NCBI GenBank assembly: GCA_030684815.1
Contig: JAUXXQ010000175.1
Coordinates: forward strand, 1-51,054
From: Methylobacter sp.
GTDB taxonomy: Bacteria; Pseudomonadota; Gammaproteobacteria; Methylococcales; Methylomonadaceae
Length of the DNA: 51,054 nucleotides
Direction: 5' to 3'
Every line of letters begins with the position of its first letter. Within the stretch, counting starts at the first letter, position 1. Made by a program: the position numbers and the translations under genes. The notes beneath the pieces are model-generated. The model was not told the origin of the DNA, ran no database searches, and saw only the letters and a list, made by a program, of their open reading frames with translations. Positions 1 to 51,054 of this stretch are shown here, in pieces.

Positions 1-18
1 CGAAAATGGGCAATAGCG
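1..18. repeat. inner part of left terminal inverted repeat
   Basis: These 18 bases match the inner 18 bases of the 40-bp right terminal repeat in inverted orientation without mismatch. The outer 22 bases lie outside the window. The stop codon of tnpA starts at base 20, giving the usual tight packing of transposase end and inverted repeat in this family. Confidence 0.92.
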
Positions 19-19
19 T

Positions 20-3000
20 CTATGCTAATTCTATTTGCGCTTCGTTGCTCTCCAGATCAAGCCGGAAATCATAGTCTATCGGCCCCGCCTCGCTATCCCG
101 TAACTCATACATGCCGAATCGACTAGGGTGTTGCCGGTATGGACTAAGAGCCCGCAATATGTCTGGCGTCAATATCATACCTTCATCCTGCAATTCCTTC
201 AGTGCTTGCGTCATGCTCTTACAATTGTGGAAGATCAGTAAGTTGGCAATCAGGTGATTATATTTGATGACTTTAAGCTGCTCATCCCGTACATTTTCTT
301 GAATCAGGTCAGAGGCGAAGTAGATCCACTGTGCGAACTTGTTAAAGCTCTCGCACCGATTCGTCGCGCTCTGAATCAGACGCCGCAACTCTTCGCTATT
401 CACGTACTCCAGAAGGAAACAGGTACGGACGACCCTGCCAAGTTCCCGAAAAGCGTAATACAATTTGTTTTTCCGACTGGCGGTGCCTAGCTTACGCAGA
501 ATCGTCGAAGGTGCGATTTTGCCCGCTTTGATCGACAACGCAATCTGTAGCATATCCGGTAGATGCCGGGAGATCAGCGCCCAATTAATGTTGTCCTTGG
601 CGAATAACTCGCTAATATGGTTATAAGCCTCATCCGAAGAGGGTTTGTAGCACTTCAAATCTTTCCAATTGCGAATACGTGGCATTAGTTTGATACCCAG
701 CAGATAAGCTAGACCGAATACAGGCGTACTTTGCGCCTGTGTATCGCCATGCAGCGTATCCGGCTGAATATCGGATTTATTCTTGGTCAGTCCGTCAAGA
801 ATGTAGATCGCCTCCCAAACGCCGCAAGGAATAAAATGCGAGAACAGGGCGATGTAATTGTCGCTCACATGATAGTATGCGATTCCACCCCAGCTACCGT
901 AACGGATGTGGTACTCCGAGAGTAGATTGTTTTCGTAAAGATCCCACAGGGTGCCATCGGCAGCCGCACGTTTTGCATCTCCCCACAGTTTGGGTAACCA
1001 GAATCGATTGTAGCCATTAATGACTTCACAGATCGCTGTTTCGAGTTTTTCTGTGGTGACATGCCGTTGATTGACGAATGCTATTTGCCTATCGCTGACA
1101 CCGGACACACTCTTTGCCACCTGCGTTGGCCCAAGCCCTGTGCCATAAGCAAATGTCGTTAGTATCTGCCGACGATCTTCATCCTCCAGCTTGCTTTCGT
1201 GTCCACTTAACGGCCCAAAAAATTGTCCCCAGTTCAGCCACTGCATGGTATCGCCCAGCACATCAAGCATTGACAGGTCGAGTGCCTGCAATTTCCGCGT
1301 CAACGCTTCTTCAACGACCCTAAACCCTTTCGGCTCAGGCTTTTTGATAAGCCTTGCCAGTGTTGGTCGGCCATTGACGATATTGAAATTCGTATTACTC
1401 AGATAGTCGCGGTCAACTGCATTGGCGGCATCAGTGAGTTGAATCCGAAGATGATCGACGAATGCCTGACTCTCGACCGGCAGACCAACCAGCTCCCCAT
1501 ATTCAGCCAAAGCTTCGTTACACTCATCAGTAGACAAAAGCTGATCGCGGGAATCCGAGTAAGTATCGCTGCCCGGCACACAAATGTCGGCTGATTTCAG
1601 TTCCTGAACCAGTTGCCGAAAGACACAAACCTCGAACTGACGGCGGTTTACACGACTCGGCTCCAATTTGCAGTCACTTTCGCCGGTGACAAGTTTCCAC
1701 CATTTCGCCGGCATCCAGTCCAAATCCTGCGGTGTTAGTACAGTTTCTCCCTTGCCGTTTAACGTGATCCAGTCGGAATGACGACGGTTGTAAGCAAGCA
1801 CGAAGGCCAAGGCATTTTCAAAGCTTTTATCCTGACTGGTTGCGACGAAGCGAAGCTTGGCCAGGATTCGGAACAGTTCGCTCCGACGAGCTTTAAAATA
1901 GCGCCACATGAAACGGCATTCGTTTTTGCCGCCAAACTCTGAGTGAACGCGCGAAAACTCACATAAATCCGGTCGTTCAGTGAACAGTTGGCGGGCTTGA
2001 GTAATTTGATCGTCTACCGGTTGGTCGGACTGTAAGAGCGTATCGAGCTGGGCGAATCGGCGCAGAATTTCATCGGTCTTGTCCTGATTGGCCGTCAGGT
2101 AATCTTCAAGTTCTGCATCAGCCAGGTGTTGAACTTTCATCATCTGTTTGCAGATCATATCGCACAGATCGTCGGTTACCCGTGCTAATTGGCGCTCAAT
2201 CAGGGCCAATGAAACGGTATAGCGCTTTTTCACTTCCATATCCGCCATGCTGGCGGCGTCCAGACTTAAGCCTTCCAGGGATAATTGCTGCCGTTTGACA
2301 ACCGGGATATTGCGTAAAAACTCCTGATTACCAGCCAAGGCCGAAAGTTGATCATAGCGCGTTAGTAGTTCTCGCAAACCACTCTGTGTCACCTTGGGTG
2401 CATCGATTTTCAGATCGTTCCACGGGCTGGTTTGGCAGTCTTCGCCGACCAGAAACAAGGCATCAAGTTGGGTGCGCTCAGCGTCACTCAAACGCTCATA
2501 GACATCACGGAACAGCGTTCGATAAGTTGCTGACCGCTGATCCTTGGCTTCTCGCAACAAAGTACCGAAGGCTGGCAGCTCGTACCGATACTTTACCAGT
2601 GTCTCGATCCCAACATTGATAATATCGGCTAAGTCGTCCTTGGTCAGCGCAGCGTCAACCAACGCTTGGCACAATAGCTTGTTTGCCTCGCTATTAAACT
2701 GACTAACGTTCAAATAGCTGCGTATCAGACCGACATGAGTTTTGCGCGAGCGTGAATCGTCGTAGTGCTTTAGCAACTCCCGATCAACGGGGACTTTTTC
2801 GATTTCCGCCAAATGGGCAATGATGGCGTCCGGAATTTGATCCGATGTCACAAAGTAGCCCAAACGCTGAAAGGTCTTAAGGGTAAGGAGAAAACCGAAT
2901 CGGTTACTTTGTCCACGCACAACCTTTGTGCAAAATTCACGCTCATCAGGGGTTGGGGAATACCACCGCTCTAATTCGCCTGTATTGAAGCTGGTTTTTA

Positions 3001-3031
3001 ATCTGGGGTAGGCCGTATCGCTCGCTAGCAT
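20..3031 (-). CDS. tnpA: Tn3-family transposase
   Basis: The 1003-residue protein has the usual full length for a Tn3 transposase, which binds the terminal repeats and carries out replicative transposition. An N-terminal DUF4158-like DNA-binding region is recognisable (about residues 10-170, with SPTPDE and QSNRFGFLLTLK). The RNase-H-fold DDE core is complete: first Asp in AADGTLWDL (about D692), second Asp in HGDTQAQ (about D763) and Glu in NRCESFNKF (about E894). It also has the PRIRNWKDL and ELGRVVRT motifs typical of the family. The reading frame is intact, so the enzyme is probably active. It is followed 13 bp upstream by the resolvase gene on the same strand. Confidence 0.96.
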   Translation of the reverse strand: MLASDTAYPRLKTSFNTGELERWYSPTPDEREFCTKVVRGQSNRFGFLLTLKTFQRLGYFVTSDQIPDAIIAHLAEIEKVPVDRELLKHYDDSRSRKTHVGLIRSYLNVSQFNSEANKLLCQALVDAALTKDDLADIINVGIETLVKYRYELPAFGTLLREAKDQRSATYRTLFRDVYERLSDAERTQLDALFLVGEDCQTSPWNDLKIDAPKVTQSGLRELLTRYDQLSALAGNQEFLRNIPVVKRQQLSLEGLSLDAASMADMEVKKRYTVSLALIERQLARVTDDLCDMICKQMMKVQHLADAELEDYLTANQDKTDEILRRFAQLDTLLQSDQPVDDQITQARQLFTERPDLCEFSRVHSEFGGKNECRFMWRYFKARRSELFRILAKLRFVATSQDKSFENALAFVLAYNRRHSDWITLNGKGETVLTPQDLDWMPAKWWKLVTGESDCKLEPSRVNRRQFEVCVFRQLVQELKSADICVPGSDTYSDSRDQLLSTDECNEALAEYGELVGLPVESQAFVDHLRIQLTDAANAVDRDYLSNTNFNIVNGRPTLARLIKKPEPKGFRVVEEALTRKLQALDLSMLDVLGDTMQWLNWGQFFGPLSGHESKLEDEDRRQILTTFAYGTGLGPTQVAKSVSGVSDRQIAFVNQRHVTTEKLETAICEVINGYNRFWLPKLWGDAKRAAADGTLWDLYENNLLSEYHIRYGSWGGIAYYHVSDNYIALFSHFIPCGVWEAIYILDGLTKNKSDIQPDTLHGDTQAQSTPVFGLAYLLGIKLMPRIRNWKDLKCYKPSSDEAYNHISELFAKDNINWALISRHLPDMLQIALSIKAGKIAPSTILRKLGTASRKNKLYYAFRELGRVVRTCFLLEYVNSEELRRLIQSATNRCESFNKFAQWIYFASDLIQENVRDEQLKVIKYNHLIANLLIFHNCKSMTQALKELQDEGMILTPDILRALSPYRQHPSRFGMYELRDSEAGPIDYDFRLDLESNEAQIELA

Positions 3032-3044
3032 GGCAGAAACTCGT

Positions 3045-3626
3045 TCATTGCTGAACGCTCGACCAGCCTATTCGAGCCAAGGTTTCGATCAGCGTGGTAC
3101 GTTTTACGCCAAAGTTACGGCAAACTGCGGCCTTGGACATACCACCTTTTAGCGCCGTAGTGATGGCCTCCAATTTTTCACCCACAATGGCGGGTGGTCG
3201 CCCACCAATCCGTCCACGTCGTTTGGCAGCGGCCAATCCAGCAACGACCCGTTCCTTTGTTAAAGCTCTTTCATACTGGGCCAGCGCCCCGAATACATGA
3301 AACAATAATTCCCCGGAGGGTGTAGTGGTATCCATGCCCTCAGTGAGTGAGCGAAAGGCAACCTGATTTTCTTTCAGCGCATTGACGATGGATAGCAGGT
3401 GCGACAATGAACGTCCAAGCCTATCCAGCTTCCAGACCACCAGAACATCACCTGGCTTAACGAACGCCAGGGCTTTCGTTAAGCCAGGCCGATTATCTTT
3501 TGCACCGGAGGCATGATCTTCAAATAAATGCCGACTATCGACTCCTGCCGCCATGAGCGCATCGCGCTGTAAGTCGGTTGTTTGGCGATCAGAGTCGGAC
3601 GATACCCGCATATAACCAACAAGCAT
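3045..3626 (-). CDS. tnpR: serine recombinase / Tn3 resolvase
   Basis: The 193-residue protein is a small serine recombinase that resolves the cointegrate made by the transposase. The catalytic Ser is S9 in the N-terminal GYMRVS motif. The active-site segment VVWKLDRLGRSL follows, and the C-terminal part (about residues 145-190) is a Hin-type helix-turn-helix with SKAAVCRNFGVKRTTL. Its start codon overlaps a perfect 15-bp inverted repeat that is probably part of its own binding site, so it likely represses its own transcription as in Tn3. The frame is intact. Confidence 0.95.
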   Translation of the reverse strand: MLVGYMRVSSDSDRQTTDLQRDALMAAGVDSRHLFEDHASGAKDNRPGLTKALAFVKPGDVLVVWKLDRLGRSLSHLLSIVNALKENQVAFRSLTEGMDTTTPSGELLFHVFGALAQYERALTKERVVAGLAAAKRRGRIGGRPPAIVGEKLEAITTALKGGMSKAAVCRNFGVKRTTLIETLARIGWSSVQQ

Positions 3627-3690
3627 GTACGAAAAACCCTTAGCAAGTAATTTGCGTATAGTATGTCATAGCGACAGGGTTTTTCGTACA
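3626..3690. other. probable res (resolution) site upstream of the resolvase gene
   Basis: A perfect 15-bp inverted repeat (3626-3640 TGTACGAAAAACCCT; 3676-3690 its reverse complement) with a 35-bp AT-rich spacer lies at the start of tnpR. Tn3-family res sites contain inverted recombinase-binding half-sites in this position, next to the resolvase gene. The subsite boundaries and the crossover dinucleotide cannot be fixed by eye. The rest of the res region probably extends towards 3800. Confidence 0.6.
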
Positions 3691-3921
3691 TTTTTAAGGG
3701 TGATTTTGGCGGCAATAGTGGCTCCCTATCTAACCAACCGGAAAACAACTGTTTTACGACATCCCAACGATCAGTTCTGAGCATCTCGGCCAGCTTTTCT
3801 GGCTCACCTAAAAAAATTTCAACTAGCTTGTAACAAAATCGCACTTCCCCCGACTGATAACTCAGGAAAGCAGCTATGCATTCCTATTCGGTTATCAATT
3901 CAAACTACGAGGCTTAACAAC

Positions 3922-4245
3922 ATGAACAAAAAAAACTTAGCTCTAACGCTTGGCGGCGCAATGGCAACAATATTAACCGCAAGCCCAATGGTTAACGCAC
4001 AAGAAAATCCTTTTGGGCTGCAAAAAATCAGTGGCGCACAAGTGCTTGCCGAAGCCGATGCAAAAATGCCTGAAGGCGGTTGCAGCGGCAAACTGAAAGA
4101 AGGTAAGTGCGGTGAAGGTAAATGCGGTGCCAACAAAATGAAAATGAAAGAAGGCGGCTGTAGCGGCACTGCCAAGCCTGAAAAAATGAAAGAAGGCGGA
4201 TGCAGCGGCAAGATGAAAGAAGGCGGTTGTAGCGGCAAGATGTAA
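3922..4245 (+). CDS. bufA: secreted Cys-rich bufferin-type precursor peptide (EGGCSG/EGKCG repeats)
   Basis: This 107-residue protein has an N-terminal signal peptide (MNKKNLALTL..., likely cut after VNA at about residue 26). Its Lys/Gly-rich tail holds six Cys: C54, C63, C68, C80, C94 and C103. Four are in EGGCSG and two in EGKCG. EGKCG-type precursors made next to MNIO (DUF692) enzymes are known as bufferins or HvfA. The MNIO with its partner turns these Cys into copper-binding heterocycles, and the exported product protects against metal stress. Modification of the EGGCSG variant is inference. The peptide is the first gene of the cargo operon and is followed by a hairpin terminator. Lys and Met account for most other residues of the tail. 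Confidence 0.88.
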   Translation: MNKKNLALTLGGAMATILTASPMVNAQENPFGLQKISGAQVLAEADAKMPEGGCSGKLKEGKCGEGKCGANKMKMKEGGCSGTAKPEKMKEGGCSGKMKEGGCSGKM

Positions 4246-4255
4246 CACCGCTATC

Positions 4256-4287
4256 AAGCCGCCAGATCATTTTTTCTGGCGGCTTTT
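4256..4287 (+). terminator. hairpin terminator/attenuator after the precursor gene
   Basis: A 10-bp perfect stem (4256-4265 AAGCCGCCAG; 4276-4285 CTGGCGGCTT) with a T-rich 10-base loop and a TTTT tail lies 11 bp after the precursor stop codon. A partial terminator here would keep precursor mRNA in excess over the enzyme genes downstream. Confidence 0.75.
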
Positions 4288-4320
4288 CACTATTAAACAA
4301 ACGTAGATCAGGAAAAAATT

Positions 4321-4455
4321 ATGTCGCTTATGTGCAATCTGAATGGCCAATGCAGTGCCAAAAAAGGCCTGTGTATTCATGAAAAAATGATGATGGGCGG
4401 TATGATGGTGCTTGCCCTGGCGGCAATCGCCCATTGGGTTTTACGCTGGTTCTAA
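4321..4455 (+). CDS. small Cys-rich single-pass membrane peptide in the bufferin operon
   Basis: This 44-residue open frame starts with MSLMCNLNGQC and has an AGGA ribosome-binding site upstream. It has three Cys in its N-terminal 18 residues (C5, C11, C18) with a Met/His/Lys stretch after them, then one hydrophobic segment (about residues 24-40, GGMMVLALAAIAHWVL) and an Arg-containing end. It sits alone between the precursor terminator and the MNIO start, 21 bp before the latter, so it is probably translated with the operon. I do not recognise a named family. The Cys-rich head resembles the N-terminus of the DoxX protein encoded further along. A metal-binding or anchoring role at the inner membrane is a guess. 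Confidence 0.62.
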   Translation: MSLMCNLNGQCSAKKGLCIHEKMMMGGMMVLALAAIAHWVLRWF

Positions 4456-4476
4456 ATCACTGAAGAGGGGGTACAA

Positions 4477-5412
4477 GTGAACACATTTGCTATCAGTGGT
4501 GCGGGCTTAGGGCTACGCCGAGAGCTGTTACCGGCTCTCGAATCGGGCGTTCCCGAGGCGATTAAGTTTTTTGAAGTATCGCCTGAAAACTGGATCGATA
4601 TTGGCGGGCGATTGGGCAAGACTTTTCGCGCCTACACGGAGCGACATCGCTTCGTGGCGCATGGCCTTTCCTTATCCATTGGCGGCCCGGCACCGCTGGA
4701 TATACCTTTTTTACTGCGGTTGAAGGATTTTCTCGATGAACACAACTTCGCGCTGTACACCGAACACTTAAGCTTTTGCAGTGATGAAGGGCATCATTAC
4801 GACCTTTACCCTATCCCCTTTACCGAGGAATCGGTGCGTTATGTAGCAGAAAGGGTTTATATTGCACAAGATATTCTTGAACGCCCGATTGCGCTGGAAA
4901 ATGCCTCTTATTACGTCACGCCGCCGCTTGCGGAAATGGACGAATTGACGTTCATCAATGCGGTGCTGACGGAAGCCGATTGTCTGTTTCATTTGGACGT
5001 AAACAACATTTACGTTAACAGCCTTAATCATGGTTACGATGCGACCGCCTTTTTAAAAGGCTTATGCGGCGAGCGCATTGTTTATGGGCATGTTGCCGGG
5101 CATGATTTGGATAAATCAGGGGTCATTATCGACACGCACGGACAAGCGGCTTGTGATCCGGTTTGGCAATTATTAGCCGTTGCCTATCAGACTTTCGGCG
5201 TGTTTCCGACCTTATTGGAGCGGGATTTTAATATACCGCCGTTAGCGGATTTGGTGGTGGAAGTCGAACATATCGCCGATTTGCAACAGTATTACGGTTA
5301 TAGCTCCGGCAGCACTCTCAATCATCGTTCCAGACGCGATTCTATCTCGGCAACTGCTCCCGGCGTTGCCCTATCGCCTGCAACCATGCAAGCCGCTGGA
5401 GCAATATCATGA
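4477..5412 (+). CDS. bufB: DUF692 / MNIO family multinuclear iron oxidative enzyme
   Basis: This 311-residue TIM-barrel enzyme uses a multinuclear iron centre to oxidise Cys side chains of the precursor peptide. Family motifs run in order: GAGLGLRREL, FFEVSPENW, HGLSLSIGG, EHLSFC, ENASYY, HLDVNNIYVN, YGHVAGHD, DTHGQA and LLERD. They carry the His, Asp, Asn and Glu metal ligands. It starts at GTG 4477 with GAGGGGG upstream. Its 3' end overlaps the next gene by 4 bp (ATGA), showing translational coupling. The last 35 or so residues are a low-complexity Ser-rich tail. The neighbouring EGKCG-type precursor sets it apart from the related methanobactin MbnB enzymes. Confidence 0.95.
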   Translation: MNTFAISGAGLGLRRELLPALESGVPEAIKFFEVSPENWIDIGGRLGKTFRAYTERHRFVAHGLSLSIGGPAPLDIPFLLRLKDFLDEHNFALYTEHLSFCSDEGHHYDLYPIPFTEESVRYVAERVYIAQDILERPIALENASYYVTPPLAEMDELTFINAVLTEADCLFHLDVNNIYVNSLNHGYDATAFLKGLCGERIVYGHVAGHDLDKSGVIIDTHGQAACDPVWQLLAVAYQTFGVFPTLLERDFNIPPLADLVVEVEHIADLQQYYGYSSGSTLNHRSRRDSISATAPGVALSPATMQAAGAIS

Positions 5413-6167
5413 TGGCTTTTCAAGCCGTGCAGCGGCAATTTCTAGCGCATTTGCGTAACCCTGGGCAACAGCCTTTGCCGACAGGTTTTGACCCACAAGG
5501 CGTGGCGCTCTATACCGATTTGCTGTACAACAAATTCAACGACAGCTTAACAACCTGTTTCCCCGTCACACAGGCAATTTTAGGAGAAAAGGCCTGGCAA
5601 CAGCTGCTTAAAAGCTTTATTGCCCGGCATCGTTGCTTGTCGCCGTATTACCGGCAAATCCCCGATGAATTTATCCAGTATTTGCAAACTGAATGGGTCA
5701 ACCATACCGGTCTGCCTTATTTGCTGGAATTGGCGCATTTTGAATGGGTAGAGCTGATATTGGCGATTACCGATGCCGAACCCGTTGTTCAGTACGAGAC
5801 TGCGGTTAATGACTGGTCGGCATGTCACCCCGTTTTTGCGCCGGTCTTGCAGTTGCTGCATTATGCCTATCCCGTACAGCACATCAATGAAAACTACCAC
5901 GCGACCATGCCTCCGGAACAGGCCACGCCTATTTTAGGGTTTCGGGATAAGGAGGATGCCGTGCAGTTTATTGAATTAAACCCTGCCACTGCGCGGTTAA
6001 TCGAAATTTTGCACGACACGGATGACAGCTACACCGTCGGCGAAGCAATAGAACAAATCGCCGCCGAGTTACAACACCCTGAACCGTCCGCGTTGTTTGC
6101 CTTTGGCGTTGCAACGTTGGCGGATTTAATGCAACAGGGCGCTATCCTGGGTGCAGGAAAGGATTGA
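5409..6167 (+). CDS. bufC: DUF2063 partner protein of the MNIO enzyme
   Basis: This 252-residue protein has the DUF2063 N-terminal domain (about residues 5-95, including FQAVQRQFLAHLRNP and LYTDLLYNKFNDSLTTCFPV), followed by a C-terminal domain of about 150 residues. Family members bind the precursor peptide and present it to the DUF692 enzyme, so the pair acts as one modification complex in the cytoplasm. The ATG overlaps the MNIO stop codon. The gap to the next gene is only 9 bp. Confidence 0.92.
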   Translation: MMAFQAVQRQFLAHLRNPGQQPLPTGFDPQGVALYTDLLYNKFNDSLTTCFPVTQAILGEKAWQQLLKSFIARHRCLSPYYRQIPDEFIQYLQTEWVNHTGLPYLLELAHFEWVELILAITDAEPVVQYETAVNDWSACHPVFAPVLQLLHYAYPVQHINENYHATMPPEQATPILGFRDKEDAVQFIELNPATARLIEILHDTDDSYTVGEAIEQIAAELQHPEPSALFAFGVATLADLMQQGAILGAGKD

Positions 6168-6176
6168 GGCTTTATC

Positions 6177-7064
6177 ATGCTATCAAAAACCAACATTGAT
6201 GACTTTTTACAAACGCTTTACACCATGGCTTTTTTGGTTGAAGCGCGCGATGCTTATACCGGCGGGCATTTGTGGCGGGTATCGCAGTTGACCGGGCGCT
6301 TAGCGTTGGCTGCCGGATTGTCGCGTAAAGATGCCGCTACAGCCGCATTAGGCGGTTTTTTACATGACTTGGGCAAAGTCGGCGTACCGGATGCTGTTTT
6401 GAACAAAACCGATAAATTGACCGATACCGAATACGCAATTATCAAAACCCACCCGGAAGTTGGCGTTCGTGTGTTGCACGGCCATCCGCTCGTGGCGACT
6501 GTTCATGATGCGGTGCTGAGTCACCATGAACGCATTGATGGGCGTGGCTACCCTCACGGTATTGCCGAAAGTGCAATCGCACAGGTGGCGAAAATGGTCA
6601 GCCTGGCGGATGCATTTGACGCGATGACCAGCAGCCGCCCGTATCGTGCCGGCATGCCGCTGGATGCGGCATTGGAACAAATCGAAATAAATTTAGGTCG
6701 GCAGTTTGATAAAAAACTGGGGGAACGCTTTATAGCCTTAGGCCGTGCCGGCGAATTAAACGCCATTATCGGACATAGCGATGCCGGTATTCCGTTACGT
6801 AGTTGCCCGATGTGCGGCCCTGTGGTCGTGGTTAAACGCGGGCAAAAAGCAGGTGATGCCGTGTATTGCCCGGTTTGCGGCAATGGCTTTCACTTGGCCG
6901 GACAACATAACCATGCCTTACAGCTTGAACCCAGCCATGAAAAAGGCAGCCCCGCCGATTTAATGACGGAGATAGATTACCCGCTGCTCAATCAACTGAT
7001 TGAAAATGTCGCCCCGTATTTGTCCACCGGCAAAAGCCATTGGTGGAATTGGCGTGGTGCGTAA
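6177..7064 (+). CDS. HD-GYP domain protein with C-terminal zinc ribbon
   Basis: The 295-residue protein carries an HD-GYP phosphodiesterase-type domain (residues about 15-190). The HD pair is in HDLGK (H63, D64), then HPEVG, HH at 116-117, the DGRGYP signature at 121-126 and D145. Such domains typically degrade cyclic di-GMP. The remaining part has two CxxC pairs (C210/C213 in CPMC, C231/C234 in CPVC) that look like a zinc ribbon or metal-binding knuckle. There is no receiver or membrane sensor domain. A ribosome-binding site (GGAAAGGATTGAGG) and the 9-bp gap to bufC place it inside the operon. It could link metal load to c-di-GMP level; that is inference. Confidence 0.88.
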   Translation: MLSKTNIDDFLQTLYTMAFLVEARDAYTGGHLWRVSQLTGRLALAAGLSRKDAATAALGGFLHDLGKVGVPDAVLNKTDKLTDTEYAIIKTHPEVGVRVLHGHPLVATVHDAVLSHHERIDGRGYPHGIAESAIAQVAKMVSLADAFDAMTSSRPYRAGMPLDAALEQIEINLGRQFDKKLGERFIALGRAGELNAIIGHSDAGIPLRSCPMCGPVVVVKRGQKAGDAVYCPVCGNGFHLAGQHNHALQLEPSHEKGSPADLMTEIDYPLLNQLIENVAPYLSTGKSHWWNWRGA

Positions 7065-7084
7065 AACCCCGAATCTATTTTGCG

Positions 7085-7648
7085 ATGAACATGATGAATG
7101 AATCCTGCTCTTCAACAAACTGTGCGGTTTGTCCGCTACACAAAGCAACGCGCAGATTGCTTGAATTTTCCAAGAAAACATCCCGCTGGTTTGAAACTAA
7201 TACCGCCGGTTTTGCACCGCTGTTGCTTCGGCTATTAATCGCTTATGAGTTTTTGGAGGCGGGATTGGAGAAAGTTTCCGGAGAAAACTGGTTTGCCGAT
7301 TTAGCGTTTCCTTTTCCGTTTAACTTATTGCCGCCCGATCTGAGCTGGGGGCTGTCGATGGGGCTGGAAATTGTCGCACCGATTGCGTTGATTTTAGGCT
7401 TGGCTACCCGCTTTTTCAGTTTTGCGCTGATGATTTTAACCCTCGTTGCCATCGCCGCTGTCCACTGGCCCGCCGAATGGCACGGCTTAGCGCAATTATG
7501 GCAAGGCTACGCCATTACCGATCAAGGCTACGGCAATTACAAACTGCCGTTAATGTACTTGTTCATGCTAACCTCGTTGTTATTTAGCGGTTCCGGCCGT
7601 TTAAGCCTGGATGCGTGGCTGGAGTCGGTAAAAAGCAATAACACTTGA
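7085..7648 (+). CDS. DoxX family membrane protein with Cys-rich N-terminus
   Basis: This 187-residue protein has four hydrophobic segments (about residues 40-60, 80-105, 110-130 and 155-175) and the DoxX pattern RLLIAYEFLEAGLEKVSG near the first. DoxX proteins are common last members of bufferin operons. Their exact job is not settled; redox or export support at the inner membrane is proposed. I start it at ATG 7085 because the N-terminus then becomes MNMMNESCSSTNCAVC, and the longer frame would overlap the HD-GYP gene. C8, C13 and C16 form a possible metal site facing the same way as the 44-residue peptide's Cys cluster. Confidence 0.87.
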   Translation: MNMMNESCSSTNCAVCPLHKATRRLLEFSKKTSRWFETNTAGFAPLLLRLLIAYEFLEAGLEKVSGENWFADLAFPFPFNLLPPDLSWGLSMGLEIVAPIALILGLATRFFSFALMILTLVAIAAVHWPAEWHGLAQLWQGYAITDQGYGNYKLPLMYLFMLTSLLFSGSGRLSLDAWLESVKSNNT

Positions 7649-7651
7649 AAC

Positions 7652-7686
7652 AACGCTATGGTAGCGGTTATCGCCGCCATAGCGTT
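7652..7686. terminator. hairpin between convergent genes
   Basis: A perfect 10-bp stem (7652-7661 AACGCTATGG; 7677-7686 CCATAGCGTT) lies 3 bp after the DoxX stop and faces the convergent CMD gene. Only a short T-run follows, so it may terminate transcription weakly from both sides. Confidence 0.55.
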
Positions 7687-7780
7687 TCGGGCTTATTTGA
7701 TGGCTCGGCTCATGTTGCGAATATCACCAGTGGTAATGGCTTGACCGCCGACACCCCACTGGCCTGAGGCAAGGTAAATT

Positions 7781-8362
7781 TTAACAACATTGTTCGGTAC
7801 ACTGCACAGGGGCATCCCACGCTTCGGATTGAAATGCCGCGTCCAGTGTCGTAGCGCCCATGATGTGATTAGCATAGTTGCTGAGCGTTTTCATCGTTAC
7901 ACCCAGCAGCACATCCAAAGCTTGCTGTGGGGTATAACCGGCTCCTAGAAAATCGCTTAACAGGTCGCCCGCTACCATTCCACGCTGTTTAACCACGGCA
8001 CGGGTGAATACCGCCAAAGCGTCCAGCTTTGGGTCGGACAATGGCTGTTGTTGCCGTAGTGCTTCAACAATGGCCGACTCGGCTTTTGCCATCCGTTTAG
8101 CGATCATTGAATGCGCCGCTACGCAGTAAGTGCAGTGGTTTTCAACACTTGCTGCGAGCAATACAACTTGTTGCTCTACAGGCGTTAACGAGGTTTTTTC
8201 GACCAGTGAACCTAAATCAAGGTAGGCTTGCAGTGTTGCCGGGGATTCGGCAAAACGCCCCATTAGATTAGGCACAAAACCGAATTTTTGTTGTGCGCCT
8301 GTCAGTAGTGGCTTAGCCGCCTCGGGTGCTTGCGAAATAGAATGAATATTAAATGGGGTCAT
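7781..8362 (-). CDS. carboxymuconolactone decarboxylase / AhpD-like protein
   Basis: The 193-residue protein has the CMD fold with the active-site motif ENHCTYCVAAHS (C77, C80, H84). In AhpD-type members this CxxC pair with a nearby His gives disulfide-reductase or peroxidase activity. The N-terminal GFVPNLMGRFAESP segment is typical of a common bacterial subgroup. The C-terminus ends in the unusual Cys-rich CTEQCC. The gene is divergent from the AraC-type regulator, a frequent pairing, so it is likely controlled by it. It lies within the transposon but reads against the bufferin operon. Confidence 0.85.
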   Translation of the reverse strand: MTPFNIHSISQAPEAAKPLLTGAQQKFGFVPNLMGRFAESPATLQAYLDLGSLVEKTSLTPVEQQVVLLAASVENHCTYCVAAHSMIAKRMAKAESAIVEALRQQQPLSDPKLDALAVFTRAVVKQRGMVAGDLLSDFLGAGYTPQQALDVLLGVTMKTLSNYANHIMGATTLDAAFQSEAWDAPVQCTEQCC

Positions 8363-8539
8363 GATGGTTTTCCTGTGCTGATGAGTTTTACTAAAAATTA
8401 CAATCGAGGTGCGTATGGGCTTAATAGTTCATTTTGCTGACTCCAAGGTGAATATCGATGGAGAAAGAGTAATCAATTCAACTAATAAAACCCATGCTTG
8501 CGATTCCGCCATTGTTGTCCAATCGTTCGGAAAATTTTT

Positions 8540-9421
8540 ATGGATGCTTTAACTGCGCTGGTCAACGCGCTGAACTTGCGCGCCAAACTGGTTTATTCCG
8601 GCGGCGTTTGCGGACGCTGGCTGATGGATCACAATTCCGATAGCTCGGTTTGGTTTCATTTGGTCAGCAAGGGCCAAGGCTGGGTGCATTCGCCAAGCCG
8701 GACAACGCCGTTGGCGCTGGAAAGCGGCGACTTGGTTTTGTTCCTGCCGCATGCGGCCAGGCACTTTTTGTCCTACAGCGCTGAGCATTTGCCCGGAGAC
8801 GCTGCCGACACCCGCTTGACCGGCTGGGAGGGCGGTGAATCGGGATTTGTTTGCGGTGAAATCGAGCTGGCTACGCCCAGATCGTTGTTGTGGCAGGCGC
8901 TACCGGCCGAAATTGTGATCAAAAAAAATCAAGCCGGTGATATTTTGGCCAAGCTGATTGAGCTTGTCATCAACGAGGCTTCCGCTCAGCGATTTGGTAG
9001 CGATTCGGTGGTGGAACGGTTGTGCGATAGCCTTTTCGTGCTGGTAATCCGTCATTGTATTGAAGAAGATTTGGTGCGAGAAGGTGTGTTTGCGGCCATG
9101 CAGGACAGACGGCTGGCAACCGCATTGGGCTTGATTCATCAGCAACCGTGGCAGCCGTGGACAATTGCTGAACTGTGTAGCCGATCAGGCTTATCGAAAA
9201 CCGTGTTATCGGAGAAATTTGCCGCGCTGATCGGCAGTTCGCCGATTGAATACCTGATCGCCTGGCGCTTGCAGATTGCAGCCCAGTGGTTGAAAGAACC
9301 CAACATGACCCTAGAAAGGGTTGCCGAGCGTTGCGGATATGATTCAGCCGCCGCATTTAGCAAAGCCTTTAAGCGTTGCTTTAAAATATCGCCAAGCGCA
9401 TTCCGCCGCATCCCAGAGTAA
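8540..9421 (+). CDS. AraC-family transcriptional regulator (cupin_6 type)
   Basis: This 293-residue protein has an N-terminal cupin sensor domain (about residues 5-190), with MDALTALVNALNLRAKL and SGGVCGRWLMD as the standard opening. The C-terminal AraC DNA-binding domain (about 190-290) holds two helix-turn-helix motifs: WTIAELCSRSGLSKTVLSEKF and LERVAERCGYDSAAAFSKAF. I start it at ATG 8540 because related proteins begin at this MDAL; the longer frame adds only a non-conserved stretch. It probably controls the divergent CMD gene and may also drive the sigma factor 3 bp downstream. Confidence 0.88.
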   Translation: MDALTALVNALNLRAKLVYSGGVCGRWLMDHNSDSSVWFHLVSKGQGWVHSPSRTTPLALESGDLVLFLPHAARHFLSYSAEHLPGDAADTRLTGWEGGESGFVCGEIELATPRSLLWQALPAEIVIKKNQAGDILAKLIELVINEASAQRFGSDSVVERLCDSLFVLVIRHCIEEDLVREGVFAAMQDRRLATALGLIHQQPWQPWTIAELCSRSGLSKTVLSEKFAALIGSSPIEYLIAWRLQIAAQWLKEPNMTLERVAERCGYDSAAAFSKAFKRCFKISPSAFRRIPE

Positions 9422-9424
9422 CCG

Positions 9425-9997
9425 ATGGATAAAAACCAGTTAAACGATCACCGAACCATCCTGTTACGTTACGCTTTGTTACAGTTGCACGATGAAGCGG
9501 TTGCTGAAGATGCGGTACAAGAAACCCTGCTGGCCGCCTTGCAAACAGGCGATAGTTTTCGTAGTGAATCAGCGTTTAGGACTTGGTTAATCGGCATTCT
9601 AAAGCACAAAATCGCTGACCATTACCGTGCGGCTGAACGGCATTATTCACTGGGAGAACCGACCAGCGAAGATAGGGGAGATCCCAACGCCGCCTTGGAG
9701 CAATTGATATTCGACGGTAAAGGCCGCTGGATAGGCTCACCGGGTGCGTGGAATAACCCAGACCATGCCTTGGAGCAAGACGAATTTTGGGGCGTGTTTG
9801 ACTGGTGCCAAAAAAACCTATCCGAACAACACGCGCGGGCTTTTATGCTACGTGAAATGGTCGGACTGGAAACCGAGGAAATTTGTCAGGATATGGCTAT
9901 TAGCCACAGTGTTTGCCGTGTTTATTTACACCGGGCGCGGCTAGGGCTGCGCGAATGCTTAGAACAACGCTGGTTTACGACCAAGAGAACATCATGA
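9425..9997 (+). CDS. ECF-type RNA polymerase sigma factor
   Basis: The 190-residue protein has sigma region 2 (about residues 12-75, LLRYALLQLHDEAVAEDAVQETL and SAFRTWLIGILKHKIADHYR) and region 4 (about 120-185, LSEQHARAFMLREMVGLETEEIC and CRVYLHRARLGLRECLEQRW). No region 1 or 3 is present. The following zf-HC2 gene overlaps its stop by 4 bp, the usual sigma/anti-sigma arrangement. ECF sigma factors controlling DUF692 operons in response to metals are known in other bacteria. Control of the bufferin operon 5.5 kb away in the same transposon is likely but not shown. Confidence 0.92.
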   Translation: MDKNQLNDHRTILLRYALLQLHDEAVAEDAVQETLLAALQTGDSFRSESAFRTWLIGILKHKIADHYRAAERHYSLGEPTSEDRGDPNAALEQLIFDGKGRWIGSPGAWNNPDHALEQDEFWGVFDWCQKNLSEQHARAFMLREMVGLETEEICQDMAISHSVCRVYLHRARLGLRECLEQRWFTTKRTS

Positions 9998-10170
9998 AAA
10001 CCTGTAAAGATATTAGTTGCCTGTTATCAGACAGTATGGATCGTTCTTTAACATGGCGGGAACGTTGGGCCGTACGGATACACCTCTTCATGTGCCGCTC
10101 ATGTCAACGGTTTCAGCAACAAATCGGTTTCTTGGGTAAGGCCGCTAGCCGCTATAGGCCTAAAGGTTAG
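9994..10170 (+). CDS. zf-HC2 protein, putative anti-sigma factor
   Basis: This 58-residue protein begins at ATG 9994, overlapping the sigma stop codon. It has the zf-HC2 zinc-binding pattern HLFMCRSC (His and two Cys) plus two more Cys near the N-terminus (MKTCKDISC). Such short proteins bind zinc and hold ECF sigma factors inactive. There is no membrane segment, so it would sense inside the cytoplasm. It is the last gene before the transposon end. Confidence 0.85.
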   Translation: MKTCKDISCLLSDSMDRSLTWRERWAVRIHLFMCRSCQRFQQQIGFLGKAASRYRPKG

Positions 10171-10209
10171 TTGATACAGCATTAAATCTGCTTATCACCT
10201 GAGCCTGTT

Positions 10210-10249
10210 CGCTATTGCCCATTTTCGCACGAATCCTTACGGTTACCCC
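10210..10249. repeat. right terminal inverted repeat of the Tn3-family transposon
   Basis: Read on the minus strand from 10249, this 40-bp stretch begins GGGGTAACCG and ends in the 18 bases that open the window. Its length and GGGG tip agree with the roughly 38-bp repeats of the family. The outer 22 bases cannot be compared with the left repeat, so the exact tip at 10249 is inferred from the GGGG. Confidence 0.88.
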
Positions 10250-10590
10250 TAGTCAGGCGCATTTAAAATGTCCAATATCGCTTTAGACTCTTCCAGGGCC
10301 ATCTTAACTTCATCCAATAACTTATTTAATTCCATTTCAGACGCTTCCGATTTTTGCTCAGGCTGTTTCAGCCGTTGGGCATCATATTTTTTACGTTTGT
10401 CGGGATCCGTCAGCACCGCATAGGCTTCATTAATCTCTTTTGACTTCCTGACCGCCTCTTTTTTGTCCCCATGATAGCGGTCGGGGTGATAAATCATAAT
10501 CAGCGCCTTATAAGCCGCTTTAATGACCGCCAACTCCGCACTGCCAATCACACCTAATATTTTGTAGAAATCTTTTTGTGCCGCTTTCAT
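10249..10590 (-). CDS. J-domain protein, 3' end at the transposon junction
   Basis: The 113-residue protein is a J-domain (about residues 6-72), with KDFYKILGV, the Hsp70-activating HPD motif in [10 protein letters not shown] and [20 protein letters not shown]. An acidic, coiled-coil-prone tail of about 40 residues follows. It would stimulate a DnaK-type chaperone. The stop codon TAG occupies 10251-10249, and its final G is the first G of the transposon repeat. The original protein may have been longer, or its stop may by chance sit at the target site. It reads in the same direction as engB and is downstream of it. Confidence 0.85.
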
Positions 10591-10657
10591 TAAATGTCCT
10601 AGCTGGTCTGAAACCTCTTCCTTCAGGGAGGTTAGTTAAGTTTTTGTTATGCCGCAA

Positions 10658-11284
10658 TTAAAGTAACGTCCCATTACTTGCAGGCGGATTTAAGTCGAAC
10701 AAGCGGTCAAGCGCGGCATGGACATCATCAATGCCGGTTTTTTTCAAGGCTGAAAACAGCTGTACTGTTAACGGAAAATTAGCCTCTTTTAACTCATTTT
10801 GTACCTGCAATAAGGTATTTTTAGCCGCCCCGTAATTCAACTTGTCCGCCTTGGTCAGCAAAATATGCAGCGGCAAACCGGTATGTTCGCACCACTCAAC
10901 CATCTGCCAGTCGAATTCGGTCAAGGGATGGCGCACATCCATCACCAAAATAATCGCGCACAACGATTTGCGCCCGGTCAAATAGGTTTCCATCAATTCA
11001 TGCCACTTTTTCTTCACGGCCAACGGCACTTTGGCGTAGCCGTAACCGGGCAAATCGACAAAGCGCCGCTGTTCATTAATTTCAAAAAAATTAAGCATTT
11101 GCGTCCTGCCCGGCGTCTTGCTGATCCGCGCCAGCCCGTTTTGCCGGGTCAATGTGTTGATCGCGCTGGATTTGCCCGCATTCGAGCGCCCGGCGAAAGC
11201 CACTTCCAAGCCCTGATCCGGCGGCGTATCACGCAGATGCGGCGAGCTATTAATAAATTTTGCCTGGGTGTAAACTGGATTCAT
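10658..11284 (-). CDS. engB: ribosome biogenesis GTPase EngB (YihA/YsxC)
   Basis: The 208-residue GTPase acts in assembly of the large ribosomal subunit and in cell division. The G motifs are complete: G1 GRSNAGKSS (about residues 32-40), G2 GRTQMLNFF, G3 DLPGYGYAK and G4 TKADKL. Length is normal. It is divergent from the cytochrome c4 gene, an arrangement conserved in many gammaproteobacteria. Confidence 0.96.
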   Translation of the reverse strand: MNPVYTQAKFINSSPHLRDTPPDQGLEVAFAGRSNAGKSSAINTLTRQNGLARISKTPGRTQMLNFFEINEQRRFVDLPGYGYAKVPLAVKKKWHELMETYLTGRKSLCAIILVMDVRHPLTEFDWQMVEWCEHTGLPLHILLTKADKLNYGAAKNTLLQVQNELKEANFPLTVQLFSALKKTGIDDVHAALDRLFDLNPPASNGTLL

Positions 11285-11390
11285 GGTTGTCTCGCTTAGC
11301 GTTACTATTTAGAGTAAAATTCGATTGTGCGCAGCAGCCTATATAACGATAAAGACTGCCATAAATTTAACCATTCCGAAGGGGAATTTG

Positions 11391-12056
11391 ATGAAGAAAA
11401 AATTGCAGGTACTTTCAATTTCTCTGGCGTTGGCCAGCGCTACCGGTATTTTACATGCAGAAGGCAATATTGACGCAGGAAAACAAAAGGCCGAGTCTTG
11501 CGCCAGCTGCCACGGTGAAGGCGGTAACAGCATGGTGCCGACATTTCCTAAGCTTGCCCAGCAACACCCTTCCTACTTAAAACAACAATTAAACGCCTTT
11601 AAAGACGGTAGCCGCACCGACCCGATGATGTCCGCGATGGCTATGTCCTTATCCGATGAGGACATAGCCGACATTTCCGCCTACTATGCAACGCAAAAAA
11701 TTTCCCCAAACACACTGCCTGTGCCGGAAACTGACGATGACGCCGAACCAACGGCGGAGAGCAAAGCGGCGGTTCAAGAGCTGATTGCCCAAGGCGGCGA
11801 TTTATACCGCAACGGCAACCTGGCCAGTGAAGTGTCTGCCTGCATCGCCTGCCACGGGCCTTTTGGCGAAGGCAATAAACCGGCTTCATTCCCGGCCTTA
11901 AGATGGCAACATGCCGATTATTTAATCAAAGCGCTCACTGATTTTAAAACCGGCGCCCGTAGCAATAACCCCGAAAACATGATGCACATGATTGCGAAAA
12001 AAATGACTGCCAAAGAAATACAAGCCGTTTCTTACCGCATCTCAATGATGAAATAA
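11391..12056 (+). CDS. dihaem cytochrome c4
   Basis: The 221-residue periplasmic protein carries a signal peptide (to about residue 23, ending LHAEG) and two CxxCH haem-binding motifs, CASCH (C37-H41) and CIACH in the second half. Two similar c-type domains of about 90 residues make up the family. It passes electrons to terminal oxidases. ATG 11391 is chosen for its GAAGGGGAA ribosome-binding site and for giving a proper signal peptide; an upstream in-frame start would put 22 odd residues before it. DsbA, encoded next, supports disulfide handling needed for c-type cytochromes. Confidence 0.94.
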   Translation: MKKKLQVLSISLALASATGILHAEGNIDAGKQKAESCASCHGEGGNSMVPTFPKLAQQHPSYLKQQLNAFKDGSRTDPMMSAMAMSLSDEDIADISAYYATQKISPNTLPVPETDDDAEPTAESKAAVQELIAQGGDLYRNGNLASEVSACIACHGPFGEGNKPASFPALRWQHADYLIKALTDFKTGARSNNPENMMHMIAKKMTAKEIQAVSYRISMMK

Positions 12057-12101
12057 ACGCCACTTGCACAACACAAACAAACCTTAAAGAAGGCCATACC
12101 C

Positions 12102-12722
12102 ATGTTGAAAAGAATCACCCAATCCGGCATCCTAATTGCCTTGTTTTTTTGCGCCACAATGTTAAAAGCCGAACCGGTAGGCTATGAAACCCTGTCACCG
12201 GCACAACCTACCCGCAACCCCGAAAAAATCGAAGTCATCGAATTCTTCTGGTATGGCTGCCCGCATTGTTACAGCCTTGAGCCGCTGATGGGCGAATGGC
12301 TAAAAAACCTGCCGAAAAATGTTGACTTTATCCGTCAACCCGCCGTATTTAGCGAATTGTGGGGCAAACATGCCAAAGCTTATTTCACCGCTGAAGCGCT
12401 GGGCGTCGTCGATAAAGTCCATGGCGACCTTTTCGATGCCGTCCAAAACAAAAAACAAAAACTAGAAACGGAAGATGAACTGGCCGCATTTTTTGTTGCC
12501 CACGGCGTCAACAAAACCGAATTCCATGACACCTACAATTCTTTCCTAATTGATGCAAAAATGCGCCAGGCCGCCACCACAGCGGGCCGTTATGGTGTAA
12601 CCGGCGTCCCCGCCGTCATCATTAACGGCAAATATAAAACCAATGGCCCTTTGGCCGGATCGCATGAAAAAATGATAGAGGTCATCAACCAGCTGATCCA
12701 ACAGGAAAGCCAAGCCAAATAA
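12102..12722 (+). CDS. dsbA: thiol:disulfide interchange protein DsbA
   Basis: The 206-residue periplasmic oxidoreductase has a signal peptide (to about residue 23) and a thioredoxin-like fold with the DsbA active site CPHC (C53, C56) in FFWYGCPHCYSLEP. The cis-proline loop is TGVPAVIING. It introduces disulfide bonds in exported proteins. It follows cytochrome c4 by 45 bp with an AAAGAAGG ribosome-binding site and is probably cotranscribed. Confidence 0.95.
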   Translation: MLKRITQSGILIALFFCATMLKAEPVGYETLSPAQPTRNPEKIEVIEFFWYGCPHCYSLEPLMGEWLKNLPKNVDFIRQPAVFSELWGKHAKAYFTAEALGVVDKVHGDLFDAVQNKKQKLETEDELAAFFVAHGVNKTEFHDTYNSFLIDAKMRQAATTAGRYGVTGVPAVIINGKYKTNGPLAGSHEKMIEVINQLIQQESQAK

Positions 12723-12765
12723 TTGCCCACAAAAGGCACACGGCCCTAAAACTATTGATGGGCTT

Positions 12766-12800
12766 TAGTCGCGGCGTAGGCGCCGCCTATGCCGCGACTA
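12766..12800. repeat. GC-rich hairpin after dsbA
   Basis: Two 16-bp arms (12766-12781 and 12785-12800, one mismatch) enclose a 3-base loop GCC. The arms begin TAGTCGCGGC. There is no T-run, so this looks more like a dispersed REP-type palindrome than a simple terminator. Nothing else is visible in the 200-bp gap except AATTGCCCACAAAA, which resembles repeats near 16.6 and 33.9 kb. Confidence 0.6.
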
Positions 12801-12924
12801 GCGATACGCATTTGTCCCGTTATCCCGCCGTTGTTTTTGCTGTGAATGATGGGCAACTTTCTACAACCATCAGGAGGCATTCTTTCTCCGAAATCACCCT
12901 CATTAATCATGAACAGGGTTTATC

Positions 12925-14457
12925 ATGAGTTTTTTTAATAAAAAAGCCGTCCCGGATGAATGGAAACAAAAATATTTGGCGCTGCATGGCGAACAGGAAC
13001 GGTCAGGAAAATCATACCAAGAAAAAGAAGATTTGCTGTGCAAGACCATCATCCGCCTGACCATTGCAACGACTGGGCTCGATGCCCATCTCGACCCGCA
13101 CCTGCAAAATATCCGCGACCAATTGAAAAACGGCATCAATAGCCAGGGCCTCAAAGATGAGCTCGAAAAATTTACCGCATCCGTCGCCCAAATCAAGCAT
13201 GCGCCCCCTCAAAACCGGGTGGCAGACCCCAGCCTGCTGTTTGATTTTTTGCTTCGGCACTATAGCGGCCCGACGCAACAGCTCGCGCTCAACCGGCTCA
13301 AGAAAAAAGCCGACACCATCAAATTCGAAACGACCAGCCAATTATTCAGCGCGATTTATGAAGCCATTAAGCCGGACAGCGCAAACGCACATGACATCGC
13401 CGACCACGTCAACATAGGCGTAGTCAGTAAACAACTGTTAACATTGCTGGAAAGCATCGAAATCCCCACCCTCTTCGATAAACAGGCGCAAGCGACCAAA
13501 CAATTGCTTGCCGCGCCCGGACAGACAGCCGCAGACTTTGAACCTATCCTGGACAAATCCTTTAAACTGCTGCTCAAAATTAAACAACATAACCAATCGG
13601 AACAGCAGGACATCGACCAATTTTTGTCCCACCTTACCGAACAATTGGCGGCGCTGGACATGAGCGTAATGGGAGCCAGCTCCGTCGTGCAGGAATCGGC
13701 CGAAAACAGGAGCAAACTGAACAAATCGGTTTCCGAACAAATGGAAAAACTCCAATTGAGCTCGACTAACGCCACCAAACTCGAACCCTTAAAGGAACTG
13801 ATCACCAGCCGCTTGGCCAATATTGCCAGGGAAATCGAGCAACACGGCCAAAAAGAAGCGACTTGGCGGCAAAGGAACCAGCAACAACTCGACGACCTAG
13901 TCAATAAAATAAAAGACATGGAGTCGGAATCTTGCGAACTTAAGTCGAGGCTAAAAATTGCCAACAACCAGGCCTTGCGCGACGCCCTCACCGGCCTGCC
14001 CAACCGCAACGCCTATAACGAACGCTTAGAAATCGAGTTGGCGCGCTGGAAGCGCTACCATACCCCATTAAGCCTCATCATCTGGGATATTGACTATTTT
14101 AAAAGCATCAACGACAGCTATGGCCATAAAGCCGGCGACAAAGTACTGCTGTTAATTGCCAAACAACTGTCCGAGCATTCCCGCGCAACCGATTTTATTT
14201 CCCGCTTTGGTGGCGAAGAATTTACCATGTTGCTGCCGAACACCGACGTAAAATCAGCATTAATCTTGGCTAACCAGCTCAGGCAGATCATTGAAAACAC
14301 AGGCTTCAATGCCAACGATATGTCCGTTATCATCACCATTTCCTGTGGCGTCACCGAATTCATCGGGAATGACACCGATGAAACGGCATTTGAACGTGCC
14401 GATCAGGCGCTTTATCAGGCGAAAGAGCAGGGGCGGAATCAGTGTTGCGCCTTGTAG
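12925..14457 (+). CDS. GGDEF-domain diguanylate cyclase with coiled-coil N-terminus
   Basis: The 510-residue protein ends in a full GGDEF domain (about residues 345-508), which makes cyclic di-GMP. It shows DALTGLPNRNAYN, WDIDYFKSIND, GHKAGDKVLL and the active-site GGEEF in RFGGEEFTMLLP (about 428-433). RATD lies five residues ahead, matching the RxxD inhibitory site for product feedback. The first 340 residues are mostly helical, charged and coiled-coil prone, with no membrane segment and no sensor domain I recognise, so the protein is cytoplasmic. With the HD-GYP and HDOD proteins it gives three second-messenger or signalling genes within 9 kb. Confidence 0.92.
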   Translation: MSFFNKKAVPDEWKQKYLALHGEQERSGKSYQEKEDLLCKTIIRLTIATTGLDAHLDPHLQNIRDQLKNGINSQGLKDELEKFTASVAQIKHAPPQNRVADPSLLFDFLLRHYSGPTQQLALNRLKKKADTIKFETTSQLFSAIYEAIKPDSANAHDIADHVNIGVVSKQLLTLLESIEIPTLFDKQAQATKQLLAAPGQTAADFEPILDKSFKLLLKIKQHNQSEQQDIDQFLSHLTEQLAALDMSVMGASSVVQESAENRSKLNKSVSEQMEKLQLSSTNATKLEPLKELITSRLANIAREIEQHGQKEATWRQRNQQQLDDLVNKIKDMESESCELKSRLKIANNQALRDALTGLPNRNAYNERLEIELARWKRYHTPLSLIIWDIDYFKSINDSYGHKAGDKVLLLIAKQLSEHSRATDFISRFGGEEFTMLLPNTDVKSALILANQLRQIIENTGFNANDMSVIITISCGVTEFIGNDTDETAFERADQALYQAKEQGRNQCCAL

Positions 14458-14500
14458 GATGCCGGGCACGAAATTGGCAGCGGTGTACGGAGTCCGTGTT

Positions 14501-14584
14501 AGGTGATTTCCGGGAAATAAGGCTATTTTCAGGAAATCGCCTTAATCAGTGATTATCTGTCTCATCCGTGTCATCCGTGTTCTA
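14501..14584. repeat. imperfect inverted repeat followed by CATCCGTGT repeats
   Basis: Bases 14501-14519 and 14524-14543 are an imperfect inverted repeat (about 16 of 19 pairs) around TTTCAGGAAATCGCC. The same 19-mer returns at 16582-16599 (inverted) and 33909-33927. Bases 14550-14584 carry CATCCGTGT twice, a motif family also seen at 29593-29660 and 45576-45675. Together with the copy at 14612 these fill the 366-bp gap between the cyclase and the HDOD gene, where I see no gene. Confidence 0.6.
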
Positions 14585-14611
14585 CTTTTTGGCTATCAAC
14601 TTAACACGGGG

Positions 14612-14742
14612 CAGACCTTCCAGGTTTTTAAAACTTGGAAGGTCTAACTCGCAACGTTTTGAAAGATAAAGCTTGCAGTTTTTTGGCACGGAATAGCTGC
14701 CGCTGATTGCAAAAACCGAAAGCTTGGACGTTTAAAGTATAA
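14612..14742. repeat. dispersed repeat, long copy A (131 bp)
   Basis: This segment starts with the palindrome CAGACCTTCCAGGTTTTTAA and ends TTTAAAGTATAA. It is matched in inverted orientation by 46031-46156 over its whole length with several mismatches and small gaps. Short copies containing only the palindromic head are at 16868-16926 and 48870-48914. No coding capacity is evident, so it looks like a MITE or REP-type element. Confidence 0.7.
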
Positions 14743-14823
14743 GCCGCAAACCGGCGGCAAGTTGCGTAAAACCACAAGCCAACCTACACTAACAGTTGAT
14801 TTCACTGCCGCTCACCCTATTCA

Positions 14824-15672
14824 ATGCCGAACTCAAAAAACGATAAACTTATCGTCCTTGTTGAAAAAATGCCCGCCTTCCCCAAAAGCGTCCAGCAGAT
14901 AGTGCAATTGACCTCGGACATTAACGCCTCGGCCAAAGACATTGTCCGCGTTATTGAATGCGATCCAGTGATGACCGTTAAAATCCTCAAGGCACTGAAC
15001 TCACCTTTCTACGGCCTGCCCAATAAAACCACCTCAGTGCAGCGCGCCGTCGTGCATATCGGCCTTAACACCATAAAAAACATAGCCTTGGGTGTTGCTG
15101 CAATGGGCATAATAAAAACCAACAATAAAGCCCATTTCAACACTTCCGATTTCCTGCTGCATGCCCTGGCCACCGCAGCCATCAGCAAATTGCTGGCTGA
15201 GCGCCTTGGGCTGTCCGCAACCGAATGCGGCGACAGCTTTGTCGCCGGCTTACTGCACGACTTTGGCAAGGTCGTCTTTGCCGAATTTATGCCCGAAGAA
15301 TTCAAACTCGCACTGGAAAAAAGCAAGGCACAACAACTGCCCCTGCATCAGACCGAGCTGGAGTTTATCGGCCTTAGCCACGCCCAAGCAGGCAAACTGC
15401 TGGCCGAAAAGTGGGAACTGTCGGAGCCGTTAATCAACGCCATCGCCTACCATCATGAGCCGGAGCACGGCGAAAACGTACTGCGGGACTGCGTTTTTGC
15501 CGCCAACCAAATCAGCAAACACATGCACTTTGGCGATGGCGGCAACCCGCAGATAGACGCGTTGCCGGACAGCCTAGTTGCCCGTTTTGGCTTACCCCTT
15601 ACCGATCTGTGCGCCAGCCTGGGCGATTTGGACGCAGTAAAAACCGAAGCGCAATCTTTTATCAACGAATAA
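14824..15672 (+). CDS. HDOD domain protein
   Basis: The 282-residue protein is a single HDOD domain (about residues 10-215): MPAFPKSVQQIVQLTSD, DPVMTVKILKALNSPFYGL and AVVHIGLNTIKNIALG, with the His-Asp-like AGLLHDFGKV retained. HDOD proteins are regulatory relatives of HD phosphohydrolases, often tied to c-di-GMP signalling, motility or competence. No partner domain is fused. The 14-bp gap to the MBL-fold gene suggests cotranscription. Confidence 0.9.
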   Translation: MPNSKNDKLIVLVEKMPAFPKSVQQIVQLTSDINASAKDIVRVIECDPVMTVKILKALNSPFYGLPNKTTSVQRAVVHIGLNTIKNIALGVAAMGIIKTNNKAHFNTSDFLLHALATAAISKLLAERLGLSATECGDSFVAGLLHDFGKVVFAEFMPEEFKLALEKSKAQQLPLHQTELEFIGLSHAQAGKLLAEKWELSEPLINAIAYHHEPEHGENVLRDCVFAANQISKHMHFGDGGNPQIDALPDSLVARFGLPLTDLCASLGDLDAVKTEAQSFINE

Positions 15673-15686
15673 AACAGGAAATAACC

Positions 15687-16568
15687 ATGAAATTCAAATT
15701 CTGGGGCGTGAGAGGGTCGATACCGACACCGGGAGCCAATACCGTCAAATACGGCGGCAACACCACCTGTATAGAAATCAGAACCGACGCCAACGACCTC
15801 ATCATCCTCGACGCAGGCACCGGCATCCATGCCCTGGCGCAGAACCTGCTCAAAGAAATGCCCGTCCAGGCGCATATCTTCATCACTCATACCCATTGGG
15901 ACCACATCCAAGGCCTACCCTTTTTCATCCCCATATTCATCCCCAACAACCATATCACCCTTTACGGCGGCGTCGACCCGGTCACCAACGAAACCATCAA
16001 GCGCGCACTGTCGGTACAACTGCAGTACAGCTTTTTCCCGATCCGCGAAGCGCAGCTGAACGCACGCATAGACTACAACAGCATCAAACCCGGCCAGCCC
16101 ATTAAAGTCGGCAGCGCCACCATCACCCCAATCATACTGAGCCATCCGGTACTGAACTTCGGCTACCGCATCGATAGCGACGGGCAATCGATTTTTTTCA
16201 CCGGCGATTACGAGCCGCAACTCAACATTTACGCCCCTGACGACGACGAATACGAAGAATTCCAAGCCTTTGTCGACGCCAAATGGGACGAAATCGTGCG
16301 CGCCATGAACGATGTCGACGCCTTGATTGTCGATGCCTCCTACACCACCGAAGAATACGCCGCCAAACAAGGCTGGGGGCATGGCACTTATGATTCAGCG
16401 ATAAGGCTGGCGCAAGCTGCACAAGCAAAAAAACTGTATTTCACCCACCACGAACCCACCCGCACCGATGCCAGCCTTGAAGCCATTTACCGCAGCATCG
16501 TGCAAAATAACCCGGACACCGGCTGCGAATTGCTGCTGGCTCAAGAAGGCATTGATATTGTTCTGTAA
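15687..16568 (+). CDS. MBL-fold metallo-hydrolase
   Basis: The 293-residue protein begins MKFKFWGVRGSIPTPG, typical of a cytoplasmic metallo-beta-lactamase-fold subfamily often linked to signalling proteins. The metal-binding motif HTHWDH (H68, H70, D72, H73) is present, with the downstream ligands in LSHP, FTGDYE and FTHHEPTRTD. The substrate is unknown. ATG 15687, with ACAGGAAA upstream, is preferred over an earlier in-frame start that overlaps the HDOD gene. Confidence 0.9.
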   Translation: MKFKFWGVRGSIPTPGANTVKYGGNTTCIEIRTDANDLIILDAGTGIHALAQNLLKEMPVQAHIFITHTHWDHIQGLPFFIPIFIPNNHITLYGGVDPVTNETIKRALSVQLQYSFFPIREAQLNARIDYNSIKPGQPIKVGSATITPIILSHPVLNFGYRIDSDGQSIFFTGDYEPQLNIYAPDDDEYEEFQAFVDAKWDEIVRAMNDVDALIVDASYTTEEYAAKQGWGHGTYDSAIRLAQAAQAKKLYFTHHEPTRTDASLEAIYRSIVQNNPDTGCELLLAQEGIDIVL

Positions 16569-16581
16569 GCAGCCGGGCGAC

Positions 16582-16635
16582 TAAGGCGATTTCCTGAAAA
16601 AGACAGACCCAAAATTGCCCACGAAAATTTCGTGG
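16582..16635. repeat. dispersed repeat with CCACGAAAATTTCGTGG palindrome
   Basis: The stretch joins the 18-mer TAAGGCGATTTCCTGAAA to a perfect 17-bp palindrome at 16619-16635. The same two parts occur together, in inverted order, at 33860-33927, and the 18-mer alone at 14527-14545. This shows an intergenic repeat family. Confidence 0.6.
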
Positions 16636-16647
16636 CTGTTGTGCTAA

Positions 16648-16788
16648 GGTTGTGCGGCTACCCACTTAAGCCGGGACAGTTTTAAATGGGTGGCCGGGAA
16701 CGCCAAGCCCCAGCTTGGCGCGAACACTCGCCAAGCTGGGGCTTGGCGTTCCCAGTTTGTCCCTGCTTAAGTGGGTAGCCGGTTGTGC
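16648..16788. mobile_element. 125-bp MITE-like palindromic element with 8-bp direct repeats
   Basis: The element runs 16656-16780. Its ends are perfect 16-bp inverted repeats (GGCTACCCACTTAAGC and complement), and its centre is a second perfect 25-bp inverted repeat (16696-16720 and 16729-16753) with an 8-base loop. The octamer GGTTGTGC directly abuts both ends (16648-16655 and 16781-16788), which looks like a target-site duplication. There is no reading frame of note, so any movement would need a transposase in trans. Confidence 0.72.
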
Positions 16789-16867
16789 TAAGCGTGACCC
16801 CTATTTTTTACAAATCATGATCATCAAAGGATGTCATTTCCCGAAAATGGCCTTAAGCAAGAAATAG

Positions 16868-16926
16868 GCCGAGCTACAGACCTTCCAGGTTTTAAAAACC
16901 TGGAAGGTCTGACATGCAACGTTCTG
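16868..16926. repeat. dispersed repeat, short copy B
   Basis: A near-perfect 35-bp palindrome (16877-16911, CAGACCTTCC arms) is preceded by GGCCGAGCTA and followed by ACATGCAACGTTCTGA, both similar to the flanks of copy A and copy C. With the MITE-like element it fills the 466-bp gap between the MBL-fold gene and ribA. I see no gene there. Confidence 0.65.
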
Positions 16927-17034
16927 AACAGGCGGGATATTAGAGGATATAGGCCGGAATAAGGCGACCCAAACACGTAGCGCGAGGTGGCGAGTTCGGG
17001 AGATGAGTGGCGGAGGGAGGGCGAGGTTATCGCC

Positions 17035-17643
17035 TTAATCTTTTTTTGTCTCAAACAGCATGTGCGCCATTTTCTTTGCTTTGGTTTTTAAATAGCTGAC
17101 GTTGTCATCATGGGCCACGGATTCGACCGGAATGCGGCCTGCCACGTTAATACCGAGTTTTTTCAGCTCTTCTATTTTCTTGGGGTTGTTGGTGATCAGT
17201 TCTATCGACTTGATGCCCAGGTCTTCCAGCATGAGTGCGGCAATGCTGTATTCCCTTTCGTCGGCGAGATGGCCCAAGTGGATGTTGGCATCGACAGTAT
17301 CCATGCCTTGATCCTGCAAGTTATAGGCCTGGAGTTTCTTTAATAAGCCGATGCCGCGCCCTTCCTGGCGCAAGTAAATCAATACGCCGAAACCGGCCTT
17401 GTTGATCATTTGCAGCGCCATATCCAATTGTTCGCCGCAATCGCAACGCCTTGAGCCTAATACGTCGCCGGTAAAACATTCGGAATGGATACGCACCGGC
17501 ACGTTCTCTTTGCCTGCAACAGCGCCTTTAACCAGGGCGATATGCTCCTTGTCATCAATGGTGTTGCTGTAATAATGCAGGATGAACTCGCCGTGTTGGG
17601 TCGGGATTGGTGTTTGTACCAGGTTTTCTAATTGAGGCTTCAC
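17035..17643 (-). CDS. ribA: GTP cyclohydrolase II
   Basis: The 202-residue enzyme opens GTP in the first step of riboflavin synthesis. The zinc-binding segment SECFTGDVLGSRRCDCGEQ carries the three Cys ligands, and the catalytic YLRQEGRGIGL and GLRE-type loops are intact. It is a stand-alone RibA, not fused to RibB. The rest of the riboflavin pathway is not in the window. Length and motifs are normal. Confidence 0.96.
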   Translation of the reverse strand: MKPQLENLVQTPIPTQHGEFILHYYSNTIDDKEHIALVKGAVAGKENVPVRIHSECFTGDVLGSRRCDCGEQLDMALQMINKAGFGVLIYLRQEGRGIGLLKKLQAYNLQDQGMDTVDANIHLGHLADEREYSIAALMLEDLGIKSIELITNNPKKIEELKKLGINVAGRIPVESVAHDDNVSYLKTKAKKMAHMLFETKKD

Positions 17644-17752
17644 GTAAATAACTAATCCAAAAAAATTCTTTGTATTTTAACCAATTCGACGCCCGTCACG
17701 TTAAAAAATTCTCCTTGTTCTTGCGCGAAGCAGGAAGCGGCTTTTTTTGGGT

Positions 17753-17778
17753 GGAGTACAAACCTAGGTTTGTACTCC
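17753..17778. repeat. perfect 26-bp palindrome
   Basis: The sequence GGAGTACAAACCT followed by its exact reverse complement gives a 26-bp palindrome without a loop, centred on CCTAGG. It sits in the gap between phoU and ribA. It could be an operator or a REP-type repeat; no second copy is in the window. Confidence 0.5.
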
Positions 17779-17858
17779 GCATTCTTAGCGTGGGCAGGGT
17801 TAAGAGACCTATTTTCGGCTTTTCGTGCTTTTTGCAGACAGTTATTTGGCTTTATTCC

Positions 17859-18572
17859 TTATGCCTTCATTTTCTTTTCCAGCTCTTCCTGAGTCAAATG
17901 CCGCACATCCTCACCTTTGACCATATAAATCAGATGCTCGCAAATATTGCAGGCATGGTCGCCGATACGTTCCAGCGAACGGGCAATCCACAGCACGTCC
18001 AACATGCGGGTGATGTTGCGCGGGTCTTCCATCATCCGGGTAATCAGCTGGCGGATGATGCTGCCGTATTCGCGGTCGACGTTTGCATCCAGGCCGGTGA
18101 TGGTGGTCACGTCCTCGATGTTCATCCGGGCAAAAACGTCGAGCGCGCCGTGCAGCATTTCCTGAACCAGTTCGGCCATGTGTTCCAGCTCATAATATTG
18201 GTCATGCTTGCTGTCGATGCTGGACAGCTGTATCGCCATTTCGGCAATACGCTCGGCCATGTCGCCGACACGTTCGAGTTCATTGATCACTTTGATGACG
18301 GTGATTAACAAGCGTAAATCGAACGCCGCAGGCTGCCGCAGCGCCAAAATCTGCATACATTCCTGGTCGATGGCCATTTCCAGCGCATCGACCTGATTGT
18401 CCTGTTTGATGACCAGCTCGGCCATTTCCATATCGCCGGTAGAAAATGCGGTCACCGCCATTTCTATTTGCTGTTCAACCAAGCCACCCATGGTTAAGAC
18501 TTTGTTGCGCACGTCTTCCAGTTCCTTGTTGAACTGGCCTGAGATGTGCTGCCCTATTTTGCTGTTGTCCAT
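17859..18572 (-). CDS. phoU: phosphate signalling complex protein PhoU
   Basis: The 237-residue protein is two helical PhoU repeats (about residues 20-105 and 120-210) with the metal-binding family motifs near DALE and RYLERIGDHA-like segments (here IARSLERIGDHACNI). It connects the Pst transporter to the PhoR/PhoB two-component system and keeps the regulon off when phosphate is plentiful. It is the last gene of the pst operon, 26 bp after pstB. Confidence 0.95.
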   Translation of the reverse strand: MDNSKIGQHISGQFNKELEDVRNKVLTMGGLVEQQIEMAVTAFSTGDMEMAELVIKQDNQVDALEMAIDQECMQILALRQPAAFDLRLLITVIKVINELERVGDMAERIAEMAIQLSSIDSKHDQYYELEHMAELVQEMLHGALDVFARMNIEDVTTITGLDANVDREYGSIIRQLITRMMEDPRNITRMLDVLWIARSLERIGDHACNICEHLIYMVKGEDVRHLTQEELEKKMKA

Positions 18573-18598
18573 TGTCTGCTCCTTATGTTCGATCCAAG

Positions 18599-19432
18599 TT
18601 AGCCGTAGCGACCGGTGATGTAATCTTCGGTCTGTTTTTTTCGTGGGTTGGTGAACAGCTCGCTGGTCGTGCCCATTTCAATCAATTCGCCCATGTACAT
18701 GAAGGCGGTGTAATCGGACACCCGCGCCGCCTGCTGCATGTTGTGGGTGACGATGACAATGGTGTATTTTTCTTTCAGCTCGTTGATCAGTTCTTCAATC
18801 TTTAAGGTTGAAATGGGGTCCAGCGCCGAGGCCGGTTCATCCAGCAACAGCACTTCCGGTTCTATCGCAATCGCCCGGGCAATGACCAGCCGCTGCTGTT
18901 GTCCGCCGGACAGCCCCAGGGCATTATCGTTCAAGCGGTCTTTGACTTCATCCCATAATGCTGCGCCGCGCAAGGAGTTTTCGACCGTTTCCTCCAGGAT
19001 GCGCTTGTCGTTGATGCCCTGGATTCTCAGGCCGTAAGTGACGTTTTCAAAAATCGACTTCGGAAACGGGTTGGGCTTTTGAAACACCATGCCGATACGC
19101 CTGCGCAAGGCGGCGACATTAACCGATTTGTCATAGATGTTTTCGTCATGCAACAGCACCCGGCCTTCGATGGTGACGTTATCGACCAGATCGTTCATCC
19201 GGTTGATGCAGCGCAGCAAGGTGGATTTGCCGCAACCGCTGGGGCCGATATAAGCGGTCACTTTTTTCTTGGGCATCTCCATGCTGACGCCATGCAAAGC
19301 CTGCTTTTGCGCATAAAAAAGATTCAAGTTTTCCACTTTGATGCAAGGTTCAAGCGGCTGATCTGTGTTTTTCTGACCTTGTAAAATTGAACTGACATCA
19401 ATGCTGTGCGTACGTGTGTGTTGTGCTGTCAT
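18599..19432 (-). CDS. pstB: phosphate ABC transporter ATP-binding protein
   Basis: The 277-residue ATPase powers phosphate uptake. It has Walker [10 protein letters not shown] (63-71), the signature LSGGQQQRL and Walker [15 protein letters not shown]. The Ala in place of the more usual Thr in DEPTSALDP is conservative. It follows pstA with a 5-bp gap. The N-terminal 30 residues before [10 protein letters not shown] are a variable extension. Confidence 0.96.
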
Positions 19433-19437
19433 TTTCT

Positions 19438-21093
19438 TTAACCTTCCAGTGCCCGGTATTTTTCCCGCAAATGATTCCTGATTAAAATGGCTGATAAATT
19501 CAGTCCGACAATGACCAGTACTAACAATAATGATGTCGCATAAACCAGGGGTCTGGCCGCCTCCACGTTGGGGCTTTGAAAACCGACATCATAAATATGA
19601 AAACCTAAATGCATAAATTTTCGGTCTAAATGTAAAAACGGATAATTGCCGTCCAGCGGTAAGGTCGGCGCCATTTTTACCACACCGACCAGCATCAGCG
19701 GCGCCACTTCGCCCGCCGCACGCGCGACCGCCAAAATCAGGCCGGTCATCATCGCAGGACTCGCCATCGGCAATACCGTCAGCCACAATGTTTCCAACTT
19801 GGTCGCGCCCAGCGCCAGACTGCCTTCACGTATCGATTTGGGGATACGCGCCAAACCTTCTTCGGTGGACACAATAACCACCGGCAAGGTCAGCAACGCG
19901 AGTGTAATCGACGCCCACAGCAACCCCGGCGTACCGTAAACCGGTGCCGGTGCCGCTTCCGGAAAAAACAACTGGTCGATGTTGCCGCCCAAAATGTACA
20001 CAAAAAAGCCCAGACCGAACACGCCGTAAACGATTGAGGGCACGCCCGCCAAATTATTCACCGCAATGCGGATCAAGCGGGTGATGAAGCCCTGTTTGGC
20101 GTATTCGCGCAAATACACTGCCGCAATCACGCCGAACGGGGTGACGATAATCGACATCATGATCACCATCATCACCGTGCCGAAAATGGCCGGAAAAATG
20201 CCGCCTTCGGTATTGGCTTCACGCGGGTCTTCACTTAAAAATTCAACCAGTTTGATCCCGTAATGGCCTATTTTGTCGAACAAGCCCATAGTGTTGGGCT
20301 GGAACACCCGGACAATTTTAGCCAAAGGAATTTGGACTTCCTGACCGCTGCCGGTTTGCGCAAGCAAACTGTCGCGTCTTATTTTTTGATAAAGCTCAGT
20401 GAGCTGCGCCTGATATTTTTTGTAAGTCACTTCCAGCTCTGCTCTTTCAACAGCCAGTCGCTGCTCGGCGGCGGCATCCCAGCGCTTTTCCAGTTGCAGT
20501 TTTTTCTGCTCCAGCCGTAACTGTTCCAGCCGGTAGTTAATCGCACCGACTTCTTTTTTTTCCAGATGGGCGATCTCGCTGAAAACCGCTAAAGCGTCTT
20601 CTATCCGGCTTTGCGCAAGCGGCCACGCATCAGCACCTTCGGCAATGATAGTGCCGTTTTCTTTGACTGCCAGCAGCCGACCGTAAAAATTGCCCCATTC
20701 GCGCCGTTCCACCACCATCAGTTCGGGCGGGGTCTGATGCTGCTTAACATTACGTTCCAAAATCCAGCGAAAGTCGTTGCGGGTGACATCGCGGTTACCC
20801 GTTTTAAGCAAGTATTGCACCAGTGTGTCTTCATCCTCGGCCATGATGTGGCCGGTAGATTTGGCCATTTCCGCTGGCGTGATACTGGTGTCGACATGTT
20901 CGCCAATCAGGGTTTTGATTTGCCCGTCCTCTTCCTGATAGGTGAATTGGACAATTTCGGACGGCCAGAAATGGCCGACGCCACGCACAACAATCAACCC
21001 CAATACGCCGATGACCATAATAAGGCAGGCGCTGACCGCCGCCGCGTTCAGCCAAACCCAGGGCGTGCCGCTTTTAAACCATGTTGTAATCAT
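19438..21093 (-). CDS. pstA: phosphate ABC transporter permease PstA, long form
   Basis: The 551-residue permease forms the membrane channel with PstC. The C-terminal half (about residues 300-545) is the usual PstA transmembrane domain with the cytoplasmic loop [20 protein letters not shown]. The N-terminal half is an extra region of the DUF3333 type: one membrane helix near residues 12-35, then a long, charged, coiled-coil-prone periplasmic stretch. ATG 21093 fits because it lies 10 bp after the pstC stop with GAGCAG upstream and opens MITTWFKSG. The size is common in gammaproteobacteria and not a fusion artefact. Confidence 0.93.
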
Positions 21094-21103
21094 AATAATC
21101 TGC

Positions 21104-23401
21104 TCATAATGAACTGTATTTTTCACGTAAACGCTGACGGATAATTTCGGCCAACGTATTAAACACAAAGGTAAACATAAACAACACCAGCGCCGCTAAA
21201 AACAGCACCCGGTAATGGGTGCCATCCACTTCCGATTCCGGCATTTCCACGGCGATATTGGCGGCCAGTGTCCTCATGCCCTGAAACACGCTTAAATCCA
21301 TCACCGGCGTATTGCCGGTGGCCATCAAGACGATCATGGTCTCGCCAACGGCGCGGCCGAAACCGATCATAATGGCGGAAAAAATGCCCGGGCTTGCGGT
21401 CAACAGCACCACCCGTATCATGGTTTGCCAAGGTGTCGCGCCCAGCGCCAAAGAGCCGACAGTCAAATGCTTGGGTACGCTGAAAATCGCATCTTCGGCA
21501 ATGGAGAAAATGGTCGGAATCACCGCAAAACCCATCGCCACACCGACCACCATGGCATTGCGTTGGTCATAGCCGATGCCCCATTCGGCCTTAAACCAGT
21601 CACGCAACGTGCCATGAAACAAAAACGCTTCCAGCGGCACGCTGACCTGAAAGGCAAACCAGCCGCTGAACAAAATAACCGGGATCAATAACGCCGCATC
21701 CCAGCCTTCGGGCAGCTTATGGCTAATCGACTTGGGTACAAACTGCCAGACAAAGGCGAACAGCATCACACCGACAGGTACAATCATCAGCATCGCAAAC
21801 ACGCCGGCCAAATGCTCTTCCATAAAAGGCGCCAGCCAAAGGCCGGCCAGAAAGCCCAAAATGACCGTCGGCAGTGCGCCCATGATTTCAATGGACGGTT
21901 TGACATACTGGCGCATTTTCGGTGCCATAAAATAAGCCGTGTAAATCGCCCCCATCAGCGCCAACGGTATCGCCACCAGCATCGCGTAAAACGCCGCCTT
22001 CAGCGTACCGAAAACCAACGGCGTCAGGCTGTATTTAGGTTCGAAGTCATTGCTGGCGGAAGACGATTGCCAAATATAATCAGGTTTCGGATAACTTTGA
22101 TACCAGACTTTTTGCCACAACGATTTGACCGATACTTCGGGATGCGAGTTATCGACACGCCAGAAATGCAAAGTGCCGTCCGCTGCCTGCAGCAACAGCG
22201 TATTGGCACGCGGCGACAATACGGCCGCCATCGGCAATGCCCCGCCAACCTGGACTTTAACCATCTCCCGCTCGGCAGTTGAATGATAAATGCCGACCAC
22301 GCCATCGGCATCGGTGGTCATAAAACCTTTACGGCGTTGTTCGGCATTAATCGTCAACACGGCTTTGTCGGACACCTTGAATGACCTGATTTTTTGCATC
22401 GCCGGACGGTTCAGCTTGTCCCTGACCATACTCCATTGCGACACCAAACCGCTGGAGTCGCCGATCATCAAGGAAAGATCGCCGTTTAAAAAAGTCACGC
22501 TGGTGATGCTCTGTCCAGCATCCACCACATTCTGTTGCTGCCTCAGGCTTGGGTTGCTCTTGTTACTGATATTAAAAAAACCCATTTGTCCATCGTTGCT
22601 GATCAGGTATAAATTAGACTCTTCTTTGTCGATCAAAATATCGGCAACGTCCGCCGCCGATTGTTCCAAAACAGCATCGGTGCGCGTTAAAGCGGCTTCA
22701 TCGACAAATAAGGATTGTTCTTTCTGGAAATTGACCAGGCGGATTTTCCCCAAGTCTTGCTCGGTATCTGCCGTTTTTGCCACAATCGTCGATGAGTCTT
22801 GGCCTACCTTGACCGCTATTTTCTGTAACGCGGCACCGGCCTCGTCAATTAGCAACGGTTGTTCGCCTAGCGGATAGGTAAGCGACGGCGTGATAAGCCG
22901 GACATTATCAGGATAGGTGACCTTATACTGATGCTTAACGACAACCGCACGGCCATCGCTTAAACCGTAAATGACCGCACCTTCATTGACCGGGCTGCCT
23001 TGGGCAAAACTGGTAATCTCGGTGCCTTCAGGGATGGCAACGGCGTCTGTCAACAGCGTTTTTCCGGTCGCGGCCTCGAAAAAAACCACCTGCCCGCTGT
23101 CGGTAAAACGCGCGGCGAGCTCATTTTGTTCTTCCATTTCCAGCAGCAGCGTCTTGCCTAAAGCCGGTTCCGGCACCGCGTATTGGCTGACCGCTTCGGC
23201 GTTAGCCGATATGAACAACGGATAAACCACATACAGCAAATAAAAGAAAATCAGCACCACCGCAACGATGACGCCCAAACCGCCTGCTACCACACCATAG
23301 CGCGCCAGGGCATCTTTAATGAGCCGCCAACGCTGGTAATATTCACCGGAACTGAGTTTTATCGAGGGAGGTTGTTTTAGGGGCGTGTTTATTTCTGACA
23401 T
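21104..23401 (-). CDS. pstC: phosphate ABC transporter permease PstC, long form
   Basis: The 765-residue permease has one helix near residues 45-70, a large periplasmic region of about 380 residues with beta-rich WD-like repeats, and the standard PstC transmembrane domain in the last 300 residues. The latter includes PSIEIMGALPTVILGFLAG and the loop [21 protein letters not shown] 23401 (MSEINTPLKQ) is chosen because the upstream extension looks like non-coding sequence. It is separated from pstS by 184 bp with a terminator hairpin, so pstS is probably made in excess. Confidence 0.92.
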   Translation of the reverse strand: MSEINTPLKQPPSIKLSSGEYYQRWRLIKDALARYGVVAGGLGVIVAVVLIFFYLLYVVYPLFISANAEAVSQYAVPEPALGKTLLLEMEEQNELAARFTDSGQVVFFEAATGKTLLTDAVAIPEGTEITSFAQGSPVNEGAVIYGLSDGRAVVVKHQYKVTYPDNVRLITPSLTYPLGEQPLLIDEAGAALQKIAVKVGQDSSTIVAKTADTEQDLGKIRLVNFQKEQSLFVDEAALTRTDAVLEQSAADVADILIDKEESNLYLISNDGQMGFFNISNKSNPSLRQQQNVVDAGQSITSVTFLNGDLSLMIGDSSGLVSQWSMVRDKLNRPAMQKIRSFKVSDKAVLTINAEQRRKGFMTTDADGVVGIYHSTAEREMVKVQVGGALPMAAVLSPRANTLLLQAADGTLHFWRVDNSHPEVSVKSLWQKVWYQSYPKPDYIWQSSSASNDFEPKYSLTPLVFGTLKAAFYAMLVAIPLALMGAIYTAYFMAPKMRQYVKPSIEIMGALPTVILGFLAGLWLAPFMEEHLAGVFAMLMIVPVGVMLFAFVWQFVPKSISHKLPEGWDAALLIPVILFSGWFAFQVSVPLEAFLFHGTLRDWFKAEWGIGYDQRNAMVVGVAMGFAVIPTIFSIAEDAIFSVPKHLTVGSLALGATPWQTMIRVVLLTASPGIFSAIMIGFGRAVGETMIVLMATGNTPVMDLSVFQGMRTLAANIAVEMPESEVDGTHYRVLFLAALVLFMFTFVFNTLAEIIRQRLREKYSSL

Positions 23402-23437
23402 GCTAAAGCTACTAGAAATTAAATATAACAATGATAA

Positions 23438-23478
23438 TAAAAAAACGGCCAAGATTCACAAAGTAAATCTCAGCCGTT
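23438..23478 (-). terminator. hairpin with T-run between pstS and pstC
   Basis: On the minus strand a stem built from AACGGC(TG)AGATT and AATCT(TG)GCCGTT-like arms is followed by a run of eight T. It lies about 110 bp after the pstS stop and before pstC. It likely ends most transcripts after pstS, raising the amount of binding protein relative to the membrane subunits. Confidence 0.75.
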
Positions 23479-23585
23479 ATTTTTGTCCGATGTGCCTTTA
23501 CTCTCTAAAGGGCGCAATAATAACACATTCAGTGCAACATCCTTGTCTGCGCATCCTTATCTAGCACTGAATTTAATCAGTGCAT

Positions 23586-24572
23586 TTATTTCAGTTTATC
23601 CAATATCTTGTCGACCACTTTGGCTGGTAGCGGAATATAGCCGTCTTTGATAACCCCTTGCTGCCCGTTTTTTGACAACACCATTTTGATGAACTCGTTT
23701 TCCAGCGGCGCCAGCGGCTGGTTAGGTTTTTTGTTGACGTACACATACAAATAACGCGTTAACGGGTAAGTGCCGGCCACCGCATTTTCAGGTGTCGGCT
23801 CGACAAACGTCTCGCTGCCTTTTTTCGCAATAGGCAACATTTTGATGCCCGATGTCGAATAGCCCAAACCGGAATAGCCGATACCGTTGACCGATGTGGT
23901 GACGGACTGGACTACGGAAGCCGAGCCGGGTTGCTCATTGACATTGTTTTTAAAGTCGCCTTTGCATAAAGCCGCCTCTTTAAAATAGCCGTAAGTGCCG
24001 GAAACCGAGTTGCGGCCGTACAACTGTATGCTTTTTGTCGCCCATGCCGCAACACCGGCATCGCCCCAAGTTTCAATGCTTTTGTCGCCGCCGCATCTAT
24101 TAGTGGACGAGAAAATGGCGTCAACCTGTTCGATAGTCAAACCTTTGATTGGGTTGTCTTTATTGACCAGAACGGCCAACGCGTCAATCGCCACCGGCAC
24201 AGCGGTCGGCTTGTAGCCGTATTTGTCTTCAAACGCGACCAGCTCGGTATCCTTCATTTCACGGCTCATAGGCCCCAGATTTGACGTGCCTTCAGTCAAT
24301 GCCGGCGGTGCTGTGGAAGAACCGGCCGCCTGAATTTGAATATTGACGTTAGGGTATTCGCGGTTGAATTCTTCCGCCCATAAGGTCATCAGGTTAGCCA
24401 ACGTATCGGAACCGACGCTGGACAAGTTGCCGGAAATGCCGCTGGCTTTTTGATACTCGGGCAGCCCTGGATCAACCGTTTGCTGTGCAGCGTTGGCGTT
24501 AACGCTGGTTAATGCCGCAAGAGCCAAACCCATCGCGGTGGCTAATGATTTAGTTTTAAAAGATAGTTTCAT
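23586..24572 (-). CDS. pstS: periplasmic phosphate-binding protein
   Basis: The 328-residue protein has a signal peptide (cut near NANAAQQ, about residue 28) and is the phosphate-binding component of the Pst system. Binding-loop motifs are visible in [26 protein letters not shown] and [14 protein letters not shown], and the fold matches the PstS/PBP-like family. It is the first gene of the operon and sits behind a Pho-box candidate. Confidence 0.95.
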
Positions 24573-24621
24573 TATTAAACTCTCAAGGTAATTTAAATTG
24601 TTGCCATTATCTAAATGATAT

Positions 24622-24639
24622 GTGACAAGAGTATGTCAA
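24622..24639 (-). promoter_or_regulatory. Pho-box candidate upstream of pstS
   Basis: On the minus strand two heptamers, TTGACAT and TTGTCAC, are spaced by four bases, giving the 11-bp period of PhoB-binding sites (CTGTCAT repeats). The site lies about 50 bp upstream of the pstS start. It fits phosphate-starvation control by PhoB; PhoB itself is not in the window. Confidence 0.68.
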
Positions 24640-24713
24640 GATAGCTTTTTTTGTCATATTAACCCTGTTAACAGCCGTAGTTGGGCAGGCCAACTTTAAC
24701 CGGCAAGCCCCAC

Positions 24714-25238
24714 CTAATGCCAGCCGCCATATTGCGTGGTCGGATCGCCGCGCCAGCCTGTCGTCGTTTTATTGGCGTCGGGTGTGTGTACCGTGCGTTC
24801 GGCCGCACGGGTCATATTGGCATGGGTGTAACCGCCCATTGCTTTTGCGGCGGCGGCAATCGCTGTCGATAAGGGGTTAATCTCGTATTGGGTGATACTA
24901 CTATGCACGACAGCGGCAACCAACTTTTCGCCGCCCGATTCAGCAGAAAAGGTCAACAAAATGGGCAGTACGGTGTCGGCAGGAATGTCCACGCGGTAAT
25001 GCCCATTGTCTACAGTGACCTGGGTAATCAACTGGCCGTTTTCAGCATTCGCTGCCACAGTGCCGGTTTTAATCAAACCCTTGTCATTGCTGACCGCGCC
25101 CTCCAAAACAGTCGCTTGGGCGTATTTTTTGACCACGGTGGGTCTGGATGTTGCCGGTTTGGGGTCTTGTCCGCAAGCAGAGACAGCCAAAGCGCCCAAA
25201 ATCACCAGTAAAATCTTGGATAAAAGGGTGCGTTTCAT
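24714..25238 (-). CDS. lipoprotein of unknown function
   Basis: The 174-residue protein has a lipoprotein signal (lipobox LAVSAC near residue 21), followed by a beta-rich middle part (about residues 35-120) resembling a carboxypeptidase-regulatory or Ig-like fold. The Gly/Thr-rich tail ends YGGWH. I do not recognise a named family. It follows the gene for another exported protein by 9 bp, so the two are probably one unit. The pstS promoter region lies directly after it. Confidence 0.72.
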   Translation of the reverse strand: MKRTLLSKILLVILGALAVSACGQDPKPATSRPTVVKKYAQATVLEGAVSNDKGLIKTGTVAANAENGQLITQVTVDNGHYRVDIPADTVLPILLTFSAESGGEKLVAAVVHSSITQYEINPLSTAIAAAAKAMGGYTHANMTRAAERTVHTPDANKTTTGWRGDPTTQYGGWH

Positions 25239-25247
25239 AAAAACCTC

Positions 25248-25622
25248 TCAATCAGAAATTTTAACCAACCAGCCATCGCTGCCCTTGCATTTGCCTTCGG
25301 CGCTGACATTGATGCGCACAAATTGCCCTTTTAAGGTCTCCGGCAATTGGCCGGTTACGGCATAGCGTTTAGGGCTGAGCTCTTTCACGGTAATGTCTAA
25401 CGATTGGTTTTTGATGCTGGCGTTAATGCTGGAAGGGTCGGGAATACCGGCAACCACAAAAGAAAAAGCCGCGCCGGGCGCAGCTTCTGATTTATCAGCC
25501 GGATTAAAATGGGTGAATTCCGGTTTTTTACAGGCCGATTGGCTGTTGCCGCTACCGTAAGCCCAGCTGTGACCGGACACGGCGATGAGTATCAAGAAGG
25601 ATAAAATGCGGGTTGGTTTCAT
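25248..25622 (-). CDS. small secreted protein of unknown function
   Basis: The 124-residue protein has a signal peptide (MKPTRILSFLILIAVSGHSWAYG, cut near residue 21; two segments of under 20 residues are hydrophobic). A beta-rich domain with two Cys (in SACKKP and EGKCKGS), which could form a disulfide, follows. The family is unknown to me. Note that EGKCKG here is a chance likeness and not the bufferin EGKCG motif: it is single and no modification enzyme is nearby. It is translated 9 bp ahead of the lipoprotein gene. Confidence 0.7.
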   Translation of the reverse strand: MKPTRILSFLILIAVSGHSWAYGSGNSQSACKKPEFTHFNPADKSEAAPGAAFSFVVAGIPDPSSINASIKNQSLDITVKELSPKRYAVTGQLPETLKGQFVRINVSAEGKCKGSDGWLVKISD

Positions 25623-25651
25623 GGTTCACCTCAAGGTTTTGTCAGGACAAT

Positions 25652-25677
25652 AAAAAGGCATCCTAAGATGCCTTTTT
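25652..25677 (-). terminator. strong hairpin terminator after the cupin gene
   Basis: A perfect 11-bp stem (AAAAAGGCATC and GATGCCTTTTT) encloses a CTAA-type loop. On the minus strand it ends the cupin transcript. It lies only 30 bp upstream of the next start codon (25622), so that gene either starts from a promoter overlapping the hairpin or is reached by read-through. Confidence 0.8.
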
Positions 25678-25684
25678 GCTTAGC

Positions 25685-25960
25685 TTAATCGTAACTGTAA
25701 TGTTTGCGCAAAGGCTTAACAACTTGCCAATGGCTATTGAGGCCCTCAGGAAAAACCACCAAGTCGCCAGGAAGAATGCGTACAGGCTCGCCGCCGACGG
25801 GGGTGACCAGAATCTCGCCTTCCAGGATGTAAGCGGTTTCAGTCTCGTCAAAGTCGATGGTGAATTCGGAGACTTCTTTCTCCCAAATGTCCCAATTGGC
25901 TACATTCAGCTCTTTTAAGCGCTCTTCATTAGGGTTATGTTCAATTGTAATTTGCGGCAT
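25685..25960 (-). CDS. small cupin-domain protein (DUF861/Cupin_3 type)
   Basis: The 91-residue protein is a single short cupin barrel with YILEGEILVTPVGGEPVRILPGDLVVFPEG, as in the (S)-ureidoglycine aminohydrolase-like Cupin_3 group. The metal-binding His residues of the first cupin motif are largely replaced, so it may not be a metalloenzyme. No substrate can be inferred from its neighbours. It is transcribed alone and closed by a strong terminator. Confidence 0.82.
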   Translation of the reverse strand: MPQITIEHNPNEERLKELNVANWDIWEKEVSEFTIDFDETETAYILEGEILVTPVGGEPVRILPGDLVVFPEGLNSHWQVVKPLRKHYSYD

Positions 25961-26072
25961 GAGTTTCCTACATTTTTAAGATGATTAAAAAATTGCGCGA
26001 GCCCAATAATTTAAGATTGGGCAGCGGCTAAAATTGTAACGATTCAACTGTTAAAAAGATAGGACGTTGGCA

Positions 26073-26918
26073 CTATCCTGCTGCCGCGAGAATATTTTTA
26101 CTGATTTTTTTCACTTCGGGGCAGTCGATGCTAAAACGCTGCACCTGTTCGCCCAGTTTTAACGCGGTCAGTTGGCCGCCCCACAGGCAGCCGGTATCTA
26201 TCGCGTAACAGTTCGGCCCTTCGTGGTAACCCAACGCCGACCAGTGGCCGAAGATAATACGCATATCCATGCTTTTGCGCTTGGGCGCATCAAACCACGG
26301 CACCAGGTTTTTGGGCTGTGAACCTAAGGGGCCGCTATGGATAAAATCCAGCCGCCCATCAGCATCGCAATAGCGCATTCGGGTAAAGCAGTTGACGATA
26401 AAGCGCAAGCGGTTAAAGCCTTTCAAATCGGACGACCAGATATTGGGCTTGTTGCCGTACATTTGTTTTAAAAATACCTGATAATCGACGCTTCTTAACG
26501 CTTGTTCCGCCAACATCGCCATTTTTTGGGTGCGTTTAAAATCCCACTGCGGCGGCACACCGGCATGAAGCAGGCAGAAATCGTCGTTAAAATGGAACAG
26601 CGGCCTGTGCCTTAGCCAATGGATTAACTCGTCACTGTCCGGCGCTTCAAGTATCGGCAGCAAGGAATCCTTTTTACGGGCAATTTTAGGTGCGCAGGAC
26701 GCCGCCAATAAATGCAGGTCATGATTGCCCAGCACAGTGACGGCGGCATCGCCCAGCGATTTGACAAAACGCAGGGTTTCCAGCGATTTGGGGCCACGGT
26801 TGACCAGGTCACCGGCAAACCAAAGTTGGTCGGACTGTTCGTTAAAAGCGATGGTGTCGAGTAGCCTTAATAATTCATCAAAACAGCCCTGAATATCGCC
26901 GATAGCATAAATGGACAT
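26073..26918 (-). CDS. apaH: symmetrical bis(5'-nucleosyl)-tetraphosphatase
   Basis: The 281-residue enzyme hydrolyses Ap4A to two ADP and can act on Np4-capped RNA. The metallophosphoesterase motifs are in order: GDIQGC, GDLVNRGP, GNHDLH and, further on, the His-containing LLHAGVPPQW and IFGHWSALGY. Length is normal. It follows apaG by 3 bp, the usual enterobacterial-type pair. Confidence 0.96.
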   Translation of the reverse strand: MSIYAIGDIQGCFDELLRLLDTIAFNEQSDQLWFAGDLVNRGPKSLETLRFVKSLGDAAVTVLGNHDLHLLAASCAPKIARKKDSLLPILEAPDSDELIHWLRHRPLFHFNDDFCLLHAGVPPQWDFKRTQKMAMLAEQALRSVDYQVFLKQMYGNKPNIWSSDLKGFNRLRFIVNCFTRMRYCDADGRLDFIHSGPLGSQPKNLVPWFDAPKRKSMDMRIIFGHWSALGYHEGPNCYAIDTGCLWGGQLTALKLGEQVQRFSIDCPEVKKISKNILAAAG

Positions 26919-26921
26919 CGC

Positions 26922-27299
26922 TTAATGCAGGGTTCTGGGGATGGATAAGGTAAACCTTGGCACATCGGCCAGGAAGTTGTCGCCGTCATCCGAGTGCATG
27001 GTGTAATCGCCTTGCATGGTGCCGACCGGCGTGGTGATCATCGCGCCGCTGGTGTAACGGAACGACTCGCCGGGCTTAAGATAAGGCTGTTCGCCGATGA
27101 CGCCTTCGCCCCTAACTTCCTGCACTTGGCCATTGGAATCGGTGATCAGCCAATGCCGTTGCAACAGCTTGGCCGGCACTGCCCCGGCATTGGTGATGGT
27201 GACGGTATAGGCAAAGACATAGCGGTTTTCGTCAGGAGACGACTGCGCTTCTATAAAAAGCGGGGTCGCTTCAACTATTATTTTGTTTTTTGGGTTCAT
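26922..27299 (-). CDS. apaG: ApaG protein
   Basis: The 125-residue protein is a fibronectin-type III-like fold of the ApaG/DUF525 family: ENRYVFAYTVTITNAG, LLQRHWLITDSNGQVQEVRG, GVIGEQPYLKPGESFRYTSG and GTMQGDYTMH. Its biochemical role is not firmly known. Linkage to apaH with a 3-bp gap supports the assignment. Confidence 0.95.
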   Translation of the reverse strand: MNPKNKIIVEATPLFIEAQSSPDENRYVFAYTVTITNAGAVPAKLLQRHWLITDSNGQVQEVRGEGVIGEQPYLKPGESFRYTSGAMITTPVGTMQGDYTMHSDDGDNFLADVPRFTLSIPRTLH

Positions 27300-27370
27300 T
27301 ATTGGATCATATAGGTTATGTGTTGATTATTTCATCGTAACTTTTCATTAAACGCAAGTAGCCATTTAAT

Positions 27371-27880
27371 ATGAAATATAAAGTCTATTTTTTAACCCTG
27401 CTTTTTGCCCTGTCGCAAACGGCTTATGCGGAGGATGCCAACGCCTTATTTGCTGCGGCAATGTCCGGCAAGCTGGAAAGGACGGGGGCGTTACTGGCTC
27501 AAGGGTTGGACGTTAACAGCAAAACGGCCGGTGGCCGCACCGCGCTGATGGCAGCAAGCTTTAACGGCAACCTGCGTATTGTTAAATTACTGTTGGGCTA
27601 TGGTGCAGATACTAGCATGGCCGATGATTTTGGTGTCACTGCGTTAATGGATGCGTTGGTTTTTGGCAATGAAGACATCGTCAATTTGCTGATTGCCGCC
27701 GGTGCCGATGTCAACGCAGCGGACAAGCAAAATTTGACCGTCATGGCCCGGGCTAAAAAAATGGGCCGTGAAAAAATCATTAAAATCCTGGAAACAGCCG
27801 GTGCGCAAGAAGAAGCGGCAGTACCGATAGAAGAAGCGAAAGCCGCAGATGTGGGCGCAAAACCAGGCGGCAAAAAATAA
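27371..27880 (+). CDS. exported ankyrin-repeat protein
   Basis: The 169-residue protein has a signal peptide (MKYKVYFLTLLFALSQTAYA) and about three to four ankyrin repeats (residues 35-145): GGRTALMAASFNGNLRIVKLL, FGVTALMDALVFGNEDIVNLL and a final degenerate copy ending IIKILETAGA. A short acidic/Ala tail follows. It probably binds a periplasmic protein partner, which cannot be named. It is divergent from apaG and stands alone. Confidence 0.87.
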   Translation: MKYKVYFLTLLFALSQTAYAEDANALFAAAMSGKLERTGALLAQGLDVNSKTAGGRTALMAASFNGNLRIVKLLLGYGADTSMADDFGVTALMDALVFGNEDIVNLLIAAGADVNAADKQNLTVMARAKKMGREKIIKILETAGAQEEAAVPIEEAKAADVGAKPGGKK

Positions 27881-28011
27881 AGCCGCCGAAACTACTCAGG
27901 CGAAAAAAGTAATAGGACTCGGCAATTTACCCATACAACCCGACGAATAGCACTGAGCCAAGTACGACGCTAAGTAGGTAAGCCTATTTCTTTTAACATT
28001 TACATTGGAGT

Positions 28012-28061
28012 CCAATAGCTTTAGCTATTGGGAGTAAAACAGCTAAAGCTGTTTTACTCCC
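28012..28061. repeat. two adjacent perfect hairpins downstream of the ankyrin gene
   Basis: A 9-bp stem (28012-28020 and 28023-28031) is followed at once by a perfect 15-bp stem (28030-28044 GGGAGTAAAACAGCT and 28047-28061). Both share the core AGCTWWAGCT. The pair is the only structure in the 348-bp gap before mpl and may be a dispersed repeat or a terminator. I see no gene in this gap. Confidence 0.62.
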
Positions 28062-28228
28062 AACTTGTTTGTTAAGAAACTTTTGCATGACTACTTATCC
28101 GGTCTTGACCAAGTGCTTGCTGAAGCAAAGCCGGTATGAACAATAACCGTCTTGCCGATTATCTTGGCCCACGGATTAACTGCCAGCCAATTATTTCATA
28201 AATTACAAACCGATTTAAGGACAACACA

Positions 28229-29584
28229 GTGCATATTCACATTTTAGGTATTTGCGGCACATTTATGGGCGGGCTTGCCGTGATTGCGCGGCAATTAGGC
28301 CATCAGGTCAGCGGTTCCGATCAAAACGTGTACCCGCCGATGAGCACGCAGCTTGAGCAACAAGGCATCGTATTGATGGAGGGCTATAGCGCGGAAAATC
28401 TGGCTAATAAACCGGATATCGTGATTATCGGCAATGCGCTGTCGCGTGGTAATGCTGAAGTCGAAGCGGTGCTAAACCTGGGATTGAAATATGTATCCGG
28501 CCCGCAATGGCTAGCCGAACATGTGCTGCAAGGCAAATGGGTGTTGGGCGTTGCCGGGACGCATGGCAAAACCACCACCACCAGCATGTTGAGCTGGATA
28601 TTGGAATATCAGGGTTTTAAGCCAGGCTTTTTGATTGGCGGCATCCCGCTCAATTTCGGCATTTCGGCGCGGCTGGGCGAGTCCGATTTTTTTGTCATCG
28701 AGGCCGATGAATACGATTCGGCGTTTTTCGACAAGCGTTCAAAGTTTGTCCATTACCGGCCTAGAACCGCCATTCTGAATAACCTTGAGTACGATCATGC
28801 CGATATTTTTCCGGATCTGGATGCGATTAAAAAACAGTTCCATCATCTGGTCAGGACGGTGCCCGGCGAAGGCTTGATTATCAGCCCCGAAACCGATGCC
28901 AATATCAATGATGTGCTGACTATGGGCTGTTGGACGCCAGTTGCCAAAACTTCGATTAATTCTGATGCGCAATGGAACGCACAATTGATCAACAGCGACG
29001 GGAGCCGGTTTTCGGTGGCATTTGAAAATGAAGAACAAGGCTGTGTCGAGTGGCCGTTAACCGGCGAGCATAATGTCTACAACGCGCTGTCGGCAATCGT
29101 CGCTGCCCGGCACATCGGCATCAGCCCTAAAGATGCGATAGCCGCATTGGGACAGTTTAAAAACGTCAAACGCCGGATGGAAGTGATTGCTAAAATTAAC
29201 GGCGTGACCATTTATGACGACTTTGCCCACCACCCGACCGCGATACATACAACACTGGACGGCTTGCGCAAACAAGTCGGGTCAGAGCGGATCATCGCCA
29301 TCGTCGAACCTCGCTCGAACACCATGCGCTTGGGCGTACATAGCCAAACACTGGCGCAATCGTTAGCCGATGCCGATGTAGCAATTATTTATCAACCCGA
29401 GGCGTTAGGCTGGGATTTAAGCGAACTGAAAAAATACGCCGCGAATATCGAAATCTGTTCGTCACTGGATGACATTATCGCTAAACTCAAGTTTGAAGCG
29501 CGTTATGGCGGGCATTTTGTGCTGATGAGCAACGGCAGTTTTGGCGGAATTTATCAGCGCTTGCAGGATGCTTTGAACGGCTGA
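28229..29584 (+). CDS. mpl: UDP-N-acetylmuramate:L-alanyl-gamma-D-glutamyl-meso-diaminopimelate ligase
   Basis: The 451-residue Mur ligase recycles the murein tripeptide by joining it to UDP-MurNAc. N-terminal HIHILGICGTFMGGLAVIAR is specific to Mpl. The ATP-binding GTHGKTTTTSML loop, EADEYDSAFFDKRSKF and NNLEYDHADIF follow, then the C-terminal domain with FAHHPTAI and VEPRSNTMRLG. It starts with GTG at 28229. It is followed by a repeat hairpin and then trpD. Confidence 0.96.
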   Translation: MHIHILGICGTFMGGLAVIARQLGHQVSGSDQNVYPPMSTQLEQQGIVLMEGYSAENLANKPDIVIIGNALSRGNAEVEAVLNLGLKYVSGPQWLAEHVLQGKWVLGVAGTHGKTTTTSMLSWILEYQGFKPGFLIGGIPLNFGISARLGESDFFVIEADEYDSAFFDKRSKFVHYRPRTAILNNLEYDHADIFPDLDAIKKQFHHLVRTVPGEGLIISPETDANINDVLTMGCWTPVAKTSINSDAQWNAQLINSDGSRFSVAFENEEQGCVEWPLTGEHNVYNALSAIVAARHIGISPKDAIAALGQFKNVKRRMEVIAKINGVTIYDDFAHHPTAIHTTLDGLRKQVGSERIIAIVEPRSNTMRLGVHSQTLAQSLADADVAIIYQPEALGWDLSELKKYAANIEICSSLDDIIAKLKFEARYGGHFVLMSNGSFGGIYQRLQDALNG

Positions 29585-29592
29585 ACTATATA

Positions 29593-29660
29593 ATAGAACA
29601 CGGATGGCACAGATTTGACGGATTTTTTATCTGTGTTTATCAGTCGAATCCGTGTTCTAT
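29593..29660. repeat. CACGGAT-family repeat forming a hairpin
   Basis: The 13-mer ATAGAACACGGAT at 29593-29605 is exactly mirrored at 29648-29660, and the interior holds further CAGATTTGACGGATTT / ATCTGTG copies. It lies 9 bp after the mpl stop and could terminate that transcript. Related sequence is at 14550-14584 and 45576-45675. Confidence 0.65.
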
Positions 29661-29691
29661 TTATAATTTTCAAATACAAACATAAATCCAA

Positions 29692-30708
29692 ATGCACATA
29701 CAACAAGCCCTGCAAGCCCTTCTGAACAAACAAGATCTCAGCTCTGAGCAAATGCGCGCCGTGATGCGGCAAATCATGAGCGGCAACGCCACCGACGCAC
29801 AAATCGGCGGTTTTTTAATCGCGCTGCGCTGCAAAGGCGAAAGCGTCGACGAAATCGCCGCCGCTGCCGAAGTCATGCGCGAACTGGCGGATAAAGTCGA
29901 GGTTAGCGGCGCGCACGTCATCGACACCTGCGGCACCGGCGGCGATGGCGCTAATACCTTTAACATTTCCACCACTTGCGCGTTTGTGGTCGCGGCCGCT
30001 GGTGGACAGGTCGCCAAACACGGTAACCGTTCGGTGTCGAGCAGTTGCGGCAGCGCCGACTTGCTCGAAACCGCAGGCGTCAATCTGGATCTCAGCGCCG
30101 AACAAGTCGCACACTGCGTTAATGACATCGGCGTCGGCTTTTTGTTCGCGCCCAAACATCACGGCGCGATGAAATACACCCGCAATGCACGCCGCGAAAT
30201 GGGCGTTCGCACTCTGTTCAATCTTTTAGGCCCGTTATCCAATCCTGCCGCCGCGCCCAATCAATTAATCGGCGTGTTCGCGAAAGAATGGCTGGAACCA
30301 CTGGCGCATGTGCTGAAAAAACTCGGTAGCGGGCATGTTTTGGTGGTCAATGCCGACGACGGCCTTGATGAAATCAGCATTGCCTCGCCGTCAAGTATCG
30401 CCGAACTTAAAAATGGCGAAGTCACTACTTACCGCGTTACCCCGGAACAATTCGGCTTTCAACGCGCCAGTTTGGACGAATTGGCGGTTGATGGTGCAGC
30501 GTCGAGTCTGGTGATGGTAAAATCGGTGCTGGACAATAAAGCCGGTGCGGCCAGGGACATTGTCACGCTCAATGCCGGTGCGGCCATTTATGCGGCCAAT
30601 ATTACCGATTCGTTAAGCGCAGGCATAGCACAAGCCGGACAGCTGATTGCCAGCGGTGCGGCTAAAGCTAAATTCGATGCGTTGATCGCTTATTCAAAAA
30701 ACTTATAA
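29692..30708 (+). CDS. trpD: anthranilate phosphoribosyltransferase
   Basis: The 338-residue enzyme joins anthranilate and PRPP in tryptophan synthesis. The PRPP-binding loop [18 protein letters not shown] and the anthranilate-binding [20 protein letters not shown] are intact. It is unfused, and trpG/trpE are not adjacent. The 13-bp gap to trpC marks an operon. Confidence 0.97.
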
Positions 30709-30721
30709 AATAACTAAAACC

Positions 30722-31522
30722 ATGACCGACACCCCTGACATCTTAAAAAAAATCCTCGATAAAAAAGCCGAAGAAGTCGCCAAGCGCAGAACCGGCATGA
30801 CCATTGCCAATCTGGAAGACATTACCCAAAGCGTAGAAGGCCCACGCGGATTTTATAACGCCCTGCAAGCCAAAGTCTTGGCCAAAAAACCGGCGATTAT
30901 CGCGGAAATAAAAAAAGCATCACCCAGTAAAGGTGTGATCCGGGAAGATTTTCAGCCTATCGCCATCGGCCAGGATTACGCTATGAATGGCGCTGCTTGT
31001 CTGTCGGTATTAACGGACAAAGATTTTTTCCAGGGCTCGGAAGTGTATTTGCAAATGGTCAGGGAACGCTGCCCGCTGCCAGTGCTACGCAAAGATTTCA
31101 TGATTGACCCCTATCAAATTTATGAAGCCCGCGCTTTAGGCGCCGATTGTATTTTGCTGATTGTTTCCGCGTTAGACGATGGCCTGATGCACGAACTGTC
31201 TGATGTAGCGACGAGACTGGGCATGGATGTATTGGTGGAAGTGCATGATGCGGAAGAACTGCAGCGCGCGTTAACGCTGGATACTAAATTAATTGGCATC
31301 AATAACCGCAACCTTCGCACCTTTGAAACCTCATTGCAGACGACTTTGGATTTAAAGGCAGCAATTCCTGCAGACCGTATCATCATTACCGAAAGCGGCA
31401 TTCATAGCCATGAAGACGTGCAGTTAATGCTGGATAACGAGGTTTATACGTTTCTGGTCGGTGAAGCGTTTATGCGTGCGGAAAGTCCAGGGCAGAAAAT
31501 GAAGGAGTTGTTTGGCTTATAA
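30722..31522 (+). CDS. trpC: indole-3-glycerol phosphate synthase
   Basis: The 266-residue TIM-barrel enzyme makes indole-3-glycerol phosphate. Family motifs include [13 protein letters not shown], the catalytic-Lys strand [42 protein letters not shown] and [12 protein letters not shown]. It is a stand-alone TrpC without the TrpF domain. It forms an operon with trpD. Confidence 0.97.
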
Positions 31523-31541
31523 GACGGGGATATGTTGTTGA

Positions 31542-31573
31542 TTCCTGTCATGGCGAACAAGCCATGAAAGGAA
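31542..31573. terminator. hairpin after trpC
   Basis: Arms TTCC..TCATGGC (31542-31554) and GCCATGA..GGAA (31561-31573) form an 11-bp stem with a bulge and a 6-base loop. It lies between convergent genes. There is no clear T-run, so its terminator role is likely but not certain. Confidence 0.45.
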
Positions 31574-31614
31574 CCAACTTGTGCGGTGTTTTTCCAGTGA
31601 ACTAGAAAAAATGC

Positions 31615-31737
31615 TTATTTTGCTGCTTCAACAGATGACGTTGCAGCAGGTTTGCTAGGGCCTACACCTGATTCGCCACAAGCGGCAAGTGTTGATACGG
31701 CAACCATTAACAACAAAAACTGGCTAATTTTTTTCAT
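31615..31737 (-). CDS. very small lipoprotein
   Basis: This 40-residue frame begins MKKISQFLLLMVAVSTLAAC, with a typical lipobox (LAAC, Cys 20), and ends in a Ser/Pro/Ala-rich tail. The composition and lipobox make it a real small lipoprotein rather than a chance frame. It does not carry the GxKGPL motif of LptM. It is convergent with trpC. The remainder of the gap up to murI (31738-31910) shows no other gene. Confidence 0.7.
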   Translation of the reverse strand: MKKISQFLLLMVAVSTLAACGESGVGPSKPAATSSVEAAK

Positions 31738-31910
31738 AGAATTATCTCTCATTACGACAATTAAAATGCCTCCGCTTTTTTATAAAACAGAGGTAGGAAG
31801 GGGACGTTAAAGTCCTTGATGTAGCGGGTTCAGTATGACAGTTATACACCCATATATCAAAACTATTACGGGCCTAAAGCCCTAGGCGCTGACCATAAAG
31901 GTTTCAAAAA

Positions 31911-32708
31911 TTGAATGCTGTAAATCCCATTGGTGTTTTCGATTCCGGCGTTGGCGGATTATCGGTGCTGCAGGAAATTCGGCGGGCGCTGCCGGGGGAA
32001 CATCTGTTGTATGTCGCCGACTCCGCCCATGCGCCTTATGGCGATAAATCCCAGCAATTTATCGAGGCCCGTTCCATTGCGATCAGCGAATTTTTGCTGA
32101 GTCAAAACGTCAAGGCCATTGTTGTTGCCTGTAACACAGCAACCGGCGCGGCGGTGACAACATTACGCTCACATTTCACGATGCCGATTATTGCAATGGA
32201 GCCTGCGGTAAAACCGGCCGCCGCACACAGCCGAACCGGCGTAATCGGCGTCCTGGCCACCCATCGAACATTGGCCAGCGCTAATTTTGTACGGCTGTTT
32301 GCGCGCTACGGTAACGAGGTGCAGATAGTGGGACAAGCCTGCCCCGGACTGGTCGAGCAGGTGGAAGCGGGCGATTTGTCCGGTGCTAAAACCCGGCTGT
32401 TGCTGGAGCGTTATCTGCTGCCATTGCTGGAACAAAATGCCGACACGATAGTGCTGGGTTGTACCCATTACCCCTTTTTGGCGTCTTTGATACAGGACAT
32501 CGCAGGGGCTGGTGTGGCCGTGATAGATTCCGCCGCCGCTGTAGCGCGGCAACTGCAGCGGCGTTTGGAGGTTGCGAATTTGCTGGCGGATGCCACGAAA
32601 ATAGGCACTGAATGCTTTTGGACGAGCGGTTCAACCGAGAAAGTACAACCGTTAATAAGCCAGCTATGGCAGGCAGAGGCTAACGTCAGCGCCCTGCCTT
32701 TAAGTTAA
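31911..32708 (+). CDS. murI: glutamate racemase
   Basis: The 265-residue enzyme makes D-glutamate for peptidoglycan. Both catalytic Cys segments are present: VVACNTATGA and LGCTHYPFL. The N-terminal IGVFDSGVGGLSVL motif and AHAPYGDKS also match. It starts with the rare codon TTG at 31911 (AAAGG upstream); no ATG exists ahead of the conserved motif. The adjacent small genes give no pathway context. Confidence 0.95.
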   Translation: MNAVNPIGVFDSGVGGLSVLQEIRRALPGEHLLYVADSAHAPYGDKSQQFIEARSIAISEFLLSQNVKAIVVACNTATGAAVTTLRSHFTMPIIAMEPAVKPAAAHSRTGVIGVLATHRTLASANFVRLFARYGNEVQIVGQACPGLVEQVEAGDLSGAKTRLLLERYLLPLLEQNADTIVLGCTHYPFLASLIQDIAGAGVAVIDSAAAVARQLQRRLEVANLLADATKIGTECFWTSGSTEKVQPLISQLWQAEANVSALPLS

Positions 32709-32740
32709 ACGCTAATCCCTGACAAAGGATCGCCGGTATT

Positions 32741-33097
32741 TTATTCGCTAACCGCTTTGTCAGAATTCAGTGCGTTCCAGCCGATTACGATTCTGTAGAC
32801 CAGCAACATCAAGGTTGCAATCATAATAAACACGCCGATGCCAAAGCCAAATGTCAATCCCGACAATGCCGCGCCGGCTAATGTTATCCACACGGTTTTA
32901 ATTTGCCAGTCAAAGTGGGATTCGAGCCAAGTGCCTTGGACGTCATTGCGTTTAACGAAGTTGATGATGACGCCGACCAGCAACGGCAAGCCGGCAAATG
33001 CGAAAGCCAAAACCTGGCATAAATACACAATTGCGGCCAATCTTTTTAACGGGCGCAATGTTTCATCCATTGGGTTAGTCGTTTCTTCATTCATCAT
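32741..33097 (-). CDS. DUF4870-like small membrane protein
   Basis: The 118-residue protein has three hydrophobic segments (about residues 22-45, 68-85 and 85-108) and the GLPLLVGVIINFVKRNDVQGTW and HFDWQIKTVWI patterns typical of DUF4870/Tic20-like bacterial membrane proteins. Its function is unknown. It converges on murI. Confidence 0.78.
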   Translation of the reverse strand: MMNEETTNPMDETLRPLKRLAAIVYLCQVLAFAFAGLPLLVGVIINFVKRNDVQGTWLESHFDWQIKTVWITLAGAALSGLTFGFGIGVFIMIATLMLLVYRIVIGWNALNSDKAVSE

Positions 33098-33204
33098 GCA
33101 CCTACCTTTTTATTTGCTGTTAGGCAACCGCGAAGCTGCGCTGCCTTAACACTCAATATAGGCCTTATTTTTAGTAAATCAATCTTAGCCTGCTCATTTT
33201 AAGC

Positions 33205-33678
33205 TTAAAATCCAAACTCAGACAGGCCGGGATGACCCTCAGGCCTAGGGCCTTGCGGCCAATGGAACTTCCGCTCGGTTTCGTCAATCGGCAAATCGTT
33301 GATGCTGGCATGACGGCGCGCCATTAAACCGTTTTGGTCGAACTCCCAATTTTCATTGCCGTAAGAACGGAACCAATTGCCGGACGCATCATGCCATTCA
33401 TAGGCAAAACGCACGGCAATCCGCGCTTCGTGGAAGGCCCAAAGCTCTTTAATCAGGCGGTAGTCCAGTTCCTTAGCCCATTTTTGCCGCAAGAACTGCA
33501 CAATGCGCTCGCGGCCGCTAAAAAACTCGGCACGGTTACGCCATTGGCTGTCAATGCTGTAGGCCAGCGCTATTTTTTCCGGGTCATGGGTGTTCCAGGC
33601 ATTTTCGGCTGCGCGTACTTTTTGTGCTGCGGTTTCGGCGCTAAAAGGCGGCAATGGCGGGCGGCTATTTTCAGTCAT
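33205..33678 (-). CDS. DUF1348 / SnoaL-like NTF2-fold protein
   Basis: The 157-residue protein is a small cone-shaped NTF2-fold domain of the DUF1348 group: [60 protein letters not shown] and ASINDLPI. No catalytic role is proven for the family. ATG 33678 has GAGGA upstream and is preferred over the alternative two codons earlier. Confidence 0.86.
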
Positions 33679-33859
33679 GATCAATCCTCTTTTATTGTTG
33701 TAGGCAACCTTTAGCTAAACTAAAGTGATGATGCATTGGTTTATTTGGATTATTTCAGTTCGGTTAAAGGCTTAAACTTCGATTGACAGGTAAGGTATTT
33801 TCCAAGAAATAACATCCCTTGATGCTCATGGGCTGTAAAAAACAAAGTCCACACTTGCG

Positions 33860-33927
33860 CCACAAAAACCACGAAAATTTCGTGTTTTTTCGTGACTTTT
33901 GTGGACAATTTCAGGAAATCACCTTAA
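33860..33927. repeat. dispersed repeat with CACGAAAATTTCGTG palindrome
   Basis: GCCACAAAAACCACGAAAAT and its partial mirror at 33889-33904 flank a perfect palindrome (33870-33884), followed by TTTCAGGAAATCACCTTAA (33909-33927). The same two parts occur at 16582-16635. This is all I see in the 354-bp gap between the DUF1348 and CBS genes. Confidence 0.6.
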
Positions 33928-34032
33928 ACAGTGTCCTATCCAATAATTTTTAGCGGTCGCTGAGCCGTGACCATTTTTAATAGTTTTTTTCGCGGCTTTC
34001 GTTTTTTGTCGCCCTTGTTTTTCTACACCCGG

Positions 34033-34449
34033 TTAGCTTATTTTACAAGCCTTATACATCCCATCCAACACCAGTGAATTCGGGCTGACCATGCCGATAA
34101 TCTTGCCGTTTTCAATGACCGGCGCCCTGACCAAATTATAATCGGCAAATAAGCGCGAACAATAACGGATGTCCATATCGGGGCGCACCGAAATCACCGG
34201 CTTGCTCATGATTTCATACACATTGACCCGGTTTGGCGCACGGTCTTTGGCCAGCACATGGCGGGCAATATCGCCGGAATTAATCATGCCGTATTCATCA
34301 TCATCATGGCGTTTATTGACAACCAGCACGGCGGTTTTCAGCGCTTTCATTTTTTTCAGGGCATCTTCTACCGTGGCAATGCCATCAATGGTGCCGAAAT
34401 CGGTTTTCATCACATCCTTAACACGGATGACAATGCGCGGCTCAATCAT
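34033..34449 (-). CDS. tandem CBS-domain protein
   Basis: The 138-residue protein consists of two CBS domains (about residues 8-65 and 75-135): IVIRVKDVMKTDFGTIDG, TAVLVVNKRHDDDEYGMINSGD and VYEIMSKPVISVRPDMDI. Paired CBS domains bind adenine nucleotides and act as regulators. ATG 34449 has GAGGAT upstream and overlaps the PII-like stop by 8 bp. As the last gene of the DUF1538 operon it is likely a regulatory subunit of that membrane system. Confidence 0.9.
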   Translation of the reverse strand: MIEPRIVIRVKDVMKTDFGTIDGIATVEDALKKMKALKTAVLVVNKRHDDDEYGMINSGDIARHVLAKDRAPNRVNVYEIMSKPVISVRPDMDIRYCSRLFADYNLVRAPVIENGKIIGMVSPNSLVLDGMYKACKIS

Positions 34450-34798
34450 ATTTTTTATCCTCAAGTTCTTGGGTTAAGAGTTCAACCTGATGCATGACGC
34501 CGACGGCATCCTCAACATCAATTTGGATGGCAATACCGGTGCCGGGTTTGGTGTCGAATTCTGCAACCTTGGCAATGGTTTCCAGAATCTGCCGGCTAAG
34601 ATGTTCCTCAACTAAAAAAAACAACATATCACGCTGGCTTTCCAGGGTCAGGCCGAAAAATGTTTTCGATTGCTTGGTGCCTTCGCCCCGGGCATTATTG
34701 ACCACGGTTGCACCTTTAGCGCCGTTTTTACGGGCGGTCTCAAGCACCAGGTCAGTTTTGTCGTCTTCGACAAAGGCAATAATTAATTTGAAATGCAT
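34442..34798 (-). CDS. PII-like signalling protein linked to DUF1538
   Basis: The 118-residue protein has the ferredoxin-like PII pattern: an N-terminal beta strand (HFKLIIAFVED), the alanine/glycine turn NGAKGATVVNNARGEGT at the T-loop base, and a C-terminal strand around TKPGTGIAIQIDVEDAVG. The T-loop is short and has no Tyr at the uridylylation position, so it is not a canonical GlnB/GlnK. It probably senses nucleotides and controls the DUF1538 channel. ATG 34798 (GAGGAAA upstream) is chosen over a start that would overlap the DUF1538 gene. Confidence 0.85.
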   Translation of the reverse strand: MHFKLIIAFVEDDKTDLVLETARKNGAKGATVVNNARGEGTKQSKTFFGLTLESQRDMLFFLVEEHLSRQILETIAKVAEFDTKPGTGIAIQIDVEDAVGVMHQVELLTQELEDKKYD

Positions 34799-34806
34799 AG
34801 TTTTCC

Positions 34807-35586
34807 TCATGGTTTGGATGAAAGGCTGCGTTTATTAAGCCACTGCGCGATTTGCGCATAAGCCAAAACAGCAATAATAGGCGATAAGCAGGCAAAGGCA
34901 ATCAAGCCGAAGCCATCTAGCAAAGGGTTGCGGCCGGGAACGGTCGAAGCCAGACCCAAACCCAAAGCAGTCACCAGCGGCACGGTGACCGTTGACGTGG
35001 TGACCCCGCCAATGTCATAAGCCAGACCAATCATTACTTTTGGGCTAAACAGGGTTAGCACAATGACAATGATATAGCCCGCGATAATAAAATAATAAAG
35101 CTCAATACCGACAACGATTCTATAGGTGCCCAAGGCTAAGCCGATAGCAACGCCGATAGCAACGGTAATGCGCAAACCCCAGGCACGGATAGTGCCGCCG
35201 GAAATCTGTTCGGCTTTCATCGCCACCGCCAGCAACGACGGTTCGGCCAGCGTAGTGGCAAAACCGATGCTGGCCGCAAAGATATACACCCAATAATAGG
35301 CTTGCCAGGCCACATTCTGTTGCGCGGGATCTATCCCCAAAAACTCCGGCGTGGTCAGTTGGTTGGCCATCAGCGTCCCCAGCGGAAACAGCGCCATATC
35401 CAAGCCTTCCAGAAAAAAGGCAATGCCAAGCAGCACATAAATAAAGCCGACCAGCATTTTTTTCGGATGCGCCACCGGTTTGCGGATAACCAGCAGCTGA
35501 AAGCCGATAATAATCGCGGCAATCGGCAAAATATCGCGGCAGGTTTCCAGCAATACCTGCCCAAAATGGTTTATCCATTCGCTCAT
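34807..35586 (-). CDS. DUF1538 membrane protein, second copy
   Basis: The 259-residue protein has about seven hydrophobic helices. Its repeated signature is [11 protein letters not shown] in the middle and the GITTST-like [23 protein letters not shown] near the end. It shares this with the neighbouring copy, and the two proteins are clearly paralogous. DUF1538 proteins are predicted transporters or channels; the substrate is unknown. It follows its partner with an ATGA overlap. Confidence 0.9.
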
Positions 35587-36311
35587 ATCATCATCCCGTA
35601 AGCCATCACAAAAACAATCGGCATTAATGAGGCAAAGGCAATCAGGCCAAAGCCGTCAGTTATCGGATTGCGCCCCTTAATGGCGGTGGCTAAACCCACG
35701 CCCAACGCCGTCACCAGCGGCACAGTAATGGTTGACGTGGTGACGCCGCCGGAATCGTAAGCGATACCAATAATTTCAGGCGGCGCAAACGGCGTCATTG
35801 CGATCACCCCGCAATAACCGCCGATAATCAGGTAATACAACGGCCAGCCCCGGATAATCCGCAACACACCGACCAAAATGGCAATACCGACCGACAGCGC
35901 CACAGTCAGGCGCAGCCCCATTGCATAAGCATTAACCGCCTCATTGCCGGGCTCAATAATACCGGCTTTCGCTGCAATATTGGCCGCTTCCTGGGCGACC
36001 GCGATCAACGCAGGTTCGGCTATCGTGGTGCCAAAACCCAAACAAAAAGCAAAGGCCAACAACCAGAACAAACTGCCTTTGCGGGCAAAGGCATAAGCCA
36101 TCGATTCACCAATCGGGAACAAACTTTGCTCAAGCCCCTGAATAAACAAGGTAAGGCCGAGCACCACAAAAAGAGTGCCTACGATTAAATTGCCGACATC
36201 GGGAATAGGCTGACGGATCACCAACACCTGGAATACTAAAACAACTGCAAGAATCGGCGCCAAGTCCAAAAAGCTGCTGAATAGTTGTTTAATAAAAGCG
36301 TTTTTTATCAT
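35583..36311 (-). CDS. DUF1538 membrane protein, first copy
   Basis: The 242-residue protein has the same architecture as its neighbour, with [18 protein letters not shown] and [23 protein letters not shown]. In many genomes these two halves are fused into one long DUF1538 protein; here they are separate and overlap by 4 bp, so they likely form a heterodimer. It is the first gene of the operon and diverges from draT across 222 bp. Confidence 0.9.
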
Positions 36312-36533
36312 CCAAACTCCTGTCTGGTTTTTTGTTAATCGATAACATCATTATCGCTATAAAAAGCGGTTGAAAAAAAGCGTTTAATGCCATTAACCGG
36401 GTCGGTAATATAACAGACCGCATTAATTTCTGGCTATAAGGCAATTTTCGGGGAAGGGCGATTGTGTTGTAAGTCGGCCGTAATTCCGGCTTTTGATAAA
36501 AAGGAAATATAGTGGCTAAACGGACAATTTGAT

Positions 36534-37388
36534 GTGAAGATTGCTTCACTTCATAGCTTAAAAACGTTGCCCCAACCCATGCCTGATATTCCCCAATACG
36601 GCCACAGCACCAACCTCATTGGCTTGGCGACAGCCTGCATGGCCAGCCATGCCTTTAATGACAACCCCAAACCGCTGCACATTGCCGGCACCCGCGAATC
36701 GGCTTCGGGTTTGTTTGGGCAATTGGCCGCACAGTCAACGCCCGAAGACTGCGGCCGGATATTTCAGGACTATATGTGTGTCGTTTTCGGCTTTGAAACA
36801 GAGCAACGGCTGCGGAATGACCATTCAGGAAGGCGGCGTTACCGCAACAGTTATCTCCGCTTAATTCAGGATTGGGGGCGGGATTCCAATAACGCCCAAG
36901 GCGCGGTGTTTAAAGGCTGGGTCGAAAGCCGCTTCGGACTGTTTCCTACCTATCACAAGCAGCGCATAGCCGGATTCAACAGCAAAGATTGGATCATGTA
37001 TATCGAAGAAAAGATGAACAGCCGCTATCACAACAACTGCATTTACATGCAGCTGGACTTGCTGTACGAATATTGCCAATGGGTTATCGAGCGTTTCCAA
37101 ATCCCGGCAGCAACCCATAAAACGCTCTATCGCGGAGTCAATTCACTGGACGATGATTGTCTGGTTCTGGGTCAAGATAAAACCCATAAAATTGTGCGTT
37201 TTAATAATATTGTGTCCTTTACCGACCGCCGCAGCATTGCCAGCGAATTCGGCGCGTATATCCTGGAAGTTGAAGTGCCGATGGTTAAACTGGTTTTTTT
37301 TAATGAACTGCTGCCGCACCACGCCTTGCATGGCGAAGCCGAATATCTGGTGATCGGCGGCGATTACCGGGTCAACGTGCAGCCGTGA
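36534..37388 (+). CDS. draT: NAD+-dinitrogen-reductase ADP-D-ribosyltransferase
   Basis: The 284-residue enzyme switches off nitrogenase by ADP-ribosylating an Arg of the Fe protein NifH. Family motifs seen are GHSTNLIGLATACMASHAFN, GWVESRFGLFPTYHK, TLYRGVNSL and IVSFTDRRSIASEFG, and it ends EYLVIGGDYRVNVQP. The frame begins with GTG 36534; an ATG at 36579 (MPDIPQYG) is a possible alternative. Its usual partner draG is 7.3 kb downstream because a restriction-modification system intervenes. The nitrogenase genes themselves are not in the window. Confidence 0.93.
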   Translation: MKIASLHSLKTLPQPMPDIPQYGHSTNLIGLATACMASHAFNDNPKPLHIAGTRESASGLFGQLAAQSTPEDCGRIFQDYMCVVFGFETEQRLRNDHSGRRRYRNSYLRLIQDWGRDSNNAQGAVFKGWVESRFGLFPTYHKQRIAGFNSKDWIMYIEEKMNSRYHNNCIYMQLDLLYEYCQWVIERFQIPAATHKTLYRGVNSLDDDCLVLGQDKTHKIVRFNNIVSFTDRRSIASEFGAYILEVEVPMVKLVFFNELLPHHALHGEAEYLVIGGDYRVNVQP

Positions 37389-37475
37389 AATGCCCAACTT
37401 CAAAACGTAAGCCTGCCGATTATCGCACCGGGTTACAATACAGAACACCATCAAGATATTGAGTAACAATCATCA

Positions 37476-39821
37476 ATGAAAGACCAGGATAAATATAAAC
37501 AGCACAGCGATTTGGTTTGGACAATCGCTAATCTTTTGCGCGGCCCCTATCGCCCGCCACAGTACCGAAGAGTGATGATCCCACTCACCGTTTTACGGCG
37601 CTTGGATTGCGTGCTGGAAGACCGCAAGGACGAAGTCGCCGCCCTGTATAAAAGGCTCAAGGAAACCGATGACGCCAAGCCCGATGACAAACGCATGGGC
37701 GACGAAAGCATCGAAAAAATCGTCTTTCAAAAAACCGGGCTCAGTTTTTTCAACAAAAGCGGTTTGTCGTTTCTTACCATTCTGGCCGACCCCGATCATA
37801 TCGCCCGGAACCTGAGCTATTTCATAGCCGGATTTTCCACGCGGGCTCGCAGCATCCTGGAAAAATTCAAATTCGACGAAGAAATCGACAAGCTGGATGA
37901 ATCGAACCGCCTGTACGAAGTCGTCAAAGCAGTTGCCAATGTCGATTTTCATCCCGAACGTATTTCCAATATCGCGATGGGCTACATCTTCGAGGATCTG
38001 GTCAGGCGTTTTAACGAACAAGCCAACGAAGAAGCCGGGGATCATTTCACCCCGCGCGAAGTCGTCAAGCTGATGGTCAAACTGCTGTTCACCGGCGAAG
38101 AACATATCTATAAAGCCGGAAAAGTCATCAAAATCTACGACCCGACCTGCGGCACCGGCGGCATTCTGTCGGAAGCGGAAAACACCATTCTGGAAGAAAA
38201 CGACCAGGCCAACGTCGAACTGTTCGGTCAGGAATACAACCCGGAAGCCTACGCCATTTGCGGCTCCGACCTGATGATCAAGGGCGAAGACGTCAACAAC
38301 ATGATCTTCGGCGATACCCTGGGAACCGGCCGACCCAAGGAAGGCCAATGCGACGGCGACGGCCATCCGGACGAACATTTTCACTACATGGCCGCCAATC
38401 CGCCGTTCGGCGTGGAATGGAAACCGGAAAAAGATCATGTCACTCGCGAACATGAAACCTTCGGCTTCGATGGCCGCTTCGGCCCCGGCCTGCCGCGCAT
38501 CAACGACGGCGCGCTGCTGTTCTTGCTGCACATGATCTCAAAAATGCAGCGCCCTTCGTCTGCCTATCGACTGCCTGCGCCCGGCGGAATAAAAGACGGG
38601 GAAGGCTCGCGCATCGCCATCATCTTCAACGGTTCGCCGCTGTTTACCGGCGACGCAGGCGGCGGCGAAAGCAATATCCGCCGCTGGATCATCGAAAACG
38701 ACATGCTGGAAGCCGTGGTCGGCCTGCCCGATCAGCTTTTTTACAACACCGGCATTTATACCTATATCTGGATCGTCACCAACCGTAAAGCGCCGCAACG
38801 CCAAGGCAAAGTCCAGCTGATCAACGCGACCGACTTCGCCTGGAAAATGAAAAAAAGCCTCGGCAACAAACGTAAGAAAATCGGCGAAGGCATTGACGGC
38901 GAACCCGATCATATCAAGGCTATCACTGAAATTTACGGCGCGTTCAAACAGGATGAGCAGCGCACGCTGAACGGCATCCAATCCAATATCGACCCCAACC
39001 GCGATCAAAACAAACCGGTAGTCGTCAGCAAGATTTTCCACAACCAGGATTTCGGCTATTTCAAAATCACCGTCGAGCGCCCGTTGCGCCTGAACTTTGC
39101 GGTCACCGGCGAGCGCATCGAAAAAGTGCGGCAAAGCACTTTCTTTGAAACCTTGGTGGTATCCAAAAAGCGCAAGGATAAAGACAAAATCGCCGAAGAG
39201 ATGCTGGCAGGCCAACAAGCTCAGCAGGAAATACTGCGCGTTCTGGAAAGCATGAAACCGGATTTCGCCAATGGCGAGCTGGTTAAAGACCGCGCTTTAT
39301 TTGAAAAACAACTGGCAAAAGCCTTCAACAATGCCGACGTAAAGCTGGAGGCCGCTTTGAAAAAAGCGCTGCTGATTCCCGGTGTTTTGGCAGAGAAAGA
39401 CCCGACTGCGGAAGCTTGCCTGGATGCCAAAGGCAACCCCGAGCCCGATCCCGATTTGCGCGACAGCGAAAACGTGCCGTTTCCCGGCGCGTTGTTGGCT
39501 AACGGCCAACGCGACAGCGACAATGCTTTGATCGGTTTACCCTTACCGCTGGATTATGAAACCGCAAAGACTAAAGGCAAGGTCGATAAATCGGCATTGC
39601 TGGCGTTGGTGCAGGGGCATTGCGAAGCTTATCTGGCTGAAGAAGTTTTGCCCTATAGACCCGATGCCTGGATCGATCACAGCAAGATTAAAGTCGGTTA
39701 TGAAATTCCGTTTAACCGGCATTTTTATCAGTATGAACCACCGAGGGAATTGAGCGAGATTGAGGGTGATATTAAAGGTCTGGAGGAAGAAGTTTTGGGA
39801 ATGCTGAGGGAGGTGGTTTAG
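37476..39821 (+). CDS. hsdM: type I restriction-modification DNA methyltransferase subunit
   Basis: The 781-residue subunit methylates adenine in the target site and is also part of the restriction complex. It has an N-terminal helical HsdM domain (about residues 8-150), SAM motif I in YDPTCGTGGILSEAE (about residue 222) and catalytic motif IV NPPFG (about 308). The C-terminal region of roughly 250 residues exceeds the common 500-residue length and is rich in charged helices. It overlaps hsdS by 1 bp. Its start follows 87 bp after draT. Confidence 0.96.
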   Translation: MKDQDKYKQHSDLVWTIANLLRGPYRPPQYRRVMIPLTVLRRLDCVLEDRKDEVAALYKRLKETDDAKPDDKRMGDESIEKIVFQKTGLSFFNKSGLSFLTILADPDHIARNLSYFIAGFSTRARSILEKFKFDEEIDKLDESNRLYEVVKAVANVDFHPERISNIAMGYIFEDLVRRFNEQANEEAGDHFTPREVVKLMVKLLFTGEEHIYKAGKVIKIYDPTCGTGGILSEAENTILEENDQANVELFGQEYNPEAYAICGSDLMIKGEDVNNMIFGDTLGTGRPKEGQCDGDGHPDEHFHYMAANPPFGVEWKPEKDHVTREHETFGFDGRFGPGLPRINDGALLFLLHMISKMQRPSSAYRLPAPGGIKDGEGSRIAIIFNGSPLFTGDAGGGESNIRRWIIENDMLEAVVGLPDQLFYNTGIYTYIWIVTNRKAPQRQGKVQLINATDFAWKMKKSLGNKRKKIGEGIDGEPDHIKAITEIYGAFKQDEQRTLNGIQSNIDPNRDQNKPVVVSKIFHNQDFGYFKITVERPLRLNFAVTGERIEKVRQSTFFETLVVSKKRKDKDKIAEEMLAGQQAQQEILRVLESMKPDFANGELVKDRALFEKQLAKAFNNADVKLEAALKKALLIPGVLAEKDPTAEACLDAKGNPEPDPDLRDSENVPFPGALLANGQRDSDNALIGLPLPLDYETAKTKGKVDKSALLALVQGHCEAYLAEEVLPYRPDAWIDHSKIKVGYEIPFNRHFYQYEPPRELSEIEGDIKGLEEEVLGMLREVV

Positions 39822-41131
39822 TGGCCTACTCACCTTATCCTCAATACAAAAAAACTGTTGCTTATTGGATTGATAAGCGCCCAGCACATTGGGAAGAAAG
39901 AAAGCTCAAATTTTCAGTCACGTTAATCAACGAAAAAGTAGATGCAAGAAACTCTTCACTAGAATACTTGGGACTAGAGCACATCGAACCGTGGACTGGT
40001 AAAAGAATTGATGGCATCGTTTTTGAAAGCGATGGGGTTGCCTCAGGGTTTGAGAAAAATGATGTTTTGTTTGGTAAGCTCAGACCATATTTAGCAAAGG
40101 TTCACAAAGCTGAAAATGACGGTATTGCGACTACCGAAGCTTTAGTTTTAAGAGCCGACTCTATAATTAAGCCGGAGTTTCTAAAGTATTACTTACTATC
40201 CAGCGACTTTATCGACGTGGTAGATGGTTCTACATATGGCTCGAAAATGCCAAGAGCCAACTGGGATTTTATTGAAAATCTTTCAGTTCTGTTACCTCAT
40301 CTTGATGAACAAATAAAAATCGCCGATTTCCTCGACCACAAAACTACTCAAATCGACCGCCTGATCGAAAAGAAAAAAGCCCTGATTGAAAAACTCAACG
40401 AAAAACGCATAGCCTTGATTACTCAAGCGGTTACCAAAGGTTTGAATCCCGATACCCCTACGAAGCCTTCAGGAGTGGAGTGGTTAGGCGAGGTGCCAGA
40501 GCATTGGCAGGTGCGACGATTAAAGCTTTTAGCAGTTGAACCGCTCAAGTACGGAGCAAATGAAGCTGCTGAGTTCACAGATCGCGACTTACCGAGATAT
40601 ATACGTATTACAGATGTGAGAGAGGATGGAACTCTGCATGATGAAACATTCCGTTCTTTACCAGAAGATACAGCCGAGCCTTATCTGCTAGATGAAGGGG
40701 ATATTTTGTTGGCTCGAAGCGGGGCTACGGTAGGCAAAAGTTTTCAATACGAAAAAAGCTGGGGTATTGCTGCTTATGCGGGTTACCTGATACGTTTCAG
40801 AGCAGATTCAGGCTTAATAAATTCCACGTATGCGTATTTCTTTTTTAAAACGGCAAGCTACTGGGCAAACATTAATTCGACGCTGATTCAATCGACTATT
40901 CAAAATTTCAGTGCCGAAAAATATAGCAATATTGTTATGCCACTTCCACCTATGGATGAACAACACACAATTGTTGATTTTGTCATAGTAGAAAAGTCAA
41001 AAATCGATCGGATGGAACAAAAGGTAAGAGAGGCCATTACAAAACTTGAAGAGTATAGAACAGCCCTAATCACCGCCGCCGTCACCGGCAAAATCGATGT
41101 GCGCAATATAGAATTGGGTAGGTCGGGTTAG
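39821..41131 (+). CDS. hsdS: type I restriction-modification specificity subunit
   Basis: The 436-residue subunit reads the DNA target through two recognition domains: TRD1 (about residues 20-165) and TRD2 (about 220-375). Each is followed by a conserved helical spacer: KIADFLDHKTTQIDRLIEKKKALIEKLNEKR near 165-200, and a similar repeat starting IVDFVIVEKSKIDRMEQK near 388. The start is GTG. By eye TRD1 and TRD2 are richer in A/T than the spacers and hsdM, consistent with exchange of TRDs. Confidence 0.95.
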   Translation: MAYSPYPQYKKTVAYWIDKRPAHWEERKLKFSVTLINEKVDARNSSLEYLGLEHIEPWTGKRIDGIVFESDGVASGFEKNDVLFGKLRPYLAKVHKAENDGIATTEALVLRADSIIKPEFLKYYLLSSDFIDVVDGSTYGSKMPRANWDFIENLSVLLPHLDEQIKIADFLDHKTTQIDRLIEKKKALIEKLNEKRIALITQAVTKGLNPDTPTKPSGVEWLGEVPEHWQVRRLKLLAVEPLKYGANEAAEFTDRDLPRYIRITDVREDGTLHDETFRSLPEDTAEPYLLDEGDILLARSGATVGKSFQYEKSWGIAAYAGYLIRFRADSGLINSTYAYFFFKTASYWANINSTLIQSTIQNFSAEKYSNIVMPLPPMDEQHTIVDFVIVEKSKIDRMEQKVREAITKLEEYRTALITAAVTGKIDVRNIELGRSG

Positions 41132-41286
41132 CGTAGCGTAACCCCATACGAGACTGAACAGAGTAATCGCGCATTTTATGTATTGAAACCGAAATTTTAC
41201 GGCGGCAATAATCGAGAAGGTAGAGGCTTAAAGTGCTTCCCTTGATAACAAAAAGCCCCGATGCTTCCACCGAGGCTAATTGCCGA

Positions 41287-41311
41287 CCGCGAATCCGCAG
41301 TCCATTCGCGG
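41287..41311. terminator. hairpin in the hsdS-hsdR gap
   Basis: A perfect 8-bp stem (41287-41294 CCGCGAAT and 41304-41311 ATTCGCGG) with a 9-base loop lies 155 bp after hsdS. There is no strong T-run. Along with the operator-like repeats further on, it suggests that hsdR has its own transcript. Confidence 0.4.
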
Positions 41312-41386
41312 GCTATTATGGGTGCGGTTACCGGTAACGTCAAGGCTTTCATTTTTTGCCAAAAGTCAGTTCGTGGAATATATAAC

Positions 41387-41511
41387 GTCTTTATCCTTAC
41401 CTATATAGAAATCCATATGTAAGGATCATGACTTTAACCTTACATATGAATTTCTATATGTAAGGAAAATGCCTTTATCCTTACATATGGTTTTTTATAT
41501 GTAAGTTTCCG
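41387..41511. promoter_or_regulatory. three tandem palindromes upstream of hsdR
   Basis: Three direct repeats of 43, 41 and 41 bp (41387, 41430 and 41471) each contain CTTTA plus an inverted repeat based on CCTTACATATG and its complement: 41395-41424, 41438-41465 and 41479-41505. The spacing near four helical turns would put bound proteins on one face of the DNA. Each palindrome is AT-rich with a 6-8 base centre. The array ends 26 bp before hsdR, consistent with an operator, and the gap holds no gene. Confidence 0.72.
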
Positions 41512-41537
41512 GTAAAAAAGACCTAAGAAGAATAACA

Positions 41538-44500
41538 ATGAACAAAAAACACACTGAAGCCAAATTCGAAGACGCAATAGAACATTGCTTGATTACGCAG
41601 CAGGGTTTCAGTAAGGGTGAATCCAAGGATTACGATACGGCGCTGGCTCTTGAACCGATGCGGGTTATTGCGTTTTTTAAAGCTACACAGGAAAAAACCT
41701 GGAATGCTTTGGCGTCCATTCATGGCGCGGAGACAGAGAGAATTGTCTTGGATGCCTTGGTCAAGGAGCTGGCTATTAAAGGCATGCTCAAGGTGCTGCG
41801 CTATGGTTTTAAGTGTTACGGCAAAAAACTGAAAGTGGCTTTTTTCGCGCCAAACAACAAGCTGAATCCTGAAAGCTGGGCACTGTACGATAAGAACAGC
41901 CTGAGCATCACCCGCCAGCTTTATTACAGCGACAAGCACACGAATTCTCTGGACATGGTTTTATTCCTGAACGGCTTGCCGATTATCACCGCCGAGCTTA
42001 AAAATCCGCTTTCCGGCCAAACGGTGGAAGACGCGAAAACCCAATACAAAAAAGACCGCGACCACCGCGAGCTGATCTTCGAGTTTAAAAAACGCGCCTT
42101 GGTTCACTTCGCGGTTGACCAGGATTTGGTTTTTATGACCACTCGCTTGAGCGGCGATAAAACCTTCTTCCTGCCTTTTAATTTGGGATGTGACCGCGGC
42201 GCGGGGAATCCTCCGGCAGCGGACGGCGGTTATCGTACCGCCTATTTGTGGCGGCAAGTTTGGGCTCGCGACAGTCTGTTGGACATTCTGGGCCGGTTCA
42301 TGCATTTACAGGTCGAGGAAAAACGGATACTGATCGATAAAGCCATCAAAAAAATCAGCAAGGAAACGATGATTTTTCCGCGTTACCATCAATTGGATGC
42401 GGTACGCCGCCTGATACGTCATTCCAAGGAACACGGACCGGGCCGAAATTATCTGGTGCAGCATTCCGCCGGTTCCGGCAAATCCAATTCGATTGCCTGG
42501 CTGGCGCACCGTCTCAGCAGTTTGCACGATGAATCGGATAACAAGGTGTTCGATTCGGTGGTGGTGATCACCGACCGGCGGGTACTCGATCAACAACTGC
42601 AAAACACCATCTATCAGTTCGAGCACAAACAAGGCGTGGTGCAGAAGATTGACGAGGATAGCCGACAATTGGTGCAGGCCTTGACTTCCGGCACACCGAT
42701 CATCATCACTACACTACAGAAGTTTCCGTTTGTCAGCGAAACCCTGGAAAAGCTGAATAAAGAGCGCGATGCGAACGATACCTTGCAGCTTTCCACGCAG
42801 GGCAAACGCTATGCGGTGATTGTCGATGAAGCGCACAGTTCGCAATCCGGTGAAAGCGCGATGGAGTTAAAAGGCGTATTAAATAAGGATGGCATTGCCG
42901 AAGCGGCATCCGGTTATGCTGCGGATAACGACCTGGATGATACCGACCCGGATCAGATGGCTAAGGTGGTCTGCGAAATGATGAAGCGCAGCAAGCAGCC
43001 GAATATCAGTTTTTACGCCTTTACCGCCACGCCGAAATATAAAACCCTGCATGTATTTAACGAACCTGGTCTGTCCGGCGCGGCGCCGTTCCATGAATAC
43101 ACCATGCGTCAGGCCATTGAGGAAAAGTTTATTCTCGATGTACTGAAAAACTACACCACTTATGAAGCGTTTTTTCATATCGTGCAATCGGCCGAAGACG
43201 ATCCGCATGTCGAGCGAAAAAAAGCGGCGCGAGCCTTGGCGCGTTTTTTATCGCTGCATCCTCATAATCTGGCGCAAAAAACCGAAGTCATGGTGGAACA
43301 TTTCCGCACTCACGTTAAACATAAAATCGGCGGCAGGGCAAAAGCCATGGTGGTGACGGATTCGCGGCTGCATGCTGTGCGTTATAAGCAAATGTTCGAT
43401 CAATACATCAAGTCGAACGGCTATAAGGACGTAAAGTCGCTGGTCGCTTTTTCCGGTGTCGTGGAAGACCCGGATGCGCCGGGCAAAAGCTGGACTGAGG
43501 TGGGTTTGAACGGCGGCATTAAGGAAAAAGAGTTGCCGGAAAAATTCGATAGCGATGACTATCAAGTGCTGTTGGTGGCCGAAAAGTACCAGACCGGGTA
43601 TGACCAGCCGTTACTGCATACGATGTATGTGGATAAAAAGCTATCCGGAATTCAGGCCGTGCAAACCCTGTCGCGCTTGAACCGCACTTGCGTCGGCAAG
43701 GAAGACACCTTTGTTTTGGACTTTCGTAACAAGCCTGAAGAAATCTATACCGCGTTTAAACCTTTTTATCAGGACACGCCGGTCGAAGAGCTGACCGATG
43801 CCCAGCATTTGTATCGCCTTCAGCATCAGATTGATGAAGCCGGAATTATTTTCGAGGAAGAAATCGACGCTTTTTGTGCGGTGTATTTTCAACCTAAGCG
43901 AAAAGAAACGGTACACGACCATGCCAAGATCAACGGCGTGTTGGATAAGGCAGTGGAACGCTATAAAGCATTGCCCGAAGACGGGCAGGAGGCCTTGAAA
44001 GGGCTCTTCGTTAATTTCAGGAATATGTACGGTTTTCTTTCCCAGGTCATCCCTTATCAGGATTCTGATTTGGAAAAGCTCTACACTTACCTGCGTTTCC
44101 TGCTGAACAAACTGCCACGGCGCGCTTCCGGCCTTGCCTATCACCTGGAAGATGATGTGGAGCTGCAATATTACCGCCTACAAAAAATCAATGAAGGACA
44201 AATCGATTTATCCGGCGGTAAAGCTGATCCGCTTAAAGGGCCCAACGATGTCGGCACCGGCAGAGACGTAGATGACGAAGTCCGCTTGTCGGAGCTGATT
44301 ACTCTTTTAAACGAACGCTTCGGTACCGATTTCACGCAAGCTGACCAGTTATTCTTTGACCAGATTCAGGAAGAAGCCGTCGCTAATGAAAACTTGCGCA
44401 AAGCCGCCTCAGCCAATTCGGTCGATGATTTTCGCTATGTCTTCGATAAAGCTTTTGAAGGCTTGGTGATTGACCGCATGGAAGGCAACGAGGAAATATT

Positions 44501-44606
44501 CAGCAAACTGATGAGCGATGGCGAATTTAGGAAAATAGCCGCCGAACACTTGCTTCATAAGGTGTATCACGCGATTAAAGGGGATGAGGGTTCAGGCTTG
44601 TCATGA
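41538..44606 (+). CDS. hsdR: type I restriction endonuclease subunit
   Basis: The 1022-residue motor and nuclease subunit has an N-terminal HSDR_N nuclease domain (about residues 10-230, with FLNGLPIITAELKNP as the PD-(D/E)xK-type core). The helicase domains follow: Walker A HSAGSGKSNS near residue 315, DEAH box in VIVDEAHSSQSG near 435 and motif III FTATPK near 495. The C-terminal part holds helicase domain 2 (ending TLSRLNRT) and a helical tail. The frame is intact. It has its own 406-bp upstream region. Confidence 0.96.
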   Translation: MNKKHTEAKFEDAIEHCLITQQGFSKGESKDYDTALALEPMRVIAFFKATQEKTWNALASIHGAETERIVLDALVKELAIKGMLKVLRYGFKCYGKKLKVAFFAPNNKLNPESWALYDKNSLSITRQLYYSDKHTNSLDMVLFLNGLPIITAELKNPLSGQTVEDAKTQYKKDRDHRELIFEFKKRALVHFAVDQDLVFMTTRLSGDKTFFLPFNLGCDRGAGNPPAADGGYRTAYLWRQVWARDSLLDILGRFMHLQVEEKRILIDKAIKKISKETMIFPRYHQLDAVRRLIRHSKEHGPGRNYLVQHSAGSGKSNSIAWLAHRLSSLHDESDNKVFDSVVVITDRRVLDQQLQNTIYQFEHKQGVVQKIDEDSRQLVQALTSGTPIIITTLQKFPFVSETLEKLNKERDANDTLQLSTQGKRYAVIVDEAHSSQSGESAMELKGVLNKDGIAEAASGYAADNDLDDTDPDQMAKVVCEMMKRSKQPNISFYAFTATPKYKTLHVFNEPGLSGAAPFHEYTMRQAIEEKFILDVLKNYTTYEAFFHIVQSAEDDPHVERKKAARALARFLSLHPHNLAQKTEVMVEHFRTHVKHKIGGRAKAMVVTDSRLHAVRYKQMFDQYIKSNGYKDVKSLVAFSGVVEDPDAPGKSWTEVGLNGGIKEKELPEKFDSDDYQVLLVAEKYQTGYDQPLLHTMYVDKKLSGIQAVQTLSRLNRTCVGKEDTFVLDFRNKPEEIYTAFKPFYQDTPVEELTDAQHLYRLQHQIDEAGIIFEEEIDAFCAVYFQPKRKETVHDHAKINGVLDKAVERYKALPEDGQEALKGLFVNFRNMYGFLSQVIPYQDSDLEKLYTYLRFLLNKLPRRASGLAYHLEDDVELQYYRLQKINEGQIDLSGGKADPLKGPNDVGTGRDVDDEVRLSELITLLNERFGTDFTQADQLFFDQIQEEAVANENLRKAASANSVDDFRYVFDKAFEGLVIDRMEGNEEIFSKLMSDGEFRKIAAEHLLHKVYHAIKGDEGSGLS

Positions 44607-44617
44607 ACACAAATGCC

Positions 44618-44653
44618 GTATCAGGCAATTACCGGGTCAACATGCAGCGTTAG
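44618..44653 (+). pseudogene. leftover 3' tail of a second draT copy
   Basis: Translated in one frame this gives VSGNYRVNMQR and a stop, against VIGGDYRVNVQP and a stop at the end of draT (37357-37388). At DNA level 24 bases (37360-37383 and 44625-44648) match with two mismatches. It lies 9 bp before draG, where the real draT end would have been. It marks the right edge of the inserted hsd segment. Confidence 0.75.
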
Positions 44654-44661
44654 GGGGGAAT

Positions 44662-45546
44662 ATGTCTACAGAATCAATATTGAATAGGGCGTTGGGCGCT
44701 TATTTGGGCTTTGCCATCGGCGATGCGTTGGGGGCGACGGTAGAATTTATGTCGCCGCAACAAATCCAGAAACGCTACGGCGTGCATCAGGAAATGATCG
44801 GCGGCGGCTGGCTGGGCTTGGAAGCAGGGCAAGTCACCGACGACACGCAAATGTCGCTCGCAATAGGGCAGGCCATTATCGATCATCAGGGCTGGAACAT
44901 TCAGGCAGTCGCCGATAATTTTGTCGCCTGGCTGGAAAGCGATCCGCCGGATATCGGCAATACTTGTCGGCGCGGTATCATGCGCTATCGCGATAAGGGT
45001 GAGTTATTTGGCCTGCCTCGCGATGATGATGCGGGAAACGGCGCGTGTATGCGTAATTTGCCGGTGGTGCTGGCGACCTTGAACAGGCCGGACTCTTTTA
45101 ACAAATGGAGTTTGCAACAAAGCCATATTACCCATAACCATCCGTTGTCCGATGCGGCTACGTTAGCACTGGGGAAAATCGTTAACCTATTGATTGCCGG
45201 ACAGGATATGGATGTTTGCAAACAGGAGGCCGAACAATTGGTCAAGCAATACGGCGAGTTTGCCTATCATCCATATCAGGGCAAAGCCTCGGCTTATATT
45301 GTCGATACCGTGCAGACGGTTTTGCATTATTTTTTTAACACCGACAGTTTCGAATCCTGCCTAATTGCCACCGTTAATCAAGGTGCCGATGCCGATACCA
45401 CAGGCGCTTTGGCCGGTATGTTGGCAGGAGCTAAATATGGCGTTGAGCAGATTCCAAAATATTGGTTAACGCAGTTGGATCAACAGGTTACCGAGCAAAT
45501 ACATCAGCAAACGCAGGGGCTTGTCCGGTTTGCGCAATTATCATAA
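44662..45546 (+). CDS. draG: ADP-ribosyl-[dinitrogen reductase] glycohydrolase
   Basis: The 294-residue enzyme removes ADP-ribose from NifH and so reactivates nitrogenase. The ADP-ribosylglycohydrolase motifs are GAYLGFAIGDALGATVEFM, GQVTDDTQMSL (dinuclear-metal ligands) and NQGADADTTGALAG. ATG 44662 follows AGGGGGGAA, while longer in-frame starts would overlap hsdR and the draT remnant. The start codon lies 9 bp after the remnant stop. It was presumably cotranscribed with draT before insertion; it may now rely on hsdR read-through. Confidence 0.93.
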   Translation: MSTESILNRALGAYLGFAIGDALGATVEFMSPQQIQKRYGVHQEMIGGGWLGLEAGQVTDDTQMSLAIGQAIIDHQGWNIQAVADNFVAWLESDPPDIGNTCRRGIMRYRDKGELFGLPRDDDAGNGACMRNLPVVLATLNRPDSFNKWSLQQSHITHNHPLSDAATLALGKIVNLLIAGQDMDVCKQEAEQLVKQYGEFAYHPYQGKASAYIVDTVQTVLHYFFNTDSFESCLIATVNQGADADTTGALAGMLAGAKYGVEQIPKYWLTQLDQQVTEQIHQQTQGLVRFAQLS

Positions 45547-45575
45547 AAGTTGGGTAACTACTCAGCCAAAAAGAA

Positions 45576-45675
45576 ATAGAACACGGATCTCACGGATCAG
45601 ACGGATTTACACGGATTTTTTTAAAATGGACTGTGCTTTTAATCAGCGATTATCCGTTTTATCAGTACCATCCGT
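45576..45675. repeat. CACGGAT-family repeat downstream of draG
   Basis: ATAGAACACGGAT opens a run of CACGGAT, GACGGATTT and ACACGGATT motifs, with a complementary ATTATCCGTTTT..CATCCGT at the right end. It shares its opening 13-mer with 29593-29605. Open frames across it and across 45521-45983 are repeats translated by chance. Confidence 0.6.
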
Positions 45676-45703
45676 CGACTGCAGGGGCAGATATTTGCTC
45701 CTC

Positions 45704-45950
45704 GGCAATTGCTCCTGCGTTGCCCTACTACACGCCATCCATGGCGTTATACAATATCTGCATTCCCCACATCTCTGTGGGTTGTCTCGTTCCCAAGCTC
45801 CAGCTTGGTAACGCATACCCTCAAGCTCTGCTTGATGCTACCCTGCAAGCAGAGCTTGGGGGTAGTCACTCCCAAGCTGGAGCTTGGGAGCGAGAATATA
45901 TCTGCATTCCCCACATCCCTGTGGGTTATGTAGGAGGTAGAGCAATTGCC
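45704..45950. repeat. nested palindromic cassette
   Basis: An 11-bp inverted repeat (45704-45714 GGCAATTGCTC and 45940-45950) is the outermost layer. Inside are 30-bp direct repeats (45754-45783 and 45898-45927, one mismatch). Between them are two nested palindromes: 23-bp arms at 45786-45808 / 45872-45894 and 19-bp arms at 45816-45834 / 45846-45864. No gene is present. The AAGCTNCAGCTTGG core resembles the inner palindrome at 16.7 kb. Confidence 0.7.
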
Positions 45951-46030
45951 GAGTTCCATTTAGGTATTTTTAACAACAACTGAGCAGTTACAAAGTTGGT
46001 TTCTATCGCCCTACGCCGGGGCGCTCATCG

Positions 46031-46165
46031 TTATACTTTAAACGCCCAGGTTTTCGGTTTTTGCAGTCAACGTCAGCGGTCTATTCCGAGCCAAAAAACT
46101 GAAAGCTAAAACGTTACGAGTCAGACCTTCCAGGTTTTTAAAACCTGTAAGGTCTGTAGTTCGGC
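46031..46165. repeat. dispersed repeat, long copy C (inverted relative to copy A)
   Basis: This stretch is the reverse complement of copy A (14612-14742) over about 126 bp, including TTATACTTTAAACG, GTTTTCGGTTTTTGCAGTCA and the CAGACCTTCC palindrome. It extends by TAGTTCGGC, which is shared with short copies B and D. The 707-bp gap between draG and rng is thus almost wholly repeats. Confidence 0.7.
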
Positions 46166-46253
46166 ATTTTTTTCGCCTAACATAAGACGAAAACTTAACC
46201 GTTCAAAGTATATACAACCGTAGGCGCTAATGGGTGACGCCAAGACGCCGCCA

Positions 46254-47708
46254 TCAAAGCAACACCACGTCATACTGTTCCTGATTATATTCAGACTCAG
46301 CCCTGAACTTGATGCGCACACTCAAAAAGACTTCCAGCTCGGCCAGCATGTCGGCTTCCTCATCGAGCAGCATTTCCACCACTTCATTTGAGGCCAGCAC
46401 CAATATTTTCTGAACCTTGTACTGCCGGACTTCGCGGATAATTTCCCGGAATATTTCCAGGCACATCGATTCCGGCGTCTTCAACACACCCCGGCCGCCG
46501 CAGGCGCTGCACGGTTCGCACAAGATATGCTCCAGACTTTCCCGCGTCCTTTTGCGGGTCATTTCCACCAGACCCAGCACCGAAACCTCGGTGATATTGG
46601 TTTTCGCGTGGTCTTTTTCCAAATGCCGCTCGAACGCCTGCAACACCTGTTTTTTGTGGTCTTCGCTTTGCATATCGATAAAATCGATAATAATGATGCC
46701 GCCCAAATTCCTCAGCCGCAACTGCCGGGAAATGGTTTGCGCCGCTTCCAGGTTGGTTTTGAAAATGGTTTCTTCCAGATTGCGCCCGCCGACATAGCCG
46801 CCGGTATTGACATCGACCGTGGTCATCGATTCGGTCTGGTCGAACACCAGATGGCCGCCCGATTTCAGGCTGACTTTACGCTCCAGCGCTTTTTGTATTT
46901 CATCTTCGACGCTGTAAATGTCGAACACCGGGCATTCGCCGGTGTAATGCTCGATCACCGGCACGATTTCCGGGGCAAAAATCTCGGCAAATTCGATCAG
47001 CCGATAATAGGTTTCCCGTGAATCCACCCGCACCCGCTCAATCCCTTCGCGGTACAAGTCCCGCAAGGTTCGGATGCTCAGCGGCAAGTCTTTGTGAATG
47101 AATTGTTTGGGTTTGGCCTCGGCGATTTTGTCGGCAATCGATTCCCACAATTTCAGCAAAAACAGCATGTCGGCAATCAACACCGTTTCATCGACGCATT
47201 CTGCCGCCGTTCTGGCGATAAAACCGCCGCATTGATGTTCCCGTCTAAAGCCATCAAGACAGGCCCTTAGCCTAACGCGCTCGGCTTCACATTCAATACG
47301 CTGGGACACGCCGGAATTGTGTGCGTAAGGCATATAGACCTGATAGCGCGACGGTATCGAAATTTCCGTGGTCAGGCGTGCGCCTTTGCTGCCCAAGGGG
47401 TCTTTGACCACCTGCACAATGATATGCTGGCCTTCATGCAGATAATGCTCGATATTTTCCGAGCCTTTTTTTTCCAAATCTTTGGCGCACAAGTCGGACA
47501 AATGCAAGAATGCCGCCCGCTGCAGGCCAATCTCGACAAAAGCCGCCTGCATACCGGGCAAAACGCGGCACACTTCGCCTTTATAAATGTTGCCGACCAG
47601 GCCGCGTTGCCGGGTGCGTTCGATGATTAATTCCTGCAAGACGCCGTTTTCAATGACCGCGACGCGGGTTTCCGGCGGGGTCACATTGATTAAAATTTCT
47701 TCGCTCAT
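46254..47708 (-). CDS. rng: ribonuclease G
   Basis: The 484-residue endoribonuclease matures 16S rRNA and helps mRNA decay. It has an N-terminal S1 domain (about residues 38-120, GNIYKGEVCRVLPGMQAAFVEIG), the catalytic DNase-I-like core with TVDVNTGGYVGGRNLEETI and GGIIIIDFIDM, which carry the Mg-binding Asp residues, and the zinc-link CEPCSACGG. Length is that of RNase G, not RNase E. Its start overlaps the Maf stop by 4 bp. Confidence 0.96.
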   Translation of the reverse strand: MSEEILINVTPPETRVAVIENGVLQELIIERTRQRGLVGNIYKGEVCRVLPGMQAAFVEIGLQRAAFLHLSDLCAKDLEKKGSENIEHYLHEGQHIIVQVVKDPLGSKGARLTTEISIPSRYQVYMPYAHNSGVSQRIECEAERVRLRACLDGFRREHQCGGFIARTAAECVDETVLIADMLFLLKLWESIADKIAEAKPKQFIHKDLPLSIRTLRDLYREGIERVRVDSRETYYRLIEFAEIFAPEIVPVIEHYTGECPVFDIYSVEDEIQKALERKVSLKSGGHLVFDQTESMTTVDVNTGGYVGGRNLEETIFKTNLEAAQTISRQLRLRNLGGIIIIDFIDMQSEDHKKQVLQAFERHLEKDHAKTNITEVSVLGLVEMTRKRTRESLEHILCEPCSACGGRGVLKTPESMCLEIFREIIREVRQYKVQKILVLASNEVVEMLLDEEADMLAELEVFLSVRIKFRAESEYNQEQYDVVLL

Positions 47709-48280
47709 CGATAAATCCCTATGCCTTGTCTGGATAAAAGTTCTGCGGTTTCAAACAGCGGCAAACCGACCACACCGGAAAAACTGCCGTTAATCGCTGC
47801 CACAAAAACGCCGCCTAAACCCTGAATCGCGTAACTGCCGGCTTTATCGGCCGGTTCGCCGCTGTGCCAGTAGGCCGCGATTTCATCTTCGCTCAATGGC
47901 CTGAAGGTCACTTCGGTGATGCTGACCGCCTCGCCGTGCTCGCGTCCTCTGAGTGAAATGGCGCTGTAAACCCGGTGCATTTTACCGGATAACTGTCTTA
48001 ACATGGCAAGCGCATCGTCCCGGTCTTTGGGCTTGCCCATAATCACATCATCCAGCACCACGGCGGTGTCGGCGGCCAGCACCGGCAAGCTGTCGCCCAG
48101 TTGCGCCACCGCTGCCGCCGACTTTTCGGCGGCCAGGCGCTGTACATAAGCCAGCGGCGTTTCATCGGGCAACGGCGTCTCGTCAATATCAAGCGGATAA
48201 ACGCGATAAGCAATGTGGATTTGGTCGAGCAATTCCCTGCGCCGGGGCGAGGCTGAGGCGAGAATAATCTGTGCAGTCAT
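47705..48280 (-). CDS. Maf-like nucleotide pyrophosphatase
   Basis: The 191-residue protein has the Maf signature ILASASPRRRELLDQ and VLAADTAVVLDD, followed by KPKDRDDALAML and SYAIQGLGGVFV. The exact YhdE-like class (dTTP/UTP) fits best from AIQGLGG, but the assignment is by eye. ATG 48280 overlaps the rlmH stop by one base, and a longer in-frame start inside rlmH is rejected. It is translated just ahead of rng. Confidence 0.92.
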   Translation of the reverse strand: MTAQIILASASPRRRELLDQIHIAYRVYPLDIDETPLPDETPLAYVQRLAAEKSAAAVAQLGDSLPVLAADTAVVLDDVIMGKPKDRDDALAMLRQLSGKMHRVYSAISLRGREHGEAVSITEVTFRPLSEDEIAAYWHSGEPADKAGSYAIQGLGGVFVAAINGSFSGVVGLPLFETAELLSRQGIGIYR

Positions 48281-48747
48281 TAGCGGTGGTACGGATGGTT
48301 GTGAAGAATGCTCCAGGCGCGGTACAGCTGTTCGGCAACCACGATACGCACCAGCGGATGGGGAAAAGTCAGTGGAGACAAACTCCACGATTCCCGCGCC
48401 AGCAGTTTGGCAGAATCGGCCAAGCCTTCCGGCCCACCGATTAACAGCGACACATGCTGACCGCCTTCCAGCCAGCGTTGCAGGGCTTGCGCCAATTCAG
48501 GCGTGGTCCAGGGCTTGCCGGGAATGTCTAAAGTGACAATATGCGTGCCTTGCGGAATGGCCGTAATCATGCGTTCGCCTTCTTCTTTAACGATACGGGC
48601 GACATCGCTGTTTTTGCCGCGCTTGCCCGGCGCAATTTCTTTAAGCACTAACTCGCATTCACGGGGTAGACGTTTGGCATATTCATCGTAGCCCTGCTGC
48701 ACCCAGCCCGGCATACGGTTTCCCACTGAAATCAGATTTATTTGCAT
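48280..48747 (-). CDS. rlmH: 23S rRNA (pseudouridine1915-N3)-methyltransferase
   Basis: The 155-residue SPOUT methyltransferase modifies 23S rRNA helix 69. N-terminal [14 protein letters not shown] and the C-terminal knot [42 protein letters not shown] (several shorter pieces) are diagnostic. ATG 48747 gives the normal length; the longer frame adds 40 unrelated residues. It is the first gene of the rlmH-maf-rng unit. Confidence 0.95.
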
Positions 48748-48869
48748 GCGGCGCAGGATACAGGAGAACGGGCTTTTGATGCAATGCGGGTAACTTGTCA
48801 TTAATTGCAGGTTAAAAAATATCCCGTGTTCCCACACGCCCTGCCGCGCTTGTTTAGCGAAGTGCAAGT

Positions 48870-48914
48870 CAGGCCTTCCAGGTTTTTAAAACCTGGAAGG
48901 TCTGTATCTCGGCC
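48870..48914. repeat. dispersed repeat, short copy D
   Basis: Bases 48870-48904 are a near-perfect 35-bp palindrome (CAGGCCTTCC / GGAAGGTCTG), followed by TATCTCGGCC. It matches the head of copies A-C. The 211-bp gap between rlmH and modE holds only this. Confidence 0.65.
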
Positions 48915-48958
48915 ACTTTAAATATAGCGATCAATGCTGCGTGATTGTTTAGGTTGTT

Positions 48959-49768
48959 TTATATGACGCCCAGAATCGGCGCGTTGCTTTTAAACAGCAC
49001 CGCTACCGGCATATTGGGCATAAGCGTCAGGCTTTGTGCGCTTTGCGGCGTAACCATCGCAATCAGCGTTTCGCCGCCGGGCAGCAGCACAATCACCTCG
49101 GCATTCACCTCATCCTGCTGGACGCGAAGCACCTTGCCGGGCAAACGGTTGCGTGCCGTGTAGCGGCTGGGGTCGGCATCGCTTGCCAGCGTGATGTCGG
49201 CGCTGTTGATCAGCAAAAGCGCATCAGCGCCCACTTTTAAGCCAAGATCGCTGATTGCCGCCTGGCTGAGGGTGGTGATAATCGGGTCGCCACCTTTTAA
49301 CTGCACGATAATCTCGGCATTCACCGCACCGGTCTGAATCGCGGTGATACTGCCGAACAGCTGGTTGCGGGCGCTGGTCTTGACCACCAGCCGCTGTAGC
49401 AGCAGAACCGTATCGGGATCGTCGGCGATATTGCGGTTGAGCTGATCAAGGAACTGCCGATGCTGTTGTTCCAGGCGGGTAAACAGCGCCAGCAAAGCGC
49501 ATCCCGCCTCGGTCAAACAGGTGCCGCCGCCTTTGCTGCCGCCGGTGGCGGTGCTGACCAATGTTTTCGGCGAGCCGTTGTTGGCCCGCTCGATGATTTG
49601 CCAGGCGCCTTTGTAACTCAAACCCACCTCCCTGGCGGCCTTGCTGAGCGAGCCGCTTTGGCCTATCGCCCGCAGCAAGCCGATCATGCGCTTATCCAAA
49701 CCAGCCAGGCGTAATTCGCCATCGACCCAGGCTGTTGGAATAGTGTTGTGTTTTGGGCTGTCAGTCAT
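48959..49768 (-). CDS. modE: molybdate-dependent transcriptional regulator ModE
   Basis: The 269-residue regulator has a winged helix-turn-helix of the LysR-like ModE type (about residues 20-110; LDKRMIGLLRAIGQSGSLSK, EVGLSYKGAWQIIERAN) and two TOBE/MOP molybdate-binding domains (about 130-195 and 200-265; ARNQLFGSITAIQTGAVNAEI and ARNRLPGKVLRVQQDEVNAEV). With molybdate bound it represses molybdate uptake and activates some Mo genes. A matching operator is found upstream of the porin gene. Confidence 0.95.
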   Translation of the reverse strand: MTDSPKHNTIPTAWVDGELRLAGLDKRMIGLLRAIGQSGSLSKAAREVGLSYKGAWQIIERANNGSPKTLVSTATGGSKGGGTCLTEAGCALLALFTRLEQQHRQFLDQLNRNIADDPDTVLLLQRLVVKTSARNQLFGSITAIQTGAVNAEIIVQLKGGDPIITTLSQAAISDLGLKVGADALLLINSADITLASDADPSRYTARNRLPGKVLRVQQDEVNAEVIVLLPGGETLIAMVTPQSAQSLTLMPNMPVAVLFKSNAPILGVI

Positions 49769-49827
49769 AAATAGTTAAAAAATTGAGTTAAGCATGATTT
49801 CCCCGCCAGGGGCGGCCTGTTTTTCCA

Positions 49828-49968
49828 TCAAGCGATGAGGTGACAGTGCAGTAACTGTTCATTATCCGCAGGCAACATTGGAACGCCTAACTCAAATGCT
49901 GCAAACAAGCCTTTTATCTGCCAGGAAAAATGAAGCTTCATGCTCTCCGTGCGCTTCGTGGTGGCCAT
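49828..49968 (-). CDS. possible 46-residue open frame
   Basis: The frame MATTKRTESMKLHFSWQ... ends LLHCHLIA and has an AGGT upstream. It has no signal peptide or membrane segment and I recognise no family. Its 5' part resembles the CACGAAG..CATGAAG type of intergenic repeat seen in many genomes, so it may be repeat-derived. It is listed as the only candidate in the 479-bp region between modE and the porin gene. Confidence 0.25.
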   Translation of the reverse strand: MATTKRTESMKLHFSWQIKGLFAAFELGVPMLPADNEQLLHCHLIA

Positions 49969-50122
49969 CTTTTTTAACCTGTCATTTGTCATCAACACTA
50001 CAGAGCATAGCAAAATAGTTGAAACACAACATTGCCTGCCCTTGTCATTCCGTAAATAAGCAATAAAATTCAATAATATAAGAAGCAAATAATCAGTTGG
50101 CATAGTGTTTGCTTAAAATATT

Positions 50123-50150
50123 ATCGCTATATACCAGTGTATATAGCGAG
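50123..50150. promoter_or_regulatory. ModE box
   Basis: The halves ATCGCTATATA (50123-50133) and TATATAGCGAG (50140-50150) are separated by six bases. This agrees with the published ModE-box pattern of two such 11-bp halves with N6 between. Only the outermost base breaks symmetry. It lies about 100 bp upstream of the porin start and 355 bp from the divergent modE gene, so it probably controls the porin, and perhaps both. Confidence 0.85.
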
Positions 50151-50247
50151 TTAAAATAAGGCTGTTCTCTGTTTTCCGAATAGGCTTTATCGACATCGCC
50201 TGCCAACATCGATGCAAATTTCATAATTATCATGATAGGTTTTGCTA

Positions 50248-51054
50248 ATGCAAAAATTAAACGGCCCGTCACTCAAGATCAAATATGGGTGTAACTTTGC
50301 CAATACCGCGTCGATAACCGGCGCTCTGGGTCTGCTGTTGGCGTTACCCTCCTCGGCAAGTACCGAAGATTATTATCAAAAAACCAAAGGCTATCGCGTT
50401 GAGCCGGACACCGATCCACCCGCTTATGTGCGTAATTTAAGCAAAACCCAGTTCGAGCAGTTTCGCGATGTGGAATGGCTGGATGTGGGCCTGGATTTTC
50501 GCACCCGTTATGAGTACCGGGAAAACGATTTACGGCGCAGAAACAATCCTACAACCAATGCTACGCTAAATACCTATCGCAACGATCCCGACAACCTATG
50601 GCTATTGAGAACGCGCGGTTATATCGGCGTAAAAGACATTCTCGACCCGTTGCGCTTTGCGGTCGAATTTGAAGACGCCCGCAGTTACAACGGCCTGTAT
50701 GAAAGAACTGACGCTGACATCAATGAATTTGAATTGATTCAGGGTTACGCCGAGCTGTATTTCGATAATGCGCTCGGCCATAACCGGCCGTTAAGCATCC
50801 GCGCCGGTCGTCAGGCTTTAGAATTGCTGGATCGGCGTCTGGTGGGCAGCAACCAATTCCGTAACACCACCAACAATTTCGAGGGTTTTCGCGTCCAGTT
50901 GGGCAAAAAGCAAAACGACTGGCATTTGGATGCTTTCGCCTTTCAGCCGATTGAACGTTTAAAGTATAAATTTGACCGCGCTGACGAAGACACCTGGTTT
51001 TATGGGGGCGTGTTGAATTTGCGCCAATGGTCGGAATTTATCACCCTCCAGCCG
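50248..51054 (+). CDS. alginate-export-domain outer-membrane porin (3' end outside window)
   Basis: The frame stays open to the end of the window, giving 269 residues. An N-terminal signal peptide (MQKLNGPSLK..., ending near LPSSAST) is followed by the pattern of an alginate-export (AlgE-like) beta-barrel. It shows alternating aromatic strands such as WLDVGLDFRTRYEYR, LRTRGYIGVKDILDPLRFAV, AELYFDN and IRAGRQALELLDRRLVG. It may carry organic or oxyanion solutes across the outer membrane. The ModE box upstream suggests a link to molybdate. No alginate genes are seen nearby, so the name says only what family it belongs to. Confidence 0.85.
   Translation, partial: MQKLNGPSLKIKYGCNFANTASITGALGLLLALPSSASTEDYYQKTKGYRVEPDTDPPAYVRNLSKTQFEQFRDVEWLDVGLDFRTRYEYRENDLRRRNNPTTNATLNTYRNDPDNLWLLRTRGYIGVKDILDPLRFAVEFEDARSYNGLYERTDADINEFELIQGYAELYFDNALGHNRPLSIRAGRQALELLDRRLVGSNQFRNTTNNFEGFRVQLGKKQNDWHLDAFAFQPIERLKYKFDRADEDTWFYGGVLNLRQWSEFITLQP

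Follow-up and report, generated by a model that had tools for sequence, protein, structure and literature searches.

A Tn3-family transposon carrying an Hvf/oxazolin operon in a Methylobacter-like methanotroph

The locus described here raises the question of whether an operon for an MNIO-modified metallophore peptide is the cargo of a transposon or only its neighbor. An earlier note on this DNA, a stretch of 51,054 nucleotides that we call the window, had claimed that a complete bufferin-type copper-defence operon travels on a Tn3-family transposon. We followed the ends, the mobile core, and the cargo of this putative element, and compared each with relatives and with known systems.

Ends of the element and its insertion site

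Positions 1 to 18 and 10210 to 10227 of the window are perfect inverted copies of each other, and base 1 of the window is the first base of its contig (C178). The last 141 bp of a second contig of the same genome, C182, are identical to window positions 1 to 141, and C182 therefore supplies the left side of the element. The full left terminal inverted repeat, GGGTGACC..., occupies C182 37188 to 37226; its outer 21 bp (37188–37208) is the matching repeat that the earlier note had expected to the left of base 1, while its inner 18 bp are window positions 1 to 18 (plus strand). The right repeat (39 bp, 10210–10248, minus strand) reads GGGTAACC..., and the two agree at 38 of 39 bases, so that the terminal repeats of about 38 bp expected of the Tn3 family are present. 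Immediately 5′ of the left repeat on C182, and again at window positions 10249 to 10253, stands CTAGT. These two copies form a 5-bp target-site duplication, the right one of which contains the stop codon of a dnaJ-like gene (10249–10590); the duplication had been predicted as TAGTC at 10250 to 10254, and it exists on both sides but one base away from that position. Between the outer ends of its repeats the element measures 10,269 bp, and this genome holds one full copy.

The insertion point lies between an mlaA-like gene and the dnaJ-like gene. In four of the five relatives whose stretches were compared, this site is uninterrupted, reading CTAGTCAGG in three and TTAGTCGGG in one, while the fifth stretch (L030) matches the right flank only. 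The relatives have an empty site here and not the cargo without its transposase, an arrangement named beforehand as evidence against carriage. The junction of C182 and C178 joins two contigs on the basis of the 141-bp overlap, the duplication, and the synteny in relatives. The insertion of an operon-bearing Tn3-family unit is real, and the ends, the duplication, and the empty site support the central claim that an MNIO metallophore operon sits on a Tn3-family transposon.

The mobile core and its siblings

The mobile core spans window positions 1 to 3761. It begins with an intact tnpA (20–3031, minus strand) for a Tn3-family transposase of 1003 amino acids (NF033527, 595 bits against a cut-off of 500; PF01526). 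When aligned to the Tn4430 transposase, this protein has D, D, and E in place at the positions that we take to be the catalytic residues. An intact tnpR (3045–3626, minus strand) encodes a serine resolvase of 193 amino acids (PF00239) with RVSS at its N terminus; it aligned to an invertase and was listed with the gamma-delta and Tn3 resolvases. A probable res region at 3627 to 3761, between tnpR and the cargo, is proposed from its position, an inverted repeat (3612–3640/3676–3704), and conservation among sibling elements. In five siblings, homology to the core stops at 3758 to 3762. Tn3-family elements transpose replicatively via a cointegrate that TnpR resolves at res; by analogy, this element would move by the same route, its TnpR resolving the cointegrate at the probable res, and from its intact genes and ends we infer that it may still be active.

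Sibling elements show the same core with other contents. G147, a genome of another genus, has a core with 97% DNA identity to the one here and a TnpA with 99% protein identity, while its engB is just 70% identical. Siblings with other cargo in G147 and in G076 have perfect 5-bp duplications (TAAAG and TATAT, respectively), and a sibling of 3,874 bp without cargo (G066) has flanks with no matching duplication. We searched 237 genomes of the family, among them that of the window itself: 44 contain a TnpA match (E up to 1e-60) and 222 an HvfB match (E up to 1e-20); inspection by eye of the matches listed revealed no TnpA–HvfB pair close together besides that of the window. The Hvf cargo thus stands beside TnpA in 1 of 237 genomes among the matches listed, so that spread as a cassette is at most a possibility. 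In 55 related loci, taken with flanks of up to 10 kb (shorter on some contigs), TnpA had no match, and a single locus, L082, showed resolvase-like matches. A sample of 369 genomes from the class contained 12 with TnpA (E up to 1e-150); one of these is the genome of the window, and identity in the other genomes did not exceed 54%.

The cargo operon and its predicted control

Between res and the right end, at about 3762 to 10209, lies a cargo consisting of hvfABC, an HD-domain gene, and hvfX, together with AhpD-like, cupin-AraC, ECF sigma factor, and small zinc-finger anti-sigma genes. The first gene, hvfA (3922–4245, plus strand, as are all cargo genes unless noted), encodes a metallophore precursor of 107 amino acids (NF050137, 22.7 bits against a cut-off of 19.5) in which two EGKCG and four EGGCSG motifs and a signal-like N terminus were recognized by eye. 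It is followed by a small ORF (4321–4455) for 44 residues with three cysteines, a hydrophobic tail, and no Pfam match, kept in 8 of 12 relatives' loci (L053–L064) at 64 to 95% identity, one of them with a 22-residue piece at 100%. The maturase HvfB (4477–5412, 311 amino acids; NF003818, 395.6 bits, cut-off 360), its DUF2063 partner HvfC (5409–6167; NF050145, 245.7 bits, cut-off 142), and the DoxX-type membrane protein HvfX (7085–7648, scanned over 7088–7648; NF050144, 135.3 bits, cut-off 80) each score above their equivalog cut-offs. An HD-GYP-like HD-domain protein with a Cys-rich C-terminal part (6177–7064; PF13487) precedes hvfX, and a protein resembling AhpD and carboxymuconolactone decarboxylases (7781–8362, minus strand; PF02627, TIGR00778) follows it. 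The inverted repeats, intact tnpA and tnpR, and EGKCG precursor, MNIO, DUF2063, and DoxX genes reported earlier are all in place.

The term bufferin-type holds in a wide sense only. The MNIO scores 233.4 bits against the BufB model, below its cut-off of 310, and the precursor has no BufA1 (DUF2282) or BufA2 match at E up to 0.001, while both proteins score above the cut-offs of the Hvf/oxazolin models. By the cut-offs of these curated models, a bufferin proper (Buf1 or Buf2) is ruled out, and the operon is Hvf-class. In the wide sense the name stands, as the EGKCG family is treated beside the bufferins in parts of PMC12452194.

Three regulatory genes complete the cargo: an AraC-type regulator with a cupin_6 domain (8540–9421, start codon uncertain), whose nearest model is RclR at 100.8 bits, far under the cut-off of 400; an ECF sigma factor of the TIGR02943 family (9425–9997; 206.7 bits, cut-off 162.2); and an anti-sigma-like zinc-finger protein of the zf-HC2 type with 58 amino acids (9994–10170; PF13490). 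A predicted ECF-sigma promoter, TGTAA-N17-CGACTGAT, lies 5′ of hvfA (3829–3858, plus strand) and is conserved there in relatives: all 13 aligned upstream sequences contain TGTAA and 11 of them CGACTGAT, always with a spacing of 17. A scan of the genome found one exact match, the one upstream of hvfA. With up to one mismatch there were four matches (one exact, three with one mismatch) against five for the reversed control, and because this does not exceed the control we claim no wider regulon. The conserved promoter suggests a self-regulated stress cassette. We hypothesize that oxidative or metal stress in the envelope would make the zinc-finger anti-sigma factor release its partner, that the freed sigma factor would fire the promoter 5′ of hvfA, that HvfB and HvfC would convert the repeat cysteines to thiooxazoles, and that the modified peptide would be exported and bind copper. 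Since regulator, promoter, and operon are co-mobile, the cassette could function in a new host.

Chromosomal clusters homologous to the cargo occur within the genus, and the genome of the cultured M. tundripaludum has a related one. The cluster in G007 is 91% identical to the cargo over 3,328 bp, with the same gene order except for a 4.8-kb insert, and the stretch compared has no Tn3 transposase match. The direction of capture was presumably from such a chromosomal cluster into the transposon.

Taken together, the element is very likely a 10.27-kb Tn3 unit transposon that duplicates CTAGT and carries a probably self-regulated Hvf/oxazolin operon homologous to chromosomal clusters of its genus. 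For a broader proposal the chances seem about even: that a modular Tn3 subfamily of methanotrophs collects chromosomal clusters next to res and moves them between genera, here as a copper-peptide cassette that is complete in itself and under ECF-sigma control, and whose capture was independent of that of the bufferin operon on Pseudomonas copper transposons.

Related systems, alternative readings, and significance

A layout like that of our element is seen in mer transposons such as Tn21 and Tn501, unit transposons that hold metal-stress genes between res and one end and encode a regulator of their own; their regulator is MerR and not an ECF sigma factor, and their cargo, unlike this one, is not a modified-peptide pathway. 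The hvf (oxazolin) operon of Haemophilus influenzae has the same HvfA, HvfB, HvfC, and HvfX families, and is presumably the RpoE2-controlled doxX operon of that species. Passages of PMC7907618 describe control of the doxX operon under hypochlorite by the ECF factor RpoE2 and a 67-residue ZAS anti-sigma factor. This RpoE2/HrsE system, as presented there, resembles the cargo in pairing an ECF factor with a small zinc-finger anti-sigma factor but belongs to the core genome, whereas sigma factor, anti-sigma factor, and operon here stand together on a transposon; the HD-domain, AraC, and AhpD-like genes are extra in the cargo. The Buf_EGKCG/oxazolin family, in the parts of PMC12452194 that treat it, likewise combines a secreted EGKCG-repeat precursor with MNIO, DUF2063, and DoxX proteins, while the repeats of our cargo mix EGKCG with EGGCSG.

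The earlier note had described MNIO operons as chromosomal genes, but they are not confined to chromosomes, and plasmid-borne MNIO genes are common: of 72,556 plasmid records, 352 contain a match to this MNIO (E up to 1e-5), none of them reaching 60% identity, and the Pseudomonas putida plasmid pKF715B carries an ISPa42/Tn4651-type copper transposon in which Tn3-family ends (35/35-bp repeats, duplication CTGCA) likewise enclose an MNIO metallophore operon. That unit is 39.3 kb long compared with 10,269 bp here, its precursor and MNIO are true BufA2 and BufB and not Hvf-class, and it also carries cop genes, RND efflux, and a two-component system. Its tnpA is interrupted by an IS3 element and is annotated as full-length (3,009 bp) in pHD6515-VIM. 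For P. putida LS46, PMC4230813 describes an ISPa42 element with copper genes, in passages that do not name MNIO genes. In P. mandelii JR-1, the repeat has no mate with up to five mismatches in 30 bp within a 49-kb stretch, and we therefore do not count this unit among the bounded ones. Our search of open-licence papers turned up no account of a transposon-borne MNIO operon, and the main text of PMC12452194 lacks the terms "plasmid," "transpos," "horizontal," and "mobile." The exact combination of an Hvf operon with this Tn3 core was not found elsewhere in the data searched; its kind is known already.

How far does the evidence exclude other readings of the locus? That chance or assembly placed a contig edge within a repeat, with operon and transposase as mere neighbors, would suit a window that begins at a contig edge, but we reject this very improbable account given the near-identical repeats, the perfect duplication, the uninterrupted mlaA–dnaJ site in four relatives, and the core limits common to the siblings. 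A second reading, which we consider rather unlikely, is that after a single transposition the element became fixed and immobile, an island whose cargo is retained as an ordinary host stress operon; the single full copy and the presence of Hvf cargo on this core in one genome only, among the matches listed, fit such an island, whereas the intact tnpA, tnpR, and ends and the nearly identical core in another genus argue for a mobile element.

The role of the peptide is a separate matter. Methanotrophs require copper, and the peptide might serve copper acquisition or trafficking to the methane oxidation enzymes, or redox defence, instead of copper resistance, a reading that we hold to be a genuine but lesser possibility. 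The AhpD-like and cupin-AraC genes, a second hvfB in the host (on C93), and the likeness of the sigma/anti-sigma pair to the hypochlorite-responsive RpoE2 system, as outlined in PMC7907618, are in its favor, while no receptor or uptake gene was seen among the cargo ORFs. According to sections of PMC13097082, EGKCG peptides acquire thiooxazoles, a relative's substrate with two repeats losing 8 Da, which corresponds to 4 Da for each modified site, and one such peptide was observed copper-bound; their physiological role is stated there to be open, with copper sequestration proposed and unproven, a proposal that speaks against acquisition, as does the improved growth that bufferins confer under copper stress in the relevant part of PMC12452194. 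By analogy, the cargo peptide probably binds copper, and we infer a role in copper defence.

Here, then, a transposon with cleanly defined ends, at a site that is empty in relatives, carries an MNIO metallophore operon, and it does so in a methanotroph, an organism to which copper is central. The compact, probably self-regulated operon is suited to laboratory study. Considered with the Pseudomonas element, it suggests that Tn3-family transposons have captured MNIO operons on at least two occasions, and surveys of metal resistance restricted to cop, sil, and mer could therefore miss a mobile metal-handling pathway.

Ends of the transposon and its insertion site

The genome carrying the window comprises 4.29 Mb in 235 contigs, and the first 141 bases of the window (contig C178) are identical to the terminal 141 bases of contig C182 (C182:37209-37349). 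Such an overlap would be of the type expected from a k=141 assembly, and k141 appears in the names of several related records. Read back into C182, the left end consists of CTAGT followed by GGGTGACCGTAAGGATTCGTGCGAAAATGGGCAATAGCG, while the right end, reverse-complemented, reads GGGTAACCGTAAGGATTCGTGCGAAAATGGGCAATAGCG and is adjoined by CTAGT at 10249-10253. Comparison of the two ends thus gives terminal repeats of 39 bp with one mismatch and a target duplication of CTAGT; the full element measures 10,269 bp. The inverted repeats with tnpA, tnpR and an MNIO operon between them, described in the earlier note, therefore stand, with the left end recovered on C182. The repeat and 5-bp duplication expected to the left of base 1 were also found, the duplication being CTAGT and not the predicted TAGTC. 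Two further Tn3-type tnpA pieces occur in this genome (on C214, L010, and C77, L011; 61% and 70% protein identity), and for the one on C77 a related repeat end was recognized by eye.

An mlaA-like gene closes the C182 side of the insertion and a dnaJ-like gene opens the right side (both named by eye from sequence). We compared five stretches from same-genus relatives, and both flanks adjoin in four of them (G008, L029; G012, L026; G016, L028; G022, L027), with the junction reading CTAGTCAGG once in three and TTAGTCGGG in the fourth. In the fifth stretch (L030 of G017), only the right flank matched. Because the flanks lie side by side in four relatives, both the C182-C178 join and the insertion are confirmed. 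These uninterrupted sites, with the repeats and the duplication, support the reading as a transposon and contradict the opposing case raised earlier, in which relatives carry the cargo at this place without the transposase. Farther right, the dnaJ-like and engB-like genes are apart in relatives where both matched, so their junction in the window could reflect rearrangement at the repeat at 10574-10643, or else a misjoin there. This stretch of about 55-70 bp between the two genes is repeated widely in its own and related genomes.

Class and predicted control of the cargo genes

The cargo (about 3762-10209) scored above the NCBIfam cut-offs for HvfA (22.7 bits, cut-off 19.5), HvfB (395.6, cut-off 360), HvfC (245.7, cut-off 142) and HvfX (135.3, cut-off 80; scanned from 7088, one codon past the ATG at 7085), while its MNIO fell below the BufB cut-off (233.4 versus 310). 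Since the Hvf models are above cut-off and the BufB model is below, the operon is, judged by these scores, of the EGKCG/oxazolin class, which corrects its earlier label of bufferin proper. A paper on the MNIO landscape sets this class beside Buf1 and Buf2 (PMC12452194). Its products bear thiooxazoles and a copper-bound form was seen for one, the authors leaving the physiological role open (PMC13097082). The remaining cargo encodes one HD-domain and one AhpD-like protein, an ECF sigma factor of the TIGR02943 family, a 58-aa zf-HC2 protein and a cupin-AraC regulator nearest to RclR, yet at 100.8 bits far under the cut-off of 400. A second hvfB lies on contig C93 of the same genome, adjoined by hvfA- and hvfC-like genes.

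Upstream of hvfA, we aligned 13 sequences, namely the window and 12 hvfA loci from 11 relatives (G009 twice). TGTAA was present in all 13 and, at a spacing of 17 bases, CGACTGAT in 11, the other two reading CGACCAAT in its place. The candidate promoter in the window, at 3829-3858 within the cargo, is the sole exact match to this pattern in the genome. When one mismatch was allowed, the whole genome gave four matches versus five for a reversed control, so support for the promoter comes from conservation and not from the number of matches. Under hypochlorite, a doxX operon of H. influenzae is driven by RpoE2, which is paired with a ZAS anti-sigma factor of 67 aa (PMC7907618). The cargo's own sigma factor would drive the predicted promoter here.

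MNIO operons on plasmids and in other Tn3-family elements

MNIO operons had been taken to be chromosomal; however, plasmid MNIO genes are common, with matches in 352 of 72,556 plasmid records, every one below 60% identity. Annotated surroundings were examined for 15 of the 352 (H41, H44-H49, H52-H54, H57, H70, H79, H126 and H130). On plasmid pKF715B, an operon scoring as BufA2 (92.5 bits against a cut-off of 60) and BufB (371.4 against 310) lies with copper genes inside a 39.3-kb Tn3-family element, which ends in 35-bp perfect repeats with a CTGCA duplication and whose tnpA is interrupted by an IS3 element. By annotation, a copper island of this type is present in three of the 15 plasmids (H48, H49 and H52), and H49, pHD6515-VIM, has a full-length tnpA annotated as ISPa42-like. 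An ISPa42-type element with copper genes has also been published for P. putida LS46 (PMC4230813). The P. mandelii JR-1 plasmid (L138/L144) holds tnpA-tnpC, mer, copper and cadmium genes together with a DUF692 operon, and a paired mate of its repeat was not found within the 49-kb stretch searched. In the annotation of the ten remaining plasmids of the 15, no Tn3 element was seen to enclose the MNIO genes. On a Rhodanobacter denitrificans FW104-R5 plasmid (L140:3532-10860), a DUF2282-MNIO-DUF2063 operon sits within a mercury operon, with merR on one side and merT on the other, and an integrase/DNA-binding gene pair is present farther on.

A Tn3-borne MNIO operon is already present in databases, because the pKF715B element carries one; that operon is BufA2/BufB, whereas the one in the window is of the Hvf class. 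The combination seen here, a methanotroph transposon whose main cargo is of the Hvf class and includes a dedicated sigma pair, was not found elsewhere among the matches listed and the related loci examined, and a literature search found no paper on such a Tn3-borne cargo.

The mobile core and the probable source of its cargo

The limit of the tnpA-tnpR core was mapped by comparing window 1-10700 with sibling elements: homology starts at the left end (or at a contig or match edge) and ends sharply at 3758-3762 in five genomes. Identity to the window across the core was 96.8% in G147, 93.8% in G066, 84.8% in G076, 81.6% in G123 and 86.9% in G194, versus 70%, 78%, 71%, 72% and 67%, respectively, for the aligned part of the engB-like gene (10658-11284). 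Because the core is 81.6-96.8% identical and the engB-like gene 67-78% in the same five genomes, these comparisons indicate that the core has moved between genera. Of the 237 genomes of the family, 13 contain the repeat pattern when up to three mismatches are allowed, a count that includes the genome of the window. The G066 sibling is cargo-less (3,874 bp), its flanks having no matching duplication. The G076 sibling (L069:1878-18631, C2) spans 16.75 kb with efflux-type genes, named by eye, and a TATAT duplication. The sibling in G147 (L065-L067, C1:2273009-2311504) spans 38.5 kb with a perfect TAAAG duplication; its cargo, by eye, comprises genes of cobalamin type, one for a NorB-like reductase, others for efflux, and additional Tn3-type transposase/resolvase genes.

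Window 3807-10115, by comparison, matches clusters of its own genus: the G007 match extends over 3,328 bp at 91.1% identity, and pieces from G013, G010 and G009 are 84-94% identical, except for one 136-bp piece at 71%; engB identities for these cargo-matching relatives are 83-86%. The G007 cluster has the gene order of the window (hvfA, a small ORF, hvfB, hvfC, HD, hvfX, CMD, AraC, sigma, anti-sigma), except that an extra stretch of about 4.8 kb, holding other genes, follows hvfX. Candidatus Methylobacter oryzae (G009; C50 and C84, L061 and L062; C57, L122) seemingly has two hvfAB copies; its contigs end at one common point within hvfB, and relative to the window the genes on C50 stand in a permuted order. 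A TnpA match was absent from the same-genus cargo-like loci, some of which are short contigs. The simplest reading is that a travelling core captured a cluster belonging to the genus itself.
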